DNA of 64,000 nucleotides from Gemmatimonadota bacterium (GTDB lineage: Bacteria > Gemmatimonadota > Gemmatimonadetes > Gemmatimonadales > GWC2-71-9): positions 126,736 to 190,735 of the forward strand of contig PNAE01000012.1 of NCBI GenBank assembly GCA_003169895.1, given 5' to 3'. The notes beneath the pieces are model-generated. The model saw only the letters and a list, made by a program, of their open reading frames with translations. It was not told the origin of the DNA and ran no database searches. Made by a program: the position numbers and the translations under genes. Every line of letters starts with the position of its first letter. The first letter of the stretch is position 1. Shown one piece after another: positions 1 through 64,000 of this stretch.

Positions 1-20
1 CCCTTCTCTCGTCTCTCGCC

Positions 21-1892
21 TTATCGGCTCGTCTTCCCCTGCTGTGCCGCCAGGCTCGCCTCCGTCTGCGCGTTGGTCTTCAGGAGGTCGGTGCGCCGGT
101 CCTGGATTTTCGCGGACGCACGCAGGTCGGCCAGATACTCCCGCACCCGTTCCTGGCGTACGCTGCGAATCTTTTCGCTGCGCAGCTGATCCCTGTTCTT
201 GGCGAATGCCGCCGAGTCGGCCGGTATGTGCTGCAGGATGCGGATGACGTAGAGTCCGTCCGGCGTGTCGATCACGCCGCTCAGCGTCCCTTCGGGCAAT
301 CCGAACGCCGCACCCACGATCTTCGGAATGTTGAGCGGCGCTGACACGCGAGTAAACGGATCGAATTCACGGTTGGGCAGCTTCAGCGCCTTGGACGCGT
401 CGGCGAGCGACGCGCCGTTCTTGACGCGCTGGATCAGGTCCTGCGCCACGAGCTTGGCCTTCTCCTCCTTCTTCTGCTCGCGAGCCTTGGCCGCCGCGGC
501 GTCGTGCATTTGCACCAGCGGTGGGATGCCCGCCTGCTGCACCGAATCGAGGCGGAACACGTAGGATGCCACCTCGCCGTCGATTACCGGGGATGTCTCG
601 CCGACCTTGGCCTGGAACGCCCAGACGCCGGCGTCCGGGACGACATACTGACCCAGCGCGACCCGGGTCCCGCTGGCTACGGGGCCGGTCGAGCCGATGG
701 GTAGCTTGAGCGCGCGGGCCACGGTGTCGAGCGCTTCGGGAATCAGCCGCTCGGCGGCGAGCCTCTGCAATGAGTCGGTCTCGGCGTCGACTTTCGCGCG
801 ATGCGCGCCGGCCAGCTCGACCGGAATCAGGATGTGGCGCGCGGTGACCTTCTCGCCGGTCTTCTTGTCCGACGTCTTCTTGGTGACCTGGACGATCTCG
901 TACCCCGACTCGGTCAGCACCGGATCGGAGATGCCGTTCGCGGGCAGTGCAAACACGACTTTTTCGAGCGCCGCGCCCAGGTGCGACGAGTCCTTGGCCA
1001 ACTCGCCCAGGTCGCCGCCCTTCTTGGCGGTCGCAGTGTCGGCGGACTCTCGCTTGGCAACGTCGTCGAATGCGTGCCCGCCGGTGATGTCGTCGTGCAC
1101 CTGCCTGGCGTGCGCCAGCGCGGCCGCCGAGTCGCTGGCATCCACCCGGCGCGGCACGGCGACAAAGCTCATGAACGCCGTCTTGGGCCGCGAGAACTCC
1201 TGGCTATGCGCCTTGTAGTAACTCTCGATGTCGCTCGCCGAAACCGTCACGGCCGAGTCGGGCACGATGTTCTTCCCGATGATCGGCGTGAGCGAGATCT
1301 TCACCCGCTCGTTCTGGTCGCGATACTTCTGCCACAGCGACGCGTCGGAGAGGAATACATCGGCAGTCACGGCGCTGAACAGCTTGTTGCGCAGGATCTG
1401 CTCGCGCGATTGCACCTCCATGGTCGGCACGTATTGCTGGCCGACCGGCCCGGCGAGCCAGCGCTGGTACTTGGCGAGGTCGAACTTGCCGTTGGTCTGG
1501 AACTCGGGCAGCGCCTGGACCTCGTTGGGCGGGATGTTCTTGATCCACTCGGTGATTTCGTCCGGCGACGTGGTGATGTGGTTCTTCTTGATCTGGTCGT
1601 TGATGACCGTCGTCTCGATGAAGTTGTCCCATACGTCGTTGCGGATCTGTTCGGTTTCTTCCAGCGACAGCGTCCCGCCGGTCGCCTGCTGGCGCTGCGT
1701 CATGGCGTTCTGCACGGCCGCCTGATAGGCTCGCACGTCGACCGACTCGCCATTGACCGAACCGACCGACGTCCGGGTGAGAAACCCGCCCTTGCCGGTG
1801 ATACCGCTCAGGTCAAGAATCATCCACGAAAGAAACGTGATCGTGATGAGGTACACGACCGGCTTGGCTGCGTTACGGAAGGCTTGCATCAT
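21..1892 (-). CDS. ppiD: PpiD/SurA-type periplasmic peptidyl-prolyl isomerase
   Basis: A membrane-anchored folding factor of the PpiD class. With the ATG at 1892 it is 623 residues. One hydrophobic segment (about residues 11-30) follows a short basic cytoplasmic N-terminus. The SurA_N-like chaperone region follows, then a parvulin (rotamase) domain at about 235-337 with the typical KGGDLGELA and GISDPV segments. After it comes a second, degenerate parvulin start (TARHILIP) and a helical C-terminal part. Family role: helps outer-membrane and periplasmic proteins fold at the outer face of the inner membrane. A longer reading from TTG at 1901 is possible, but that TTG lies inside a TAnnTT promoter-like box, so ATG 1892 or 1889 (AAGG five bases upstream of the latter) is preferred. 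It is divergent from the TPR gene at 1972. Confidence 0.85.
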   Translation of the reverse strand: MMQAFRNAAKPVVYLITITFLSWMILDLSGITGKGGFLTRTSVGSVNGESVDVRAYQAAVQNAMTQRQQATGGTLSLEETEQIRNDVWDNFIETTVINDQIKKNHITTSPDEITEWIKNIPPNEVQALPEFQTNGKFDLAKYQRWLAGPVGQQYVPTMEVQSREQILRNKLFSAVTADVFLSDASLWQKYRDQNERVKISLTPIIGKNIVPDSAVTVSASDIESYYKAHSQEFSRPKTAFMSFVAVPRRVDASDSAAALAHARQVHDDITGGHAFDDVAKRESADTATAKKGGDLGELAKDSSHLGAALEKVVFALPANGISDPVLTESGYEIVQVTKKTSDKKTGEKVTARHILIPVELAGAHRAKVDAETDSLQRLAAERLIPEALDTVARALKLPIGSTGPVASGTRVALGQYVVPDAGVWAFQAKVGETSPVIDGEVASYVFRLDSVQQAGIPPLVQMHDAAAAKAREQKKEEKAKLVAQDLIQRVKNGASLADASKALKLPNREFDPFTRVSAPLNIPKIVGAAFGLPEGTLSGVIDTPDGLYVIRILQHIPADSAAFAKNRDQLRSEKIRSVRQERVREYLADLRASAKIQDRRTDLLKTNAQTEASLAAQQGKTSR

Positions 1893-1900
1893 AGCCTTCA

Positions 1901-1906
1901 AACTTA
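1901..1906 (-). promoter_or_regulatory. Putative -10 element TAAGTT of ppiD
   Basis: TAAGTT followed by TG lies eight bases before ATG 1892 on the minus strand. It is one of seven TAnnTT boxes found at this distance from start codons in the window, implying a very short or absent 5' leader. No convincing -35 is visible. Confidence 0.4.
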
Positions 1907-1922
1907 GGACAATGCGGGGTAT

Positions 1923-1957
1923 GGTGGCTAGGGGCTAGGGGCTGGCGGCTGGGCCTT
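1923..1957. repeat. Degenerate heptanucleotide array, 5 units
   Basis: Five consecutive 7-base units fill the spacer between divergent ppiD and the TPR gene: GGTGGCT, AGGGGCT, AGGGGCT, GGCGGCT, GGGCCTT. The shared core is GGCT. It ends exactly where the TATCTT box of the downstream gene begins. Confidence 0.75.
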
Positions 1958-1962
1958 ATCTT
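1957..1962 (+). promoter_or_regulatory. Putative -10 element TATCTT of the TPR gene
   Basis: TATCTT sits nine bases before ATG 1972. No Shine-Dalgarno sequence can be seen, which fits a near-leaderless transcript. Confidence 0.4.
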
Positions 1963-1971
1963 CTTCTCCCC

Positions 1972-2781
1972 ATGTCCTACGGCCCGGAACTCGACCGCCT
2001 CGCCGCCCGGTGGGCGGACCAGCCGACCAGCACCTGTTTTGCCTCGCTTGCCGAAGGTCTGCGCAAGAGCGGCGCGTTGCAGGAAGCGGGCGCGGTCGCC
2101 GTCCGGGGCGTGGCGCTGCGGCCGGAGTACCTCCCGGGTCACCTGGTGCTGGCGCGAATCTACCGCGATCAGGAAGACTGGCCGGCCGCCCGCGCGGAGT
2201 TGCGGGCGGCGCTGCACATCGACGCCGAGCATCCGGTGGTGCGCGACGCCCTCGAGCAGCTGTCGCAGCGGAGCGGGTTCGCGCTGGTCGCGCCGGTGAC
2301 CCAACCGATGGCGCAGGCCGCGCCAGTCGCCGAATCGGCCGACGCCGACGGTGAAGCGGCCGACATCGACGGCGAAGCGGCTGATCTGGTGTACGGCGAC
2401 GAGCACGGTGCGCGCAGCGCGCCTGATGAACTGATGTTCACGGAGTCCCTCGCGATGCTGTACTGGGGCCAGGGACACCACGAGCAGGCGGTCGAGGTGT
2501 TCGAGGCGCTGATCCGGCGGAACCCGGCCAATACGGACCTCGTGGTACGCCGCGACGCCGTCCGCGCCGAATTCGACGCGCTTCGCCCGGCGCCCTTCGA
2601 TGCGGCCCACAGCGGTGGCCGTGGCGTGCGAGACTGGTTGGCCTCAGTAGCCGCCGTGACCACGCCGCCACCGCGTCCGTTGTCCGGCTTCGACGCATTC
2701 TACCAGACGTCCGCGGCGCCGTCGTCGAAACCAGGCGACCTTGCCGCGTTTCAGGCCTGGCTGCGGGAGCTTGATCGATGA
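1972..2781 (+). CDS. Tetratricopeptide-repeat protein of unknown function
   Basis: 269 residues, no signal peptide and no membrane segment. The N-terminal part (about residues 15-95) reads as two to three TPR helical hairpins, with SLAEGLRKSGALQEA and RIYRDQEDWPAARAEL style helices. A further TPR-like unit lies at about 155-195 (LYWGQGHHEQAVEVFEAL). Between them is an acidic, alanine-rich linker. The C-terminus is proline/alanine-rich and ends in a conserved-looking helix (AAFQAWLRELDR). TPR proteins are scaffolds; nothing here identifies the partner. It heads the aroQ-pepP-efp-accB run, and its stop overlaps the aroQ start by four bases (ATGA), so it is probably co-translated with aroQ. Confidence 0.8.
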   Translation: MSYGPELDRLAARWADQPTSTCFASLAEGLRKSGALQEAGAVAVRGVALRPEYLPGHLVLARIYRDQEDWPAARAELRAALHIDAEHPVVRDALEQLSQRSGFALVAPVTQPMAQAAPVAESADADGEAADIDGEAADLVYGDEHGARSAPDELMFTESLAMLYWGQGHHEQAVEVFEALIRRNPANTDLVVRRDAVRAEFDALRPAPFDAAHSGGRGVRDWLASVAAVTTPPPRPLSGFDAFYQTSAAPSSKPGDLAAFQAWLRELDR

Positions 2782-3224
2782 CCCACATCGTGGTACTGAA
2801 CGGACCGAACCTCAACTTGCTGGGAATCCGCGAGCCGGCGCTTTACGGCTCGGCGACGCTGGCCGACGTGGAGGGACAGCTGCGGGGCCGTGCCGAGCAA
2901 CTGGGAGTCACCGTTGCGTTCGCCCAGTCGAATCACGAGGGCGAGCTGGTCGACCTGGTGCAGGGGCTGCGTGGTGTTGCCGACGGCGCGATCGTGAATC
3001 TCGGCGCGTACACCCACACGTCGCTCGCACTCCGCGACGCTTTCCTCGCGGCGCCGATCCCATTCGTCGAAATGCATCTGTCGAATCTGTTCAGGCGCGA
3101 GCCGGCCCGGCATCAATCGGTCATCGCGGACTTGGCGGTCGGGATGATCACGGGATTTGGCGCGCGCGGATACCTGATGGCGTTGGACGCGCTCGTCGCA
3201 CATCTGAAGGAACAGATGTCATGA
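2778..3224 (+). CDS. aroQ: 3-dehydroquinate dehydratase, type II
   Basis: Third step of the shikimate pathway: dehydrates 3-dehydroquinate to 3-dehydroshikimate. Its 148 residues match the usual length. Signature segments are in order: NGPNLNLLG (8-16), catalytic Tyr23, QSNHEG (50-55), the NLGAYTHTS loop (74-82), catalytic His100 in EMHLSN, and a C-terminal GFGARGY. The otherwise strongly conserved NPGA is NLGA here (Leu75), a small oddity close to the active site. ATG 2778 overlaps the TPR gene stop (ATGA). Type II enzymes are cytoplasmic dodecamers. The identification is firm. Confidence 0.97.
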   Translation: MTHIVVLNGPNLNLLGIREPALYGSATLADVEGQLRGRAEQLGVTVAFAQSNHEGELVDLVQGLRGVADGAIVNLGAYTHTSLALRDAFLAAPIPFVEMHLSNLFRREPARHQSVIADLAVGMITGFGARGYLMALDALVAHLKEQMS

Positions 3225-3316
3225 GCCACGAACCGGTCACGGTACGCTCGGCGATGCAGTTCGAGGTTCTGGCCGAGCCTGCCGTCAGGGGCTCCCGGCT
3301 CATGGCTGGTTCTTGA
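3221..3316 (+). CDS. Possible 31-codon ORF linking aroQ and the peptidase gene
   Basis: An ATG at 3221 overlaps the aroQ stop (ATGA), and the TGA at 3314-3316 overlaps the peptidase ATG (TGATG). The reading frame thus bridges the two genes exactly, which would allow translational coupling. The predicted 31-residue peptide contains FEVLAEPAVRGSRL, which vaguely recalls the start of queuine tRNA-ribosyltransferase. The last third of the frame is, however, made of heptanucleotide repeat units (3287-3314). It may be only a translated spacer. Confidence 0.3.
   Translation: MSHEPVTVRSAMQFEVLAEPAVRGSRLMAGS
3287..3314. repeat. Degenerate heptanucleotide array, 4 units
   Basis: Units AGGGGCT, CCCGGCT, CATGGCT and GGTTCTT lie just before the peptidase start. 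AGGGGCT is identical to a unit of the array at 1923-1957, so these two arrays share a family. Confidence 0.5.
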
Positions 3317-4401
3317 TGCCCGACCGCCGGTCCGCACGGCAAGCGGCCGTGCTCAACGCGTTGCCCGCGCAGGGTGCCGATGCCTTGCTGGTCACCCACC
3401 TGCCCAATGTCCGGTGGCTGACCGGGTTCAGCGGCTCGGCCGCACTGCTGCTGCTCACGGCCGATCGCGCCTCGCTGATCACCGATTTCCGTTATGCCGG
3501 ACAGGCTCCGGAAGAGGCCGGCAGTGTCGCCGAGGTGATCATCGAGCGCGCTAGCGTGTGGGACCGCTTGCAGCGCGTGCTGCGTGATGTCGCGTTCGAG
3601 ACACTGGCGATCGAGTCGCACGTGCTGTCGGTGCGCGACGCCGAACGGGTGCGCGGGATGTTCCGCGGCCGGACGCTGCCGATGGCCGACACGGTCGAAC
3701 AGTTCCGGCAGGTCAAGGATGACGACGAAGTCGCCGCGATTCGCGCGGCGGGAACGCTCGCGAGCGAGGCGTTGGCCGAGATCCTCCCGACCATCCACGC
3801 CGGTGAGCGCGAGCTCGATGTTGCGTCCCGGCTCGAAGCGGCGCTCCGGCGACGCGGCAGCGAATGGCATCCCTTCCAGACGATCGTCGCGTCCGGCCCG
3901 CGCGCCGCGCACCCGCATGCGCGCAGCTCGCCACGCCAACTCGCCCGTGGCGAACTGCTGCTCATCGACTACGGGGCTCAGGTTGGCGGCTACTGCGCCG
4001 ACGTCACCCGGACGGTCGCACTGGGCGAAGTCGACGAGCGGCAGCGCGCAGTGTATCAGTTGGTGTGTGATGCGCAGCGGCGGGCCTGCCTAGGCCTGCG
4101 CAGCGGGATGTCCGGCCGGGAAGGTGATGCACTGGCGCGCGACCTGATCTCCTCGCGCGGTTACGGGGACGCATTCGGCCATTCGCTGGGTCACGGGCTG
4201 GGGCTGGAAGTACATGAGGCGCCGCGACTTGCGGCGACGGCCGAGGCGGCGCTGCCGGCCGGCGCGGTGGTAACGGTCGAGCCGGGGATCTATCTTGCTG
4301 GCTGGGGTGGGGTCCGGCTGGAGGACGATGTTTGGCTCGGGCCGGACGGTCCAGTCCTACTCACCGATGGCCAGACCGAGCTCATCATCCTCGACGCATA
4401 G
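3316..4401 (+). CDS. pepP: M24-family Xaa-Pro aminopeptidase
   Basis: A creatinase/prolidase-type metallopeptidase of 361 residues that removes an N-terminal residue preceding proline. Residues 1-130 form the creatinase N-terminal domain. The pita-bread catalytic domain follows with all five metal ligands visible: Asp218 (IDYG), Asp229 (ADVTRT), His293 (GHSLGHGLGLEVHE), Glu322 (VEPGIY) and Glu336 (RLEDDVW). The start is ATG 3316, not the TTG one codon earlier; it overlaps the stop of a possible mini-ORF. The gene sits twelve bases ahead of efp. This aminopeptidase-efp neighbourhood is common in bacteria and probably reflects a shared operon. A prolidase acting only on dipeptides cannot be excluded from sequence. 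Confidence 0.92.
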   Translation: MPDRRSARQAAVLNALPAQGADALLVTHLPNVRWLTGFSGSAALLLLTADRASLITDFRYAGQAPEEAGSVAEVIIERASVWDRLQRVLRDVAFETLAIESHVLSVRDAERVRGMFRGRTLPMADTVEQFRQVKDDDEVAAIRAAGTLASEALAEILPTIHAGERELDVASRLEAALRRRGSEWHPFQTIVASGPRAAHPHARSSPRQLARGELLLIDYGAQVGGYCADVTRTVALGEVDERQRAVYQLVCDAQRRACLGLRSGMSGREGDALARDLISSRGYGDAFGHSLGHGLGLEVHEAPRLAATAEAALPAGAVVTVEPGIYLAGWGGVRLEDDVWLGPDGPVLLTDGQTELIILDA

Positions 4402-4413
4402 GCAGGAGTTGGA

Positions 4414-4974
4414 GTGGCAACCACCGCCGACATTCGCAACGGATTGGTGCTCGATCTCGATGGCCAGTTGCTGCAAGTGAGCTACTTTCAGCATGTCAAG
4501 CCGGGGAAAGGTGGCGCCTTCGTTCGGACCAAGCTCCGCAATGTGCGCAATGGCGCGGTGCTCGAGAAGACCTTTTCGTCGGGCGAACGGATCCAGACCG
4601 TCGACCTGTCCCACCGTCAGATGACCTACTCGTACCGCGACGGGGAGTTCTATCACTTCATGGACTTGCAAACGTTCGACGATGTCCCGCTGACGAGCAC
4701 GCTGATCGGCGCCGATCAGCTCAAGTACCTCAAGGAAGGCATGGAGTGCACCGGCTTGATGCATGACGAGCACGTCATCACCGTCGAACTGCCCAATTTC
4801 GTCGAGCTCGCGATCGTGGAAACCGATCCCGGCACGCGAGGTGATACGGCGACCGGCGGCACCAAGCCGGCCAAGCTGGAGACGGGCGCCGTGGTCCAGG
4901 TGCCGCTGTTTGTCGAGCGTGGCACCGTGATCCGTGTCGACCGGCGCGAAGACAAGTACCTGACCCGCGTATGA
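4414..4974 (+). CDS. efp: Translation elongation factor P
   Basis: EF-P binds ribosomes stalled at consecutive prolines and promotes peptide-bond formation. It is 186 residues and has the KOW-like N-terminal domain followed by two OB domains. The loop HVKPGKGGAF places the tip lysine, the residue modified in many bacteria, at Lys32. The C-terminal OB domain carries the GAVVQVPLFVERGTVIRVD signature. The start is GTG 4414, preceded by AGGAG. It is the third gene of the TPR-aroQ-pepP-efp-accB run and overlaps accB by four bases. No epmA or EF-P rhamnosyltransferase gene is seen nearby, so the modification type is unknown. Confidence 0.97.
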   Translation: MATTADIRNGLVLDLDGQLLQVSYFQHVKPGKGGAFVRTKLRNVRNGAVLEKTFSSGERIQTVDLSHRQMTYSYRDGEFYHFMDLQTFDDVPLTSTLIGADQLKYLKEGMECTGLMHDEHVITVELPNFVELAIVETDPGTRGDTATGGTKPAKLETGAVVQVPLFVERGTVIRVDRREDKYLTRV

Positions 4975-5501
4975 CGCCGGAAGAGATGCAGGAACTCGCG
5001 CGCGCTATCGAGCAGGTGCCCGGGCTCAAGGGCATTGACTTCCGGGACGTACGGCGCCTCGCGCAACTACTGCACGAGCGGCCGGAGATCGGGTCGGTGG
5101 AGTTGAAGGGATTCTTCGGCACCGGTGTGGTGATCACCCGGACGAATCAGGCCACCGCCCCGCCGGCCGCCCTGCCGGCGCAGTACCAGGCCGCCGGCCC
5201 GTCGCCGTCGAGCCCGGCGGCTGGCGCACCGGACGCCCCGGCACCGGCCGGGTCGGGGCTCAAAGAAGTCCGTTCCCCGATGGTGGGCACGTTCTACGCC
5301 CAGCCGGAGCCCGGTGCCGAGCCGTACGTCCGGATCGGATCGCGCGTCACTTCCGGTCAGACGGTGTGCATCATCGAAGCAATGAAGATCATGAACGAGA
5401 TCGAAGCTGAAGTTACCGGTGTCGTCCGTGAGGTGCTGGTGGACGATGCGTCACCCGTCGAATACGGGCAGGTCCTTTTCCGGGTCGATCCCAATGGCTG
5501 A
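4971..5501 (+). CDS. accB: Biotin carboxyl carrier protein of acetyl-CoA carboxylase
   Basis: Carries biotin between the carboxylase and carboxyltransferase halves of acetyl-CoA carboxylase, the first step of fatty-acid synthesis. Of its 176 residues, 1-58 form the N-terminal region, 60-95 a proline/alanine-rich flexible linker and 98-175 the biotinyl domain. Biotin attaches to Lys139 in IIEAMKIMNEIEAE. ATG 4971 overlaps the efp stop. Unusually, the next gene is not accC but pilT, whose ATG (5494) lies eight bases inside accB. Confidence 0.97.
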   Translation: MTPEEMQELARAIEQVPGLKGIDFRDVRRLAQLLHERPEIGSVELKGFFGTGVVITRTNQATAPPAALPAQYQAAGPSPSSPAAGAPDAPAPAGSGLKEVRSPMVGTFYAQPEPGAEPYVRIGSRVTSGQTVCIIEAMKIMNEIEAEVTGVVREVLVDDASPVEYGQVLFRVDPNG

Positions 5502-6675
5502 GGAAGGCATTCCGGCGTCGGGCACGAGTATGTACTCGGGCGAAGTCGCCACGACCGGGTTCCAGTTTCGCCCGGCGATCGTCGAAATGATCCAGCGCGG
5601 CGCATCCGACCTGCTCCTCAAGGGCGGCCGGCCGCCGACCATCCGCATCAACGGCCAGTTGCATGTGCTGCCCATGCCGCAGCTCAAGCCCGAGGAACTC
5701 AAGGCGCTCGCCGAGTCGTTGATGACGCCGCGCCAGATCCGCGATTTCATGGAGGGCAAGGAAGCGGACTTCGGCATCGGCGTCCCGGGGATCGGACGGT
5801 TCCGCGCCAACTGCTATCTGCAGCGCGGCTCGGTGGCGTTCGCGTTCCGCGCCATTCCGTATGAAGTGCGTACCGTTCGCGAACTCCTGCTACCGCCGAT
5901 CCTCGAAGAAATCGCCATGCGGCCGCGCGGACTGGTCCTGGTCACTGGCGTCACCGGCAGCGGCAAGTCGACCGCGCTCGCGGCGATGATCGATCACGTC
6001 AATCGGCAGCGCCGGGTCAACATCATCACGATCGAGGACCCGATCGAGTTCCTGCACCGTGACCAGCTGGCCAACGTCTCGCAGCGCGAGGTCGGCACCG
6101 ACACCCTCTCGTTCGGCGAGGCACTCAAGCACGTGCTGCGGCAGGACCCCGACGTGATTCTGATCGGCGAAATTCGCGACATGGACACGATGGACACCGC
6201 CATCAAGGCGGCCGACACCGGGCATCTGGTGCTGTCCACGATCCACACCACCGACGCGACGCAGACCATCTCGCGGGTGCTGTCGTTCTATCCGCCGCAC
6301 CAGCACGCGGAGATCCGCATGCTGCTGTCGACCGCGCTGGCGGCTGTCGTGTCGCTGCGGCTGGTGCCGCGCGCTGATGGCAAGGGACGCGTGCCTGCCG
6401 TGGAGGTGCTGGTCAACACCGCGGCGGTGGCCGACAACATTCGTGATCTGAACAAGGCGCTCGACATTCCTGACCTCATCAGCCAGGGCGGCGTAACCTA
6501 CGGGATGCAGTCATTCGATCAGGCGCTGATGCGTTGGTACCAGGACGGGGTCATCAGCTACGACGACGCGGTCTTCTATGCAACGCGCCCCAGCGAGTTT
6601 GCCTTGCGCGTCTCCGGCGTCAGCGGCACGTCGGACCGCACGTTCTCCGACACGCCTGGCCGAGATCGCCGCTGA
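5494..6675 (+). CDS. pilT: Type IV pilus retraction ATPase PilT
   Basis: Hexameric secretion-superfamily ATPase that depolymerises type IV pili for twitching motility. 393 residues from ATG 5494. The N-terminal PAS-like region contains [20 protein letters not shown]. The Walker A is GVTGSGKST, followed by the Asp box (ITIEDPIEF), Walker B ([10 protein letters not shown]) and His box ([14 protein letters not shown]). The C-terminal SLRLVPR...[17 protein letters not shown] stretch is PilT/PilU-like rather than PilB-like, and no PilB N-domain or tetracysteine motif is present. The gene overlaps accB by eight bases and shares one base with accC (TGATG), so it is embedded in the carboxylase operon. 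PilU cannot be ruled out. Confidence 0.92.
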
Positions 6676-8138
6676 TGTTCCGCAAGGTCATGATTGCCAA
6701 CCGCGGCGAAATTGCGCTGCGCGTCATTCGCGCGTGCCGCGAACTGGGCATCAAGACCGTGGCGGTCTACAGCGAGGCCGACCGAGAATCGCTCCACGTT
6801 CGGTTCGCCGACGACGACGTCTGCATCGGGCCGCCGCCAGGGCGGCTCTCGTACCTCCGGATCCCGAGCCTTATCGCGGCCGCTGAAGTCACCGGCGCGG
6901 ACGCTATCCATCCGGGCTACGGGTTTCTCGCCGAGAATGCCGAATTCGCCGACACCTGTCGCGCGTCGAACATCGTGTTCATCGGCCCGACTGGCGACCA
7001 GATCCGCGCCATGGGCGACAAGGCGTCCGCACGGCGGCTCGCCAGTGACGCCGGTGTGCCGACGGTTCCCGGATCGGCCGGCGTCCTCAAGGACGCCGAC
7101 GAAGCGATGGTCATCGCCGAGGCGATCGGGTTCCCGGTCATCATCAAGGCCACGGCCGGTGGCGGCGGCAAGGGCATGCGCGTCGCCCACGACGCCGAGC
7201 AGCTGGCACAGCTGTTCTCGCTCGCGCAGAACGAAGCACTGTCGGCCTTCGGCAATGGCGACGTGTACGTCGAGAAGTACCTCGCCCGTCCGCGGCACGT
7301 CGAGATCCAGGTGCTCGGCGACCAGCACGGCACGGTCATTCATCTGGGCGAGCGTGACTGCTCGGTGCAGCGCCGCCACCAGAAGCTGATCGAGGAGTCG
7401 CCGTCACCGGCGTTGAACGACGAGTTGCGCGCCCGCATGGGTGCGGCGGCGGTCGGCCTCGCGGCCGCGATCGGCTACGTCGGCGCGGGCACCGTCGAGT
7501 TCCTGCTCGACGAGGATGGCTCATTCTACTTCATGGAGATGAACACCCGGATCCAGGTAGAGCACCCGGTTACCGAGATGGTGACCGGCCACGATCTGGT
7601 CAAGGAGCAGATCCGCATCGCTGCGGGCGAGCCGTTGTCATTCGGCGAGATGCCGCTCGTGGGCCACGCGATCGAGGTGCGCATCAACGCCGAAGATCCC
7701 TACCGCAACTTCCAGCCATGTCCCGGCCTGATCACCGCGTATCATCCGCCCGGCGGACCCGGCGTGCGGGTCGACACGCACGTCTACGCCGGCTATACCG
7801 TGCCGCCGTATTACGACTCCCTGCTGGCCAAGTTGATTGTGCATGGCCGCGACCGGACCGAAGCGCTCGCCCGCCTGGGACAGGCACTCGACTCGTTCAT
7901 CCTCGAAGGCGTCAAGACGACGGTGCCGTTCCTCGCGCGCGTCATCCGGCATCCCGACTTCGTCGCCGGCCGCGTCGACACCAACTTTCTCGAGCGCGAG
8001 TCGCACCTGCTCAAGCCGGAGCACTTCGAGGCGGTGCGGGACGTGCGTGCCGCCGATGGGTCGGAGGCGCCGGCCATGCCGGCCGGCCGCCGCGCGCCAC
8101 CGGTCGAGGGCCGGGCGTCCCAGCCTGTCGAGGGATGA
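6675..8138 (+). CDS. accC: Biotin carboxylase subunit of acetyl-CoA carboxylase
   Basis: ATP-dependent carboxylation of biotin on AccB. 487 residues from ATG 6675, which overlaps the pilT stop. It starts with the canonical [20 protein letters not shown]. The ATP-grasp glycine loop is [11 protein letters not shown], and the catalytic segment [14 protein letters not shown] lies at about residue 288. The fold continues to a normal biotin-carboxylase C-domain at about residue 448. A further 40-residue Ala/Pro/Arg-rich tail follows, absent from E. coli AccC (449 residues). A role as carboxylase of another biotin enzyme is less likely because accB lies just upstream. Confidence 0.96.
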
Positions 8139-8887
8139 GGCTCGACGTTGTCTTCTCGCCGCAGGAACTGACCTCGGGCGAGGTTGCCGACCGCACGGTC
8201 GTCGTCGTGGACGTGCTGCGCGCGACATCGACGATCTGCGCCGCACTCCACCACGGTGCCCGGGCCGTGATTGCCGCCGCCGATGCCGAGGAAGCCACCC
8301 GGCTCGAGCAGGCGCTGGGCACGGCGGACGTCGTGCTCGCCGGTGAGCGCAACTCCGTTCGCATCGCCGGCTTCCGCCTCGGCAACTCCCCCGGGGAGAT
8401 GACCCCCGAACAGGTCCAGGGCAAAACCCTGGTCATGACCACGACCAACGGAACGCGCGCGCTGCTCGCCACCGCGGGGGCGCGCACGGTGATCGTCGGC
8501 GCCGCCGTGAATCTCACGGCGGCCAGTGACCACGCGCGGGCGGCGCTCGAAGAGCACGGCGACCTGCTGATCCTGTGCGCCGGGCGCGAGCATGGTTTCG
8601 GCCTGGACGATGCCTACATCGCCGGCTGTCTCGCCGTTCGTGCGCTCGGCGGACGGCGGCGGCGCAAGGGGCTGAACGATGCCGCGCTTGTGTCCGTTGA
8701 CCTGGTGAGTCGCTACCGCGACCGAACCGAGCGCGTCCTCGGGCTTTCGCGCGCCGGGCGCGAACTTGCCACGCGAGGCTTCCGCGAGGATGTCATCGCG
8801 GCCGCCGCGATCGACGCGCATCCGGTTCTGCCGCTCTTCCACGAACGCCGCATCACGCTGGCCGGCGAGGGCCAGCGCCAGCCTTGA
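8135..8887 (+). CDS. comB: ComB-family 2-phosphosulfolactate phosphatase
   Basis: 250 residues matching the ComB fold: [21 protein letters not shown] near the N-terminus, [16 protein letters not shown] and [11 protein letters not shown] in the middle, and [17 protein letters not shown]. In archaea ComB dephosphorylates phosphosulfolactate during coenzyme M synthesis. Many bacteria carry the family without the rest of that pathway, and no comA, comC, comD or comE is in this window, so the substrate here is uncertain. ATG 8135 overlaps the accC stop (ATGA) and the end overlaps the ftsK start (TGATG). A basic insertion (RRRRK) after GGR is a local peculiarity. Confidence 0.85.
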
Positions 8888-11118
8888 TGGCTGAGCACGG
8901 CCGGCGCTTTGGCGCGGTGGTCGCGCTGGTGGTTGGCGCGTTCCTCGCCCTCACGTTGCTGCCGATCAACCTCACCGGTCCCTTCGGCACCGTGGTCGGG
9001 CCAGGGCTCTGGCGCATGTTCGGCGTCGGCGCGATTGGCGCGCCCCTGTTGGGGATCCTCATCGGTCTCGCCGGTTTCGAGCGCCTGCCGCGACTCGACA
9101 TGAAGCGCGCCGCGATCCTGGTGGTCGGGCTCGCCCTGGTAATTCCGTATGTCATCGGCGTGCTCGCCCGCGTCCAGAACAACTCCTTCGACCTGCCAAC
9201 GGCCCAATGGCCGTGGCCGGAGTTGCTGACCGGCTGGGTGCCGGGATTCCTCGCACGGGCGGCGCTCGATCTTATCGGTGTCGCCGGGGGACTGCTCGGC
9301 GGGTTTGTCGCGGTTACCGCCGTCACCCTCGGCACGCTGGCATGGCACCCGCTGCAACGACTGGAGCGCGGGACCCAGCCGCTCGTTGCGCCGGACTGGC
9401 GGCCGGGACGTTCGCTGCGCCCTTTACCGCCGCCGCCGGACGACGCCGAACTCGCGTCGGCGTCGGGGGCCGTGAGGCAGGAGGAACTCTTTGCCACGCA
9501 GCGCCGCGGGGCGAAGCGGCGCGGCGCCAGGGAGCCGATCGACGTCGAGGATGCGATCGTGCCGCCGCGCGCGCCGGACGAGGCGCTACCACCGATCGAC
9601 CTGCTCGACCAGCCGCGCGACACGAACGTCGCGGCCGACCAGGCCGAGCTACATCGGCTGGGTGAGCTCCTGCTGGCCACGTTGCGGACGTTCAAGGTGG
9701 AAGGCACGCTTGCCGGCATCACGTCGGGGCCGACGGTGAGCCAGTTCGAGGTGGTACCGGCTGCCGGCGTGAAGGCGGGGCGGATCGTGGCACTTGCCGA
9801 CGACCTCGCCATCACCATGCGCGCGACATCGCTCCGGGTCGCGCCAATTCCCGGTCGTGGCGCCGTCGGCGTCGAAATCGCGAATCCGAGTCCGCGGATG
9901 GTCACGCTGCGGGAGTTGCTCGCCAGCGATGCGTGGCGGGGCTCGACGGCGATGCTGCCGATCGTACTGGGCCGGGACCTCGAGGGCCAGCCGGTCGTTG
10001 GCGACCTCGCCCGCATGCCGCACCTGCTCGTGGCGGGCGCCACCGGTTCCGGCAAGTCAGTGGCCATCAACACCATCATCACGGCGTTGATCTACCGCTA
10101 CACGCCACGCGAACTGCGGCTGCTGATGATCGATCCCAAGATGGTTGAGTTGTCGATGTACAACGCGCTGCCGCACCTGCGCCACCAGGTCGTCACCGAC
10201 AACAACGACGCGGCCGCCGTACTCAAGTGGGCGGTGTATGAAATGAGCCGCCGCTACGAGTTGCTGCACGCCAACGGTGCGCGCCAGCTGTCGGAGTTCA
10301 ACCGCAAGGTGCGCGACGGCAAGCCGATGAAGAATCCGCCCGGTGCCCGGCCAACCCTGGCGACCATCGCGCGGGACGCGCCCGACACGGCGCCATTCGA
10401 ATGGAAGGAAGAGTACACCGACGGCGAGCTGCCGATGATCGTGCTGATCGTCGAGGAACTCGCCGACCTGATGATGACGGTGCAGGGTGAGGTGGAACGC
10501 CCGCTGGCGATGCTGGCGCAGAAGGCGCGCGCCATCGGCATTCACCTGATCCTCGCGACGCAGCGGCCGAGCGTGAATGTCCTCACCGGGCTGATCAAGG
10601 CGAACTTTCCGAGCCGGATCGCGTTCCGCGTCGCGAGCAAGGTGGATTCGCGCACCATCATCGACCAGAACGGCGCCGAGGCGCTGCTCGGCAACGGCGA
10701 CATGCTGTTCCTGCCACCGGGACGCAACGAGCCCGTGCGGATCCAGGGCGCTTACATCTCGACCGAAGAGACCGAGCGCCTGATGGCATGGTACACCGCT
10801 CAGCGCGATGGCACCGGTACGGCGGCCGCGGAGCCGGACATCCTCGCGCTGGTGCGCACGCAGGCCGAGAGCGGTGGCGACGGCGATGGCAACGAGTCAG
10901 GCCACGACCGCGACACGTTGTTCCGCCAGGCGGCCGAGTTGTGCATCCAGAATCAGGGCGGCTCGACGTCGTTGCTGCAGCGCCGTCTCGGCGTGGGCTA
11001 CGGCCGCGCCGCGCGGATCATCGACCAGCTGTACGACGCCGGCATCCTCGGCCCGCCGAACGGATCGAAGCCGCGGGACGTGCTGATTGGCTTGCACCAG
11101 GTCGAGGAATACTTGTAG
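8887..11118 (+). CDS. ftsK: FtsK/SpoIIIE DNA translocase
   Basis: Septal DNA pump that clears chromosomal DNA from the division site and activates XerCD at dif. 743 residues. About four hydrophobic segments lie in residues 10-160, then a short linker with acidic and proline stretches. The alpha domain follows, then the RecA-like motor with Walker A GATGSGKS near residue 383 and Walker B-like IVLIVEELADLM near 516. The winged-helix gamma domain at about 675-740 (STSLLQRRLGVGYGRAARIIDQL) reads KOPS/SRS polarity sequences. Four apparent membrane segments and about 740 residues match the shorter, SpoIIIE-like members. ATG 8887 overlaps the previous stop. Confidence 0.95.
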   Translation: MAEHGRRFGAVVALVVGAFLALTLLPINLTGPFGTVVGPGLWRMFGVGAIGAPLLGILIGLAGFERLPRLDMKRAAILVVGLALVIPYVIGVLARVQNNSFDLPTAQWPWPELLTGWVPGFLARAALDLIGVAGGLLGGFVAVTAVTLGTLAWHPLQRLERGTQPLVAPDWRPGRSLRPLPPPPDDAELASASGAVRQEELFATQRRGAKRRGAREPIDVEDAIVPPRAPDEALPPIDLLDQPRDTNVAADQAELHRLGELLLATLRTFKVEGTLAGITSGPTVSQFEVVPAAGVKAGRIVALADDLAITMRATSLRVAPIPGRGAVGVEIANPSPRMVTLRELLASDAWRGSTAMLPIVLGRDLEGQPVVGDLARMPHLLVAGATGSGKSVAINTIITALIYRYTPRELRLLMIDPKMVELSMYNALPHLRHQVVTDNNDAAAVLKWAVYEMSRRYELLHANGARQLSEFNRKVRDGKPMKNPPGARPTLATIARDAPDTAPFEWKEEYTDGELPMIVLIVEELADLMMTVQGEVERPLAMLAQKARAIGIHLILATQRPSVNVLTGLIKANFPSRIAFRVASKVDSRTIIDQNGAEALLGNGDMLFLPPGRNEPVRIQGAYISTEETERLMAWYTAQRDGTGTAAAEPDILALVRTQAESGGDGDGNESGHDRDTLFRQAAELCIQNQGGSTSLLQRRLGVGYGRAARIIDQLYDAGILGPPNGSKPRDVLIGLHQVEEYL

Positions 11119-11284
11119 CCGTCGATCAATGCCCGGTGAATCACCCCACCGGCAGGCCGCGGCATGCCCCGCAATGGCTGCCTCGAGGTTTCGGTTGCGA
11201 GCGGGAATCCAGGCGCCTCGATAGCGTCAGTCGGAATCCATCGTTTTGCGCACCCCGCTCGCGCTTTCCCGCTCCCTCTCGCGT

Positions 11285-11302
11285 CGAGACGAGTCCGTCT
11301 CG
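11285..11302. other. Perfect 7-bp hairpin upstream of yraN
   Basis: CGAGACG and CGTCTCG flank the loop AGTC, 27 bases before the yraN GTG. There is no T-run, so it is not a canonical terminator for ftsK. The rest of the ftsK-yraN spacer (11119-11329) shows no other recognisable element. Confidence 0.35.
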
Positions 11303-11329
11303 CCGAACGTGCTCCGCCATTCTCCCGGC

Positions 11330-11731
11330 GTGACCGTGACCCGCGTTCCGCCAGCCGATTGGACCGACCCTCGCCACCGTGACGGGTGGCGCGCGGAGAT
11401 TGCTGCTGGCCGCTGGCTGGTTCGGCAGGGCTGGCGCATCCAGGCGCACCGCTATCGCCTGGGTCGGCACGACCTCGACCTGATTGCCCGCCGTGGTGAC
11501 TTGGTGGCCTTCGTCGAGGTCAAGGCGCGGCGCTCCGATCGCTGTGGCGCCGGCGAGGAGGCCGTCGGCGCCAAGAAGCGCCGGGTGCTGGAGCGGGTCG
11601 CCTGGTCCTGGATTCTCAAGAGTGGCGCTGCCGGGGATCAATACCGGTTCGACGTGGTGGTGCAGAGCGGCCAACGCGGCGGCGAGACGCTGCGGCACAT
11701 CGAAGACGCGTGGCGCCCAGGGTGGCGGTGA
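11330..11731 (+). CDS. YraN/UPF0102 endonuclease-fold protein
   Basis: 133 residues from GTG 11330. The UPF0102 pattern is recognisable: an N-terminal helix (GWRAEIAAGRWLVRQGW), a strand with HRYRLGRHDLDLIARR, then VAFVEVKARRSD, which carries the catalytic-type E-V-K of the restriction-endonuclease fold. The usual GEIDLIA is RHDLDLIA here, so the first acidic ligand is shifted to Asp. Function in the family is poorly known; a role in DNA processing or recombination is often suggested. The frame stays open upstream to TTG 11246, but those residues resemble nothing, so GTG is preferred. Confidence 0.75.
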   Translation: MTVTRVPPADWTDPRHRDGWRAEIAAGRWLVRQGWRIQAHRYRLGRHDLDLIARRGDLVAFVEVKARRSDRCGAGEEAVGAKKRRVLERVAWSWILKSGAAGDQYRFDVVVQSGQRGGETLRHIEDAWRPGWR

Positions 11732-11765
11732 TATAAATGACTCAAAACACTACACCTAGAGACAC

Positions 11766-11794
11766 TTGCTTCGGCAAAAGTTCGGTTGTACATT
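11766..11794 (+). promoter_or_regulatory. Putative recA promoter
   Basis: TTGCTT (11766-11771), a 17-base spacer, then TACATT (11789-11794) lie in an AT-rich island upstream of recA. The -10 fits the TAnnTT pattern seen elsewhere in this window. Confidence 0.5.
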
Positions 11795-11808
11795 GGTAGT
11801 AGTATGTA
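11789..11808. promoter_or_regulatory. Inverted repeat over the recA -10, possible SOS operator
   Basis: TACAT, ten bases, ATGTA: a perfect 5-bp dyad that includes the putative -10. Position over a recA promoter fits a LexA-type operator, but the sequence matches neither the E. coli (CTGT-N8-ACAG) nor the Bacillus box. This is inference from position only. Confidence 0.3.
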
Positions 11809-11852
11809 AGTGGCGCATTTCCGGTCACCGACAGAGTATGGCAGTCAGGCTA

Positions 11853-11887
11853 CTCGTTTTTCTCGTCTCTCATCTCTCGCTTCTCTT
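11853..11887. repeat. Pyrimidine-rich heptanucleotide array in the recA leader
   Basis: CTCGTTT, TTCTCGT, CTCTCAT, CTCTCGC, TTCTCTT: five 7-base units ending directly before the recA Shine-Dalgarno sequence (AAAGGA). On the transcript this is an unstructured pyrimidine tract. Confidence 0.5.
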
Positions 11888-11901
11888 GAAAGGACCCGCA
11901 C

Positions 11902-12959
<1,058 letters not shown>

Positions 12960-12963
<4 letters not shown>

Positions 12964-13586
12964 TTGTCGAAGGGCTGATTCCCGACGTGCACCGCCCCGG
13001 CAGCACGCGCGTGGTGGTGGAGGGCAGGCCGGCATGGACGGTGCCGGCCGATGTCATCGCGACGCTCGGCCTGGAGGTCGGCCAGCCGCTCAAGCCCGAT
13101 GCCGTCGAGCGACTCGACCGCGCGGCCGATGAGGAAGGTGCGTTCCGTTCCGCCCTGCGCGCACTCGAACGCCGCGCGCACGGCGAGCGCGAGCTGGCGC
13201 GCAAACTCGAGCGCAAGGGACACGACGCCGAGCCGATTGTGGCGGCCGTAGCGCGGTTGCGGCAGCTCGGCCTGCTCGACGACCTGGCGTTCGCCCGGGC
13301 GTACGTCACCGGTCGGAGTGAGCGAGGTCGCGGGCCGGTGCGGCTGCGCCACGATCTCGTCTCCCTCGGTGTGAGCCGCGAAGTGGTCGAGCAAGTGCTC
13401 GCGGAGTTGCGGGCGGGCGTCGACGATCCGCTCGACCAGCCGCGTGCGCTGCTCGCCAAGCGAGCGCGGCAAATCGCCGCGCTCCCCATCGAGGCCCGTC
13501 GGCGTCGGCTGGTGGCATTCCTCGGGCGGCGCGGATATCGGGGAAGCGATGCGCGTTCCCTGATCGAGGAGGCGTTAAGAGGCTAG
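12960..13586 (+). CDS. recX: RecA regulator RecX
   Basis: RecX caps or depolymerises RecA filaments. 208 residues from GTG 12960, which overlaps the recA stop. The first 60 residues are an extra N-terminal region. The three-helix RecX repeats follow: [23 protein letters not shown], then [17 protein letters not shown] and [20 protein letters not shown]. The C-terminal repeat ends [20 protein letters not shown]. No alternative product fits. Confidence 0.92.
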
Positions 13587-13599
13587 CTGAGCCCACAAT

Positions 13600-13620
13600 C
13601 CTCAGGCCTCAGGCCTCAGG
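13600..13620. repeat. Three perfect CCTCAGG heptanucleotides
   Basis: CCTCAGG is repeated three times without mismatch, followed by a degenerate CCGCTTC, in the recX-alaS spacer. The CTCAGG motif recurs in the 24323-24406 array. Confidence 0.8.
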
Positions 13621-13635
13621 CCGCTTCGGTGTTGA

Positions 13636-13641
13636 TAGATT
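13636..13641 (+). promoter_or_regulatory. Putative -10 element TAGATT of alaS
   Basis: TAGATT lies six bases before ATG 13648, which would place the transcription start at or within a base or two of the start codon. No -35 match and no T-box leader are visible. Confidence 0.4.
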
Positions 13642-13647
13642 ACCGGG

Positions 13648-16314
13648 ATGCGTTCTGCCGACATCCGCCGCAAGTTTCTCGACTACTTCGTCTCCAAGGG
13701 CCATGCCGAGGTTCCGGGGTCTTCGCTGGTACCCGCCGACGATCCGACCCTGCTGTTCACCAATGCCGGGATGGTGCAGTTCAAGCGCACGTTCCTGGGG
13801 CAGGATCCGCGGGCGTACGTCCGCGCCACCACCTGCCAGAAATGCGTTCGCGCCGGCGGCAAGCACAACGATCTCGAGCAGGTCGGGCTCACTCGCCGGC
13901 ACCACACCTTCTTCGAAATGCTCGGCAATTTCTCTTTCGGCGACTACTTCAAGCGTGACGCCATCGCGTTTGCCTGGGAGTTCGTGACATCGCCCAAGTG
14001 GCTTGGCATTCCCGCGAATCGGTTGCGGGTGACGATCCACCACACCGATGACGAAGCTCGCAAGCTGTGGCAGGAGATCGCCGGTCTCCCGGCGGATCGC
14101 ATCTACGGCCTCGGCGACAAGGACAATTTCTGGCAGATGGGTGACACCGGACCGTGCGGTCCATGCACCGAGATCTTCGTCGATCTCGAGTGGACGCTGG
14201 GCAGCAAGCCAGTCGTGGTGTCGCAGTCGGACTTCGAGGCACAGGCCGAAGTGGGCCGCTTCCTGGAGATCTGGAACCTTGTGTTCATGCAGTTCGATCG
14301 TTCGGCCGACGGCACCCTCACGCCGTTGCCGAAGCCGAGTGTGGACACCGGCGCCGGCCTCGAACGAATCGCCGCGGTCATGCAGGACGAGGACGACAAT
14401 TTCCACACCGACCTGTTTCAGCCGCTGATTGATCGAGTGGAACAGCTGGTGGGACGAGAGTATCCGGGCGGACCGGAAGGGACGGGCATCTCGTATCGGG
14501 TGCTCGCGGACCATGCGCGCGCGGTGAGCTTCCTGCTGCTCGACGGGGTGTATCCGAGCAACGAGGGACGCGGCTTCGTGCTCCGGCGCATTCTGCGCCG
14601 CGCCGTGCGCCATGCCTGGCTACTCGGCCGTCGTGAGCCAACCTTGGCGAAGATAATTCCAACGGTGGTGTCGTTGATGAGTCACGCCTATCCCGGGCTG
14701 CGCGAAAAGCAGGCGAAGATCGTCGAGGTCGTGCAGCGTGAAGAGGAAAACTTCTACAACACGATCGAAGCGGGCCTCGAGCGGCTGGAGCAGGTCCGCG
14801 CATCCGGCTCCACGCGTATCGCCGGCGAAGAGGCGTTCAAGCTGTTCGATACGTTCGGATTTCCGATTGACCTCACCCAGCTGATCGCCGGCGAGTGGGG
14901 GATTGAGGTCGACGTCCAAGGATTTGAGCGTGCGATGCTGGAGCAGCGCGAACGAAGTCGGGCCGCGCGGGGGGTGACGGCTATGGCGTCGGGTAGCATC
15001 CGGTTCAGCGGGCAAGCCAGCGCCGAAGTGACGGTAGGGCCGAACGCACATACCGGCGAAATTCGCGCCGTGGTCCGGGGCGAGGGCGCGCAGCGTTTCG
15101 TCGGTTACGACACGCTCCAGAGTGACACTGAGATCCTCGGCTCTGCCGCGGGCCCAGACCGCCTCGAATTGATCCTCCGCGAGAATCCGTTCTATGCGGC
15201 GGGCGGCGGCCAGGTCAGCGACATCGGCGTCGTCCATGGCGACGGCTGGGACCTCACCGTCACGGACGTGATCAAGGCTCCTTCACGGGAGACCCGCCTT
15301 GTCGGCACGTTGCGGGGCGATTTTGCGCCGGGCCACGTGCATGCTGCCGTCGACGAGGCCCGCCGGCGCGACATCGAGCGCCACCATTCCGCGACGCACC
15401 TCGTCCACATGGAGCTGCGCCGCGCGCTCGGGTCACACGTCCGCCAGCAGGGCTCGCTGGTCGAGGCCGGTCGCCTGCGCTTCGATTTCTCGCATCACGC
15501 GCCCATTGATCCATCGCAGTTGGCCGACATCGAAGCCGCGGTCAACGAACTCGTGCTCGCCAACGCCGAGATGACCACGCGCGAGATGCCGCTCGAGCAG
15601 GCGCTCAAGCTCGGTGCCATGGCGTTCTTCGCCGACAAGTACGGCGACACCGTGCGCGTGGTGCAGATCGGCGATTCGATCGAGTTGTGCGGCGGCACCC
15701 ACGTTCGCAGCGCTGGACAAGTGGGCCTCTTCCGTTTCACGTCGCAGGGGGGGGTCGCCGCCGGCGTGCGGCGGATCGAGGCCGTGACCGGGCGCCACGC
15801 GTACGGCGGCGTGCAGCGGCTGGACCAACGGATCCATAGTATCGCCGAAACGCTGCGGGCACAGCCCGATCAACTGGAACGCAAGCTCGAGGCATTGTTG
15901 GCCGAGCGCGAGAAGCTCGAAGCCAAGCTCGCGCAGGCAATCAAAGGCGGCGGCCAGGCCGAGGAGAAGCGATTCGACGCCGGCAGGGCCACCCTGTTCG
16001 TCACATCGACTGTGGTGGACGACCGCGGTCAGTTGGGCACTATGGCCGATGAATTTCGCGGACAGAAAAAATCTGCCTCGATGCTGGTCCTCGTGAATCC
16101 GACCATCCCCACGGCACTGGCCGTCGCGGTGACCGACGATCTTGCGGCATCCGGCAAGGATGCCAACAGCTTCATCAAGCTGGTCACCGCGAAGTTCGGC
16201 GGCCGCGGCGGCGGGCGTCCGACGTTTGCCAGTGGCACGCTGAACGTGCCGAGCGTTGAGCAGGTTGCGGTGGACGAGTTTCCGGCGATCCTGCGCGAGT
16301 GGGTCGAGGCATGA
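13648..16314 (+). CDS. alaS: Alanyl-tRNA synthetase
   Basis: Charges tRNA-Ala and edits mischarged Ser/Gly. 888 residues, the normal length. The class II catalytic core opens with RRKFLDYFVSKGHAEVPGSSL. The editing domain has its zinc ligands in HHSATH (about residue 579) and CGGTH (about 681). The C-terminal oligomerisation/DHHA1 region, including a heptad-like coiled coil (LERKLEALLAEREKLEAKL), completes the protein. ATG 13648 is clear. The spacer upstream contains the CCTCAGG repeat and a TAGATT box but no room for a long leader. Confidence 0.98.
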   Translation: MRSADIRRKFLDYFVSKGHAEVPGSSLVPADDPTLLFTNAGMVQFKRTFLGQDPRAYVRATTCQKCVRAGGKHNDLEQVGLTRRHHTFFEMLGNFSFGDYFKRDAIAFAWEFVTSPKWLGIPANRLRVTIHHTDDEARKLWQEIAGLPADRIYGLGDKDNFWQMGDTGPCGPCTEIFVDLEWTLGSKPVVVSQSDFEAQAEVGRFLEIWNLVFMQFDRSADGTLTPLPKPSVDTGAGLERIAAVMQDEDDNFHTDLFQPLIDRVEQLVGREYPGGPEGTGISYRVLADHARAVSFLLLDGVYPSNEGRGFVLRRILRRAVRHAWLLGRREPTLAKIIPTVVSLMSHAYPGLREKQAKIVEVVQREEENFYNTIEAGLERLEQVRASGSTRIAGEEAFKLFDTFGFPIDLTQLIAGEWGIEVDVQGFERAMLEQRERSRAARGVTAMASGSIRFSGQASAEVTVGPNAHTGEIRAVVRGEGAQRFVGYDTLQSDTEILGSAAGPDRLELILRENPFYAAGGGQVSDIGVVHGDGWDLTVTDVIKAPSRETRLVGTLRGDFAPGHVHAAVDEARRRDIERHHSATHLVHMELRRALGSHVRQQGSLVEAGRLRFDFSHHAPIDPSQLADIEAAVNELVLANAEMTTREMPLEQALKLGAMAFFADKYGDTVRVVQIGDSIELCGGTHVRSAGQVGLFRFTSQGGVAAGVRRIEAVTGRHAYGGVQRLDQRIHSIAETLRAQPDQLERKLEALLAEREKLEAKLAQAIKGGGQAEEKRFDAGRATLFVTSTVVDDRGQLGTMADEFRGQKKSASMLVLVNPTIPTALAVAVTDDLAASGKDANSFIKLVTAKFGGRGGGRPTFASGTLNVPSVEQVAVDEFPAILREWVEA

Positions 16315-16661
16315 TCGCCGCGCTCGGCGATGCCTGGTTCGCCGCCCGCACGACCGGGGCGCCGGCGGCGCTGCGGCTTCGTGCCGAGCAGTTCTTTCTC
16401 GAGGCCGGCGCCGGCGCCGGCGACGTCGTGACGCGACTCGCGGACGCCGGGCGCGCCGCACTTGCGGCTGCGACCCGTGATGGTGCCGGGCGCGCGGCTG
16501 CGCTCGATCTTCTGGCCGCCGACGCCCTCATTACCCTGGCGCTTCTCGCCACCGCCGAGCGCGATCCGGCGGCCCTCGGTCGCGCGGCAGCGCAACTCCT
16601 GAAGCATGCCGGCACCGCGATCCGCGGCGTCCCGGACGACATCCCGCCCGCGTCGTCGTGA
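16311..16661 (+). CDS. Small alanine-rich helical protein, unknown
   Basis: 116 residues from ATG 16311, overlapping alaS (ATGA) and, at its end, the PHP hydrolase (GTGA). It is therefore almost certainly translated as part of this run. Over 30% alanine by eye, predicted all-helical, no cysteine, no signal peptide, no recognisable motif. The paired helices (AALRLRAEQFFLEAGAG, RAAALDLLAADALITLALL, LGRAAAQLLKHAG) could form a small bundle. I do not recognise the family. Confidence 0.7.
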   Translation: MIAALGDAWFAARTTGAPAALRLRAEQFFLEAGAGAGDVVTRLADAGRAALAAATRDGAGRAAALDLLAADALITLALLATAERDPAALGRAAAQLLKHAGTAIRGVPDDIPPASS

Positions 16662-17413
16662 TCGATCTGCACTCGCATCTGCTGCCCGGCGTCGACGACG
16701 GATCCCGCACGGTGGATCAATCGGTGCGAGTGCTCCGCGCCTTCGCCGCCAAGGGAATCACCGACGTCGCCTGCACACCGCACCTGCTCGGCTCGAACGT
16801 CGCGCTGGGCTGGCCACCGGCCTACGAAGCAGCGTGGGCCGAGTTGAGTGCCAAGGTGCCCGAGGGCATCCGGATCCATCGTGGTGCCGAGGTGATGCTG
16901 GACCGCCCGATCCCGCCGGCTGCCGCGGACCGGAAGGTCACCCTGGGCGGATCACGATATCTTCTGGTGGAATTCAACCGGATGGTGCCAGCCGAGATCG
17001 TAGGACGCGCGCTGGCCGAGGTCAGCCACACCGGCTTGGTGCCGGTGCTGGCGCATCCGGAGCGCTATTCATCCTGTACCGTCGAGACCGTGCGGGCGTG
17101 GCGTGATCTCGGCACGGTGATCCAGGTGGATGCTACCACCATGGCGCTGCCGCGCAGCCGGGGTGACCGGGCTCGCGACCTGGTTCGCGCCGGCCTGGCC
17201 GACATCCTTGCTGCCGACAATCACGGCGACGAGCGCAATGTCGCGACCGCGCTCGACTGGCTTGGGGAGCACGACGGCGCCGACCAGGCGACGCTGCTGC
17301 TGGAGACCAACCCGCGCGCGATGCTCGACGACCTGAGCATCTACGAGGTCGATCCACTGCCCGTGAAGAAAACCGTCTGGCGCTTCGTGCGCCGAATGTT
17401 CGAGTCCGAATGA
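16658..17413 (+). CDS. CpsB/YwqE-like PHP-domain phosphatase
   Basis: 251 residues with the PHP metal-site pattern: DLHSHLLPGVDDGS (residues 3-16), CTPHLLG, the glutamate in HRGAEVM, AHPERY (about 132-137) and ADNHGDERN near the C-terminus. This arrangement matches the manganese-dependent CpsB/CapC family, known as protein-tyrosine phosphatases controlling capsule or exopolysaccharide kinases in Firmicutes. GTG 16658 overlaps the previous stop. The next genes (gmhA, SDR) and later glycosyltransferases support a link to surface polysaccharide. A histidinol-phosphatase-like or other PHP activity is the alternative. Confidence 0.85.
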   Translation: MIDLHSHLLPGVDDGSRTVDQSVRVLRAFAAKGITDVACTPHLLGSNVALGWPPAYEAAWAELSAKVPEGIRIHRGAEVMLDRPIPPAAADRKVTLGGSRYLLVEFNRMVPAEIVGRALAEVSHTGLVPVLAHPERYSSCTVETVRAWRDLGTVIQVDATTMALPRSRGDRARDLVRAGLADILAADNHGDERNVATALDWLGEHDGADQATLLLETNPRAMLDDLSIYEVDPLPVKKTVWRFVRRMFESE

Positions 17414-17985
17414 GCGATGCGAGCCGAATCGCGAACGGACTGCGGTCCCTCGCCGCGCTGGCCGAACAGGTCGCATCCGAGCCCGCCCCGCTCGACGGCA
17501 TTGTGGCAGCGATGCGCAGCTGCCTCGCAAATGGCGGCACATTGTTCTTCGCCGGCAACGGCGGGTCGGCGGCCGACGCCCAGCACATCGCCGCAGAGTA
17601 CGTCGTGCGCTACCGCCGGGGCGGCCAGCAGCCGCTGCGTGCCATTGCGCTCACCACTGACACCTCGGCCTTGACTGCTGCGGCCAACGATTTCGGATAT
17701 CAGCAGGTCTTCGCGCGCCAGCTCGCCGCGCTCGCGCGCCGGGGCGACGTGCTCGTACTGCACAGCACGTCCGGCAACAGCGCCAGCTGCCTGGTGGCGG
17801 CGGCAGCCGCTCGCACCCTCGGCGTGACCACGATCGCGTTCCTCGGCGGCGGCGGCGGTGAACTTGCGGCCACCGTCGACCATGCATTCGTGATCCGGGA
17901 CGAACGGGTCAACCACGTGCAGGAACTCCACCTCGCGATCGAACATCAGATCACCGCGATCCTCACCGCCGAGTACGGCGGATGA
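17410..17985 (+). CDS. gmhA: Phosphoheptose isomerase (SIS domain)
   Basis: Converts sedoheptulose 7-phosphate to D-glycero-manno-heptose 7-phosphate, the first step of ADP-heptose synthesis for LPS. 191 residues. The SIS signature GNGGSAADAQHIAAEYV lies at about 49-65, followed by the ligand loop HSTSGNSASCLVAA and a late helix ELHLAIEHQI with the expected acidic and histidine residues. DiaA-like SIS proteins look similar. A heptose-7-phosphate kinase gene (27378-28385) 9.4 kb away supports the isomerase role. Overlaps both neighbours by four bases. Confidence 0.9.
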   Translation: MSDASRIANGLRSLAALAEQVASEPAPLDGIVAAMRSCLANGGTLFFAGNGGSAADAQHIAAEYVVRYRRGGQQPLRAIALTTDTSALTAAANDFGYQQVFARQLAALARRGDVLVLHSTSGNSASCLVAAAAARTLGVTTIAFLGGGGGELAATVDHAFVIRDERVNHVQELHLAIEHQITAILTAEYGG

Positions 17986-18734
17986 TCTCGCTGGCCGGCA
18001 GGCGGATCCTGATCACGGGCGGTTCGCGAGGCATCGGCCGCGCCACTGCGCTGCTCTGCGCCAAGGCGGGTGCCGACGTCGGCATCACCTATCACACGCG
18101 ACGCGCCGAAGCCGACGCGGTGGCGCGCTCGATTCGGGCGCTGGGGCAGCGGGCGTATGTCGGCGGCGGGGACCATGGCGACCCCAGCCGGGTGAGCCAG
18201 TTGTTCGCCGAGGTCAAAGCGGCGTTCGGCGGCCTCGATGGCTTCGTCGCCAATCACGGCGTCTGGCCGTCCGCCGACACTCCGCTGGTGGCGCTGGCGC
18301 CCGAACGCTGGCGGGAAACGCTGCGGACCAATCTCGACGCGGTGTTCCTGGCGACCCGCGCCGCCCTCGGCCTGCTGGGCCCCGGTGGGCGGGTCGTCAT
18401 GGTGGCCAGCACCGCAGGCCAGCGCGGCGAGGCGTTTCACGCCGATTACGCGGCGAGCAAGGGCGCACTGATTGCACTCGTCAAGTCACTCGCGATCGAG
18501 TGCGCGCCGGGCATCACCGTCAATTGCGTGGCGCCCGGATGGGTCGACACCGAGATGTCGGCGGACCCCTATGCCGGTGAAGGGCGCGCGCGCATCACCG
18601 AGTCGATCCCGCTCAAGCGGATCGCATCGGCCGACGATGTGGCGGGACCGATCCTGTTCCTGCTGTCGGACCTCGCGCGCCACGTGACGGGCGAGATCCT
18701 GAACGTGAATGGTGGTAGTGTGCTGTGCGGGTGA
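17982..18734 (+). CDS. Short-chain dehydrogenase/reductase, FabG-like
   Basis: Classical NAD(P)-dependent SDR of 250 residues. Cofactor loop TGGSRGIGRA (12-21), structural motif NHG in place of NNAG (91-93), Asn117, catalytic Ser143, Tyr156 and Lys160 (YAASK), then the PGWVDTEM segment and a closing VTGEILNVNGGSVL. The HTRR segment after the second strand suggests NADP preference. Substrate cannot be read from sequence; FabG-like 3-oxoacyl reduction or sugar oxidation are both possible. It is the last gene of the alaS run; the next gene starts 43 bases later with its own Shine-Dalgarno sequence. Confidence 0.88.
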   Translation: MISLAGRRILITGGSRGIGRATALLCAKAGADVGITYHTRRAEADAVARSIRALGQRAYVGGGDHGDPSRVSQLFAEVKAAFGGLDGFVANHGVWPSADTPLVALAPERWRETLRTNLDAVFLATRAALGLLGPGGRVVMVASTAGQRGEAFHADYAASKGALIALVKSLAIECAPGITVNCVAPGWVDTEMSADPYAGEGRARITESIPLKRIASADDVAGPILFLLSDLARHVTGEILNVNGGSVLCG

Positions 18735-18777
18735 ATCCTGCGTTGTGGTGTCATCATGCTGTTTCCCGGAGATCAAG

Positions 18778-19488
18778 ATGTCACATGGAATTGCATCGCA
18801 TGCGCTGGTCGCCGCGGTACTGCTCGCCACCGGCACGACCCGCGCCGTTGCGCAAGGCTCGACCAACACGCTGACCGCCGCGGAGCGGCAGGCGGGCTGG
18901 CATCTCCTGTTCGACGGCCGTTCGACCGATGGCTGGCGCGGCTACAAGTCCGACTCGGTGCCAGCGGGCTGGCAGGTCGTGAGCGGCGTGCTGACGAAGT
19001 CGGGAAGTACCGGCGATCTCGTCACTCGGCAACAGTTCCGGGACTTTGAACTCACGCTGGACTGGAAGCTCGGCTCGGCCGGCAATTCGGGGATCTTCTA
19101 TCGCGCCACCGAGGAGTACGAGCACATCTACTGGAGCGGACCGGAGTACCAGCTGCTCGATGACGCCGCGGCACCCGATGGCAAGATTCGCCTGACGGCT
19201 GCTGGCGCGGCATACGGCCTGTATCCTCCCCCGGCGGGAATCGTCAAGCCGGCGAACGAATGGAACTCGACGCGGATCGTCGTGCGAGGAACCCACGTCG
19301 AGCACTGGCTCAACGGGACGAAGCTGCTCGAATACGAGTTGGGCAGTGCGGATTGGGAGGCGAAGGTCAAGCTGAGCAAGTTCGCCGCCTGGCCGAATTA
19401 TGGCCGGTCGGGCACCGGGTACATCGGCATCCAGGGCGACCACAACGGTGCGCTGTCGCTCCGCAATATCCGGATCCGCGAGCGGTGA
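18778..19488 (+). CDS. Secreted DUF1080 / 3-keto-disaccharide hydrolase-like protein
   Basis: 236 residues from ATG 18778, with GGAG six to seven bases upstream. Residues 1-26 form a signal peptide ending AVA before Gln27. The mature part is a concanavalin-like beta sandwich typical of DUF1080: GWHLLFDGRSTDGWRGYKS, FELTLDWKLGSAGNSGIFYR, GPEYQLLDD, and a C-terminal GYIGIQGDHNGALSLRNIRIR. Characterised members cleave 3-keto-glucosides in the periplasm or bind sugar polymers. A longer reading from 18709 would precede the signal peptide and is rejected. Confidence 0.88.
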   Translation: MSHGIASHALVAAVLLATGTTRAVAQGSTNTLTAAERQAGWHLLFDGRSTDGWRGYKSDSVPAGWQVVSGVLTKSGSTGDLVTRQQFRDFELTLDWKLGSAGNSGIFYRATEEYEHIYWSGPEYQLLDDAAAPDGKIRLTAAGAAYGLYPPPAGIVKPANEWNSTRIVVRGTHVEHWLNGTKLLEYELGSADWEAKVKLSKFAAWPNYGRSGTGYIGIQGDHNGALSLRNIRIRER

Positions 19489-19504
19489 TCGAACCGGGCC
19501 GTTG

Positions 19505-20710
19505 ATGGCAGCCGCGCTGCAGACCGGCGGCGACATTCCCGTGCCGGCACCCGTCCTGGCGATTCTTCGCCGGCTGGAGGATGCCGGCCACGAGACGTGG
19601 TGCGTCGGCGGAGCCGTTCGCGACGAGTTGCTCGGGAATGTCCAGCAGGATGTCGACCTGGCAACCGCCGCAGCACCGGAAGTGGTGCTCAAGCTCTTTC
19701 GACGCACGGTGCCTGTCGGCATCGAGCATGGCACGATCGGCGTCCTGGACGACGACAACGTGCTCCACGAAGTCACCACGTTCAGGCGAGACGTGCGAAC
19801 CGATGGCAGGCACGCGATCGTCGAGTTTGGCGTATCGCTCGACGAGGACCTCGCGCGGCGCGACTTCACCATCAACGCGATCGCCTATCATCCGGTGCGC
19901 CACGCATGGCGCGATCCGTTCGCGGGACGCGACGACCTCCGGCAAGGCATCATCCGCGCGGTCGGTGAGCCGGCGGTCCGATTCGCCGAGGACCGCCTGC
20001 GCATCCTGCGTGCGCTGCGATTTGCCGCGCGGTTCGACTTCACGATTGACCCGGCCACCTGGGCTGCCGCGACCGACCAGGCGCACGACATTGGCCACCT
20101 CTCGGCTGAACGCGTGCGCGGTGAATGGGTGAAGAGCATCGCGACGGCACGATCGCTCGACACGCTGGTGCAACTGTGGTTCGACAGTGGCGTCACCCGG
20201 ACCTGGCTTCCCGAGTGTCGTGCGCCCAATTCGAGTCGCGACGACGTACCCGTGGCTGACCGGATCGCGACCCGTGATCCTGTGGTGGTGACGGCCGCGT
20301 TCTGCTCGCCCAATGCCACGATCTGGCGTCGCTTCAAGGGCTCGAATGACGAGATTCACCGTGCGGAAGCGATCGACCGCGCTCCGCCGCGGCCAGCCAG
20401 CGCCGCCCCGCGCGACGTCCGTCGCTGGATCGCCATGGTCGGCGCTGCCGCCGATGACCTGAGGACCTTGGCACGTTGGCGTGGTGACGATTCCGACGGC
20501 TGGTCAGCCGTGCTCGACCAGATCCGGCTCCGCGGCGAGGCAACCGGGCGCAGCGGACTGGCGGTGACCGGCGACGACCTGATCGGTGCCGGGATCGCGG
20601 CCGGACCCGAGATCGGTCGCACACTCGACCGGCTGCTCGGCGTCGTGCTCGACGAGCCGGCGCTGAACACGCGCGAGGCCTTGCTTGCGCTGGCGCGGAA
20701 GGCCGGATGA
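19505..20710 (+). CDS. cca: CCA-adding tRNA nucleotidyltransferase / poly(A) polymerase family
   Basis: Class II nucleotidyltransferase adding or repairing the tRNA CCA end. 401 residues from ATG 19505. The head domain has GGAVRD (35-40) and the metal-binding DxD (Asp49, Asp51), then EVTTFRRDVRTDGRHA and RRDFTINAIAY. The neck and body include EDRLRILRALRFAARFDF. The tRNA genes in this window do not encode CCA, so the organism needs this activity. Poly(A) polymerase I is the alternative, but its distinctive C-terminal extension is absent. Confidence 0.9.
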   Translation: MAAALQTGGDIPVPAPVLAILRRLEDAGHETWCVGGAVRDELLGNVQQDVDLATAAAPEVVLKLFRRTVPVGIEHGTIGVLDDDNVLHEVTTFRRDVRTDGRHAIVEFGVSLDEDLARRDFTINAIAYHPVRHAWRDPFAGRDDLRQGIIRAVGEPAVRFAEDRLRILRALRFAARFDFTIDPATWAAATDQAHDIGHLSAERVRGEWVKSIATARSLDTLVQLWFDSGVTRTWLPECRAPNSSRDDVPVADRIATRDPVVVTAAFCSPNATIWRRFKGSNDEIHRAEAIDRAPPRPASAAPRDVRRWIAMVGAAADDLRTLARWRGDDSDGWSAVLDQIRLRGEATGRSGLAVTGDDLIGAGIAAGPEIGRTLDRLLGVVLDEPALNTREALLALARKAG

Positions 20711-22002
20711 CCGGGACGATCGGACTGTTCACGCCGCCCGAACCGCTGGCCGCGCGGATGCGGCCCCGGACGCTGGACGATTTCGTCGGCCAGAGCGCGA
20801 TCCTCGACCCTGGCAAGCCGCTCGGCGATGCCATCCGGCGCGGCGATGTGGGCAGCATCGTTCTCTGGGGGCCGCCGGGCACCGGCAAGACCACCCTCGC
20901 CCGCCTCATCGCGCAATACACCGACCGGCAATTCGTCGGCTTCAGCGCCGTCACCGAAGGCGTCGTGCGGGTGCGCGAAATCCTGAAGGAGGCCGAAGAA
21001 CGCCGCCGGCTCGGCCGGGGCACCATTCTATTCTGCGATGAAATCCACCGGTTCAATCGCGCGCAGCAGGATGCCTTCCTGTCGGCCGTGGAGGGTGGCA
21101 TCGTCACGCTGGTTGGCGCCACGACCGAAAATCCGTCGTTCGAGCTCAACGGTGCCTTGCTGTCGCGCTGCCGCGTGTGGGTGCTGGAGCCGTTGTCGCC
21201 CGTGGAGCTCCGGCGGGTGATCGATCATGCGCTCAGCGACCGGGATCGCGGCCTCGGTGGCCTCGGGCTGAACATCCCGGACGACGCGCGCGACGCGCTG
21301 GCGCAACTGTCCGATGGTGACGCGCGGCGCGCCTTGTCGGTACTCGAGGCCGCTGCGCAACACGTCGGGGCACATGGACGGATCGACATCGCTGTCATCC
21401 AGGAGACCCTCGCCCGGCGCGTCCCGATCTTCGACAAGGATCGCGAGCAGCATTACGACCTGATCTCGGCGCTGCACAAGTCGGTGCGAGGCAGCGATCC
21501 GCAGGCAAGTCTGTACTGGCTGGCTCGGATTCTCGGCGGCGGCGAGGATCCGATGTACGTCGCGCGACGCCTGGTGCGCATGGCCTCCGAGGACATTGGT
21601 CTCGCCGATCCGCAGGCGGTCCAGGTTGCCATCGCGGCGCGCGACGCCTGGCATTTTCTCGGCAGTCCGGAGGGTGATCTCGCGCTGGCACAGGCCACGG
21701 TGTATCTGGCGACGGCCCCGAAATCGAACCGCATCTATACCGCCTGGTCCGCCGCCCGGGAGCGTGCCGATGCCACTCCCGCGGCGCCAGTGCCGCTCCA
21801 TATCCGGAACGCTCCCACGGGACTGATGAAGGAGCTCGGCTACGGCGCTGGATACCAGTACGCCCACGACTCACCGGCCGGCTATATCCCGCAGGCCTAT
21901 CTTCCTGACGTCGTCGGCGACTCGGTATTCTACGAACCGGGTGCCTTCGGGTACGAAAAGCGCATCGCCGAACGCCTCAAGTGGTGGAAAGCCAATGGAT
22001 GA
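20707..22002 (+). CDS. rarA: Replication-associated recombination protein A (AAA+ ATPase)
   Basis: Clamp-loader-like AAA+ protein acting at stalled forks. 431 residues. It starts with the family-specific PLAARMRPRTLDDFVGQ; Walker A GPPGTGKT is at 55-62, Walker B LFCDEIHRFN at about 108-117, sensor 1 in TTENPSFELN. The C-terminal MgsA oligomerisation domain has ALHKSVRGSDPQASLYWLARIL and GEDPMYVARRLVRMASEDIGLADP. ATG 20707 overlaps the cca stop, and the end overlaps hflX by four bases. Confidence 0.95.
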   Translation: MTGTIGLFTPPEPLAARMRPRTLDDFVGQSAILDPGKPLGDAIRRGDVGSIVLWGPPGTGKTTLARLIAQYTDRQFVGFSAVTEGVVRVREILKEAEERRRLGRGTILFCDEIHRFNRAQQDAFLSAVEGGIVTLVGATTENPSFELNGALLSRCRVWVLEPLSPVELRRVIDHALSDRDRGLGGLGLNIPDDARDALAQLSDGDARRALSVLEAAAQHVGAHGRIDIAVIQETLARRVPIFDKDREQHYDLISALHKSVRGSDPQASLYWLARILGGGEDPMYVARRLVRMASEDIGLADPQAVQVAIAARDAWHFLGSPEGDLALAQATVYLATAPKSNRIYTAWSAARERADATPAAPVPLHIRNAPTGLMKELGYGAGYQYAHDSPAGYIPQAYLPDVVGDSVFYEPGAFGYEKRIAERLKWWKANG

Positions 22003-23318
22003 TTGAACTGACTCCGCCGCGCGAACGTGTCGTGCTGGTGGCCGCGCCGCGCAAGGGTTCCGTCGACGCGCAGAAAGTCGGCGAGCACATCGACGAACTC
22101 GCCCGGCTGGTCGACACCGCCGGCGGCGACATTGTGGGGACGCTCACCCAGCATATCGCCGCGGTCAATTCGGCCACGCTCATCGGCGAAGGCAAGGTCG
22201 AGGAACTGCGCGCCCTCGTCGCGCAGGTGCACGGCACGCTGGTCGTGTTCGACGAGGAGCTGACTCCCGGGCAGGGCCAGTCGCTCGAAGAGACGCTGGG
22301 CACCCGCGTGATGGATCGCGCCGAGCTGATCCTCGACATCTTTTCGACCCGGGCTCGCAGCTCCGAGGCGAAGCTCCAGGTGGAACTCGCGCAACTGCAA
22401 TACCTGCTGCCGCGACTGACGCGGATGTGGACGCACTTGTCGCGCATCCGCGGCGGCATCGGGTTGCGGGGTCCGGGCGAGACCCAGCTCGAAACCGATC
22501 GGCGCCTCATCCGCAACAAGATCGGCGTGCTTCGCGAAAAACTGGAGGACGTCGCGCGGCACCGCGAAACCATCCGGTCGGGACGTAGCGCGTTACTGTC
22601 GGCGGCGCTGGTCGGCTATACCAACGCGGGCAAGTCGAGCCTGCTGCGGGCGCTGTCCGGCGAGCACGACATCTTCGTCGAGGATCGCTTGTTCGCGACG
22701 CTCGATACGTTGACGCGCGAGGTCGACCTGGGCGACAATCTCCGGGTACGCGTCAGCGACACGGTCGGCTTCATCCGCAAGCTGCCGCATCACCTGGTGG
22801 CGTCGTTCCGCGCCACGCTTGAAGAGGCCGGCAGCGCCGATCTGCTGCTTCACGTCACCGACGCTTCCCACCCGGAGTGGGAAGACCACATGCGCACGGT
22901 GGACGCAGTACTGGCCGAACTCGGCCTCGAGGAGCGGCCCACGCTGGTCGTGTTCCACAAGCTCGACGCACTGGAGGACCCGGTGACGTTCGCCGACCAG
23001 GCGCGCATGCGCTACCCCGGCGCGATCTTTACCACCGCGATGCGCACCGACGGCTTGCAGCCGCTCAAGGCCGAGCTGCGGGGACGCGCCGAGGCAATCC
23101 GCCCGGTCGTCCGCGTCCTGCTGAGCCCGGCCGATGGCAAGCGGCTCGGCTTTCTGCACCGCGTCGGGGACGTCCTGGGACAGAGCTTGTGTGGCGACCG
23201 GCTGGCGGTGGCGGTGCGGCTCGAGCCCTGGCGCACCGAACAGCTGCGGCGCGAGGGACTCGAAGTGCAATCCGTCGCAGAGGGCGCGGAGCCACACCCG
23301 TCAGGTGAGGAGCCATGA
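21999..23318 (+). CDS. hflX: Ribosome-associated GTPase HflX
   Basis: Splits stalled or heat-damaged ribosomes. 439 residues from ATG 21999 (ATGA overlap with rarA). The N-terminal HflX domain leads to a coiled-coil linker with the signature GGIGLRGPGETQLETDRR (152-169). The G domain follows with G1 GYTNAGKSS at 206-214, DTVGFIRKLPHHL (G3) and HKLD (G4, HKLD instead of NKxD), and then a small C-terminal domain. An in-frame GTG six codons upstream is ignored because of the exact stop-start overlap. Confidence 0.95.
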   Translation: MIELTPPRERVVLVAAPRKGSVDAQKVGEHIDELARLVDTAGGDIVGTLTQHIAAVNSATLIGEGKVEELRALVAQVHGTLVVFDEELTPGQGQSLEETLGTRVMDRAELILDIFSTRARSSEAKLQVELAQLQYLLPRLTRMWTHLSRIRGGIGLRGPGETQLETDRRLIRNKIGVLREKLEDVARHRETIRSGRSALLSAALVGYTNAGKSSLLRALSGEHDIFVEDRLFATLDTLTREVDLGDNLRVRVSDTVGFIRKLPHHLVASFRATLEEAGSADLLLHVTDASHPEWEDHMRTVDAVLAELGLEERPTLVVFHKLDALEDPVTFADQARMRYPGAIFTTAMRTDGLQPLKAELRGRAEAIRPVVRVLLSPADGKRLGFLHRVGDVLGQSLCGDRLAVAVRLEPWRTEQLRREGLEVQSVAEGAEPHPSGEEP

Positions 23319-24322
23319 AGCACCTCGTAACCGGCGCTGCGGGATTCATCGGATATCACGTCAGCGAGCGGCTGCTGGCCCGCGGCGACGAGGTGGTGGG
23401 ACTCGACAATCTCAGCCCCTACTATGATCCGGCCCTCAAGCAGGCACGCTTGGATCGGCTGCGTCGTCATCCCGGGTTCCGCTTCGTCAAGCTCGACCTC
23501 ACCGAACGCGAGGCGATGGAATCGCTGTTTCAGCGCGAGCGGTTCCCGCGCGTGATTCATCTCGCCGCTCAGGCCGGCGTCCGCTACTCGGTGACCCATC
23601 CGCACAGCTATATCGCAAGCAACGTCGTCGGCTTTCTGCATGTGATCGAGGGCTGCCGCCACCACGGCGTGGAACACCTCACCTACGCATCGACGTCGTC
23701 GGTGTACGGCCTGAACACCCACATGCCGTTTTCGGTGCACCAAAACGTCGATCACCCGGTGTCGCTGTACGCCGCCACCAAGAAGGCGAATGAGCTGATG
23801 GCGCACTCCTACGCCCATCTGTACGGATTGCGGGCGACCGGGCTCCGGTTCTTCACAGTGTACGGGCCGTGGGGGCGTCCGGACATGGCGCTGTTTCTGT
23901 TCACGCGGGCGATCCTCGAGGGCCGGCCGATCGATGTGTTCAATCACGGCAAGATGCGCCGCGACTTCACGTACATCGATGACATCGTCGAAGGTGTGGT
24001 GCGGATCTCCGATCGTCCGGCGGCGGCAAACCCCGATTGGCAGGGAGAGCACCCTGATCCGGCCAGCAGCTCGGCGCCCTACCGGGTCTACAATGTCGGC
24101 AACAGCGAACCAGCGGAGTTGATGGATTTCATCGGTGCGCTGGAGCGGTCACTTGGCAAGACCGCCGAAAAACGGTTTCTCCCGATGCAGCCGGGCGACG
24201 TGCCCGCGACGTCCGCCGACATCGAGGATCTGGCGCGCGATTGCGGGTTCCATCCCGGGACTACAATCGAGACCGGCGTCGCGAACTTTGTGGCATGGTA
24301 TCGGGAATACCATGGCGTCTAG
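23315..24322 (+). CDS. UDP-glucuronate 4-epimerase-type NAD-dependent sugar epimerase
   Basis: Extended SDR converting UDP-glucuronate to UDP-galacturonate, a precursor for acidic surface polysaccharides. 335 residues; NAD loop GAAGFIG (7-13), Ser/Thr active-site stretch YASTSSVYG (124-132), catalytic Tyr152 and Lys156. Diagnostic UDP-glucuronate epimerase segments are NLSPYYDPALKQARL, HLAAQAGVRYS and FFTVYGPWGRPDMALFLFTRAI. The convergent and divergent glycosyltransferase genes next to it are the likely users of the product. Ends at a TAG that borders an 84-bp heptanucleotide array. Confidence 0.92.
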   Translation: MKHLVTGAAGFIGYHVSERLLARGDEVVGLDNLSPYYDPALKQARLDRLRRHPGFRFVKLDLTEREAMESLFQRERFPRVIHLAAQAGVRYSVTHPHSYIASNVVGFLHVIEGCRHHGVEHLTYASTSSVYGLNTHMPFSVHQNVDHPVSLYAATKKANELMAHSYAHLYGLRATGLRFFTVYGPWGRPDMALFLFTRAILEGRPIDVFNHGKMRRDFTYIDDIVEGVVRISDRPAAANPDWQGEHPDPASSSAPYRVYNVGNSEPAELMDFIGALERSLGKTAEKRFLPMQPGDVPATSADIEDLARDCGFHPGTTIETGVANFVAWYREYHGV

Positions 24323-24406
24323 GTCCGAGGCCTGAGGCTTGAGGCGTGAGGTGTAAGGCCAGAGGGCTCGGATCTCATGGTTCAGGGCTCAGGCCTCAAG
24401 CCCGAG
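24323..24406. repeat. 84-bp array of twelve 7-bp units between convergent genes
   Basis: Unit starts fall every seven bases from 24323. The first six units follow G-N-N-T-G-A-G (for example GCCTGAG, GCTTGAG, GCGTGAG). The last six are largely the inverse type (ATCTCAT, GGTTCAG, GGCTCAG, GCCTCAA). The halves can pair: GGCTTGAGGC at 24336-24345 is the exact reverse complement of 24393-24402. The array runs from the epimerase stop into the last six codons of the minus-strand glycosyltransferase. It may serve as a bidirectional terminator. Confidence 0.75.
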
Positions 24407-25462
24407 GGCCCGCCGCCACAGCGTGACCATCCGTTCCGCGACCGCCGCGTCGGCGTACTGCTCCAGCACCCGCTGTCGTGCCACGGAGCCGATGCTGCGG
24501 CACCGCCAGGGTTCGGCGACAAATCCCTGAGTGGCCCGCGTGAGCGCGACAAGGTCGTCCTGGTCGACGATCAGTCCGCTACCCCCAACCACGTCCGGCA
24601 GCGCCCCGGACCGGCTCACCACCGGCGCCACACCCTGCGCCATCGCCTGCAGCACCATGGCCCCGGACGGTTCAACCCACTCGGGCGTGGACCGTGATGG
24701 AGCCACCAGCACATCGACCTCGGGCCAGAATGCGTTGAGTTGGTCGCGGGGCAGGGCGCCGAGCCACTCGATCCGCGCCGACAGGCCGAGATGCTGGGCC
24801 TGCTGCTCCAGGCTCTCGTGTACCGGGCCGGTCCCGACAATTCGCAACCGCCAGTCGCCGAACGTCGCGCCGAGTGCATTGAGCAGCAAGTCGATACCGC
24901 GTTCCGCCACCAACCGCCCGACCGCGGCGAACATCACCGGCGCCGGATCGGGTCGCGGAGACCACGCCACGGGAATACTGAGCCCGCCCGGCGGCAGCAC
25001 TGCCGTCGGCCTGTCGGTCGACTGCCCGCCCAGCAGGTGCTCCAGGGCCGACCGAACGGTGCCGGCGAGCGCCGCCGCCTCAGTGCGGATGCGATCGCCC
25101 TGCCATTTGGCGGTGAGTCCCTTCGGTCCGCCGAGGCTGGACGTGGCCACCAACACATACGGGACCTTGAGATGTCTCGCCGCCGCGGCGCCTGCCTCGG
25201 CCGTCGGGGTCCACGGGTCGCCCATGATGTGGATGAGTTGCGGGCCGACATCGCGCACCATCGCCCGCAACGCGCGCCGCGACCAGCGCAGGTCCACCGG
25301 GCGGTCGCGATCACCGCGCGCGCTGACTCGTACGTACTGGATCAACCCGTCGGTCTCGCTGTCGCCGTCGGGACGTGCGACGACCGGCTCGACTCCCAGA
25401 CTGCTGAGCGAGCGAAGTACTCCGCGGGGCGGTGAGGCTGGCGAAAGAATGAGGACGCGCAC
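24389..25462 (-). CDS. GT-B glycosyltransferase (GT4-like)
   Basis: 357 residues from GTG 25462 on the minus strand. N-terminal Rossmann-like half starting VLILSPASPP. The C-terminal half carries FAAVGRLVAERGIDLLLNAL (nucleotide-sugar domain entry) and the donor-binding region EWVEPSGAMVLQAMAQGVAPVV at about 260-285, typical of GT4 retaining enzymes. There is no membrane segment, so it would act at the cytoplasmic face. Donor and acceptor are unknown. Its last codons lie within the heptanucleotide array. It is divergent from the second glycosyltransferase, with only 38 bases between start codons. Confidence 0.85.
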   Translation of the reverse strand: MRVLILSPASPPRGVLRSLSSLGVEPVVARPDGDSETDGLIQYVRVSARGDRDRPVDLRWSRRALRAMVRDVGPQLIHIMGDPWTPTAEAGAAAARHLKVPYVLVATSSLGGPKGLTAKWQGDRIRTEAAALAGTVRSALEHLLGGQSTDRPTAVLPPGGLSIPVAWSPRPDPAPVMFAAVGRLVAERGIDLLLNALGATFGDWRLRIVGTGPVHESLEQQAQHLGLSARIEWLGALPRDQLNAFWPEVDVLVAPSRSTPEWVEPSGAMVLQAMAQGVAPVVSRSGALPDVVGGSGLIVDQDDLVALTRATQGFVAEPWRCRSIGSVARQRVLEQYADAAVAERMVTLWRRALGLEA

Positions 25463-25487
25463 CGGACAAAGATGGGGAGGTCGCCGC

Positions 25488-25493
25488 TAAGTT
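25488..25493 (+). promoter_or_regulatory. Putative -10 element TAAGTT of the GT4 gene at 25501
   Basis: TAAGTT lies seven bases before ATG 25501 in a 38-base divergent spacer. On the opposite strand CATCTT lies six bases before GTG 25462, so the two promoters would overlap in this very short interval. Confidence 0.4.
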
Positions 25494-25500
25494 CCACCCC

Positions 25501-26586
25501 ATGCGGATACTGCACCTCGCCAAGTACTACTGGCCGCGCTCCGGTGGCATGGAGCGCGTGGTGCAAGGGCTGGCCGAAGGGGTGGCCGAGCGCGGACACG
25601 AGGCAGAGGTCGTTGCGGTCACTGCCTTCGGCGATCCGCGCCCCGGACAGCGTCGCCGCGCCGCGGTCACACGTGCCTGGTCGTTCGCTCCCGTGGGATC
25701 GCAGGAGCTGGCTCCGGGCTATGTGCGGGCCGCATGGAAGCGCGCTGATGTGATCCATCTGCACCATCCGAATTCGCTGGCCGACGTGGCGTACGCGCTG
25801 CGGCCCTCGCTCGCACCGCTTGTCGTCACCCAGCACGCCGACTATCCCAGCTTCAAGTACTGGCTGCCGTCCAAGTACGCACTGTGGAGCGCGGAGGCGA
25901 TCGTGGTGCCCAGCCGTGCGCATATCGCCCTGTCCCGGGAACTGCGCGGATTCGAAAACAAGGTGGAGGTGATTCCGTTCGGCATCGACGAGCGTCGCTG
26001 GGAACTGGTGCCGCCGCCGCCGCCCGGCAACCCGCCGCGGGCGCTGTTCATCGGGCGACTGATGGCTTACAAGGGAGTGGACTTCCTCCTCCGGGCCCTC
26101 GAGTTGGTGCCGGACGTGCGCCTCGACATCGTAGGGTCAGGGCCGGAGCTGCATCGCCTGCAGACGCTGTCGCGAGCCTTGGCGGTCGAGGACCGGGTCA
26201 AGTGGTGGGGGGAATACCCCGATGAGGACCTCCCTAGACGGATGGCTGACGCCGACTTTCTGGTGCTGCCCTCGGTGAGCGTTCAGGAGATGTTCGGCAT
26301 GGTACTGCTCGAAGCGATGGCAGCGGGCAGGCCTGTCATTACCACGGCGGTCCCCTCCGGCGTGCGCGAGGTCAACCTGGCGGGCACGACCGGCCTCGAG
26401 GTGCCCATCCGGGACGTCGGGGCACTCGCCGAGGCAATGCGGACGCTCGCCGGTGACGCGAGGCTGCGGGAACGCCTTGGCAGGGCAGGGAGGGAGCGGG
26501 TGCGGCAGCGCTTCACCGTGACGGCCATGGTGGACGCACATCTGGAACTCTATCGCCGCGTGCGCGGGCCCAAGGGCGTCAGGTAA
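25501..26586 (+). CDS. GT4-family glycosyltransferase
   Basis: 361 residues. The N-terminal part reads ILHLAKYYWPRSGGMERVVQGLAEGVAERGHEAEVVA, a classic GT4 acceptor-domain opening with the glycine-rich GGMERV loop. The C-terminal half has ALFIGRLMAYKGVDFLLRAL and the donor-site motif EMFGMVLLEAMAAGRPVITT (about 264-283) with the EX7E arrangement. Likely builds an exopolysaccharide or O-antigen-type glycan with the divergent neighbour and the UDP-glucuronate epimerase. A mannosyl- or glucosyl-transfer role cannot be distinguished by eye. Confidence 0.9.
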   Translation: MRILHLAKYYWPRSGGMERVVQGLAEGVAERGHEAEVVAVTAFGDPRPGQRRRAAVTRAWSFAPVGSQELAPGYVRAAWKRADVIHLHHPNSLADVAYALRPSLAPLVVTQHADYPSFKYWLPSKYALWSAEAIVVPSRAHIALSRELRGFENKVEVIPFGIDERRWELVPPPPPGNPPRALFIGRLMAYKGVDFLLRALELVPDVRLDIVGSGPELHRLQTLSRALAVEDRVKWWGEYPDEDLPRRMADADFLVLPSVSVQEMFGMVLLEAMAAGRPVITTAVPSGVREVNLAGTTGLEVPIRDVGALAEAMRTLAGDARLRERLGRAGRERVRQRFTVTAMVDAHLELYRRVRGPKGVR

Positions 26587-26655
26587 TGCGAAATAACCGG
26601 CCATTTCACCCATTCTCCGGATGGGGGAGGGGGTATCGGTCGATTCCTAGCAAAA

Positions 26656-26689
26656 AATGTCTTACTTTAGTGCTACAGCGTAAGACATT
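26656..26689. repeat. 34-bp dyad: 10-bp perfect arms, 14-bp spacer
   Basis: AATGTCTTAC (26656-26665) and GTAAGACATT (26680-26689) are exact reverse complements. If read as 13-bp arms with an 8-bp core, 11 of 13 positions match, the geometry of tyrosine-recombinase sites such as loxP. It could equally be a repressor operator. No T-run follows, so terminator function is unlikely. Confidence 0.55.
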
Positions 26690-26717
26690 GTAATGAAACT
26701 GTTTAGCAATTTGTATT

Positions 26718-26738
26718 CATCTTGTTTCTTGTTTCTTG
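26718..26738. repeat. Heptanucleotide tract, 3 units
   Basis: CATCTTG, TTTCTTG, TTTCTTG: two identical units and one variant at the right edge of the AT-rich island. Confidence 0.5.
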
Positions 26739-27030
26739 TCACTGGGGCATGGGGACCCGATACCAAGCCGTGCAGCCGTCCATGAGGTGTCTTTGGGCTG
26801 CGCGCCGCGCCGTCCAAGGGTTGCGACCTGCGTCGAAGGCGCTGGTCGGGTGTGGCAGGATGTCGCGTGAAGAACGGCCCGGACGTTGATCACGGTGAGC
26901 GGACCGGAACGCTAGATTTTGGAGCAAGCCGGAGTGCCCGATCAGCTGCCCGGGACGACTGTGATGCGGCGTTCTCGCGGAGCGCTGGCGGTGGACTGAC
27001 GGTGCGAGTCAACCGATCGCCAGGAAAATG

Positions 27031-27058
27031 TTGACAAAGCCAGTAAGAGCAGTAGTGA
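27031..27058 (+). promoter_or_regulatory. Putative promoter of tRNA(CAT)
   Basis: A perfect -35 TTGACA (27031-27036) and TAGTGA at 16-base spacing (27053-27058), ten bases before the tRNA 5' end. Confidence 0.45.
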
Positions 27059-27067
27059 CAGGCAGTT

Positions 27068-27141
27068 GGCCTCGTAGCTCAGGTGGTTAGAGCAGCGGAC
27101 TCATAATCTGAAGGTCGGGGGTTCGAATCCCTCCGGGGCCA
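27068..27141 (+). tRNA. tRNA with CAT anticodon (Met elongator or lysidine-type Ile2)
   Basis: 74 bases folding as a cloverleaf: acceptor GGCCTCG/CGGGGCC with one G-T pair, D-arm GCTC/GAGC, anticodon loop CTCATAA with CAT at 27102-27104, T-arm GGGGG-TTCGAAT-CCCTC. CCA is not encoded. The anticodon stem has a G27-A43 mismatch and a G29-T41 wobble. The GGCC acceptor start and CTCATAA loop recall E. coli ileX, so it could be tRNA-Ile2 needing TilS rather than tRNA-Met; sequence alone does not decide. Confidence 0.93.
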
Positions 27142-27145
27142 TGGG

Positions 27146-27174
27146 TTGTTATGCGCTAGGAAGGGTGATATGAT
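27146..27174 (+). promoter_or_regulatory. Putative promoter of tRNA-Val
   Basis: TTGTTA (27146-27151), 17 bases, TATGAT (27169-27174), ending 19 bases before the tRNA-Val 5' end. It suggests the second tRNA can be transcribed independently of the first. Confidence 0.55.
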
Positions 27175-27193
27175 CCGCGCCCCGCTTCTGCGG

Positions 27194-27267
27194 GGGCGAT
27201 TAGCTCAGCTGGTTAGAGCGCGCGCCTCACATGCGCGAGGTCGGGGGTTCAAGTCCCTCATCGCCCA
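27194..27267 (+). tRNA. tRNA-Val (CAC anticodon)
   Basis: 74-base cloverleaf with fully paired acceptor GGGCGAT/ATCGCCC, D-arm GCTC/GAGC, perfect anticodon stem CGCGC/GCGCG, loop CTCACAT with anticodon CAC at 27228-27230, T-arm GGGGG-TTCAAGT-CCCTC and discriminator A. CCA is not encoded. A 6-bp hairpin (CCACCC-CGCT-GGGTGG, 27278-27293) follows 11 bases downstream and may mark the processed 3' trailer. Confidence 0.96.
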
Positions 27268-27363
27268 TCGGCCTGAACCACCCCGCTGGGTGGCGTAGGG
27301 TCGCCGAGTCAGTCAGTGAGTGGAGCCTCCCGGGCTGGCTCGGAACGGTAGACGGAGTAAGCG

Positions 27364-27400
27364 AAGCGGCTGCGTCCTCACCGAGGATGCAGCCGCTTTT
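27364..27400 (+). terminator. Strong hairpin terminator between the tRNAs and hldE1
   Basis: AAGCGGCTGC pairs perfectly with GCAGCCGCTT (27364-27373 / 27389-27398). The pairing continues as GTCCTC/GAGGAT to a three-base ACC loop, giving about 16 base pairs, and the plus-strand arm runs into four T. It would stop tRNA transcripts. The structure covers the last codons of the convergent hldE1 gene, so on the minus strand it also sits at the very end of that message. Confidence 0.65.
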
Positions 27401-28385
27401 CGTCGAGTGCCGCGAGCAGTTCGTTGGCGGAGACCGACGCTGTACCGCGCTTGCCCACCTCGATGCCGGCGGCGACGTTCGCCAGCCAGACCGCCTCCTG
27501 AATCTCCGCGCCGGCCGCGAGCGCGGTGGCCACCCACGCGGCGACCGTATCGCCGGCGCCGGAGACATCGAACACATCCCGCGCGATGCTCGTGGTCGCG
27601 CGCAACGGTTCGCCGGGAGACACGAGCATCATGCCATCTCTTCCGAGCGTCAGCAGCAGGTGCTGCGTGCCGAGTCGCTGGCGCGCGCCTTCGAGATCGG
27701 CGTCGTCGCCAACGAAATGGGTTGAGAACGCCGCCTCCAGCTCGCGGCGGTTCGGCTTGAATACGGTGGCGCCCGAATAGGCAAAGAAATTGTGCAACTT
27801 GGGGTCCACAACGACCGGGATGCCGCGGCTGCGTCCCGCGGCCACCAACTCCCCGGCCATCGCGGCGTCGATCGTGCCCTTGTCGTAGTCCTCGATCAAC
27901 AGGACGTCGGCGTCGGCGATCACGGCATGGGCCGATGCGACCAGCGCGTCGCGGAAGCGGTCCGCGAGCGGGTTGGTCACTTCGCGATCGATCCGCACGA
28001 CTTGCTGACCTCGCGCGACGATCCGCGTCTTCGACGTCGTTGGACGACCGAGCACGGTAATCAGTCCTGCCGGCGAAATCTCCAGCGCGCTGAGTGCCTC
28101 TCGCAGCACGTCGCCCGCTACGTCGTCGCCGACCGCGCCCACCAGGCGGGGGTGGCCGCCGATTGCTGCCACGTTGACCGCAACATTCGCGGCACCGCCG
28201 GGGACGACTTGTTCGTCGTCGACGGTGACCACCGGAACCGGCGCTTCCGGCGAGATCCGTTCGGCGTCGCCGACCAGGTAGCGGTCGAGCATGACGTCGC
28301 CGACCACGGCAACCCGCGTCTTTCGCATCCGTTCGAGCAATTGCGTTACGCGGACGCGCGGCACCGGAGACAGCGTGGCAGGCAT
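27378..28385 (-). CDS. hldE1: D-glycero-beta-D-manno-heptose-7-phosphate kinase
   Basis: Phosphorylates heptose 7-phosphate at C1 in ADP-heptose synthesis. 335 residues, PfkB/ribokinase fold. N-terminal RVAVVGDVMLDRYLVGDAERISPEAPVPV is diagnostic for RfaE domain I. VPGGAANVAVNVAAIGG lies at 61-77, and the catalytic base Asp279 is in DVSGAGDT (273-280). The cytidylyltransferase half found in fused HldE is absent, so domain II must be encoded elsewhere. Partner of gmhA in this window. ATG 28385 has TAGCTT six bases upstream. The 3' end is buried in a strong terminator hairpin shared with the tRNA operon. Confidence 0.93.
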   Translation of the reverse strand: MPATLSPVPRVRVTQLLERMRKTRVAVVGDVMLDRYLVGDAERISPEAPVPVVTVDDEQVVPGGAANVAVNVAAIGGHPRLVGAVGDDVAGDVLREALSALEISPAGLITVLGRPTTSKTRIVARGQQVVRIDREVTNPLADRFRDALVASAHAVIADADVLLIEDYDKGTIDAAMAGELVAAGRSRGIPVVVDPKLHNFFAYSGATVFKPNRRELEAAFSTHFVGDDADLEGARQRLGTQHLLLTLGRDGMMLVSPGEPLRATTSIARDVFDVSGAGDTVAAWVATALAAGAEIQEAVWLANVAAGIEVGKRGTASVSANELLAALDEKRLHPR

Positions 28386-28391
28386 GACAAG

Positions 28392-28397
28392 AAGCTA
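28392..28397 (-). promoter_or_regulatory. Putative -10 element TAGCTT of hldE1
   Basis: On the minus strand TAGCTT lies six bases before ATG 28385. No Shine-Dalgarno sequence is visible. An identical TAGCTT sits six bases before hrcA. Confidence 0.45.
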
Positions 28398-28400
28398 GCC

Positions 28401-28484
28401 GATGGGAAGTAGGAAGTAAGCAGTGAGAAGTCAGAAGACACATCCCCTGTCCGTGGTCCCGGTCGCTTCTCCGTTCTCCCGGCT
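28401..28484. repeat. 84-bp array of twelve 7-bp units in a divergent promoter region
   Basis: Starting at 28401, six purine-rich units (GATGGGA, AGTAGGA, AGTAAGC, AGTGAGA, AGTCAGA, AGACACA) are followed in the same phase by six pyrimidine-rich units (TCCCCTG, TCCGTGG, TCCCGGT, CGCTTCT, CCGTTCT, CCCGGCT). It fills the spacer between hldE1 and the asparaginase gene except for the two short promoter zones. Confidence 0.7.
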
Positions 28485-28508
28485 CACTTTGCGCTAGTGC
28501 CTTGTCGC

Positions 28509-28514
28509 TATCTT
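28509..28514 (+). promoter_or_regulatory. Putative -10 element TATCTT of the asparaginase gene
   Basis: TATCTT lies eight bases before ATG 28523; the same hexamer precedes the TPR gene at 1972. A TTTG is found 17 bases upstream of it. Confidence 0.4.
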
Positions 28515-28522
28515 GCGCGCGG

Positions 28523-29524
28523 ATGACGGAACTCGTTGTCGTATCGATGCGGGGTACTCTGGTGGAGTCCACACACCGGATCTCGGCGGCCGTGGTCAAC
28601 GCTGAGGGCCGGATTGTGGGTGGTGCCGGCGACGCCTCGCTGGTCACATACTGGCGGTCGGCGGCGAAGCCGTTTCAACTCCTTCCCCTGGTGGTTGACG
28701 GCGGGATCGAGCGGTTCGGCCTGGACCCCACGATGCTCGCGATCGCGTGCGGGTCACACAACGCCGAGTCCGTCCACCGCGAGGTCGTTGCCCGGTGGCT
28801 CATCGCGATCGGCGCCACGGAAGGCGACCTCGCCTGTGGCGGCCATCCGTCGCTGTGGCCCGCTCTTGCTGAGGCGATGATTCATGACGAGGTCACGCCG
28901 ACGCCGTTGTGGAGCAATTGCTCGGGCAAGCACGCGTCGCTGCTGGGTCTTGCGCGGCTGCACGGCTGGGGCATGTCCGGCTACGAGGAACGGTCGCATC
29001 CTGTGCAGCAACGAGTCGCGGAGACGATCGCGCAATGGAGCGGACAGTCGATCGACCAGTTGCAATGGGGGATCGATGGCTGCACGGCGGCGGCGGTTGC
29101 CCTGCCGCTCGTCGCGATGGCGCGGGCGTACGCCGCCCTCGCGACGAGCGCAGATCCCGCCGCGCGCGTCGTGCGGGACGCAATGATGGGGGAGCCGTAC
29201 CTGGTCGCTGGTGCCGATCGTCTCGATACCGTGCTGATGCAGGCGTGGTCCAACCGGCTGATCGCAAAGGTCGGCGCGGAAGGGGTCTATTCCGCGGCGC
29301 TGCCCACCCTCGGACTTGGCCTTGCGCTCAAGGTGCACGACGGGGACATGATCGCGGCCGGCTTGGCGCTCGTCGCATTGCTCGAGGCCATCACGCAGAG
29401 ATTCGGTCGCGACGACACCTGGCCACTCGAGGCGCTGAGCGAGTGGCGCAATCCGCCGCTCCGGAATACGCGTGGGGTCGTCACGGGACGCCGGGAGGTT
29501 CGTGGCGGCATGCGGTGGGAATGA
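28523..29524 (+). CDS. L-asparaginase II family protein
   Basis: 333 residues of the PF06089-type asparaginase II, unrelated to the bacterial type I/II amyloid-fold enzymes. Recognisable segments: YWRSAAKPFQLLPLV near residue 50, ACGSHNAESVH, WSNCSGKHASLLGLARLHG in the middle, and GIDGCTAAAVALPL. Family members hydrolyse asparagine to aspartate and ammonia in the cytoplasm (Rhizobium etli-type). Active-site candidates are the Ser/Lys pairs in RSAAKP and CSGKH. ATG 28523 is the only start consistent with the box at 28509. The stop overlaps the next gene (ATGA). Confidence 0.88.
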   Translation: MTELVVVSMRGTLVESTHRISAAVVNAEGRIVGGAGDASLVTYWRSAAKPFQLLPLVVDGGIERFGLDPTMLAIACGSHNAESVHREVVARWLIAIGATEGDLACGGHPSLWPALAEAMIHDEVTPTPLWSNCSGKHASLLGLARLHGWGMSGYEERSHPVQQRVAETIAQWSGQSIDQLQWGIDGCTAAAVALPLVAMARAYAALATSADPAARVVRDAMMGEPYLVAGADRLDTVLMQAWSNRLIAKVGAEGVYSAALPTLGLGLALKVHDGDMIAAGLALVALLEAITQRFGRDDTWPLEALSEWRNPPLRNTRGVVTGRREVRGGMRWE

Positions 29525-30159
29525 CGAGACCCCGGCTCGACGAGACTTCCCGCACGCTGGTAACGCTTGCGGCGCAGATCGCCGAAGGTGACCCGGAAGA
29601 GATCCGGAAGGGCGTTGCCGAAGCCATCGCCGTCGGCGTTCCGCCCCTGGCGGTCGACGAGCTGGTGCTGCAGTCGGTGCTGACGGTTGGCTGGCCGCGC
29701 GCCCTCGTGGCAGCGGGCATCTGGCGTGCTGCCGCCGGCGCGCCTTCGCCGCTCGGCGAGGATGGTCTCGACTACGCCCGTCACGAGGAATGGACTCGTC
29801 GCGGTGAGTTGACCTGCCGGACGATCTACGGCGATCACTACACCAGGCTGCGCGCCAACGTTCATGCGTTGCACCCGGCGCTCGAAGCGTGGATGGTGAC
29901 CGAGGGATACGGGCGCACCTTGGCGCGCCCGGGGCTGGCGCTCAAGTTGCGCGAGCTCTGCACCGTCGCGCAGACCGCCGTACTGCGCACCCCGCGACAG
30001 CTTCATTCACACCTCCTCGGTGCCTTGCGCAGCGGCGCGTCGATCGACGAAGTCGACGCCACCTTGCGCGTGGTGCATCCGTTGTTGCCGCGCGCGGCAT
30101 GGCGCGAAGCCAGGACACTGTGGCAGCGGATCCGTGACGCTTGGGCCTCCGCGCCTTGA
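29521..30159 (+). CDS. Carboxymuconolactone-decarboxylase-fold (AhpD-like) protein
   Basis: 212 residues. A helical N-terminal CMD-like unit (GVAEAIAVGVPPLAVDELVLQSVLTVGWPRALVA) is followed by a second, PNVH-type helix bundle (ALEAWMVTEGYGRTLARPGLALKLRELCTVAQTAV) and LHSHLLGALRSGASIDEVDATL. The fold is all-alpha. The CxxC redox pair of AhpD is missing; a single Cys (in ELCTVA) and HSH remain, so peroxidase-reductase activity is unlikely. It is coupled to the asparaginase gene upstream and to obg downstream (TTGA). Role unknown. Confidence 0.75.
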   Translation: MTRPRLDETSRTLVTLAAQIAEGDPEEIRKGVAEAIAVGVPPLAVDELVLQSVLTVGWPRALVAAGIWRAAAGAPSPLGEDGLDYARHEEWTRRGELTCRTIYGDHYTRLRANVHALHPALEAWMVTEGYGRTLARPGLALKLRELCTVAQTAVLRTPRQLHSHLLGALRSGASIDEVDATLRVVHPLLPRAAWREARTLWQRIRDAWASAP

Positions 30160-31217
30160 GCTTCGTTGACCGCGTGGTGGTCGAGGTGTGGGCGGGGCGC
30201 GGCGGTGACGGCGCCTGCTCCTTTGCTCGCTTCAAGTACCGCCCCAAGGGCGGCCCCGACGGGGGCGACGGCGGTGACGGCGGCTCGGTGTACGTTCGCG
30301 CGGTCGCGAACCTGGCTACGCTGCTCGACTACCAGTATCAAGCCGCGTGGCGCGCGGAGCGCGGCGTGCATGGCAAAGGCAAGTCGATGACCGGCGCCTC
30401 GGCGCCGGATGTGATCCTGCCCGTACCGCCCGGAACCGTGATCGACGACGAGGCCACCGGCCGACGTGTTGGCGAGTTGCTACATGCCGGCGACCAGGTT
30501 CTCGTGGCGCGCGGCGGACGCGGTGGACGGGGCAATGCCCGCTTCACCAGCGCGACGCACCAGGCGCCCCGCGAGTGGGAGGAAGGCGGCGACGGCGAGC
30601 AGCGACGCCTCGTCTTCACCCTCAAGCTGATCGCCGATGTCGGCCTGGTCGGCGAGCCGAATGCGGGAAAGAGTACGCTGCTCTCGGTAATCAGTGCCGC
30701 GCGCCCGAAGATCGCGGACTATCCGTTCACCACTCTGGAACCGAACCTCGGCGTGGCGGCACTCTCGGGCTCCCGCACGTTCGTGGTCGCGGACATTCCC
30801 GGGATCATCGCCGGTGCGCACGCCGGCAAGGGCCTCGGGCTGCAGTTTCTCCGGCATGTGGAACGCACCCGCGTGCTCGCATACCTGCTGCCACTCGACG
30901 ACGAAGACGTGGCCGCTGCTTATCAGCGATTGCGTCATGAGGTGCAACTCTATAGCGAGGAACTCGCCGGCCGGCCGCATCTGCTCGTGCTGACCAAGCA
31001 GGACCTGTTGCCGGCTGGGAGCGAGTTGCCGCACATCGAGGCGCCGGGTGCCCTGGGCAGCGTGGCGATTTCGAGTGCGTCGGGGCAGGGACTCGATGAA
31101 CTGAAGGAACTGCTCTGGAGCGTGGTGCAGAGCGTGCGAGCAACCGAAGGGGATGACGGGGATGACACCGATGACGCCCGCGACGAACTCTGGAGGACTA
31201 TCGACGAGCAGCCATGA
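30156..31217 (+). CDS. obgE: Obg GTPase, ribosome assembly
   Basis: Essential GTPase of 50S assembly and stress signalling. 353 residues from TTG 30156, which overlaps the preceding stop (TTGA) and gives the expected FVDRVVVEV start; the upstream TTG at 30141 is less likely. The glycine-rich Obg fold (GPDGGDGGDGGSVYV, VARGGRGGRGNARF) spans 1-158. The G domain has G1 GEPNAGKST near 167, DIPGIIAGAHAGKGLG (switch II) and TKQD (G4). The C-terminal OCT domain is lacking; instead there is a short acidic tail, as in ObgE-type proteins. Confidence 0.96.
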   Translation: MSFVDRVVVEVWAGRGGDGACSFARFKYRPKGGPDGGDGGDGGSVYVRAVANLATLLDYQYQAAWRAERGVHGKGKSMTGASAPDVILPVPPGTVIDDEATGRRVGELLHAGDQVLVARGGRGGRGNARFTSATHQAPREWEEGGDGEQRRLVFTLKLIADVGLVGEPNAGKSTLLSVISAARPKIADYPFTTLEPNLGVAALSGSRTFVVADIPGIIAGAHAGKGLGLQFLRHVERTRVLAYLLPLDDEDVAAAYQRLRHEVQLYSEELAGRPHLLVLTKQDLLPAGSELPHIEAPGALGSVAISSASGQGLDELKELLWSVVQSVRATEGDDGDDTDDARDELWRTIDEQP

Positions 31218-32319
31218 TGCCGACGAGCGTCTCGCCTACATCGCGCTCGCGCTCGTCCCTGGCCTTGGTGCGCGCCGCGTGGCGAGCCTGTTATCCAGCT
31301 TCGGTTCCGCCGCCGCCGCCGTTGGCCGATCGTTGGATGCGCGCCCGACCGGCGACCTGCGGCCACGTACGGTGACAGATCTCGCCCGCACGGCGTGCGT
31401 ACCCGCGGCCGAGCGACTCAGCACGCTCTGCGCCGAGCGCAACATCGCCATACTGCTTCCCTTCGATCCCGGATTTCCAGCCTCGTTGCGATCGATCCCC
31501 GATGCTCCGCTCATGCTGTTTGCGCGTGGTCGGCTGGAATTGTGCGCGCTGCCAGCGGTTGCGATTGTCGGGAGTCGGAACCACACCCATTACGGTCGGG
31601 ACGTAACCCGCATGCTCGCCGGCGCTGCCGCGGCAGCGGGGATCGTGGTGGTCAGCGGGATGGCCCGGGGCCTGGACGCTGTCGCGCAGCATGCGGCGCT
31701 GGATCATCGCGGCACGACGATCGGCGTGCTGGGAAATGGCATCGGAATCGTGTACCCAGCCGAAAACGCGCAGCTCTATGATCGGGTGGAATCGGAGGGG
31801 TTGTTGCTGACGGAGAATCCTCCCGGCGAACGGCCGCAGGCCGGTGGCTTTCCCAGGAGGAATCGGTTGATCAGCGGCCTGGCAACGGTCGTCGTCGTGG
31901 TCGAAGCCGCGAAGGGATCGGGCACGCTGGTAACGGTCAGTGCGGCACTGGAGCAAGGGCGCGACGTCATGGCGGTACCGGGTCCCATCACGTCGCCGAC
32001 CTCCGAAGGCACCAATCAGTTGCTCCGCGATGGTGCCGAGCCGATCCTGCAGGCCAGCGACATGCTGACGAAGTTCTCGATCGCTCCACAGACCGCTACC
32101 GCCGCGCTCGGACCGGCGCTGCCGCCGCCCTGCACTCTGTCGGGCAACGAGGCGATGGCGTTCAACGCGCTCACGTTTGAACCACGGCAACTGGACGAAA
32201 TTGCCGATACGACCGGGCTTCCCATCGGTGCGTTGCTCGGCGTGCTCTGTGGCCTGGAACTGGGCGGGCTGATCGAACAGCTGCCGGGCAGCCTGTTCCG
32301 GCGCGTTCTGCCGGGTTGA
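31162..32319 (+). CDS. dprA: DNA-processing protein DprA
   Basis: Loads RecA onto incoming single strands during natural transformation. About 385 residues. The Rossmann core is clear: VAIVGSRNHTHYG, VVSGMARGLDAVAQHAAL, GVLGNGIGIVYPAENAQLYD, FPRRNRLISGLATVVVVVEAAKGSGTLVT, AVPGPITSPTSEGTNQLL. An N-terminal helix-hairpin-helix-like region (LALVPGLGARRVASLLSSFGS) and a C-terminal winged-helix remnant flank it. Possible ATG starts are 31153, 31162 and 31171, all inside the end of obg (overlap 47-65 bases); 31162 has AAGGGG nine bases upstream. With PilT and RecA it suggests possible competence, but no comEA or comEC is here. Confidence 0.93.
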   Translation: MTPMTPATNSGGLSTSSHDADERLAYIALALVPGLGARRVASLLSSFGSAAAAVGRSLDARPTGDLRPRTVTDLARTACVPAAERLSTLCAERNIAILLPFDPGFPASLRSIPDAPLMLFARGRLELCALPAVAIVGSRNHTHYGRDVTRMLAGAAAAAGIVVVSGMARGLDAVAQHAALDHRGTTIGVLGNGIGIVYPAENAQLYDRVESEGLLLTENPPGERPQAGGFPRRNRLISGLATVVVVVEAAKGSGTLVTVSAALEQGRDVMAVPGPITSPTSEGTNQLLRDGAEPILQASDMLTKFSIAPQTATAALGPALPPPCTLSGNEAMAFNALTFEPRQLDEIADTTGLPIGALLGVLCGLELGGLIEQLPGSLFRRVLPG

Positions 32320-32451
32320 TAATGACCCGTCGGCGGCTCTGGAGCGAGACACTCACTGCGGGCGCCAGTGATGCGCGGCGGCCCGCGGCCACACCTGGCA
32401 GGCCACCGAGCTCGATCCTCGACGATCCGGAATGAAACCGTTCAGCCCGCA

Positions 32452-32470
32452 GGTCCGCGCCGGGCGGACC
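32452..32470. other. Perfect 7-bp hairpin between dprA and hemW
   Basis: GGTCCGC, loop GCCGG, GCGGACC. No T-run follows. It may end dprA transcripts weakly or flank the hemW promoter, whose TATGAT (32481-32486) lies six bases before GTG 32493. Nothing else is seen in the 173-base spacer. Confidence 0.35.
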
Positions 32471-32492
32471 GCCGATTCGATATGATTCGGCC

Positions 32493-33599
32493 GTGCACAT
32501 CTATGTCCACGTGCCGTTCTGTGCGCGCCGCTGCTCGTACTGCGATTTTGCGATCGCGGTGCGCCGAACAACGCCGGATCAGCAGTACATTGCCGCCATC
32601 AGTCAGGAGTGGCGTCACTGGGCGGCGCTCCGTGGTGACGATGGCGCAGCTCCGGTGACCACGTTGTACTTCGGCGGCGGAACGCCCTCCCGCCTCGAGC
32701 CGGCGAGCATTGCGCAACTGATCGACACCATCGCGGCCGAGCGCCGCATGGCGCCGGATGCCGAAGTCACGCTGGAAACCAACCCGGATGACGTGACGGA
32801 GGCGCGGGCGCACGCGTGGTCTGCCAGCGGCGTAAATCGGGTATCTCTCGGCGTGCAGAGTCATGATCCCGCGGTCCTCGAATGGATGCATCGTACCCAC
32901 CGTGCCGAGCAGGTACCCGGGGCAGTCGCAGCGCTGCGCGGTGCGGGAATTCACAACATTTCGATTGACATGATTTTCGCGCTTCCGACCGCGTTAGGGC
33001 GTGACTGGCGCCAGGACCTGCAGCGCACCATCGGGCTGGAACCAGCGCACGTGTCGCTGTACGGGCTCACGGTCGAGCCACATACGCTGTTGTTCCGCTG
33101 GACGCAACAGGGCGGAACTGTTGCGCCGACGGATGATCGCTACGCTGAGGAGTATCTCGAGGCGCACGAGTCGCTCACTGCCGCGGGCTACGAGCATTAT
33201 GAGGTATCCAACGCCGGACGACCCGGCTTCCGGGCCCGGCACAACTTCGCCTACTGGACCGGCGTCGATTACGTGGGCCTTGGTCCATCGGCGCATTCGC
33301 TCGATCGCGATGTGCGGCGGTGGAACGTTCGCGAGTGGGCCGCGTATCAGACCCGGCTCGCGAGGGGCGAGTCGGTGACCGCCGGAAGCGAATCGCTCGA
33401 CGCGGCCACGCGAGCACTGGAGCGCCGCTATCTCCGGCTCCGTACCAGCGACGGGCTCAGGGCCGCGGAACTCCCGGTGGGAACCGCCGAATGCTGGCAC
33501 CAGCAGGGCTGGGCCACGCTCCACGACGGGTTGGTCTGCCTCACGGCGGAAGGGTGGCTCCGGCTCGACGCGCTGGTGGGGGCAGCCCGGCGTTCCTAG
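32493..33599 (+). CDS. hemW: Radical SAM heme chaperone HemW
   Basis: Related to coproporphyrinogen dehydrogenase HemN but a heme carrier or insertase in characterised cases. 368 residues. Radical-SAM cluster Cys10, Cys14, Cys17 (CARRCSYCDF) lacks the fourth nearby cysteine and the N-terminal extension of true HemN, which distinguishes HemW. SAM-binding FGGGTPSRLEP and NPDDVTEARAHAW follow, then GVNRVSLGVQSHD. The C-terminal HemN-like domain contains HYEVSNAGRPGFRARHNFAYW. GTG 32493 starts the frame. The TAG stop forms the first bases of the TAGCTT box of hrcA. Confidence 0.94.
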   Translation: MHIYVHVPFCARRCSYCDFAIAVRRTTPDQQYIAAISQEWRHWAALRGDDGAAPVTTLYFGGGTPSRLEPASIAQLIDTIAAERRMAPDAEVTLETNPDDVTEARAHAWSASGVNRVSLGVQSHDPAVLEWMHRTHRAEQVPGAVAALRGAGIHNISIDMIFALPTALGRDWRQDLQRTIGLEPAHVSLYGLTVEPHTLLFRWTQQGGTVAPTDDRYAEEYLEAHESLTAAGYEHYEVSNAGRPGFRARHNFAYWTGVDYVGLGPSAHSLDRDVRRWNVREWAAYQTRLARGESVTAGSESLDAATRALERRYLRLRTSDGLRAAELPVGTAECWHQQGWATLHDGLVCLTAEGWLRLDALVGAARRS

Positions 33600-33602
33600 C
33601 TT
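33597..33602 (+). promoter_or_regulatory. Putative -10 element TAGCTT of hrcA
   Basis: TAGCTT overlaps the hemW stop codon and lies six bases before ATG 33609. No CIRCE element (TTAGCACTC-N9-GAGTGCTAA) is present here. Confidence 0.45.
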
Positions 33603-33608
33603 TCCGGA

Positions 33609-34643
33609 ATGAGTGACGGCGAATCCCTGACCGAGCGCGAGCGGCGAGTGCTCGAAGCGGTCATCGAGACCTACATCGCGACGGCCGAGCCGGCGGGGAG
33701 CCACACCGTCGCGCGCCGGTCGGCGCTGGGGATCTCGCCGGCGTCGATTCGCAGTACCATGGGCGAACTCGAAGCGAAGGGATACCTGTTTCATCCCCAC
33801 ACCTCGGCGGGTCGGATTCCGACCGACCGGGCGTACCGGCTCTACGTCGACGCGATGGTGCAGCGAGTGCCTCCCGGTGCCGAAGCGTGCGAGCATCTCG
33901 AGACCGAGCTCTCGGCCGGATTCTCGAGTGACGACTTGTTGGCGCGCGCGGCGCAGGTCCTCGGCATCCTGACGCAGGAACTGGGTGTCGCGGTCGCCCC
34001 AGCCCTCGAAGCCATCGTGCTCGACCGGGTGGATCTCGTGCCGGTGTCGACCGACCGTCTGCTCTTCGTGCTGAACCTCAGAAGCGGTACGGTTCGGTCG
34101 ATCTTCATACGGTTGCGAGGACTGCTCAGCCAGCCGGACGTCGATGAGGTGCAGCGCGTGCTCAATGAGCGGCTCGGCGGGCTGACGTTGCGTGAGATTC
34201 GTGCGACGTTCGCCGACCGCCTGCGAGACGCGAACGCTTCGCCCGAAGCCGGCGACCTCCTTGACATCATCCTGGCCGAAGGCGACGGCCTCTTCGACAT
34301 TCCCGAGCCGCACGAACCGGTCATGCTGGGTAGTGCGGCCGTGCTGATTGAACAGCCGGAGTTTGCGTCCACCGAGCAGATGCGCAGCCTGCTGACCCTC
34401 ACCGACGGCCGGGGCCTGCTGCGCGACGCGCTGGCGGAGCGCACGCGGGAAGGGCTGACGGTGACCATCGGCGGCGAGCACCCGGAACCCGGACTCGCCG
34501 GATTCACGCTGGTCACGTCGACCTACCGCCGCGGCGGCGCGACGGGCGTGATTGGCGTGCTCGGGCCGACGCGCATGCCATACGACAAGGTTGTCGGACT
34601 GGTAGAGCATACCGGCCGGCTGATTGAGGGGTTGCTTCAGTGA
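33609..34643 (+). CDS. hrcA: Heat-inducible transcription repressor HrcA
   Basis: Represses groESL/dnaK-type operons by binding CIRCE elements; GroEL keeps it active. 344 residues. The N-terminal winged helix (ERRVLEAVIETYIATAEPAGS...SPASIRSTMGELEAKGYL) is followed by PHTSAGRIPTDRAYRLYV, a very characteristic HrcA segment. The GAF-like core and dimerisation regions follow. The C-terminus shows GVIGVLGPTRMPYDKVVGLVE. It is coupled to dnaJ (GTGA). No CIRCE site is visible in the window, so its targets are elsewhere. Confidence 0.96.
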   Translation: MSDGESLTERERRVLEAVIETYIATAEPAGSHTVARRSALGISPASIRSTMGELEAKGYLFHPHTSAGRIPTDRAYRLYVDAMVQRVPPGAEACEHLETELSAGFSSDDLLARAAQVLGILTQELGVAVAPALEAIVLDRVDLVPVSTDRLLFVLNLRSGTVRSIFIRLRGLLSQPDVDEVQRVLNERLGGLTLREIRATFADRLRDANASPEAGDLLDIILAEGDGLFDIPEPHEPVMLGSAAVLIEQPEFASTEQMRSLLTLTDGRGLLRDALAERTREGLTVTIGGEHPEPGLAGFTLVTSTYRRGGATGVIGVLGPTRMPYDKVVGLVEHTGRLIEGLLQ

Positions 34644-35764
34644 GTGATCTCTACGCCATGCTCGAAGTCAGTCGCGATGCGAACGATGACGAGATCAAGA
34701 AGTCCTACCGGCGATTGGCGATGCTCTACCACCCGGACCGCAACGCTTCCGTCGACGCCGAGGCGCGATTCAAGGAAATCGCCGAGGCCTACCAGGTGCT
34801 CAGCGATCCGGACAAGCGCGCGCATTACGACCGATTCGGTACCGCGCCGAGCGGCGGGGCGGGTTTCGGGCCGGGGTTCCAGCACATCGACCTGTCCGAA
34901 GCGCTCAACATTTTCATGCGCGACATCGGGTTCAGCGGCCTGGATGGACTGTTCGGCGGCGGGCCGCAGCGCGATCCCAATCGCGGCCAGGACATCCGCG
35001 TGACGGTCAAGCTCTCGGTGCAGGAGGTGGCGCTGGGGGCCAAGCGCAACGTCCGGCTCAAGACGCTCGTCCCATGCACGGCGTGCAACGGCACCGGCGC
35101 CGGGCAGGGCAGCCGGCCGGTCGCCTGCTCGACGTGTGGCGGATCGGGCGAGGTCCGGCGCGCCGCGCGCTCGATGTTTGGTCAGTTCGTGCAGGTGGGT
35201 CCCTGCCCGACCTGTCACGGCGAAGGCTATGTCATCACGACACCATGCGAGGTGTGCCGGGGCGAAGGACGCATCAAGGGTGACCGCACGGTCACCGTCG
35301 ACGTGCCACCGGGCGTGTCGTCGCAGCACTACCTGACGTTGCGCGGCCAGGGCACGCCCGGGCCGCGCGGTGGGTCGGCCGGGGATCTCGTCGTCTTGAT
35401 CGAAGTCAAGCCCGACGATCGCTTCGAGCGGCAAGGGGACGACCTGCTGGTCGACCTGCCGGTGTCCTTCTCCCAGGCGGCGCTCGGCACAACCGCCAGC
35501 GTGCCGACACCGTATGGCGACGAAGCGCTGGCAGTGCCACCGGGGACACAGTCCGGCACGGTGCTTCGCGTGCGAGGTAAGGGCCTTCCCAGATTGGGCG
35601 GTACCGGCACGGGGGATCTCAACGTGAAAGTGTTTGTGTGGACGCCCGATGAGCTGACTGACCTTCAGCGCGAGCTGTTCACGGAACTCGCCAAGCATGA
35701 AGGTGAGGGTCCGAAGCGCCGCGGCGGCTTCTGGTCGAAGCTCAAGGAAACGCTCGGCGTGTGA
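34640..35764 (+). CDS. dnaJ: Chaperone DnaJ
   Basis: Hsp40 co-chaperone stimulating DnaK ATPase. 374 residues from GTG 34640. J domain with HPD at 31-33. The G/F-like region is short. Four CxxCxGxG zinc motifs follow (CTACNGTG, CSTCGGSG, CPTCHGEG, CEVCRGEG), then the C-terminal substrate-binding domains with VDVPPGVSSQHYLTLRGQG and LPRLGGTGTGDLNVKV. This makes it a full type I DnaJ. The gene sits between hrcA and prmA with four-base overlaps on both sides; grpE and dnaK are not in the window. Confidence 0.96.
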   Translation: MSDLYAMLEVSRDANDDEIKKSYRRLAMLYHPDRNASVDAEARFKEIAEAYQVLSDPDKRAHYDRFGTAPSGGAGFGPGFQHIDLSEALNIFMRDIGFSGLDGLFGGGPQRDPNRGQDIRVTVKLSVQEVALGAKRNVRLKTLVPCTACNGTGAGQGSRPVACSTCGGSGEVRRAARSMFGQFVQVGPCPTCHGEGYVITTPCEVCRGEGRIKGDRTVTVDVPPGVSSQHYLTLRGQGTPGPRGGSAGDLVVLIEVKPDDRFERQGDDLLVDLPVSFSQAALGTTASVPTPYGDEALAVPPGTQSGTVLRVRGKGLPRLGGTGTGDLNVKVFVWTPDELTDLQRELFTELAKHEGEGPKRRGGFWSKLKETLGV

Positions 35765-36597
35765 CCGGCAGCTGGTGGCGGCTCACGATCACAGCCAGCC
35801 CTGATCAGAGCGATGCCATCGCCGCGGCACTGATCGCCGCGACCGGCGACGGCGTGGAAGAGCCGCGATCCGGGGTGATCTGCACGACCGTCGGGTCGGA
35901 GCGCGATGCGACGGCACTGGTGGTCAGCTTGTCCAGCCAGTTTGCCGGCATCGACGCCACCATCGAGGTCACCGACCCGGTGGATTGGTCGACGCGCTGG
36001 CGCGATGGCATCGTGACCCGAACGTTCGGTCGTCTCGTGCTGACGCCGTCATGGCTTCCGGTCGCGCCGAGCGATCATCAAGTTGTTGTATCCATCGATC
36101 CGGAATCGGCATTCGGCAGCGGGGAGCACGGCTCGACTCGCGGGGCGCTCGCATTGCTGGAACGCCGGCTGCGTGCCGGCGACCGGGTACTGGACCTGGG
36201 CAGCGGCTCCGGTATCCTGGCGATTGCCGCGGTGAAGCTCGGCGCACGATCCGCAATCGGCGTTGAGATCGATGACGAGGCGCTACCGATCGCAGAAGCA
36301 AACGCGCGGCGGAACCGGGTCGATCACGCCGTGACATTCCTGGTCGGCGACGCCTCGGATCTCGCGCCGCTGGCCGGGCCCGCTGAGTTGATCTGCTCGA
36401 ACATCCTCCGCAACGTCAACACGGCGCTCATGCCGGCGATTCTCGGGGCGCTTGCGCCCGGCGGGAACGTCCTGTTCGCGGGAATGGAAGCAGCGGAAGA
36501 GCCACTCTTCCGGCCGGTGCTCGCCGAGCACGGGCTCGACGTGGTGGACGAAGCGACGGACGCCGGTTGGTGGTCGGTCGCAGCGCGGCGCCGATGA
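35761..36597 (+). CDS. prmA: Ribosomal protein L11 methyltransferase
   Basis: SAM-dependent methylation of L11 lysines and N-terminus. 278 residues from GTG 35761. The N-terminal substrate-recognition domain includes DWSTRWRDGIVTRTFGRLVLTPSW. The PrmA signature IDPESAFGSGEHGSTRGAL lies at 112-130. SAM motif I LDLGSGSGILAIAAVKLGA begins at about 144, and the catalytic-site equivalent of NI(L/I)A is SNILRNV. The dnaJ-prmA-rsmE order is common in several phyla. Stop and start overlap with rsmE (ATGA). Confidence 0.94.
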   Translation: MTGSWWRLTITASPDQSDAIAAALIAATGDGVEEPRSGVICTTVGSERDATALVVSLSSQFAGIDATIEVTDPVDWSTRWRDGIVTRTFGRLVLTPSWLPVAPSDHQVVVSIDPESAFGSGEHGSTRGALALLERRLRAGDRVLDLGSGSGILAIAAVKLGARSAIGVEIDDEALPIAEANARRNRVDHAVTFLVGDASDLAPLAGPAELICSNILRNVNTALMPAILGALAPGGNVLFAGMEAAEEPLFRPVLAEHGLDVVDEATDAGWWSVAARRR

Positions 36598-37316
36598 CGG
36601 CGCTGCGTGCGCTGGTCACACCCGGATCGCTCGTCGACGGGATGACTATCGCGCTGGAGGACGCCGAGCTGCATCATCTGCGGGTGCGTCGGAGCGTCGT
36701 CGGTGCCGACGTGGTCGTGCTCGACGGGGCGGGAAGTTCGGCCCGAGGCACACTCGTCGACGATGGTACTCGCCTCGGTATCGCGGTCGGTGCGGTGCAG
36801 GCGGCGCCGGCCTTGCCGGTCACCATCCTCGCAGTCGGCGCCGGCGACAAGGACCGGTTCCTGCTGCTCGCTGAACGCTGCACGGAACTGGGAGTGTCGC
36901 GACTGATCCCGCTCGAAACCGAGCGGTCGCAGGCAGTCGGCAGCCGGGTGCGGGAGGGCGTGCTGGAGCGCGCCCGCCGCCGCGCACGCGAGGCATGCAA
37001 GCAGAGCGGCAATCCCTGGGCGACGGTGGTCGAGGATGCGTGCATGTTGCCAGCGCTGGCACTACGCCCTGGTGCAATGCGATGGCTGCTCGCGGACGCG
37101 AGGGGTCGCCGCTGCCCAGCGATGGCTCGAGATGCGGCCGTCGCATGGATCATCGGACCTGAAGGGGGACTCACGCCGGCCGAAATCGAGTATTGCCGCG
37201 TCGATCTGGCGGCGGAGCTGGTGAGCCTGGGTCCGGCGACCCTGAGATTCGATACGGCCGCCATCGCGGCCGGGGTGGTCACGCAGGATCGTCGTCGCAT
37301 CATCCTGGAGGAGTAA
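36594..37316 (+). CDS. rsmE: 16S rRNA (U1498-N3) methyltransferase RsmE
   Basis: SPOUT-fold methyltransferase. 240 residues from ATG 36594. N-terminal PUA-like domain includes the segment ELHHLRVRRSVVGADVVVLDG. The SPOUT domain has KDRFLLLAERCTELGVSRLIPLETERS, RARRRAREACKQSGNPW and the knot motif IIGPEGGLTPAEIEY near 188-202, closed by LGPATLRFDTAAIAAGVV. These match RsmE closely. Overlaps prmA by four bases; the HIT gene follows after two bases. Confidence 0.93.
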   Translation: MTALRALVTPGSLVDGMTIALEDAELHHLRVRRSVVGADVVVLDGAGSSARGTLVDDGTRLGIAVGAVQAAPALPVTILAVGAGDKDRFLLLAERCTELGVSRLIPLETERSQAVGSRVREGVLERARRRAREACKQSGNPWATVVEDACMLPALALRPGAMRWLLADARGRRCPAMARDAAVAWIIGPEGGLTPAEIEYCRVDLAAELVSLGPATLRFDTAAIAAGVVTQDRRRIILEE

Positions 37317-37318
37317 CC

Positions 37319-37663
37319 GTGGATTGCATCTTCTGCCGGATTGTCTCGGGCGAGATTCCCGCGACGATCGTCGCACGCAACGAATTCGCGGTGGCATTTC
37401 GCGATCTCAATCCGCAGGCGCCCACTCACGTGCTGGTGATCCCTACCCGGCATTTCGAGTCGGCCACCGAGGTCCCGGAGGATGAGCGCGTCGCGGTGCT
37501 CGGCCAGCTCCTGCGGCTGGCGGTCGCCGTCGCGGAGCAACTCGGCGTGGCACTCGGCGGCTACCGGACGGTGATCAATACCGGGAAGCAGGGCGGCCAG
37601 ACGGTGGATCACCTGCATGTGCACTTGCTGGGGGGGCGCCAGATGCACTGGCCGCCGGGGTGA
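37319..37663 (+). CDS. HIT-family nucleotide hydrolase (HinT-like)
   Basis: 114 residues from GTG 37319 with GGAGGAG upstream. It begins DCIFCRIVSGEIPA, the usual HinT opening, has AFRDLNPQAPTHVLVIP, and ends with the catalytic histidine triad His98-His100-His102 (DHLHVHLLGG). HinT enzymes hydrolyse purine nucleoside phosphoramidates and adenylated intermediates. CxxC at 3-6 (CIFC) may bind zinc, as in related proteins. Last gene of the hrcA run; a promoter for rpsU follows. Confidence 0.93.
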   Translation: MDCIFCRIVSGEIPATIVARNEFAVAFRDLNPQAPTHVLVIPTRHFESATEVPEDERVAVLGQLLRLAVAVAEQLGVALGGYRTVINTGKQGGQTVDHLHVHLLGGRQMHWPPG

Positions 37664-37681
37664 GCACCGCCGGTTTCTCAG

Positions 37682-37710
37682 TTGCCTCACCCCCGTTTCA
37701 GCCCTAGTTT
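37682..37710 (+). promoter_or_regulatory. Putative rpsU promoter
   Basis: TTGCCT (37682-37687), 17 bases, TAGTTT (37705-37710). The predicted transcript has a leader of about 48 bases with a GCCCC-TGTC-GGGGC hairpin (37730-37743) and a GAGGGGTGA ribosome-binding region. Confidence 0.55.
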
Positions 37711-37764
37711 TACATTCTGTAGCGAAACCGCCCCTGTCGGGGCCGAGAGGGGTGATTTCAGTAC

Positions 37765-37959
37765 ATGTCAGAAGTCATCATCCACGAGGATGAGAGCTTC
37801 GAGCGGGCGCTCAAGCGCTTCAAGAAGAAGTGTGAGAAGGCGGGGATCCTATCCGATCTACGCAAGCATCGCCACTACGAGAAGCCGAGTGAGAAGCGCA
37901 AGCGGAAGATGAACGCCGCGCAACGCAAGAACCGTCGGGGCCGTACCACGCATGTCTGA
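37765..37959 (+). CDS. rpsU: 30S ribosomal protein S21
   Basis: 64 residues, very basic C-terminus. The protein starts [26 protein letters not shown], as in canonical S21, and ends in an arginine/lysine tail ([21 protein letters not shown]). S21 lies near the mRNA exit platform of the 30S subunit and influences start-site selection. It has its own promoter and short structured leader. Its last eight bases overlap the yqeY start. Confidence 0.97.
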
Positions 37960-38392
37960 GATCGTCGCGCGTCTTCGGGCCGACCAGATCATCGCCCGCA
38001 AGGCAGCCGACAAGGACCGCACCCTGGTATTGGGGACGGTCCTTGCCGCGTTAAAGAACCGGGAGCTGGAACTCTCCCGGGTGCCGAGTGATGCGGAGAC
38101 CGTGGACGTTCTGCGCAAGCAGATCAAGCAACGGGTTGACTCGGTGGAGCAGTATCGCAATGGCGGCCGTGAAGACCTGGCCGCGAGGGAAGAGTTCGAG
38201 ATCGGCGTCCTGAAGGCCTACCTCCCGCCCGAGGCCGATCCCGACGAAATCCGTGCCGCCGCGCGCGCCGCGATCGCCGGAGGAGCCACTGACCTCGGCC
38301 GGCTGATGGGCATCCTCATGGGACGATTCAAGGGCACCGCGGACGGCAGAGTGATCAATCAGATCGCCCGCGAGGCGCTGCAGCAGGGATGA
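37952..38392 (+). CDS. yqeY: GatB/YqeY domain-containing protein
   Basis: 146 residues. The YqeY pattern is clear: [18 protein letters not shown], a helical stretch with [35 protein letters not shown], and the tail-domain [28 protein letters not shown] resembling the C-terminus of GatB. It probably binds tRNA; no enzymatic activity is established for stand-alone members. The rpsU-yqeY arrangement is widely conserved. Overlaps rpsU by eight bases and mutS2 by four. Confidence 0.92.
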
Positions 38393-40836
38393 TCGCGACG
38401 CCGGCTGGTGAGGCCGGGGTGCCATCTCTCACGAGGGACGGCACCCCGGTGTGCTTGGACCCCGCCGTATCCGCGGACGCACTCGCGGCGCTCGAGTTCG
38501 AACCGGTACTCGATGTCGTCGCTTCGTACGCCGCCGGGCCGCTTGGGGCCGCGGCATTGCGCGCGCGCCGGCCAACGGATGACGCGGCGTGGATCCGTCA
38601 CGAACTCGCACTGGTGGGCGAGGTGCTGGCCGTCCTCCGGCGCGGAAGCGGCTTCGCGGTGGCGCCGGTTGCGGATCTGCGCGGTGCGCTCGGACGCCTT
38701 CGGGTCGACGGCAGCGTGCTGGAGGTTGCCGAACTCGCCGCGATCAAGGCAACGCTGCTTGCAAGCCGCGAGCTGACGCAGGAGCTCGAGCGCCAGGCGG
38801 AGTCGTGCCCACAGCTGGCGGCGCTCCGGGTCGCTCCGGTCGATCGGTCGATCGAGCGGATGCTCGACCTCGCGATCGGCGACGACGAGGAGCTCCTGGA
38901 TTCTGCGAGTCCGGCGCTCGCGGCCGCCCGGCGCGAGGTGCACGCCGCGCGCGAGCGGTTGATTCGCCGGCTCGAAGGGATGCTTCGCGAGTTCGACGCG
39001 TCGACCGTTCCTGGCGGAGCCAGTGTGACGATGCGCAGTGGCCGATATGTCATTCCGGTGCGGCGCGATTCCCGCCAGCGACCCGACGGCATCATCCATG
39101 ACGAATCGGGTAGCGCGGGGACCTTGTTCGTCGAGCCAACCGCCGCCATCGAGCTCGGCAACGCGTTGCGATCGGCGTTGAGCGCCGAGGAACGTGAAAC
39201 GCTCATCGTCCTGAGGGATCTCACCAACCGGCTGCGCCCGGTCCGCGACGTGGTCGCCGCATTGCACGCGATGGCCGTCGCGGTCGACACCGTCGTCGCG
39301 CGGGCGCGTTGGGCCAACGACGTCGGCGGGGAAGTGCCGCAGCTCGGCGACGTCGGCGGACCGTTGCGGCTCAAGGGGGCGCGGCACCCGCTGTTGCTCG
39401 CGCGCGGGATCGCCGTGATTCCTTTCGACCTGTCGCTCGATGCGCATGAGCGCACGCTGTTGATCTCCGGCCCCAACACCGGCGGCAAGACCGTTCTGCT
39501 CAAGACCGTCGGCCTCACGCTGGCGTTGGCGCAATCGGGATTCGCGCCGCCGCTCGGTGCCGGCAGCATGGTTCCGATCGTCCGCCGGATGTTCGTCGAT
39601 ATCGGCGACCATCAATCATTGTCAGCGGATCTGTCGACCTTCTCGGCGCACGTCGCCACGATCCGGCGCATGCTCGACGCCGCGGATTATGCCACCCTGG
39701 TTCTGATCGACGAGATCGGGTCTGGGACTGACCCGGCCGAGGGCGGTGCGCTGGCCATGGCGGTGCTGGACAATCTGACGACGCGCGCGGTGCTGACGCT
39801 CGCCACCACCCATCTCGGGGCGTTGAAGACGCTGGCGGGCCGGGTTCGCGGCGTGGTCAATGGCTCGCTGCAATTCGATGCCGCCACGCTGTCGCCGACC
39901 TATCAATTCACGAAGGGGATTCCCGGCCGCTCATATGGTCTCGCGATCGCGCGCCGCCTGGGCGTCGATGACGGCGTGCTGGCGGCGGCGGAAGCGCTGG
40001 TGCCCGAGGCAGAGCGGGAACTTGACCGGTTGCTCGCGGCGGTCGAGGCGCGCCGGCAAGCCCTCGACCGCGAGGAGGCGGCGCTGCAGGGTCGCCGCGC
40101 GGACATCGAGCGTCGCGAGGCCGTTGCAGCGGCGACCGCGGCGTCTCAGGCGGCTCGCGAAACCGAGCTGCACCAGCGAGAGAAGCACGCGGAGCGCGAA
40201 CGCGCCCGGCAGGCGAAGGCCTATCTGCTGGAGGCTCGCAAGCGCGTTGAGCAGGCCTTGGGACTCGCGAAGGAGGCGGGCGACCAGGCGACCGCACGGG
40301 AGGCGCGGCGCCTCGTCGAGGACGGCATTCGGGAGCAGGCCGCGCGACTCGACGAGCCCGCCGAGGTAGTCGGCGCCGGTGCCGGAGGCTTGCGGGTGGG
40401 CCGTCGGGTCCGGCTGAACACCGGGGTCACGGGGGAGTTGGCCGAGTTGCGTGGCGACGGCAAGGCGGTCGTCCTGGTGGGCACCATGCGACTGGTGGTC
40501 GCTGCGGGCACGCTGGCGCCCGTCGCATCGTCGGAGCCGGCCCCGCGCGCGCGCCAGTCGCACGCGACCGCGGTGGACGAACCGCTGCGAGAAGCCGCCT
40601 ATGAGCTCGATCTTCGCGGGATGCGGGCCGACGAAGCCGAGACTGCCGTGACGGCCGCGATCGACGGTGCCGTACTGGCCGAGCAGCCGCACCTCGCCAT
40701 CATTCACGGCATGGGTACCGGAGTGCTGCGCGACGCGGTTCGACGCCTGCTCGCCGCGGACAACCGCGTCGCGTCGTTCGACTTCGCGCCGCGGCCACAG
40801 GGTGGCGTCGGCGTCACCGTGGCGGTCTTTCGCTGA
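38389..40836 (+). CDS. mutS2: Endonuclease MutS2
   Basis: MutS homologue acting in recombination control or ribosome rescue rather than mismatch repair. 815 residues. No mismatch-recognition domain I. A clamp/core region leads to the ABC ATPase with Walker A GPNTGGKT near 362, Walker B LVLIDEIGSGTDPAEGGAL and THLGALK. A long Arg/Glu/Ala-rich coiled coil follows, then KOW-like VGRRVRLNTGVTGELAEL, and the C-terminal Smr nuclease domain with DLRGMRADEAE and HGMGTGVLRDAV. All MutS2 domains are present. Confidence 0.96.
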   Translation: MIATPAGEAGVPSLTRDGTPVCLDPAVSADALAALEFEPVLDVVASYAAGPLGAAALRARRPTDDAAWIRHELALVGEVLAVLRRGSGFAVAPVADLRGALGRLRVDGSVLEVAELAAIKATLLASRELTQELERQAESCPQLAALRVAPVDRSIERMLDLAIGDDEELLDSASPALAAARREVHAARERLIRRLEGMLREFDASTVPGGASVTMRSGRYVIPVRRDSRQRPDGIIHDESGSAGTLFVEPTAAIELGNALRSALSAEERETLIVLRDLTNRLRPVRDVVAALHAMAVAVDTVVARARWANDVGGEVPQLGDVGGPLRLKGARHPLLLARGIAVIPFDLSLDAHERTLLISGPNTGGKTVLLKTVGLTLALAQSGFAPPLGAGSMVPIVRRMFVDIGDHQSLSADLSTFSAHVATIRRMLDAADYATLVLIDEIGSGTDPAEGGALAMAVLDNLTTRAVLTLATTHLGALKTLAGRVRGVVNGSLQFDAATLSPTYQFTKGIPGRSYGLAIARRLGVDDGVLAAAEALVPEAERELDRLLAAVEARRQALDREEAALQGRRADIERREAVAAATAASQAARETELHQREKHAERERARQAKAYLLEARKRVEQALGLAKEAGDQATAREARRLVEDGIREQAARLDEPAEVVGAGAGGLRVGRRVRLNTGVTGELAELRGDGKAVVLVGTMRLVVAAGTLAPVASSEPAPRARQSHATAVDEPLREAAYELDLRGMRADEAETAVTAAIDGAVLAEQPHLAIIHGMGTGVLRDAVRRLLAADNRVASFDFAPRPQGGVGVTVAVFR

Positions 40837-42647
40837 TGGCACGGATTCCCGACGAGCTGATCGAGCGGATCCGCGACACGGCGGACCTGCTGGAAATCGT
40901 GCAGGAGCAGGTGCCGCTCAAGCGCACCGGCAGCGACTGGCGCGGCGCGTGCCCATTTCACGGCGGCACCAATCGCAATTTCGCCGTGATCCCGAAGAAG
41001 AACTGCTACTACTGTTTTGTGTGTCACAAGTCCGGCGATGTGTTCACCTGGTATCGCGAACGCTTCGGCATGGACTATCCGACCGCGGTGCGCGAGGTCG
41101 CGCGGCGCTACGGCATCCCGATCCCCGAAGGCACCGAGCGCGCCGGTCCGGACCCGCGGGAACCGCTGTTCCAGGCCTGCGATGCGGCGCAAGGCTGGTT
41201 CGCGACCCAGCTGCGAGACAATCCTGAGGCCGAAACCGCGCGCCGCTATCTGCTGCAGCGCGAATTTTCACTCGACGCGGCCGCCACGCTCGGCATGGGG
41301 TATGCTCCCCGTGGGAACGAGTTTGTCGCGGCGATGAAGCAGCTCGGCATTGCGGAAGATGTTCTCGCCGAGGCCGCACTCGTGATGAAGCGTGACGACG
41401 CGACCGTGGTGTCGCGATTTCGCGCTCGCCTGTTGTTTCCCATTCATGACCTGCGCGGCCGGGTGGTGGGATTCGGGGGCAGGATCCTCGGCGCCGGGGA
41501 GCCGAAGTATCTCAACTCGTCGGAGACGCCGATCTTCCACAAGGGCGAGCAGCTCTATCACATGCATCTCGCGAAGAATGCGATTCGCAAGGCGGGCTAC
41601 GCCATCGTGGTTGAAGGCTACTTCGACGTGCAACGACTGGCGCTTGCCGGTGTGGAACAGGTGGTGGCGCCGCTCGGCACCGCACTGACCGAAGCACAGG
41701 CCGTGCTCCTCAAGCGTTTCGTGAATGAAGTCGTGCTGTTGTACGACAGCGACGGGCCGGGGCTCAAGGCGACGTTCCGCGCCGCCGATATCCTGCTGTC
41801 CCACGGCGTTCGGGTGCGCGTCGCGACCCTTCCGCCGGGCGACGATCCCGACACGCTGGTCCAGCGCGGTGGAGCGGCCGCCATCGAGCGCGTGCTGTCC
41901 GACGCGATCGACGTGCTCGAGCGCGAGCTGCAACTGCTGGAGACCAAGGGATGGTTCGCCGACGTCCACAAGGCGCGGGAGGCTCTCGATCGACTCTTGC
42001 CGACCCTGCGCGCCGCGAGCGATCCGGTCACCCGCGAGCTGTACGTCACCCGTGTCGCCGAGCGCCTGGGCATCCCGCGCGATGCTGTGGCGGCGGAGGC
42101 GGCGCTGAAGCCCTCCACATCGAGCGCCGCGGCCACCCGCCCGCCGAGGCGGCCGGAGGAACCGACGCCCGACGACCGCTCCGGTCGCAAGCCGCGGCTG
42201 CCTGGCGCGGAGATCGAGCGCAAGCTGCTCCGGCTGTTGCTGCTGCATCCGCAGTGGCTGAGCCGGGCGCGCACTGAAGTGGACGCCGCCCGGTTCTCGC
42301 TGCCGGCATATCGCGCGATCTACGAAGCCCTGCTGGCCGTGCCGCCAGATGCGCCGATTGGCGACGCACTGCCGCTGCTCGACGAGCGTGGTCGCGACGC
42401 GTGGGCGCGTCTGGTGGAGCACGGCCAGCCGGGAGCCGGCTACGATCTCGATCGCGAATACGCCGGCGCGCTCGAAGCACTCGAGGAGATTCACAGTTTC
42501 CCCAACATCGCCGCGGAAATCGATCCGACGGCTCGTCGCCGACGCTGGATGGCGCTGAGCAAGGAAGGTCAGGCGCGGTTTAGGTTGTATCTTGCCACCG
42601 GGTCGCGCGAGCGCACTGCGCGCGGCGCCCTGCCAGCCGAGGAGTAA
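40836..42647 (+). CDS. dnaG: DNA primase
   Basis: Synthesises RNA primers at the fork. 603 residues from ATG 40836 (TGATG overlap). The zinc-binding CHC2 domain uses Cys39, His42, Cys60 and Cys63. The catalytic core reaches the Toprim domain with VVEGYFDVQRLALAG (Glu near 259) and LLYDSDGPG (DxD near 302). A proline-rich linker (around 425-445) leads to a helical C-terminal DnaB-binding region. rpoD does not follow, unlike the classical rpsU-dnaG-rpoD operon; mutS2 and yqeY are inserted between rpsU and dnaG. Confidence 0.97.
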   Translation: MARIPDELIERIRDTADLLEIVQEQVPLKRTGSDWRGACPFHGGTNRNFAVIPKKNCYYCFVCHKSGDVFTWYRERFGMDYPTAVREVARRYGIPIPEGTERAGPDPREPLFQACDAAQGWFATQLRDNPEAETARRYLLQREFSLDAAATLGMGYAPRGNEFVAAMKQLGIAEDVLAEAALVMKRDDATVVSRFRARLLFPIHDLRGRVVGFGGRILGAGEPKYLNSSETPIFHKGEQLYHMHLAKNAIRKAGYAIVVEGYFDVQRLALAGVEQVVAPLGTALTEAQAVLLKRFVNEVVLLYDSDGPGLKATFRAADILLSHGVRVRVATLPPGDDPDTLVQRGGAAAIERVLSDAIDVLERELQLLETKGWFADVHKAREALDRLLPTLRAASDPVTRELYVTRVAERLGIPRDAVAAEAALKPSTSSAAATRPPRRPEEPTPDDRSGRKPRLPGAEIERKLLRLLLLHPQWLSRARTEVDAARFSLPAYRAIYEALLAVPPDAPIGDALPLLDERGRDAWARLVEHGQPGAGYDLDREYAGALEALEEIHSFPNIAAEIDPTARRRRWMALSKEGQARFRLYLATGSRERTARGALPAEE

Positions 42648-42654
42648 TCCGCGA

Positions 42655-43371
42655 ATGCATCCAGATCTGCCCAAGCTGCTCGACGTCCAGAAAAAGGACC
42701 GCGAGCTTGCCGCGCTCACCGGGCGCGCCCAGGCCATCGCCGAGGAGCGCGCCACACTCGATGTGGCATTGGAGCGCGGACGGATCGAGCTGGCGGCGGC
42801 GGAGCGAGCGGAGATCGAGGCAACGCGACGACGCGATGAAGCGGAGCAGACACTCGAAACGCAGCGCACGCAGCACGAGCGGCGGCAGCAGCGCCTGGAA
42901 CAGGAGCGCAATCCGCGTGTCGCCGCGCAGCTCCTCGCCGATGTCGAGCTGGGGCGGAACATTCTGGCCCAGGAGGAAAGCGATTGGATTCGAATGGCGG
43001 ATGACGTGACCGCTCGCGCGGTTGCGCTCACAGCGGCAACCGAACGGCTCGCCGCCGCGGAAGCGGAGCAGGCTCCGGCGCGCACTGCCCTCGCCGACCG
43101 GGACACCGAGCTCGCGGTCCAACTCGACGCGGCGCGTGCCGCGCGCGAGGCGGCCGCCGCACGCCTCGACCGCCTGCTGCGCATCCGCTACGATCGCCTC
43201 CGCAACTCGCGCAAGACGGAGATCCTGGTGCCGGTGCAGAACGCCACCTGCACAGCGTGTTACACGGTGATCCCACGTTCCCGGATCGGCAAGTTGCAAG
43301 CCGAGGGGATCCTGATCGACGGCTGCGAAATGTGTGGCGCGATCATTTATGTCGCCGAGGCGGTCGCCTGA
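42655..43371 (+). CDS. Coiled-coil protein with C4 zinc ribbon
   Basis: 238 residues from ATG 42655 with GGAG upstream. Residues 5-180 form a long Ala/Glu/Arg-rich coiled coil. The C-terminus is a C4 zinc ribbon with Cys199, Cys202, Cys224 and Cys227 (CTAC ... CEMC) and the typical VPVQNATCTACYTVIPRSRI and CEMCGAIIY segments. Such proteins are widespread in bacteria next to nif3-like or primase genes; function is unknown, possibly nucleic-acid binding. The frame ends TGA at 43369-43371, inside the proposed CTG start of recJ. Confidence 0.85.
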   Translation: MHPDLPKLLDVQKKDRELAALTGRAQAIAEERATLDVALERGRIELAAAERAEIEATRRRDEAEQTLETQRTQHERRQQRLEQERNPRVAAQLLADVELGRNILAQEESDWIRMADDVTARAVALTAATERLAAAEAEQAPARTALADRDTELAVQLDAARAAREAAAARLDRLLRIRYDRLRNSRKTEILVPVQNATCTACYTVIPRSRIGKLQAEGILIDGCEMCGAIIYVAEAVA

Positions 43372-45077
43372 CTGGCAGTCCGCGGTGGCGGCTCTCGCCG
43401 GCGCCGGACCACGCTGCAGTTCGGACGCTGGCGGATGCCCTCGGCCTACCGCTGCCGCTCGCCGCGCTTCTGGTGCAGCGCGGACACCACGAACCAGGTT
43501 CGGTAAGAGCGTTCCTGCGCCCGCGGCTCGATGCGTTGTCCGACCCCGGCGCACTCGCTGGCATGGCGGCAGCGGTCGACGTGATCGCGTCGGCGGTTCG
43601 CGCTGGGCAGCGCATCCTGGTGCACGGCGACTACGATGTGGACGGCCAGTGTGCGACTGCGGTGCTGACGCGCGCGTTGCGCGTCGCGGGTGGTGACGTC
43701 CATCCGTTCCTGCCCCATCGCATGACGGATGGTTACGACTTCGGTCCTGCCGGGCTGGCCGAAGCCGAACGCATCCGCGCCGCGCTGATCGTGACGTGTG
43801 ACTGTGGTATTACCGCCGTCGAGGCGGTCGCTCGCGCGAAGGCCGCCGGGTTCCGCGTGGTCATCACGGATCATCACCTTCCCGGCCCGGAGCTCCCGCC
43901 GGCCGATGCCGTGGTCGATCCCCAACGCCGCGACGACGATTCCGGTCTCGGCATGTTGTGCGGAACCGGCATCGTTTTCAAGCTGGTCCAGGCGCTCGTG
44001 GAGCCGTTGTCACTGCCCGTGGCGCTGCCGCATCATCTGCTGGACTATGTAGCGCTCGCCACCGTGGCGGATGTAGTCCCGCTGGTCGGCGAAAATCGCA
44101 TCCTGGTCAAGCATGGCCTCAAGCTGCTGGCGCACAGTCGGTGGCCCGGTCTCCGCGCGCTCCTGGAGCGGGCGCAACTGGGCGATAAGGAGCTTCGCGC
44201 CACACAGGTCGGCTTCATCATCGCACCGCGCCTGAACGCGGTCGGCCGGATTGCCGACGCGAATGACGGACTCCGATTGCTGCTCACAGACGACCCCGCC
44301 GAGGCGGCGACCCTTGCCGACCGGTTGGAAGTGCTGAACCGCGAGCGCCAGGACCTCGACCAGCGGATTCTCGACGAAGCGCTCGCAGAGGTCGAACGCT
44401 GCCATGCCGATCCGGCGATCGATGCCGCGATCGTGCTGGCTGCCGATCACTGGCACCCGGGGGTGGTGGGGATTGTCGCCTCGCGCATCGTGGAGCGGTT
44501 CGGCCGGCCCACGTTCCTGATCGGCCTCGACGGTGAACTCGGTCGCGGCAGCGGGCGCAGCATCGAGGGGTTCGACCTGCATGCGGCGTTGACCGAATGC
44601 GGCGACCTGCTCGAACGGTTCGGCGGGCATCGCATGGCGGCCGGCCTCACCATTCGACGCGACCGAGTCGGCGCGTTTCGCGCCCGGTTCAATGCTGTTG
44701 CGCAGCAGCAACTCACCCCCGCCGACCTTGGCCCCACTCAACGCGTGGATGTCGAGCTCGGGCTCGACGAAATCACCGATGAACTCGAACGCTGGAGCCG
44801 GGAGCTGGAGCCCTGCGGCATGGGGAACCCGGGCCCGGTGTTCGGCGTGCGAAACGTGCGGCTGATGAGCCCGCGCGTCGTCGGCAGCAACCATCTCAAG
44901 GGAGTCCTCTCGGCCGGCCGGCGCGGCGTCGACACGATCGCGTTCGGTTGGGCCGATCGCTACACCACGTACGGCGACGTTCCGATCGACGTGGCGTTCC
45001 GGCTCGAGCGAAACGAATGGAACGGCCGCTCCGCGCTACAGGCGCGTGCGGTGGCGCTGGCGCCGGCGGCCGGGTGA
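43368..45077 (+). CDS. recJ: Single-stranded-DNA exonuclease RecJ
   Basis: 5'-3' ssDNA exonuclease for recombination and repair. DHH domain with HGDYDVDGQCATAVL (motif I, near 86-100), CDCGITAVE, DHHLPG (near 168-173) and VALATVADVVPL. DHHA1 domain with GVVGIVASRIVERFGRPTFLI, GRGSGRSIEGFDLHAAL and GGHRMAAGLTI. OB domain at the C-terminus. No ATG, GTG or TTG lies where the conserved PRWRL start requires one. The proposed start is CTG 43368, whose CTGA overlaps the previous stop like the other NTGA junctions here. The next upstream alternative is GTG 43332. About 569 residues. Confidence 0.93.
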   Translation: MTGSPRWRLSPAPDHAAVRTLADALGLPLPLAALLVQRGHHEPGSVRAFLRPRLDALSDPGALAGMAAAVDVIASAVRAGQRILVHGDYDVDGQCATAVLTRALRVAGGDVHPFLPHRMTDGYDFGPAGLAEAERIRAALIVTCDCGITAVEAVARAKAAGFRVVITDHHLPGPELPPADAVVDPQRRDDDSGLGMLCGTGIVFKLVQALVEPLSLPVALPHHLLDYVALATVADVVPLVGENRILVKHGLKLLAHSRWPGLRALLERAQLGDKELRATQVGFIIAPRLNAVGRIADANDGLRLLLTDDPAEAATLADRLEVLNRERQDLDQRILDEALAEVERCHADPAIDAAIVLAADHWHPGVVGIVASRIVERFGRPTFLIGLDGELGRGSGRSIEGFDLHAALTECGDLLERFGGHRMAAGLTIRRDRVGAFRARFNAVAQQQLTPADLGPTQRVDVELGLDEITDELERWSRELEPCGMGNPGPVFGVRNVRLMSPRVVGSNHLKGVLSAGRRGVDTIAFGWADRYTTYGDVPIDVAFRLERNEWNGRSALQARAVALAPAAG

Positions 45078-45592
45078 CTCGCATCGTGAGCGGCGCGTGG
45101 GGCGGGCGGCGGCTGGTGGTGCCCCCGGATCGCCGCGTGCGGCCCACGGCGGAGCGGGTACGGGAGGCATGGCTGAACATCCTCGCGCCGCGTCTGGCGG
45201 GGGCGCGAGTGGTCGACCTGTTCGCCGGGAGCGGTGCGCTCGGGCTGGAGGCGCTCTCACGCGGCGCGGCGCATGCCACCTTTGTCGAGACGCATCCGGA
45301 TTCGCTGAGCGCCTTGCGCGCGAACATTGCCGCGCTCGGCGCGGAGGAGCACGCCGACATCCGCCGTGCCGATGCAGTTCGGTTCGTCGCGGGGCTCGCG
45401 CCGCAGGCATATGACGTCGCGCTTGCCGATCCTCCATTCGCGAGCGACCTGGCGCAACAGATCGCGGCCGCGTGGCACCACGCTCCATTTGCCAGCGTGC
45501 TCGCCGTCGAGCACCCCCGGAAAACTGAACTCACCGGTGGCACCACTCGCCGGTGGGGCGACATCGCCGTCACCTTCTACCACACCCCATGA
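45074..45592 (+). CDS. rsmD: 16S rRNA (G966-N2) methyltransferase RsmD
   Basis: 172 residues from GTG 45074. Opens MTRIVSGAWGGRRLVVP and has RPTAERVREAWLNIL, both characteristic of RsmD. SAM motif I VVDLFAGSGALGLEALSRGA begins at 47, and catalytic motif IV DPPF is at 119-122. The C-terminal EHPRKTEL fits. The rsmD-coaD pair is conserved in many bacteria and is coupled here by ATGA. Confidence 0.94.
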   Translation: MTRIVSGAWGGRRLVVPPDRRVRPTAERVREAWLNILAPRLAGARVVDLFAGSGALGLEALSRGAAHATFVETHPDSLSALRANIAALGAEEHADIRRADAVRFVAGLAPQAYDVALADPPFASDLAQQIAAAWHHAPFASVLAVEHPRKTELTGGTTRRWGDIAVTFYHTP

Positions 45593-46071
45593 CCCGCATC
45601 GCGATCTACCCAGGTTCGTTTGACCCGCCGACGCGTGGCCACGAGGATCTGATCCGGCGGGCGCTCGCCCTCGCTGATCACCTCGTCGTCGCCATCGCCA
45701 TCAATCCCAGCAAGGCGCCGCTGTTTTCGGTCGAGGATCGATTGCGCATGCTGGCCGTCGCGGCCGCAGGCGACCCGCGCATCGAGCTGGCCTCATTCTC
45801 CGGGCTCCTCGCCGATTTCGCCCGCGACCGCAACGCCACCATGGTGATCCGCGGCCTGCGCGCGGTCAGCGACTTCGAGTACGAGTTCCAGATGGCGCTG
45901 ATGAATCGCAAGCTGAACGACAAGCTGGAGACGGTGTTCCTGGTGCCCGCGGTGGACCTCACCTACCTCTCGTCATCCTTGGTGCGTGAAGTTGCGCGGT
46001 TCGGCGGCCCGCTCGATGGCCTCGTCAGCTCGGCCGTTGCGGATGCGCTCAAGGCGCGATTCGCCGGGTGA
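45589..46071 (+). CDS. coaD: Phosphopantetheine adenylyltransferase
   Basis: Penultimate step of coenzyme A synthesis. 160 residues from ATG 45589. Nucleotidyltransferase signature [17 protein letters not shown], with the active histidine at 18. [17 protein letters not shown] and [24 protein letters not shown] are diagnostic of CoaD; the second turn motif is [14 protein letters not shown]. Overlaps rsmD and pta by four bases each, placing CoA supply beside a CoA-using phosphotransacetylase. Confidence 0.97.
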
Positions 46072-46997
46072 TCTTTCGCGAGCAGCTGCGTGCGCGGGCC
46101 GCCGGGAAGCACGCTCGCATCGTCTTTGCCGAGGGGGCGGACGCCCGGATCCAGGCCGCGGCGGCAACGCTCGCACGCCTCGGCATCGCCGACCCGATCC
46201 TGCTCGGAGCCGACTTCAATCCCGCGCGACACGACCGCCTGGCCGCCATTGGTGAGCGACTGCGCGAACGGCGGCCGGACGCGGTGCGCGACGGCGTCCA
46301 TGCGCTGGACCTCGCCAGCGACCGGCTCCGCTTCGCCGCCGGGCTCGTGGCCATCGGAGATGCAGATGGCTGCCTCGCGGGCGCGGTCGTTACCAGCGCG
46401 GAAGTGATGCGCGCCGGACTCTGGTTGATCGGGATGGCGCCCGGCCATGCCTGGCTGAGCGCCGCGATGTACCTCGGTCTCGAGGATCGGGTGCTGACCT
46501 ACACCGACGTCGCCGTGGTCCCCTCGCCAACGGCGGACCAGTTGGCCCAGAGCGCGCTCGCCGCCGCGCGGGACCGGCGGGTGCTGGTGGGCGACGTGCC
46601 GGTGGTCGCGTTTCTGTCCTTCAGCACCAAGGGCAGTGCGCAGGGCCCGGAAGCGGACCGGGTGCGCGAGGCGGCGGCGATTTTTCGCCGGATCGCGCCT
46701 GAAGTGGTGTCCGACGGTGAGTTGCAGGTCGATGCGGCGCTCGTCCCGGCCGTCGCCGCACGAAAGTGCCCCGCATCAGAGGTCGCCGGTCGCGCGAACG
46801 TGCTGGTGTTTCCCAGTCTCGATGCGGCGAACATCGGCTACAAGTTGACCGAGCGCCTGGCCAACGCCAGCGCCGCCGGCCCGCTGCTGCAGGGCCTCGC
46901 GCGTCCGATGTCCGACCTGTCGCGTGGAGCGGAGCCCGACGATATTGTGGATGTGGCCGCGATGGTGGCGCTGCAATCCAGCGTCACGCGGGACTGA
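46068..46997 (+). CDS. pta: Phosphate acetyltransferase
   Basis: Interconverts acetyl-CoA and acetyl phosphate. 309 residues from GTG 46068, the short single-domain form. N-terminal [32 protein letters not shown]; central [24 protein letters not shown]-terminal [23 protein letters not shown], then [33 protein letters not shown], matching phosphotransacetylases closely. A phosphate butyryltransferase is the nearest alternative, but the C-terminal motif favours Pta. ackA is not in the window. Confidence 0.92.
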
Positions 46998-47013
46998 ACC
47001 CCAGGAGCGACGG

Positions 47014-47349
47014 ATGCCGTTTACGGCGAGCCAGGCTGCGAACAACGCCACGATGGTGACGGTGGAGGGGCAGTTGATCGTGGCCAATCGTCAGGAGCTG
47101 AAGCAGCTCGTGCAGGACGCGCTCGACCGTGGCGCCCGGCGCTTCGTCTTCGACTTCACCCCCACGGCATACATCGACTCGTCCGGCCTGGGCGCTCTGG
47201 TTTCGATCAGCAAACGCGTGCGCGAAGCGGGCGGCGATCTTCGGCTCGCCGGCCTGAACGAGGACCTCCGCTCGCTGTTCGAACTGACCAAGCTCGACAC
47301 CCTGTTCGCCATTTCGAACACGCCGGCCGAGGCCCTCGCGGCCGACTGA
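47014..47349 (+). CDS. STAS-domain anti-sigma factor antagonist (RsbV/SpoIIAA-like)
   Basis: 111 residues from ATG 47014 with AGGAG upstream. STAS fold: TVEGQLIVANRQELKQLV, RRFVFDFTPTAYIDSSGLGALVSISKRVREAGG. The phospho-acceptor equivalent is Ser56 in DSSGLG. Unphosphorylated STAS proteins bind the RsbW-type kinase and free the target sigma factor. The kinase gene follows nine bases later and the phosphatase after it, forming a complete partner-switching module. No sigma factor gene is adjacent, so the output is unknown. Confidence 0.92.
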   Translation: MPFTASQAANNATMVTVEGQLIVANRQELKQLVQDALDRGARRFVFDFTPTAYIDSSGLGALVSISKRVREAGGDLRLAGLNEDLRSLFELTKLDTLFAISNTPAEALAAD

Positions 47350-47358
47350 GGACCGGTG

Positions 47359-47805
47359 ATGCTCGCCACCGCCCACCTAACGCCGCGGGAACCTGGAGAG
47401 GGCGACCGGTTTCGCATCGAGCTGGCGACGGATCTATCGCGCGTCGGTGAAGTGGTCGAGACGGTGTGCGCTGGTTGCTTCGCACGCACCGCGGCTTCGC
47501 GACGGACGCAGTTTCGTCTCTGCACGGTCCTGGCGGAGGCGCTGGCCAACGCGATGCTCTACGGCAACAGTGGCGATCCATCGCGTCACGTGATTGTCGA
47601 CGTTGAGTTGCGCGAGGACTTCATCGTCATCGCCGTATCCGACGAAGGCGATGGCTTCAACCACAACGCCGTCCCGCTTCCGATTGGCGACGAATCACTC
47701 GAGGCCACCCGTGGCCGCGGGTTGTTCATGATTCACCGCCTGGCCGACGACGTGGCCTTCAATGACCAAGGAAATACCATCTGGATGACGCTGCCCCGCC
47801 AATGA
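47359..47805 (+). CDS. RsbW-type serine kinase / anti-sigma factor
   Basis: 148 residues from ATG 47359 (GAGGA at six bases; a GTG at 47356 is the alternative). GHKL ATPase motifs: N box LCTVLAEALANAMLYGN with Asn64, G1 box VSDEGDGF (94-100), G2 box GRGLFMIHRL (119-128). The protein is single-domain and cytoplasmic, as expected of RsbW/SpoIIAB/BtrW. It would phosphorylate the STAS protein at 47014 and sequester a sigma factor or another partner. Four-base overlap with the phosphatase gene. Confidence 0.9.
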   Translation: MLATAHLTPREPGEGDRFRIELATDLSRVGEVVETVCAGCFARTAASRRTQFRLCTVLAEALANAMLYGNSGDPSRHVIVDVELREDFIVIAVSDEGDGFNHNAVPLPIGDESLEATRGRGLFMIHRLADDVAFNDQGNTIWMTLPRQ

Positions 47806-49334
47806 GTGAACTCCGCGGCGTCCTCGCGCCGCTGAGTGCGCTTGCGGGCGCGCCGCTACGGCTGTGGCGGCTCGACGGTGACCGTTGGCAGCTGGTCGCG
47901 GGCGAACCCGCCGGTCTCGACGTGCCGCGAGCGCCGCGGGGCGCCGAGGGGAACGCCGCGTCGTGGCTGGCGTTGCGCGGCTCGCCCGGCCTCTTCCTTG
48001 AGATCGTCTCGCCGCCGGATGCCGGGCGCGACGACACCGCGCGCCATGTGCTGGCGGTGGTGCAGGCTGTGCTCGAGTCCGAGCGAGCGACAGCGGCACT
48101 CAGCGGCGAACTGGCCGCACGCTACGAAGAGATCGACCTGCTTTATTCGATCGGCGAGTTGCTGGGGAGGGCGCACCCGGTTGACGAAGTTGCCTCGGTG
48201 ATCCTGCGCGAAGTCAGCGCGGTGGTCGGCGCCCGCCGCGCCGGCCTGCGCGTCCATGACGAAGCTCGCGGGGTGCTCCGGACGGTTGCCACGTTGGGCA
48301 CGGCGCCGGGTACCGTGCCGGAGGAGGTAGCGACCGACGATCCGGACGCCGTCGCGGCGCGCGCCTTCCGCAGCGGGCGGATCGAAACCGGCGTGCAACC
48401 CGGGTGGGTACCGGGCGAGGTGGTTGCCGTGCCGATCAGCTACTCGGCTTCCGGCCAGGCATCGCGTGTCATCGGCACGCTCGCGCTCGCCGATCGCGCC
48501 GGCGGCGGCGGTTTCACCCGCGACGAGACCAAGCTCATCGTGGCCGTCGCGACGCAGATCGGCGCGGCGCTCGAGAATGCCAGGCTGGTGTCGCGCGATA
48601 CTGATCGCCAGGGGCTTGAGCAGGAGTTACGCCTCGCCCACGAGTTGCAAGTGCGCCTGATGCCGACGCCGGCCATGTTGCGCGGCGATGCCGACGTCGC
48701 GGTGCGTTGTGAAGCTGCGGCGTCGGTCGGCGGGGATTTCTACACCTTCGCCCGCCTCGGCCGCGGGCGGGTGGGCACGATGCTCGGCGACGTCTCGTCG
48801 CACGGATTATCCGCCGCGTTGATCGCCGCTGAAGTGCTCGCAGCTGTTGGCATCCACGCCAACTCGACCACGCCACCCGACGAGATGCTCACGTTGCTGC
48901 GCGATTCGCTTGCGGATGAGCTGGAGAAGACCGAGATGTACCTGACGATCTTCTACGGCATCCTCGATCCGACCGCGGGGCGGCTGGTTTACGCCAGTGC
49001 CGGCCACCCGCACGCTTTTCGGGTGCCACGAACTGGCGGCGCCGAGCGGCTCGATCCGACCGCCCCTCCGCTCGGACTGGTCGAGGCCGGCCGCTTCGGG
49101 CGCCGGATGGTGCCCTGGCACTTCGCGCACGACCTGCTGGTGCTGTTCACCGACGGATTGCAGGACCACGCCAACGACACCGGTGAACGGTTCGGCGAGG
49201 CGCGCATCCTGGCGCGCATCGAAACGGACCGGGCCTGCACGCCGCAACAGCTGGTTGACCGCGTGTTCCAGGACCTCGCCGATTTCGGCGGGCCAGCCGC
49301 CGACGACCGCACGCTGCTCGTGCTCCGCATGTGA
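47802..49334 (+). CDS. GAF-PP2C (RsbU/SpoIIE-like) serine phosphatase
   Basis: 510 residues. A divergent N-terminal 100 residues is followed by a GAF domain (about 110-265, ELLGRAHPVDEVASVILREVSAVVGARRAGLRV to LIVAVATQIGAALENARLV). A linker helix (LEQELRLAHELQVRLMP) precedes the SpoIIE-type PP2C domain with metal-binding aspartates in VGGDFYTF (near 311) and LGDVSSHGLSAAL (near 328), plus YASAGHPHAFRV and LVLFTDGLQDHAN. It should dephosphorylate the STAS protein when its GAF domain senses a ligand or redox state. No membrane segment. Confidence 0.92.
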   Translation: MSELRGVLAPLSALAGAPLRLWRLDGDRWQLVAGEPAGLDVPRAPRGAEGNAASWLALRGSPGLFLEIVSPPDAGRDDTARHVLAVVQAVLESERATAALSGELAARYEEIDLLYSIGELLGRAHPVDEVASVILREVSAVVGARRAGLRVHDEARGVLRTVATLGTAPGTVPEEVATDDPDAVAARAFRSGRIETGVQPGWVPGEVVAVPISYSASGQASRVIGTLALADRAGGGGFTRDETKLIVAVATQIGAALENARLVSRDTDRQGLEQELRLAHELQVRLMPTPAMLRGDADVAVRCEAAASVGGDFYTFARLGRGRVGTMLGDVSSHGLSAALIAAEVLAAVGIHANSTTPPDEMLTLLRDSLADELEKTEMYLTIFYGILDPTAGRLVYASAGHPHAFRVPRTGGAERLDPTAPPLGLVEAGRFGRRMVPWHFAHDLLVLFTDGLQDHANDTGERFGEARILARIETDRACTPQQLVDRVFQDLADFGGPAADDRTLLVLRM

Positions 49335-50161
49335 GCCCCCGTCGGCGCAAGGCGCTGGGCCAGCACTTCCTCACCCATCCGCCGCTGTTGGCAAGAATCG
49401 CCGCCGTTACCGGCGCGACTGCGCAGCATGTCGTGCTGGAGATTGGTCCCGGTCGCGGCGCCCTCACGGCGGCGCTCCTGGATCGCGGCGCAACGGTCGT
49501 AGCGATCGAGCGGGATGCGGCGATGGCGGCGGGCCTGCTGCGCCGGTTTTCCGGACGCAATTTCGCGCTGGTGACAGGTGACGCACTGGAACTCGACTGG
49601 TCGGCGCTGGTCGCGCCGTGGGTGTCGGCCGGCAAGATATGGCTCGTCGCCGGCAACATCCCATACAACATCACCTCGCCGCTGCTCGATCGCGCGTTGA
49701 CGGCCCCGCTACCGGCAGCGGTCACGTTCCTGGTCCAGCGCGAAGTCGCCGACCGAATCGTTGCCGGCCCGGACGCCAAGGAGTATGGTGGCCTGACCAT
49801 CGGCATCCAGGCGGTGGCGCATGTCAAGCGCGAGTTCACGGTGGACAAGCGTGCTTTCACGCCGCCGCCGAAGGTCGATTCAGCGGTGCTCCACCTCGTT
49901 CCTCGCGATCCGCCGCTGGTCCTGCCGGGGAGGATTCCGGAGTTTCGGCGGCTGGTGACCTCGCTCTTCTCATACCGGCGAAAGCGGATGTTGAAGGCGC
50001 TGCGGGAGGCGAGGGGTCTGGATGCGGTACGGGCAGGGGAGGTCCTGCGGCTGGCGAAGATCGATCCGGACCTGCGGCCGGAGGTCGTCGATGTCGCCGG
50101 ATTCGTGCGGTTGCTCGACGTGCTCTCGCCGGCGGTCCTTGTTCGGATCGCCCCCTCGTGA
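49331..50161 (+). CDS. rsmA: 16S rRNA dimethyladenosine transferase KsgA/RsmA
   Basis: Dimethylates A1518 and A1519 of 16S rRNA. 276 residues from GTG 49331. Starts RRKALGQHFLTHPPLLARI; SAM motif I LEIGPGRGALTAALLDRG at 36-53; catalytic NIPYNITSPLLDRAL at 109-123; VQREVADRIVAGP and KEYGGLTIGIQ follow. The C-terminal helical domain is complete. The stop codon lies inside the Rex operator that precedes the next gene. Confidence 0.95.
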   Translation: MSPRRRKALGQHFLTHPPLLARIAAVTGATAQHVVLEIGPGRGALTAALLDRGATVVAIERDAAMAAGLLRRFSGRNFALVTGDALELDWSALVAPWVSAGKIWLVAGNIPYNITSPLLDRALTAPLPAAVTFLVQREVADRIVAGPDAKEYGGLTIGIQAVAHVKREFTVDKRAFTPPPKVDSAVLHLVPRDPPLVLPGRIPEFRRLVTSLFSYRRKRMLKALREARGLDAVRAGEVLRLAKIDPDLRPEVVDVAGFVRLLDVLSPAVLVRIAPS

Positions 50162-50173
50162 AACATTTCACAA
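50156..50173. promoter_or_regulatory. Rex operator directly upstream of rex
   Basis: The 18-base sequence TCGTGAAACATTTCACAA matches the known Rex consensus TTGTGAAWWWWTTCACAA with one flanking change (C for T at position 2) and C in the AT centre. It abuts ATG 50174 and overlaps the rsmA stop, so bound Rex would block its own transcription. This implies NADH-responsive autoregulation. Confidence 0.8.
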
Positions 50174-50809
50174 ATGCTCACCCGCAAGATCGCCGACTCC
50201 ACCGTTCGACGGCTCGCGATCTATCTCCGGTTTCTGGAGGAGTTTGAGCGCCAGGGGGCGGACACGCTGTCGTCCGAAGCGCTGGCGGCTCGCGCCGGCA
50301 CGACGTCGGCGCAGGTCCGCAAGGACCTGTCTTTCTTCGGCTCGTTCGGCAAGCGCGGCCTGGGCTATGACGTGCATGCGCTGGCGCGGCAGCTCCGCAA
50401 TATTCTCGGACTGACCCGCCGCTACCGCGTGCTCCTCGTGGGAGCGGGGCGGCTCGCCGGCGCACTGACGCAGTACGCGGAATTTGGCGCCCGCGGATTC
50501 GATATTGTGGTGGTGGTGGACAAGGACCCCGCGAAGATTGGCATGCGCTGGGCCGAACTCGTGATCGCTGACGTCACCGATCTCGAGAACATCGTCAAGC
50601 GCGCCCGGATCGACATCGCCATCCTTGTCACGCCCGCCGCTCCGGCGCAGGCATTGGTCGATCGGCTGGTGGCCGCGGGCGTCACGGCGATGCTCAACTT
50701 CGCGCCGGTCCAGCTGCACGTGCCGGCGGGCGTCGATGTCAAGAATGTGAATCTTGCGGTCGAACTGGAAACGCTGTCATACGCGATTCAACATCGTGGG
50801 AGCAGCTGA
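50174..50809 (+). CDS. rex: Redox-sensing transcriptional repressor Rex
   Basis: Binds DNA when NADH/NAD+ is low and releases it on NADH binding, controlling fermentation and respiration genes. 211 residues. The winged helix includes the diagnostic RKDLSFFGSFGKRGLGY (49-65). The Rossmann domain starts YRVLLVGAGRLAGAL (84-98), with GAGRLAG instead of the usual GxGNLG, and Asp116 in VVVDKDP. The swapped C-terminal helix ends VELETLSYAIQH. ATG 50174 follows a Rex operator immediately, with no room for a Shine-Dalgarno sequence outside it. Confidence 0.97.
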   Translation: MLTRKIADSTVRRLAIYLRFLEEFERQGADTLSSEALAARAGTTSAQVRKDLSFFGSFGKRGLGYDVHALARQLRNILGLTRRYRVLLVGAGRLAGALTQYAEFGARGFDIVVVVDKDPAKIGMRWAELVIADVTDLENIVKRARIDIAILVTPAAPAQALVDRLVAAGVTAMLNFAPVQLHVPAGVDVKNVNLAVELETLSYAIQHRGSS

Positions 50810-50816
50810 GGAACTG

Positions 50817-51632
50817 ATGACCGGACTCACTGCACATCCAGCCGGCACGCTCGCCGAACGGGCACTGGAGTTGTTGCGCCTGGGCCCGGCGAGTGCCACC
50901 GACCTGGCGGTCAGGGTACTCGGGCTTCCCAACGCGCCGATCGCCGTCGCCGAGCGCATTGCGGCCGCGCTCCTCGGCGCCGACCCACGCGTGCGGCAGC
51001 AATCCGACGGAAGTTGGTCGCTGGTTGCAGCGGCGCAGGGATCACCGTTGCTGGAGGAGTGCGCCTTCGCCGTGGTGGACGTGGAAACCACCGGCATGCA
51101 GGCAGCGGGTGACGATCGCATTACCGAAATCGCCGTGGTCGTCGTGCATGGTGCGCGGCGCGACGTCGTGTTCGAATCGCTGGTGAATCCCGGGCGGCCG
51201 ATTCCGGAACGCATCTGTGAACTCACCGGTATCAGCCAGGAGATGGTCGACGCGGCGCCAACATTCGCGGAAATCGCCGATCAGATCCTCGCCGCCCTTG
51301 CCGGCCGGGTGTTCGTGGCGCACAACGCGCGATTCGACTGGGGATTCGTCGGGGCCGAGGTGCGGCGCACGCGCGACCTGGCGCTGGACGGCCCGCGGCT
51401 TTGCACGGTCCGGCTCGCCCGGCGCCTTGTGCGCGGGGAGCCGTCCTACGCGCTGGGCGCGCTGGCCGTCCGCCTCGGCCTCGAATTCGGTGCCCGGCAC
51501 CGCGCCGCCGGCGATGCCCTCGTCACCGGCATGCTGTTGCAGCGACTGCTGCTGCACGCCCGCGAGCAGGGAGCCCGGACCCTGGCCGACATCGAGGTGT
51601 TGCATCGAACCCCGATGGGCGCCCTGACATGA
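50817..51632 (+). CDS. DnaQ-like 3'-5' exonuclease (DNA polymerase III epsilon family)
   Basis: 271 residues from ATG 50817 (GAGGA five bases upstream). Residues 1-75 form a helical, winged-helix-like N-terminal domain not found in E. coli DnaQ. The DEDDh exonuclease follows: motif I Asp88-x-Glu90 in VVDVETTG, motif II Asp174 in HNARFDWGF, motif III His228 and Asp233 in HRAAGDA. It could be the proofreading subunit or a PolC/UvrC-associated exonuclease-like protein; the extra N-domain makes a stand-alone repair role plausible. Confidence 0.88.
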   Translation: MTGLTAHPAGTLAERALELLRLGPASATDLAVRVLGLPNAPIAVAERIAAALLGADPRVRQQSDGSWSLVAAAQGSPLLEECAFAVVDVETTGMQAAGDDRITEIAVVVVHGARRDVVFESLVNPGRPIPERICELTGISQEMVDAAPTFAEIADQILAALAGRVFVAHNARFDWGFVGAEVRRTRDLALDGPRLCTVRLARRLVRGEPSYALGALAVRLGLEFGARHRAAGDALVTGMLLQRLLLHAREQGARTLADIEVLHRTPMGALT

Positions 51633-52531
51633 CGCTTGTTACCACGCTCAAAGTTGGCCGGCTGACGGTGCACGCGCTCGAGGCGGGCGTCCAGAAGCTC
51701 GACGGTGGCGCCATGTTCGGTGTCGTGCCGAAGCCACTCTGGCAGCGCCGGATTCCGGCCGACGAGCGCAACCGGATCCGGATGGCGATGCGGGTCCTCC
51801 TGATCGAGCACGACGACGGCCTCGTGCTCGTCGACTCCGGGCTCGGCAACAAGGAGGCGGCTAAGTTCCTCGACATCTACGGCATCGAAAACACCGGCGC
51901 GGACGGACGCACGACGCTCGAAGACGCATTGGCGGAACTGGGGTACCGGCCGGACGACGTCAAGGTGGTGCTCAACACGCACCTGCATTTCGACCATGCC
52001 GGCGGCAACACATGGATCGCGCCGGATGATCCCGACAAGCGCGTCCGGCTGACGTTCCCCAACGCGCAGTATGTGGTGCACGGTCGTGAGTATGCCTGGG
52101 CCACACATACCAACGAGCGGACGCAGGCGAGTTACCTGCTGCATAATTTCGTGCCGGTCGCCGAGGCGGGGAAGTTCCGCTTCCTCGAGGGACCGAGCGC
52201 GCAGGTGGTGCCCGGGATCGGCGTGATCGTCACGCCGGGACACGTGCCCTGGCACATGTCGGTGCTGATCGAAAGCGACGGCGACGCGCTGCTCTTTCCC
52301 GCCGACACGATCCCTACGGCGCATCACCTGCCGCTGGCGTGGATCATGGGGTACGACGTCGAGCCGCTGCGAACGCTGGAGAGCAAGCGCGCGCTGTATG
52401 CGCGCGGGGTGGCGGAGGGGTGGCGGATCGCCTTCGAACATGACGCGGATACGGTGGTCGGGAGACTGGTGGCGGGCGCGCGTGGTGTGGAGCTGAGCGA
52501 GGTCGAGGTGCGGTCGAAGGTGGCGGACTGA
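51629..52531 (+). CDS. Metallo-beta-lactamase-fold hydrolase
   Basis: 300 residues. Zinc-binding motif THLHFDHAGG with His118, His120, Asp122 and His123; a later metal-site histidine in PGHVPWHMSV, and an aspartate in FPADTIPTAHH. The arrangement DSGLGNKEAAKF and YVVHGREYAWAT is typical of quorum-quenching-lactonase or arylsulfatase-like MBL members. Substrate unknown. No signal peptide. ATG 51629 overlaps the exonuclease stop; the gene closes the run before the infC promoter. Confidence 0.88.
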   Translation: MTLVTTLKVGRLTVHALEAGVQKLDGGAMFGVVPKPLWQRRIPADERNRIRMAMRVLLIEHDDGLVLVDSGLGNKEAAKFLDIYGIENTGADGRTTLEDALAELGYRPDDVKVVLNTHLHFDHAGGNTWIAPDDPDKRVRLTFPNAQYVVHGREYAWATHTNERTQASYLLHNFVPVAEAGKFRFLEGPSAQVVPGIGVIVTPGHVPWHMSVLIESDGDALLFPADTIPTAHHLPLAWIMGYDVEPLRTLESKRALYARGVAEGWRIAFEHDADTVVGRLVAGARGVELSEVEVRSKVAD

Positions 52532-52551
52532 AATCCGGGGCGACGCTCCCC

Positions 52552-52580
52552 TTGCCGCCGCCCCGGCAGCCCGCTAGGTT
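52552..52580 (+). promoter_or_regulatory. Putative infC operon promoter
   Basis: TTGCCG (52552-52557), 17 bases, TAGGTT (52575-52580). It predicts a leader of about 200 bases before GTG 52788 containing two GC-rich hairpins. Confidence 0.5.
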
Positions 52581-52663
52581 GCGATCCATTCAAGCGGACG
52601 GCCAACCCGTCCCACCGCGAGCCAGCACCAGACGGCGATCCGGTCCAAAGAGTCATAAGCATC

Positions 52664-52679
52664 CGGTCCTCCGGGACCG
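52664..52679 (+). other. First leader hairpin of infC
   Basis: CGGTCC, loop TCCG, GGACCG: perfect 6-bp stem in the predicted infC leader. The sequence CGGTCC also occurs upstream at 52640-52645, so the 3' arm GGACCG could pair alternatively with that copy. Confidence 0.4.
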
Positions 52680-52695
52680 TGGTGCGCCTCTTCGG

Positions 52696-52719
52696 ACACC
52701 CCGCCAACCGGCGGGGTGT
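52696..52719 (+). promoter_or_regulatory. Strong leader hairpin of infC-rpmI-rplT
   Basis: ACACCCCGCC, loop AACC, GGCGGGGTGT: a perfect 10-bp GC-rich stem followed by TCGCGTTTAC. It resembles an attenuator or L20/IF3-responsive leader, as known for this operon in Bacillus and E. coli, though the U-tract is weak. An in-frame GTG (52716) lies inside its 3' arm. Confidence 0.5.
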
Positions 52720-52787
52720 TCGCGTTTACAGGTCCTCAAACCGGGAATGGCCCACTGTCTTCCATCGAGCGTGAGCGTCGAGTACGG

Positions 52788-53276
52788 GTGAATCGGCAGA
52801 TTCGCATCTCGCCGGTTCGAGTGGTGACAGCAGAAGGTGAGCAGCTAGGGGTGCTTTCGATCGAGGAAGCGTTGTTTGCGGCGCAGGAGCGGGGCCTCGA
52901 CCTGGTCGAGGTCGCACCGATGGCCCGGCCGCCCGTGGTCAAGATCATGGACTACGGCAAGTTCAAGTTCGAAGAGGCGAAGGCGGCGCGCGCCGCCAAG
53001 AAGAAGCAGCACGTGATCCACCTGAAGGAAGTGAAGTTCCGACCGGGGATCGACGACCACGACTTCGACTTCAAGACCCGGCACGCGCGTGAATTCCTCG
53101 GCGACGGGAACAAGGTCAAGGTGACGATGATGTTTCGCGGGCGGCAGATCGCGCACACCGAGCTCGGCAAGGCCGTGCTCGATCGCGTGGCGGCCACCCT
53201 GGCCGACGTCGGCAAGGTCGAGCAGGACGCCAAGCTCGATGGCCGCAACATGGTGATGGTGCTCGCGCCGAAGTGA
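52788..53276 (+). CDS. infC: Translation initiation factor IF-3
   Basis: Prevents premature subunit joining and checks start codons. The clear protein begins [21 protein letters not shown]; the N-domain is followed by [24 protein letters not shown] and a C-domain with [25 protein letters not shown] and [14 protein letters not shown]. No ATG is present. GTG 52788 gives 162 residues and is used here. The frame is open upstream through a basic stretch (ERERRVRV), so an ATC at 52764 or GTG at 52716 might be used. A non-canonical start would parallel the AUU start that allows IF3 autoregulation in E. coli. Confidence 0.92.
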
Positions 53277-53307
53277 GCGCCAGACGCCGACCGAACGGAG
53301 AGACGGG

Positions 53308-53502
53308 ATGCCCAAGCAGAAAACAAAACGCGCGGCGATGAAGCGCTTCAGCCTGACCGGCACCGGCAAGATCAAGCGCAGCCGGGCCAACAAGCGCCAC
53401 ATCCTGACCAAGAAGACGACCAAGCGCAAGAATCAGCTCGGCAAGTCCGCGCTGGTCAGCTCGGCCGACTATCGGCGCACCATCAAGCTGTTGCAGGCGT
53501 GA
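53308..53502 (+). CDS. rpmI: 50S ribosomal protein L35
   Basis: 64 residues, highly basic. [40 protein letters not shown] matches L35 throughout. Located in the invariant infC-rpmI-rplT order with GGAGAG upstream of ATG 53308. Presumably controlled with rplT through the infC leader. Confidence 0.97.
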
Positions 53503-53513
53503 GGAGCTGAGCG

Positions 53514-53870
53514 ATGCCAAGAGCCAGGGGCGGGGTCGCGCATCACGCGCGCAAGAAGAAGATCATGGCGGCCGCCAAGGGCGGGCGCGGGGCTCGCAGC
53601 AAGCTGTACAAGGCGGCCAAGGAGAACGTCGAGCGCGGGCTGGCGTACGCCTATCGCGACCGGCGCAAGAAGAAGGGCGACTTCCGCCGTCTCTGGATCA
53701 CGCGGATCGGCGCGGCGGCTCGCCTGCACGAGATCAGCTATTCGCGCCTCATGGCGGGCCTCAAGGCCGCCGGCGTGGAGATCAATCGCAAGCTGCTCGC
53801 CGACCTCGCCGTGACCGACGCCGCCGCGTTTGCCAAGCTCGCCGAGGTCGCCAAGTCGCAGCAGGGCTGA
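53514..53870 (+). CDS. rplT: 50S ribosomal protein L20
   Basis: 118 residues. [64 protein letters not shown] is textbook L20, with a basic extended N-terminal tail and a globular C-domain ([25 protein letters not shown]). L20 is an early 23S rRNA assembly protein and, in other bacteria, the autogenous repressor of this operon by binding the leader or the rpmI region. Begins eleven bases after rpmI. Confidence 0.98.
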
Positions 53871-53902
53871 CAGGTGCTCTGGTTCGCGCTAATTCTGGGG
53901 TC

Positions 53903-53924
53903 GGCCGTCGCGGTACGGACGGCC
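53903..53924 (+). other. Hairpin between rplT and pheS
   Basis: GGCCGTC, eight-base loop, GACGGCC, with extra G/C pairs possible on the flanks. It ends two bases before ATG 53927, so it would occlude that start but not GTG 53957. It may reduce read-through from the ribosomal-protein genes into pheST; the T-rich stretch after it is weak. Confidence 0.4.
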
Positions 53925-53956
53925 CCATGCTGGTTTCTGACCCCTGCGGAGCGCCG

Positions 53957-55024
53957 GTGACCGCACCCTCGGACCCCGAATCCCTCGACGCACTGCGCCA
54001 ACGCCTCGCCGCGGTGGCGTCGCTTGAACTCGCGGCACTCGACGCGGAAGAGATCGCCGTGCTGGGGCGCAAGCAGGGCGAGCTGACCCACCTGCTGAAG
54101 GCGATGGCCACGCTGCCGCTCGACGAGAAGAAGCAACGGGGGGCCGCGCTCAACGCTCTAAAACTCGAGTTCGACGCTGCCGTTGCCGCGCGCCGCACCG
54201 AACTCAAGCACGGCGCGGAGGCGCGCGACGCACGCGAGGTCGATCTCACGATGCCCGGGCGCGCGACCTGGACCGGTACCCGGCACCCCGTCACGGTGGT
54301 GATGGACGAGATCGTGGACATCTTCCGGGAACTCGGGTTCGTCGTGGCGCTCGGGCCGGATATCGAGAACGAGGAGCGCAACTTCGGCGCGCTCAACTTC
54401 CCGCCGGACCACCCGGCGCTCGACATGCATGACACGCTGTACGTCGACACGGCCGGTGCCGATCTGCCAGCCGGAGAGCGGCTGCTGTTGCGCACTCACA
54501 CCTCGCCGGTGCAGGTGCGGGTCATGCGCGCCGGGCCACCGCCGTATCGCGTGGTTATTCCCGGGCTTGCCTATCGCAACGATCCATTCGACGCATCGCA
54601 CGCGCCCGCGTTCACCCAGATGGAGGGACTCGCCGTCGACGAAGGCATCAGCTTCGTCGACCTCAAGGCAACGCTCAGTCACTTCGCCCGCCGATTTTTC
54701 CAGAGCGACGCGCAGGTGCGCTTCCGGCCGTCCTATTTTCCGTTCACCGAGCCGTCCGCGGAAATGGACGTCTCATGCGCGCTCTGCGGCGGATCCGGCT
54801 GCGCGGCCTGCAAGGGCAGCGGCTGGATGGAGATCCTCGGCTGCGGCATGGTGCACGAGAACGTCCTCTCGAACTGCGGCGTCGACCCCGAGCGGTATAC
54901 CGGCTTCGCGTTCGGCATGGGACCGCATCGCATTGCGATGCTCCGCTACGGGCTCGCCGATATCCGCCTGCTCTACGGCGGCGACATGCGGTTCCTCGCG
55001 CAATTCGGTGCGCTGGGCCAATGA
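53957..55024 (+). CDS. pheS: Phenylalanyl-tRNA synthetase alpha subunit
   Basis: Catalytic subunit of the alpha2-beta2 enzyme. 355 residues from GTG 53957, which has GGAG six bases upstream; ATG 53927 is in frame but follows a hairpin immediately. The N-terminal coiled-coil tRNA-binding arm is followed by the class II core: GFVVALGPDIENEERNF, DHPALDMHDTLY, LLRTHTSPVQVR, TQMEGLAVDEGISF. A cysteine-rich CALCGGSGCAACKGSGWMEI loop is followed by ILGCGMVHENVL and the motif 3 segment AFGMGPHRIAMLRYGL. Overlaps pheT by four bases. Confidence 0.96.
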   Translation: MTAPSDPESLDALRQRLAAVASLELAALDAEEIAVLGRKQGELTHLLKAMATLPLDEKKQRGAALNALKLEFDAAVAARRTELKHGAEARDAREVDLTMPGRATWTGTRHPVTVVMDEIVDIFRELGFVVALGPDIENEERNFGALNFPPDHPALDMHDTLYVDTAGADLPAGERLLLRTHTSPVQVRVMRAGPPPYRVVIPGLAYRNDPFDASHAPAFTQMEGLAVDEGISFVDLKATLSHFARRFFQSDAQVRFRPSYFPFTEPSAEMDVSCALCGGSGCAACKGSGWMEILGCGMVHENVLSNCGVDPERYTGFAFGMGPHRIAMLRYGLADIRLLYGGDMRFLAQFGALGQ

Positions 55025-57399
55025 ACGCCTCGCGCCAGTGGCTGGAGGCGTTCCTGCGGCGCCGGCTCGACAGCCGCGACCTCGCGGCGCGGCTGGCGAT
55101 GCTGGGCGCGCCCGTGGACGCGATCGAACCGGTCGGCGCCGACCTTCGTACCTTCGTCGTCGGACTCGTGACGGCGGTGCGACAGCATCCCGACGCGGAC
55201 AAGCTGCGCCTCACGACCGTTGATGACGGCAGCGGCACGCTGTTTTCCGTCGTCTGCGGCGCGGCCAACGTGACGGCAGGACGGAAGTACCCCTTCGCGC
55301 GCCTTGGCACGGTGATGCCCGACGGCATGACGATCGAGAAGCGGAAGCTTCGCGGCGAACCGTCGGAGGGCATGCTCTGCTCAGCGCGCGAGCTCGGGCT
55401 GGGTGAGGACCACGACGGCCTGCTGACGCTCGACACGGATGCCGCGCCCGGGACGCCGTTGATCGACGTCCTCGACGTGGGTGATGAGCGACTGGTGATC
55501 GACGTGACCCCGAATCGCGCCGATCTGCTCGGGCACAAAGGCGTAGCCCGGGAACTTGCGGCGTCGTTCGGCGTGCCATTCCGGCTGCCTGAGATCCCCG
55601 GCGAGGTCGCGCTCGATCTCCCGACGCCGACGCGGTTCGGCGACGAGGCGCCGGTCGGCGGCATCCGGCTCGCCATTGACGATCGTGATGGCTGCGGTCG
55701 CTTCCTCGCGGCAGTGATTCGCGGCGTGTCGGTCGGGGCGTCGCCCGAATGGTTGCGCCGGCGCCTCGTCTCGGCGGGGGTGCGGTCCATCAACAACGTC
55801 GTCGACGCGACCAATTACATCATGCTTGAGTTGAACCAGCCGATGCATGCATACGACGCGGCGACGCTGCGGGGACCGTCCCTGATCGCCCGGTCGTCCC
55901 GCCCCGGCGAGCGTCTCGTCACACTCGATGGCGTCGATCGCGTCGTTCCCGACGGCACGCTGGTGATCGCGGACGCGGAGCGCGTCATCGGCATCGCCGG
56001 CGTAATGGGTGGTCGGGACACCGAGGTGACCGAGCGAACCACCGATATCATGCTGGAATGCGCCTGGTTCAGTCCGGTGCGGGTGCGGCGGGCGCGCCGC
56101 GCGCTTGATCTTGCGACCGACGCCGCGCAGCGGTTCGAGCGTGGCACCGATCGTTGGGGGGCTGTCGATGCGTTCCGGCGCTGCCTCCGCCTGCTGGTCA
56201 CGGTCGCAGGCGGCGCGCTCGACGGATCATCCGCCGACTGTTTCCCGGTGCCGAGCCACCCGCCGCGGATTTTCCTGCGGCCGGCTCGCGTGGCACAGGT
56301 GCTGGGAATCGAGCTGGCGTGGCAGGAGATCGAGAAGCACTTGGTCGCTATCGGGGCGACGGTGTTGAGCAAGCCGGGCGACGGGCGGATCGCCGTTGAT
56401 GTGCCCGGCTGGCGGCCGGACCTCACCGCGGAGATCGACCTGATCGAGGAGGTCGCGCGGGTGCATGGTTACGATCGCTTCCCGACCGAGCTGCGCGCGT
56501 CCCGTCCAGGACTCCGGGTGGACGATGCGGCATGGGCGGCAGCCGGGCGGTTGCGCCTTGCGCTCGCGGCACACGGCCTCAGCGAGGTGATCACGCTGCC
56601 GATGGTCGCCAGGGCAGGCTCCGACGCGCCCCGCGTACTGAACCCGTTGTCCGCCGACCACGGGCTGTTGCGTGACACGTTACTGCCATCACTGGTGCAC
56701 GAGGTCGAGGCGAACTGGGCGATGCACACCGCCAACATCCGGCTGTTCGAAGTGGGTACCGGATTCGCCGCCGGGAAGCACGGCGCCCTGCCGACCGAGG
56801 CGCTACGGGTCGCGTTCGCCGTTACCGGGGACCGGGCTCCGGCACATTGGACCGATGGTGGCAAGCCGGCTGCCTGGGATCGCTGGGACGCGTCAGGCCT
56901 GTTCGAACGCCTCGTTGATCTGGCGCATCCCACGGCGAAGGTCCATGTTGAAGGTGATCGCTGGATCGCCCGGCTCGCCGACGGCAGCGTGGTCGGCAGC
57001 TGCGGCGCGTGTCCTGCGGACGCGCCGCCCTGGGCGGCGCCGTTGTTCGGTGGCGAGGTCACGGTCGGGCTGGATTTGCGGCAGCGCGCGTCGTTCACTC
57101 CTCTTCCGGTGTTTCCGTCGATCGCGCGAGACCTGGCGCTGCTGCTCGATCTGTCGCAGGCGTCTGCCGGCATCACCGGATTGCTCGCCGAGCGCGGCCG
57201 GCGCCACGGCCTGGAATCGGTGGCCGTAATCGACGAGTACCGCGGCAAGGGTCTGCCGAGCGGGAAGCGGAGCATCACTGTCCGGCTAGTATTCCGGTCA
57301 GCCGATCGGACGCTTACCGATTCCGAGGTCGAGCAGGCGCTGGGGCGCTTGCGAACTTCGTTGGAGCGCGAGCTTGATGTCACCGTACGTTCGACCTGA
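55021..57399 (+). CDS. pheT: Phenylalanyl-tRNA synthetase beta subunit
   Basis: 792 residues from ATG 55021. Domains in order: EMAP-II-like tRNA-binding domain at about 40-155 (HPDADKLRLTTVDDG, GEPSEGMLCSARELGL); B3/B4 editing domain with RADLLGHKGVARELAA, NVVDATNYIMLELNQPMHAYD; B5 domain; catalytic-like core with EVITLPMV and NPLSADHGLLRDTLLPSLV; and the C-terminal ferredoxin-fold anticodon-binding domain (FTPLPVFPSIARDLALLLD ... SADRTLTDSEVEQALGRLRTSLE). Complete. Its end overlaps the next small gene by 23 bases. Confidence 0.96.
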   Translation: MNASRQWLEAFLRRRLDSRDLAARLAMLGAPVDAIEPVGADLRTFVVGLVTAVRQHPDADKLRLTTVDDGSGTLFSVVCGAANVTAGRKYPFARLGTVMPDGMTIEKRKLRGEPSEGMLCSARELGLGEDHDGLLTLDTDAAPGTPLIDVLDVGDERLVIDVTPNRADLLGHKGVARELAASFGVPFRLPEIPGEVALDLPTPTRFGDEAPVGGIRLAIDDRDGCGRFLAAVIRGVSVGASPEWLRRRLVSAGVRSINNVVDATNYIMLELNQPMHAYDAATLRGPSLIARSSRPGERLVTLDGVDRVVPDGTLVIADAERVIGIAGVMGGRDTEVTERTTDIMLECAWFSPVRVRRARRALDLATDAAQRFERGTDRWGAVDAFRRCLRLLVTVAGGALDGSSADCFPVPSHPPRIFLRPARVAQVLGIELAWQEIEKHLVAIGATVLSKPGDGRIAVDVPGWRPDLTAEIDLIEEVARVHGYDRFPTELRASRPGLRVDDAAWAAAGRLRLALAAHGLSEVITLPMVARAGSDAPRVLNPLSADHGLLRDTLLPSLVHEVEANWAMHTANIRLFEVGTGFAAGKHGALPTEALRVAFAVTGDRAPAHWTDGGKPAAWDRWDASGLFERLVDLAHPTAKVHVEGDRWIARLADGSVVGSCGACPADAPPWAAPLFGGEVTVGLDLRQRASFTPLPVFPSIARDLALLLDLSQASAGITGLLAERGRRHGLESVAVIDEYRGKGLPSGKRSITVRLVFRSADRTLTDSEVEQALGRLRTSLERELDVTVRST

Positions 57400-57688
57400 C
57401 TTGCCGGCCCTGCACGAGCTCGAGCGCGTGCTCGGGCACCTGACCGAGGAGCTGACGGCGTGGCGCCGGCGCTGCCAGAAGGCCGAGACTGAACTGCAGG
57501 GCCTCAAGGCGCAGGGTGGCATGGTTCCGGGCGACGACGTGACGCGGGTTCGCGGCCGTGCGCTCGATCTGGAGCGCGAGAACCTCGACCTGCGCTCCCG
57601 CGTCGAGCGCGCGTGTGAGATGGTCAATCGGTTGCAGCAGCGCCTGGCATTCCTCGAAGACGAGCAGCCATCGGAGACCGCCCGGTGA
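57377..57688 (+). CDS. Small coiled-coil protein between pheT and zapA
   Basis: 103 residues from ATG 57377 (a TTG one codon earlier is possible), starting inside pheT and overlapping zapA by four bases (GTGA). Two heptad-type helices (LHELERVLGHLTEELTAWRRRCQKAETELQGL and RALDLERENLDLRSRVERACEMVNRLQQRLAFLEDE) are joined by a glycine-containing break. The size, charge and position beside zapA resemble ZapB-like or septal coiled-coil factors, but I see no specific signature. Function inferred from context only. Confidence 0.7.
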   Translation: MSPYVRPDLPALHELERVLGHLTEELTAWRRRCQKAETELQGLKAQGGMVPGDDVTRVRGRALDLERENLDLRSRVERACEMVNRLQQRLAFLEDEQPSETAR

Positions 57689-58014
57689 CCAGTCCCGCCA
57701 AGCATTCCGTGCGCATCCAGGTCGGCGGGGAAGAGCTCCAGCTGCGTAGCGAGCTGCCGCCGGATTACGCCCGTGAGGTCGCGGCGCACTTTGATGCTGC
57801 GCTGCGGCGGATTCGCGCCGCCGCGCCCTCGCTCGAGGCCTACAAGGCGGCGATCCTGGCAGGACTCGCAGTGACCGACGAGTTGTTCCGAACTCGCCGC
57901 GCCGACGCCGAGGTCGCGGAGCGGATTACTGCCCTGACTGACGAGGCGGCCCGGCTGCTGCCACCCACGAAGCGGGCGGCCGCCAAGGCGGAAGGCGCCG
58001 CGCGAAAGACGTGA
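57685..58014 (+). CDS. zapA: Cell division protein ZapA
   Basis: Cross-links FtsZ protofilaments at the Z ring. 109 residues from GTG 57685. N-terminal globular part HSVRIQVGGEELQLRSELPPDYAREVAAHFDAALRRI has the ZapA I-x-G-x-E-(Y/L)-x-L pattern. The long C-terminal coiled coil follows (AAILAGLAVTDELFRTRRADAEVAERITALTDEAARLL). An alanine/lysine-rich tail closes it. Coupled to the coiled-coil gene upstream. Confidence 0.9.
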   Translation: MTSPAKHSVRIQVGGEELQLRSELPPDYAREVAAHFDAALRRIRAAAPSLEAYKAAILAGLAVTDELFRTRRADAEVAERITALTDEAARLLPPTKRAAAKAEGAARKT

Positions 58015-58171
58015 GCGGGGCCATCTTCGGATCGTCCCGCTTTTCGTTGCATCCTTGACCTTCGCCAACGCGAGCTGTCGGGTCGCGCCTCCTCACCTCC
58101 TCCGCTGTTCACTCTCCCGCTCACAGATGGCCAGCCGATGACCTGCGGTGTCCACTAATTCCCCGCTCGTG
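58010..58171 (+). ncRNA. Possible structured RNA (6S-like?) between zapA and rny
   Basis: Two distant segments, GAGCGGGG (58013-58020) and CCCCGCTC (58161-58168), are exact reverse complements, extendable with G-T pairs to about 11 bp. They enclose about 160 bases with a central hairpin (CGCGA / TCGCG, 58069-58087) and long unpaired pyrimidine-rich stretches. 6S RNA has this size and shape, and ssrS lies next to zapA in many bacteria. The fold was done by eye, no promoter is evident, and the closing stem enters the last zapA codons. The rest of the spacer (58172-58242) holds only the rny ribosome-binding site GAGG and a possible TAGGGC/GCCCTA stem. Confidence 0.35.
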
Positions 58172-58242
58172 GTTACGTTCTAACCCAGTCTGGCCAACGC
58201 TTTACTAGGGCGGTATCGCGCTCTGCCCTATGAGGTGCATAG

Positions 58243-59820
58243 ATGATGACCATATGGGCTGCCCTGGTGGGCGGCGTGGTAGTGGGCGCCGTCGGCGGCA
58301 TCGTGATCTGGAACAGCTTCCTTGCAGCGCGGAAGCGCTCGGGGCAGGCGATCATCGCGGCGGCCGAGCAGCGTGCCGCCGATGTGATCGGTGCGGCCGA
58401 CCGGCAGGTCGGCGTGGAGCGGGAGCGCCAGCTGGTGGCCGCGCGGGAGGAAGCGCTCGGCATCAAGGAAGAAGCCGTGCGCGAAGCATCGCGCCGTCGC
58501 GACGAGCTGGATCAGGCTGAGCGCCGGCTCGCCAACCGCGAGGCTGGCGTCGGTGAGCGCCAGGACCGGTTGCGCAACGACGAGCGCGCCCTGGAACAAC
58601 GCCGCACTGACCTCGCGAAAAAGGAAGCCGCCGCCGCAACGCGGCAGGAGGAATTGCAGCAGTCACACCGTGAGGTCCAGGCCCGCCTCGAACGCGTTGC
58701 CGCGCTGACCGCCGAGGAGGCGGCCCGTGAAGTCCGGCAGCAGGTGGAGGACGAGGCGCGCACCCAGGCGGCCGCATTGGCGCGCGACATCAAGGACAAG
58801 GCCCGCCGCGAGGCGGAGAAGGACGCGCGCCGCATCATTTCGATGGCGACGCAACGACTCGCGGCCGAGCACACGGCGGAAACCACCGTTGCGACCGTGG
58901 CGCTGCCGAGTGACGAAATGAAGGGCCGCATTATCGGCCGCGAGGGGCGGAACATCCGTGCCTTCGAGCTGGCCACCGGTGTCGACGTGATCATCGACGA
59001 CACTCCCGACACCGTTGCCATTTCCTGTTTCGATCCGATCCGCCGCGAGGTCGCGCGCCGCGCGCTCGAGGCGTTGATCGCCGATGGCCGGATCCATCCC
59101 GGACGCGTCGAGGAACTGGTCACCAAGATGCGCGCTGAGCTCGACAAGCAGCTGGTCGAACTGGGCGAGCAGGCGGCGTATGACGTCGGCGTCCACGGCC
59201 TCCACCCGGAGCTGATCAAGCTCATCGGCCGGATGCGCTATCGCTCGTCGTACGGCCAGAATCTCTACGAGCATTCCAAGGAAGTCGCCTGGATTGCCGG
59301 AATGATGGCGGCGGAATTGCACCTCGATGTCGTGCTCGCCAAGCGCGGCGGCCTCGTGCACGACATCGGCAAGGTGCTGACGCACGAGAGCGAGGGAACC
59401 CATGTCCAGCTCGGCGTCGAAACCTGCCGGAAGTACGGTGAATCCGCAGCGGTGATCAATTGCATCGAGGCACACCACGACGACGTGCCGCACGAGTCAT
59501 CCGAATCGGTCCTCGTGCAGGCATCCGACGCCATCAGCGGTTCGCGCCCGGGCGCACGCCGCGAGGCGTTCGAGAGCTATGTCAAGCGACTCACCAAGTT
59601 GGAAGAAATCGCCTCGGGGTATCCTGGCGTCGACAAGACGACCGTGATCCAGGCCGGTCGCGAAATCCGGGTGATCGTCAAGCCGGAGCAGATCACCGAC
59701 GGCGATGCGCAGACGCTGTCCGAAACGATCGCCCGCCGGATCGAGAACGAGCTGCAGTATCCCGGGCAGATCCGGGTCACCGTGATTCGGGAGACGCGCG
59801 CTTCGGACATCGCGAAATGA
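58243..59820 (+). CDS. rny: Ribonuclease Y
   Basis: Membrane-anchored endoribonuclease initiating mRNA decay. 525 residues from ATG 58243 (GAGG at seven bases; ATG 58246 also possible). One N-terminal membrane helix (about 4-22), then a long charged coiled coil to about residue 200. The KH domain contains MKGRIIGREGRNIRAFELATGVDVIIDDTP. The HD domain has the metal motif GLVHDIGKVLTHE (near 371-383) and EAHHDDVPHESSE. The length matches the family (about 520). Confidence 0.96.
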   Translation: MMTIWAALVGGVVVGAVGGIVIWNSFLAARKRSGQAIIAAAEQRAADVIGAADRQVGVERERQLVAAREEALGIKEEAVREASRRRDELDQAERRLANREAGVGERQDRLRNDERALEQRRTDLAKKEAAAATRQEELQQSHREVQARLERVAALTAEEAAREVRQQVEDEARTQAAALARDIKDKARREAEKDARRIISMATQRLAAEHTAETTVATVALPSDEMKGRIIGREGRNIRAFELATGVDVIIDDTPDTVAISCFDPIRREVARRALEALIADGRIHPGRVEELVTKMRAELDKQLVELGEQAAYDVGVHGLHPELIKLIGRMRYRSSYGQNLYEHSKEVAWIAGMMAAELHLDVVLAKRGGLVHDIGKVLTHESEGTHVQLGVETCRKYGESAAVINCIEAHHDDVPHESSESVLVQASDAISGSRPGARREAFESYVKRLTKLEEIASGYPGVDKTTVIQAGREIRVIVKPEQITDGDAQTLSETIARRIENELQYPGQIRVTVIRETRASDIAK

Positions 59821-60749
59821 CCGCTCGACTCATCGATGGCAGCGCGATCGGTGCGGCGATCCGTAGCGAGGTTGCCGCCGAGGTGTCGGCGCTGCGCGCA
59901 CACGGAACCGCGCCGGGGCTTACGGTGATCCTGGTGGGCGAAGACCCGCCGTCACAGATCTACGTGCGGTCGAAGGCCAGGGCGTGCGCCGAAGCTGGCA
60001 TGCGATCCGACGTGATCGCGCTGCCGGCGTCCACGGCCGAGCATGAGCTGCTCTCGGTGATCGAGCGGCTGAATCACGACGCTGCGGTGCACGGGATTCT
60101 CTGTCAGCTCCCGCTGCCTCGCCACCTTGATTCCGCGCGGATACTCCGCCGGATCGATCCCGCCAAGGATGTGGACGGCCTCCATCCGATCAACGTCGGC
60201 AAACTGGTGCTCGGCGACGCGACCGGATTCAAGCCGGCGACCCCGTTCGGCGTGCAACAGTTGCTGGTCCGCTCCGGCATCGACACCCGCAGTGCACACG
60301 TCGTCATCGTCGGCCGGTCGAATCTGGTGGGACGTCCGCTCGCGAACCTGCTGAGCCAGTCCGGACCGGGCGCGGATGCGACGGTGACGATCGCGCACTC
60401 CCGCACGCGCGATCTCGATGCGGTCTGCCGGACCGCGGATATCCTTATCGTCGCGATCGGGCGGGCGGAGTTCATCCGGGCAGCCGCGGTGAAGCCCGGC
60501 GCGACGGTGATCGATGTCGGTACGACGCGCGTCGATGACGCGAGCCGCTCGCGCGGGTATCGCCTGGCGGGGGATGTGGCCTTCGACGAGGTGTGCGAAG
60601 TGGCCGGCGCGATCACCCCGGTGCCAGGTGGCGTCGGGCCGATGACGATCGCGATGTTGTTGGTCAACACGCTGCGGGCTGCGACGATGCTGACCGTGGG
60701 TCGATCAGCCACCAGTCGCCAGCCACCGGCCACCAGCCCGCCATCATGA
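59817..60749 (+). CDS. folD: Bifunctional methylenetetrahydrofolate dehydrogenase/cyclohydrolase
   Basis: Interconverts 5,10-methylene- and 10-formyl-tetrahydrofolate. 310 residues from ATG 59817. Catalytic Tyr49-x3-Lys53 in PSQIYVRSKARAC; GILCQLPLPRHLD; KDVDGLHPINVGKL; Rossmann part VVIVGRSNLVGRPLANLL; and the closing ITPVPGGVGPMTIAMLLVNTL. The last 14 or so residues (SATSRQPPATSPPS) are encoded by a heptanucleotide repeat tract rather than conserved sequence, so the natural C-terminus has been extended by repeat DNA. Overlaps rny and xseA by four bases. Confidence 0.95.
   Translation: MTARLIDGSAIGAAIRSEVAAEVSALRAHGTAPGLTVILVGEDPPSQIYVRSKARACAEAGMRSDVIALPASTAEHELLSVIERLNHDAAVHGILCQLPLPRHLDSARILRRIDPAKDVDGLHPINVGKLVLGDATGFKPATPFGVQQLLVRSGIDTRSAHVVIVGRSNLVGRPLANLLSQSGPGADATVTIAHSRTRDLDAVCRTADILIVAIGRAEFIRAAAVKPGATVIDVGTTRVDDASRSRGYRLAGDVAFDEVCEVAGAITPVPGGVGPMTIAMLLVNTLRAATMLTVGRSATSRQPPATSPPS
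60708..60742. repeat. GCCACCA-type heptanucleotide array inside the folD 3' end
   Basis: GCCACCA, GTCGCCA, GCCACCG, GCCACCA, GCCCGCC: five units translated as the folD tail and ending just before the xseA ATG at 60746. Confidence 0.65.
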
Positions 60750-61942
60750 GCCCGTTCGACGAAGCCTGGTCCGTCTCGCGCCTGGCGCGGACGATCAAGC
60801 GGCGGGTCGAGGAAGACCCGACGCCGATTTGGGTGCGCGGTGAACTCACCGGCGTCAAGCGGTATCCGAGCGGCCACTGGTATTTCGGCCTGCGCGATGC
60901 GACCGCCAAGGTCGATTGCACCCTGTTTCGCTCCGCTGCCGCCGGTATGCGCGCGCCACTTGTCGATGGAGCCGAAGTGTTTGCGCTCGGCTGCGCCAGC
61001 GTCTGGGAGGAGCGGACCGCGCTGCGCTTCAATGTGGCCCAGATTCTCCCGGCGGCCGCCATTGGGGCGCAGGCGCAGTCGGTCGAACGTGTCAAGCAGG
61101 CGCTCCTGGCCGACGGCCTGCTCGACCCGGGTCGCAAGCGGCGACTGCCGGCGTTTGCGTCACGCATCGCGGTGATCACCTCGGTCGCCGGCGCGGCTGT
61201 GCACGACATCATCACCGTGGCACGCCGCCGCTGGCCGTCCGTGGAGTTGCTCGTGATCAATAGCGCCGTGCAGGGCGATGGCGCGGCGACGGAGTTGGTG
61301 CGCGCCCTGCGGATCGTTGGCCGTCTCGAACGGATCGACTGCTGCATCATCGGTCGCGGCGGCGGTGGCAAGGAGGACCTTGCGGCGTTCAATGACGAAG
61401 GCGTCTGTCGCGCGATCGCGGCATGCCCGGTGCCGGTCATCAGCGCCGTTGGCCACGAGGTGGACGTCACGCTGGCCGATCTGGTGGCGGACGTGCGCGC
61501 CGCGACGCCGTCGCAAGCCGCCGAATTTGCCCTCCCTGACCGCCGTGATGTCGCCGTCCGGATCGCCGCAGCGAGCACGGCGTTTGGCCGGGCATTATCG
61601 ACGCTGCTCGCCGCGCGTCGCGCCCGGATGGAGCGCACGCGCGACCGCATGGCCGGCGCACTCCTCGCGCAACTTCGTTCGTCGGAACGACGGCTGCTGA
61701 CCGCGACGGCGCGACTCGCACCAGCGTTGTTGCGGGCGGTCGAGGTTCGGCGTGGCACGTTGTCCCGGCTGGCGGCGCAGTTGCACGCGTTGTCCCCGAT
61801 GGCCGTCCTCGGCCGCGGCTATGCGCTCGCACGCGCGGCGGACGGTCGGCTGCTGCGCCGCCGCGCGGACCTGCCGGCGGGGACGTCGTTTACCCTCACC
61901 GTCGCGGACGGGGTGATCATCGCTCGCGTGGAGGAATCATGA
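60746..61942 (+). CDS. xseA: Exodeoxyribonuclease VII large subunit
   Basis: 398 residues from ATG 60746 (ATGA overlap). N-terminal OB domain with PIWVRGELTGVKRYPSGHWYFGLRDATAKVDCTLFR. The catalytic domain has RIAVITSVAGAAVHDIITVARRRWP, CCIIGRGGGGKEDLAAFNDEGVCRAIAACPVPVISAVGHEVDVTLADLVADVRAATPSQAAE, all diagnostic. A C-terminal helical region closes with SPMAVLGRGYALAR. Degrades single-stranded DNA to oligonucleotides with XseB, encoded next. Confidence 0.96.
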   Translation: MSPFDEAWSVSRLARTIKRRVEEDPTPIWVRGELTGVKRYPSGHWYFGLRDATAKVDCTLFRSAAAGMRAPLVDGAEVFALGCASVWEERTALRFNVAQILPAAAIGAQAQSVERVKQALLADGLLDPGRKRRLPAFASRIAVITSVAGAAVHDIITVARRRWPSVELLVINSAVQGDGAATELVRALRIVGRLERIDCCIIGRGGGGKEDLAAFNDEGVCRAIAACPVPVISAVGHEVDVTLADLVADVRAATPSQAAEFALPDRRDVAVRIAAASTAFGRALSTLLAARRARMERTRDRMAGALLAQLRSSERRLLTATARLAPALLRAVEVRRGTLSRLAAQLHALSPMAVLGRGYALARAADGRLLRRRADLPAGTSFTLTVADGVIIARVEES

Positions 61943-62172
61943 CCGACGTGCCTTCATTGGGTGACGACCTGAAGCGGTTGGAGGAGATCGTTCGCCGCCT
62001 CGAGGACGATACCCTGGAGCTCGAAACCGCCTTGCAGTTGTTCGAGGAGGGGGTTGGCCGACTCAAGGCGGCACAGGTCCGACTCACCGAAGCCGAGACG
62101 CGGGTGCGGCAGGTGCTCGACGATTCGGCTGCCGGCGATGGTCCGCTCCGATTCGAACCACTTGATGGCTGA
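61939..62172 (+). CDS. xseB: Exodeoxyribonuclease VII small subunit
   Basis: 77 residues, the expected size. LGDDLKRLEEIVRRLEDDTLELETALQLFEEGVGRLKAAQVRLTEAETRVRQVL is the two-helix XseB hairpin. ATG 61939 overlaps the xseA stop. Its end overlaps the prenyl synthase start by eight bases, the standard xseB-ispA-dxs order. Confidence 0.95.
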   Translation: MTDVPSLGDDLKRLEEIVRRLEDDTLELETALQLFEEGVGRLKAAQVRLTEAETRVRQVLDDSAAGDGPLRFEPLDG

Positions 62173-63073
62173 CGGCGAGACCGACGCGGTCGCTCTGCTC
62201 GCCGAAGCCCGACACGTCGTCGATGCCGAACTTGATCGTTGCGTTGAGCGACTTGCTACGACCGTGCCCGGCACGCTGGGCACCGCGCTCGCGTACGCCC
62301 TGCGCACCCCCGGCAAGCGGGTGCGGCCGGCGCTGGTGCTCGCTGCCTATCGCGGAGCCGGCGGCCGATCCGGCGCGATCGCGGGCATCGCCACCGCGGT
62401 CGAGATCGTCCATACCTATTCGCTGGTTCACGACGATTTGCCGTGCATGGACAACGACGACGTGCGACGCGGGCGACCGACCACGCACCGCGTTTTCGAC
62501 CCATGCATCGCCACGCAGGTGGGCTACCTGCTCGTGCCGGTGGCGGGTGAGGAACTCGCGCGAGCGGCGGGCGCACTCGGGCTGAGTGCGACCGCGCTTG
62601 GTGCGCTCGCCGGCGAGTTGTTCGAGGCGGGCGGCATCCGTGGTATGGTGGGCGGTCAATGGCTCGACCTCGAGGCCGAGCGCCGTTCGCTCACGCTGGC
62701 CGAACTCACCGCGGTACACCGTGGCAAGACCGGCGCGCTGATTCGGGCAGCCGCGGTGCTCGGCGGCATCGCGGCGAACGCCGAGCCCGCCGTCCTGCAG
62801 GCGCTGCGCCGGTACGGTGAGGCGATCGGGCTGGCGTTTCAGGTGGCCGACGACGTGCTCGATGCGACCGGCACGTCCGAGGAGCTTGGCAAGCCCGCGG
62901 GCCGCGACGCAGCCCTGGCCAAGTCCACCTACGTCAGCGTGCTCGGCGTCGACGCGGCTCGCGCCGAGGCGGTGCGACACCAGCAGTGCGCGGTGGCCGA
63001 ACTTGCGAACGTTCCACTCGCAACGACGTCGTTGATCGCACTGGCGCGGTATATTGTGACGCGACCGTCATGA
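62165..63073 (+). CDS. ispA: Farnesyl/geranylgeranyl diphosphate synthase
   Basis: Chain-elongating trans-prenyltransferase of isoprenoid synthesis. 302 residues from ATG 62165. First aspartate-rich motif HDDLPCMDNDD with Asp90, Asp91 and Asp96, the two-residue-insertion type of bacterial enzymes; GKRVRPALVLAAY; GGQWLDLEAE; KTGALIRAAAVLGG; second motif QVADDVLDATGT. The sequence resembles IspA, but product length (C15 or C20) cannot be assigned by eye. Coupled to dxs by ATGA. Confidence 0.93.
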   Translation: MADGETDAVALLAEARHVVDAELDRCVERLATTVPGTLGTALAYALRTPGKRVRPALVLAAYRGAGGRSGAIAGIATAVEIVHTYSLVHDDLPCMDNDDVRRGRPTTHRVFDPCIATQVGYLLVPVAGEELARAAGALGLSATALGALAGELFEAGGIRGMVGGQWLDLEAERRSLTLAELTAVHRGKTGALIRAAAVLGGIAANAEPAVLQALRRYGEAIGLAFQVADDVLDATGTSEELGKPAGRDAALAKSTYVSVLGVDAARAEAVRHQQCAVAELANVPLATTSLIALARYIVTRPS

Positions 63074-64000
63074 CCGACACCGCTCCGGGAGCGACCGTGT
63101 CCCTGCTCGCCCGCATCAAGGGCCCCGCCGATGTCAGACAACTGTCTCGCGCGGAGCTGCCGCAACTCGCGCAGGAGGTGCGCGACCGGTTGATCGATTG
63201 CGTTTCCGTCACCGGCGGGCATATCGGCGCGTCCCTTGGCGTCGTCGAATTGGTCGTCGCACTATTGCATGAGTTCAACTCACCGAACGACAAGATCGTG
63301 TGGGATGTCGGTCACCAGGCCTACGCCTGGAAGCTCCTCACCGGCCGCAACGACCGGTTCCCGACGCTCCGAACCGCGGGCGGCATTTCCGGCTTCCTCA
63401 AGCGCGACGAGAGCGAACACGATCAGTTCGGCGCCGGCCACGCGGGTACCGCGGTGTCCGCAGCGCTCGGCATGGCGACGGCGCGCGACCTCAAGGGGGA
63501 ACACCACAAGGTGATCGCGGTGGTCGGCGACGGCGCCCTGACGTGCGGCTTGTCCTACGAAGGCATGAACAACGCCGGCCACTCCGATCGCGATATCCTG
63601 CTGATCGTGAACGACAACGGGATGAGCATCTCTCCCAACGTCGGCGCGATCGCCAAGCTGCTGGGCACCATCGTGGCGAACCCCCGTATCGACCGGCTCC
63701 GCGAGCGGATCAAGCGTGTCACGCTCAAGCTCGGTGATGTGTTCGGCGACGGCGTGGTCGGCTTCGCTCGCAACGTCGAGGAATCGGTCAAGAACCTGTT
63801 CTCCGAAGGCATGCTGTTCGAGGAACTCGGGTTCCGGTATTTCGGGCCGATTGACGGACACGACCTCGACAAGCTGTGCGACACGCTCGCATTCGTTGGC
63901 CGGATGCGGGGACCGCGCGTGCTGCATGTCCTGACGGAAAAGGGCAAGGGCTTTTCGTTCGCCGAAGCGAACCGGGAAAAGTGGCACGGGCTGGCGGCGT
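63070..64000 (+). CDS. dxs: 1-deoxy-D-xylulose-5-phosphate synthase (5' part)
   Basis: First step of the MEP isoprenoid pathway, condensing pyruvate and glyceraldehyde 3-phosphate with thiamine diphosphate. The frame opens at ATG 63070 (overlapping the ispA stop) and runs off the window end after 310 codons of an expected 620 or more. Visible segments: GGHIGASLGVVELVVALLHEF, WDVGHQAYAWKLLTGR, GFLKRDESEHDQFGAGHAGTAVSAALGMATARDL, the thiamine-binding GDGALTCGLSYEGMNNAG with NDNGMSIS, and FEELGFRYFGPIDGHDLDKL. The C-terminal half is not in the window. Confidence 0.96.
   Translation, partial: MTDTAPGATVSLLARIKGPADVRQLSRAELPQLAQEVRDRLIDCVSVTGGHIGASLGVVELVVALLHEFNSPNDKIVWDVGHQAYAWKLLTGRNDRFPTLRTAGGISGFLKRDESEHDQFGAGHAGTAVSAALGMATARDLKGEHHKVIAVVGDGALTCGLSYEGMNNAGHSDRDILLIVNDNGMSISPNVGAIAKLLGTIVANPRIDRLRERIKRVTLKLGDVFGDGVVGFARNVEESVKNLFSEGMLFEELGFRYFGPIDGHDLDKLCDTLAFVGRMRGPRVLHVLTEKGKGFSFAEANREKWHGLAA

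Follow-up and report, generated by a model that had tools for sequence, protein, structure and literature searches.

A degenerate heptad array between hldE and L-asparaginase genes as a probable eroded member of a purine-first class of inverted heptads

What is a run of worn seven-base repeats between two back-to-back start codons? In the window analyzed here (64,000 nucleotides of contig PNAE01000012.1, positions 126,736 to 190,735, assembly GCA_003169895.1, from a Gemmatimonadota bacterium of the order Gemmatimonadales), an hldE-type PfkB kinase gene (27378..28385, minus strand; Pfam PF00294, E 7.8e-41) and an L-asparaginase II gene (28523..29524, plus strand; Pfam PF06089, E 3.1e-102) diverge from start codons at 28385 (minus) and 28523 (plus), leaving a spacer of 137 bp. 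An earlier note on this DNA described in the spacer an array of exactly twelve heptads (84 bp, 28401 to 28484), six purine-rich ones followed by six pyrimidine-rich ones, which lies between the two start regions and might set promoter spacing or serve as a transcription factor platform.

The location and the degenerate seven-base periodicity, with a purine-rich and then a pyrimidine-rich half, both hold. Read in sevens from 28401, the left half is GATGGGA, AGTAGGA, AGTAAGC, AGTGAGA, AGTCAGA, and AGACACA, and the right half is TCCCCTG, TCCGTGG, TCCCGGT, CGCTTCT, CCGTTCT, and CCCGGCT, with CACTTTG following. Lag-7 matches number 45/77 in the whole array and 25/35 in the left half (both P < 0.0003, 4,000 shuffles) and 19/35 in the right half (P about 0.011); TRF reports period 7 at 28406-28437 in the left half, and no periodicity signal was obtained at lags 5, 6, 8, and 9. 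Two of the left units, the first (GATGGGA) and the sixth (AGACACA), misfit the AGTNAGA type proposed for them, and lag-7 matches together with TRF delimit a purine arm at 28404..28439 that is composed of degenerate direct heptads (GAAGTAG, GAAGTAA, GCAGTGA, GAAGTCA, and GAAGAC). Nor are the two halves unrelated. Their best ungapped match is 12 in inverted versus 3 in direct orientation (P 0.0013), and because the left units, once reverse complemented, align with the right half, the switch from purine to pyrimidine is an inversion. Lag-7 and inverted matches place the pyrimidine arm, with its worn heptads, at 28443..28490, so that it extends beyond 28484. An inverted AGTGAGC-type unit, GGCTCACTT, which is the reverse complement of AAGTGAGCC, crosses that position; because it is a further unit just across the end first given, the boundary of 84 bp and six plus six units is arbitrary.

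A second array, at 24323-24406, had been likened to the first by its length and division. The two are indeed alike in their forward-then-inverted plan: the sister element (24319..24410), between convergent epimerase and glycosyltransferase genes, consists of CTGAGGC-type heptads and then their inverse, and each of its halves has period 7 (P < 0.0003). They differ in that the sister forms a genuine hairpin (RNA fold z, -4.9; -5.7 and -3.5 on the two strands), whereas the hldE-asparaginase array folds no better than shuffles on either strand (z, +0.5 to +0.9). At 24389-24411 the inverted arm of the sister passes the stop codon of the glycosyltransferase gene (the ORF ends at 24389, minus strand), and its heptads therefore encode the last residues of that protein. 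An Rfam search of 23000-30000 at the gathering score yielded only two tRNAs, whose genes (27068-27141 and 27194-27267) separate the glycosyltransferase gene from hldE, and no structured RNA match at either array.

Our analysis shows that such arrays form a class in this genome. On contig C8 (1.28 Mb), 107 period-7 segments score at least 13, versus 1 to 3 segments at each of the non-codon periods 4, 5, 8, 10, 11, and 13 and 2 period-7 segments in a third-order Markov shuffle. Spacers that contain no array have lag-7 identity of 0.271, compared with 0.268 to 0.270 at lags 8, 10, and 11; since they show no lag-7 excess, the class is discrete, and a hidden heptad background across the remaining spacers was rejected. 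A plain ungapped palindrome score was also tried as an element detector and proved poor because control spacers hold ordinary palindromes. A sample of 1.64 of the 3.42 Mb of the genome, taken as stretches, contains 125 heptad elements, mostly intergenic, of about nine unit types (GACGAGA, GTGAGAC, GTAAGAG, GTGAAAG, CATGAGC, CTGAGGC, TGGCTAT, GGGAGCT, and GAAGTNA). Neighboring elements share a unit type slightly more often at most (0.619 versus 0.594).

The elements are inverted within themselves and polar. Where a partner array exists, it is inverted in 70/74 elements, and arm similarity is 0.70 within an element versus 0.41 between elements. The purine-rich arm precedes the pyrimidine-rich one in 63 inverted pairs, with the reverse order in 3 and two pyrimidine-rich arms in 2, so that 63/66 of the opposite-polarity pairs are purine first and the purine arm is the 5' one on both strands. 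The remaining 51/125 elements are single arrays, 24 of them purine rich and 27 pyrimidine rich. Two-armed arrays (n = 63) span 50 to 212 bp (median, 100 bp), and 9/63 fall within 80 to 88 bp; twelve units in 84 bp is thus not a defined length of the class. The earlier note had held that a broad spread of lengths with no consistent half switch would speak against its idea; the spread is broad, but the switch persists.

Using our own simple and crude gene calls (87 to 94% coding), we found that in co-directional spacers the array begins a median of 3 bp after the upstream stop codon and ends 36 bp before the next start codon. Two-armed elements are present in 21/100 convergent, 30/462 co-directional, and 6/148 divergent spacers (Fisher's test, convergent versus rest, 5.6e-6; divergent versus rest, 0.06); in the six divergent spacers a terminator is not needed. 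The median RNA fold z of the two-armed elements is -5.97 versus -0.17 for control spacers, and 58/63 have z < -2. Core hairpins in this genome are modestly better than shuffles, A and T tracts are weak when the arms are excluded, and the T-run is often missing. In array-free spacers, ordinary stems also lean toward a purine-rich 5' arm (16/17 untied cases in convergent spacers). Bidirectional intrinsic terminators have an A/purine side, a hairpin, and a U/pyrimidine side, whichever strand is read, and the hybrid of pyrimidine-rich RNA with purine-rich DNA is the less stable one, a property that fits release at the 3' side. Because the purine-5'/pyrimidine-3' order of the class equals this polarity, selection for termination could preserve both the polarity and the pairing of the arms. 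Most of the elements lie just behind genes and probably help to stop transcription there. They resemble bidirectional intrinsic terminators in lying behind stop codons, in their convergent enrichment, and in having a purine side and then a pyrimidine side, and they differ from them in their long, periodic arms and frequently missing T-run.

Comparison with relatives of the genus reveals rapid turnover. Three of them (G001, G003, and G009) also carry the class, purine first. Spacers orthologous to those with elements in our genome contain an array in 0/15 comparisons, drawn from elements whose flanking genes have a placement in the sampled genus relatives. In a larger sample of G001, 14 sites are occupied only in our genome, 6 only in G001, and 3 in both; at the shared sites the units differ wherever they are readable. 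Where only our genome has an array, its spacer exceeds the counterpart by about 56 bp, versus a difference of -1 bp at sites that lack an array in both genomes. The class is polymorphic between species of the genus. In some orthologous pairs only, the counterpart spacer has a conserved hairpin. At C8a pair 279, the spacer of our genome contains a plain terminator-like hairpin, GAAACGGGGGCTCCGAGTGGAGCCCCCGTTTC, and that of G001 contains GAGAGACGAGAGACGAGAGAAGGTGGTTCCGAGCGATCGGAGCCACCTTCTCTCGTCTCTCG, with heptad arms; pair 437 shows the reverse, with heptad arms in our genome and a plain terminator-like hairpin in G001. Long intergenic palindromes such as TCATCCCGAGCGAAGCGAGGGATCG and GCGAAGTCGAAGGACCTCGG...CCGAGGTCCTTCGACTTCGC are also common (L012/G001:C54 and spacers of our contig C8), and palindromes of this kind occupy sites that hold heptad elements in the other species and are sometimes found inside the cores of those elements.

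Is the whole class then a mutational by-product, generated by 7-nt slippage and template switching at quasi-palindromes and intergenic only because it is tolerated there? The fast turnover between species, the many unit types, and the single arrays of either polarity all speak for such a functionless process. So does the way in which the arms match, which is by unit and only weakly by exact mirror register; a position-specific register, as expected if one arm is copied from the other, was tried and found weak (identity, 0.80 versus 0.73; best register above shifted in 27/53). However, a symmetric process leaves the 63:3 polarity unexplained, and likewise the preference for convergent spacers and gene 3' ends, and we consider this explanation unlikely, though deserving of some weight.

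We favor instead, with a probability of roughly 0.6, the reading that the hldE-asparaginase array belongs, as a worn and unusually placed copy, to a purine-first class of inverted heptads, the arms of which have grown by 7-nt slippage on intergenic, chiefly terminator-like, hairpins. An element consists of tandem degenerate 7-mers, a short core, and then the same 7-mers inverted. Replication slippage by 7 nt would both lengthen its arms and drive their turnover, acting on palindromes already present between genes (mainly bidirectional terminator-like hairpins), and under selection for termination the unit sequence and site occupancy may drift while polarity and pairing persist. The copy in question lies in a divergent spacer and has no stable fold, so it is not a hairpin at a gene 3' end. 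Because no gene ends there, the arms have no stable pairing, and there is no terminator core, it is most likely a decaying by-product. Its presence may have lengthened the spacer, to 137 bp from the 60 to 101 bp found in seven genus relatives, and it now stands between two -10-like boxes.

These boxes bear on the idea that the array belongs to the promoters. A scan of the region for sigma-70 promoter and terminator consensus sequences returned no promoter or terminator-like site. Two putative -10-like boxes are present: TAGCTT (28392..28397, minus strand), 6 nt before the ATG of hldE and similar in several genus relatives, and TATCTT (28509..28514, plus strand) ahead of the asparaginase gene, invariant in 8/8 aligned spacers and thus found in all seven relatives. 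Both lie only 6 to 8 nt from the start codons, as they do in the relatives, and this closeness suggests leaderless transcripts for hldE and asparaginase. The array is placed between the two boxes and occupies both -35 regions, as if it replaced those of divergent promoters or bound a regulator, and the sole other DNA relative of the array in this genome (C8:790421-790511), which is of the same unit type, is likewise in a divergent spacer and starts directly beside AAGCTA; the hairpin there is better preserved. Several observations argue against a promoter-linked element. (i) The array is absent in 7/7 genus relatives compared at this spacer, and they retain the asparaginase box without it. (ii) The class is rarest in divergent spacers, and the unit type of this array is also found elsewhere in the genome, including in the convergent spacer C8:573160. 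(iii) Units vary between elements, and sites 7 bp apart are not on one helix face. A role in promoter linkage or regulator binding is therefore improbable, and the promoter spacing and transcription factor platform proposed earlier find no support in a class concentrated at 3' ends and in convergent spacers.

The edges of the array raise a further question. GCTAG is present at both its left edge (28394..28398) and its right edge (28493..28497) and only once in the array-free hldE-asparaginase spacer of G001, which, together with the inverted arms and the absence from orthologous sites, is what would be expected of a miniature inverted-repeat mobile element inserted with a 5-bp target duplication. 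Across the class, however, flank duplications of at least 5 bp occur in 10% of elements versus 8% of swapped partners, and target site duplication was rejected as a class feature. The elements have no shared terminal sequence, their units vary from one to another, and the one DNA relative of this array matches it only partially, over 38 bp. Insertion of a mobile element is thus largely refuted as the origin, and we consider it very improbable.

The nearest described case is that of the inverted GGGAATC heptads of Xanthomonas, which is a close one. Part of these repeats form inverted pairs, 70 to 75 per genome; the repeats are mostly intergenic, lie an average of 28 nt behind the upstream ORF, and are found between convergent ORFs in 16% of cases versus 7 to 8% between divergent ORFs, and the prominent repeats at given genes are not common to different species (PMC4692102). 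Both systems consist of tandem degenerate heptads in inverted pairs whose purine-rich unit points inward on either side, and both are intergenic, behind ORFs, more frequent in convergent than in divergent spacers, and little shared between species (PMC4692102). The Xanthomonas system has one unit and was studied as a G-quadruplex former (PMC4692102), whereas our class has about nine unit types, many of them without G-tracts, as well as a core that is a hairpin and, in relatives, plain hairpins at orthologous sites. The GGGAATC unit with its G-tracts is not among the units of our class, which are GACGAGA, GTGAGAC, GAAGTNA, and others.

Other heptad systems are more distant. Among the longer repeats of bacteria, those of seven bases are the most common, and polymerase slippage at 7 nt has been proposed; the long heptanucleotide repeats are described as direct, with neither inverted pairing nor polarity found in the text consulted (PMC4679880). 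The TAACTGA repeats of marine Beggiatoaceae are similar in forming numerous intergenic heptad sets within one genome and different in having one unit, direct orientation, a position mostly just before start codons, and a single inverted repeat (PMC4679880). Geobacter metallireducens has many copies of four or five tandem heptads, and its global-regulator-site classes are mostly paired; these have a fixed consensus (GGACCGG; MTYCTGA), are putative regulatory elements or regulator sites, and occur also within genes (PMC2700814). Searches of openly licensed papers turned up no account of heptads forming the arms of terminators and none of the polarity rule.

The pattern is not limited to this phylum. 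In an outgroup sample of 80 loci (1.39 Mb of assorted bacteria from other phyla or distant relatives, from a genome contig scan with the hldE protein), period 7 gives 20 arrays versus 1 to 5 at five other periods, and at an Alcanivoracaceae locus (L084) two heptad arms flank AACGTAAGAGGCCGCGCCCAAGGGTGGGCGCGGCCTCTTACGTTT, a textbook terminator-type hairpin. Pattern counts in Betaproteobacteria (Gallionella- and Nitrosomonadales-type genomes) gave 46 placements of GAAGRGNGAAG ... CTTCNCYCTTC, purine first, at about 22 distinct loci among the matches listed, and none in the opposite order in these genomes. The inner parts contain A4 or T4 in 18/22 cases (3.2 expected), with T-runs 11:0 in the right half and A-runs 11:0 in the left half of the core. 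A general mode of terminator growth across phyla, in which 7-nt slippage or copying, possibly transcription coupled, extends both arms and always leaves the purine arm 5', might account for this, although we hold this broader proposal to be tentative and rather doubtful. If true, it would mean lineage-specific, fast-evolving gene 3' ends. In many bacteria no other longer simple repeat is reported to be as common as the heptad, and there is no accepted explanation for this. By itself, the hldE-asparaginase copy is of little importance; the polarity, the tie to 3' ends and convergent spacers, and the plain and heptad-armed orthologues make the origin and change of terminators a testable question.

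Single-armed arrays are also present in the window, at 13600-13622 (CCTCAGG), at 26720-26739 (TCTTGTT), at 60706-60738 (CAGCCAC, where a gene call ends), and at 1922-1953 (CTAGGGG type), the last ending just ahead of a TTATCTT box. In G001, a near-perfect inverted repeat with 80-bp arms (G001:C6:5-208, L226), with its off-consensus variants mirrored as well, looks as if one arm had been copied from the other, with an assembly artifact possible at this contig end. Several contigs of G001, G003, and G009 start or stop within or near long heptad arrays. In our own genome, runs of N lie exactly at the centers of heptad palindromes (G000:C12:31421-31487 [L008], G000:C8:799600-799647, and G000:C8:906384-906434), and because they sit at these centers, assembly or scaffolding fails at heptad hairpins.
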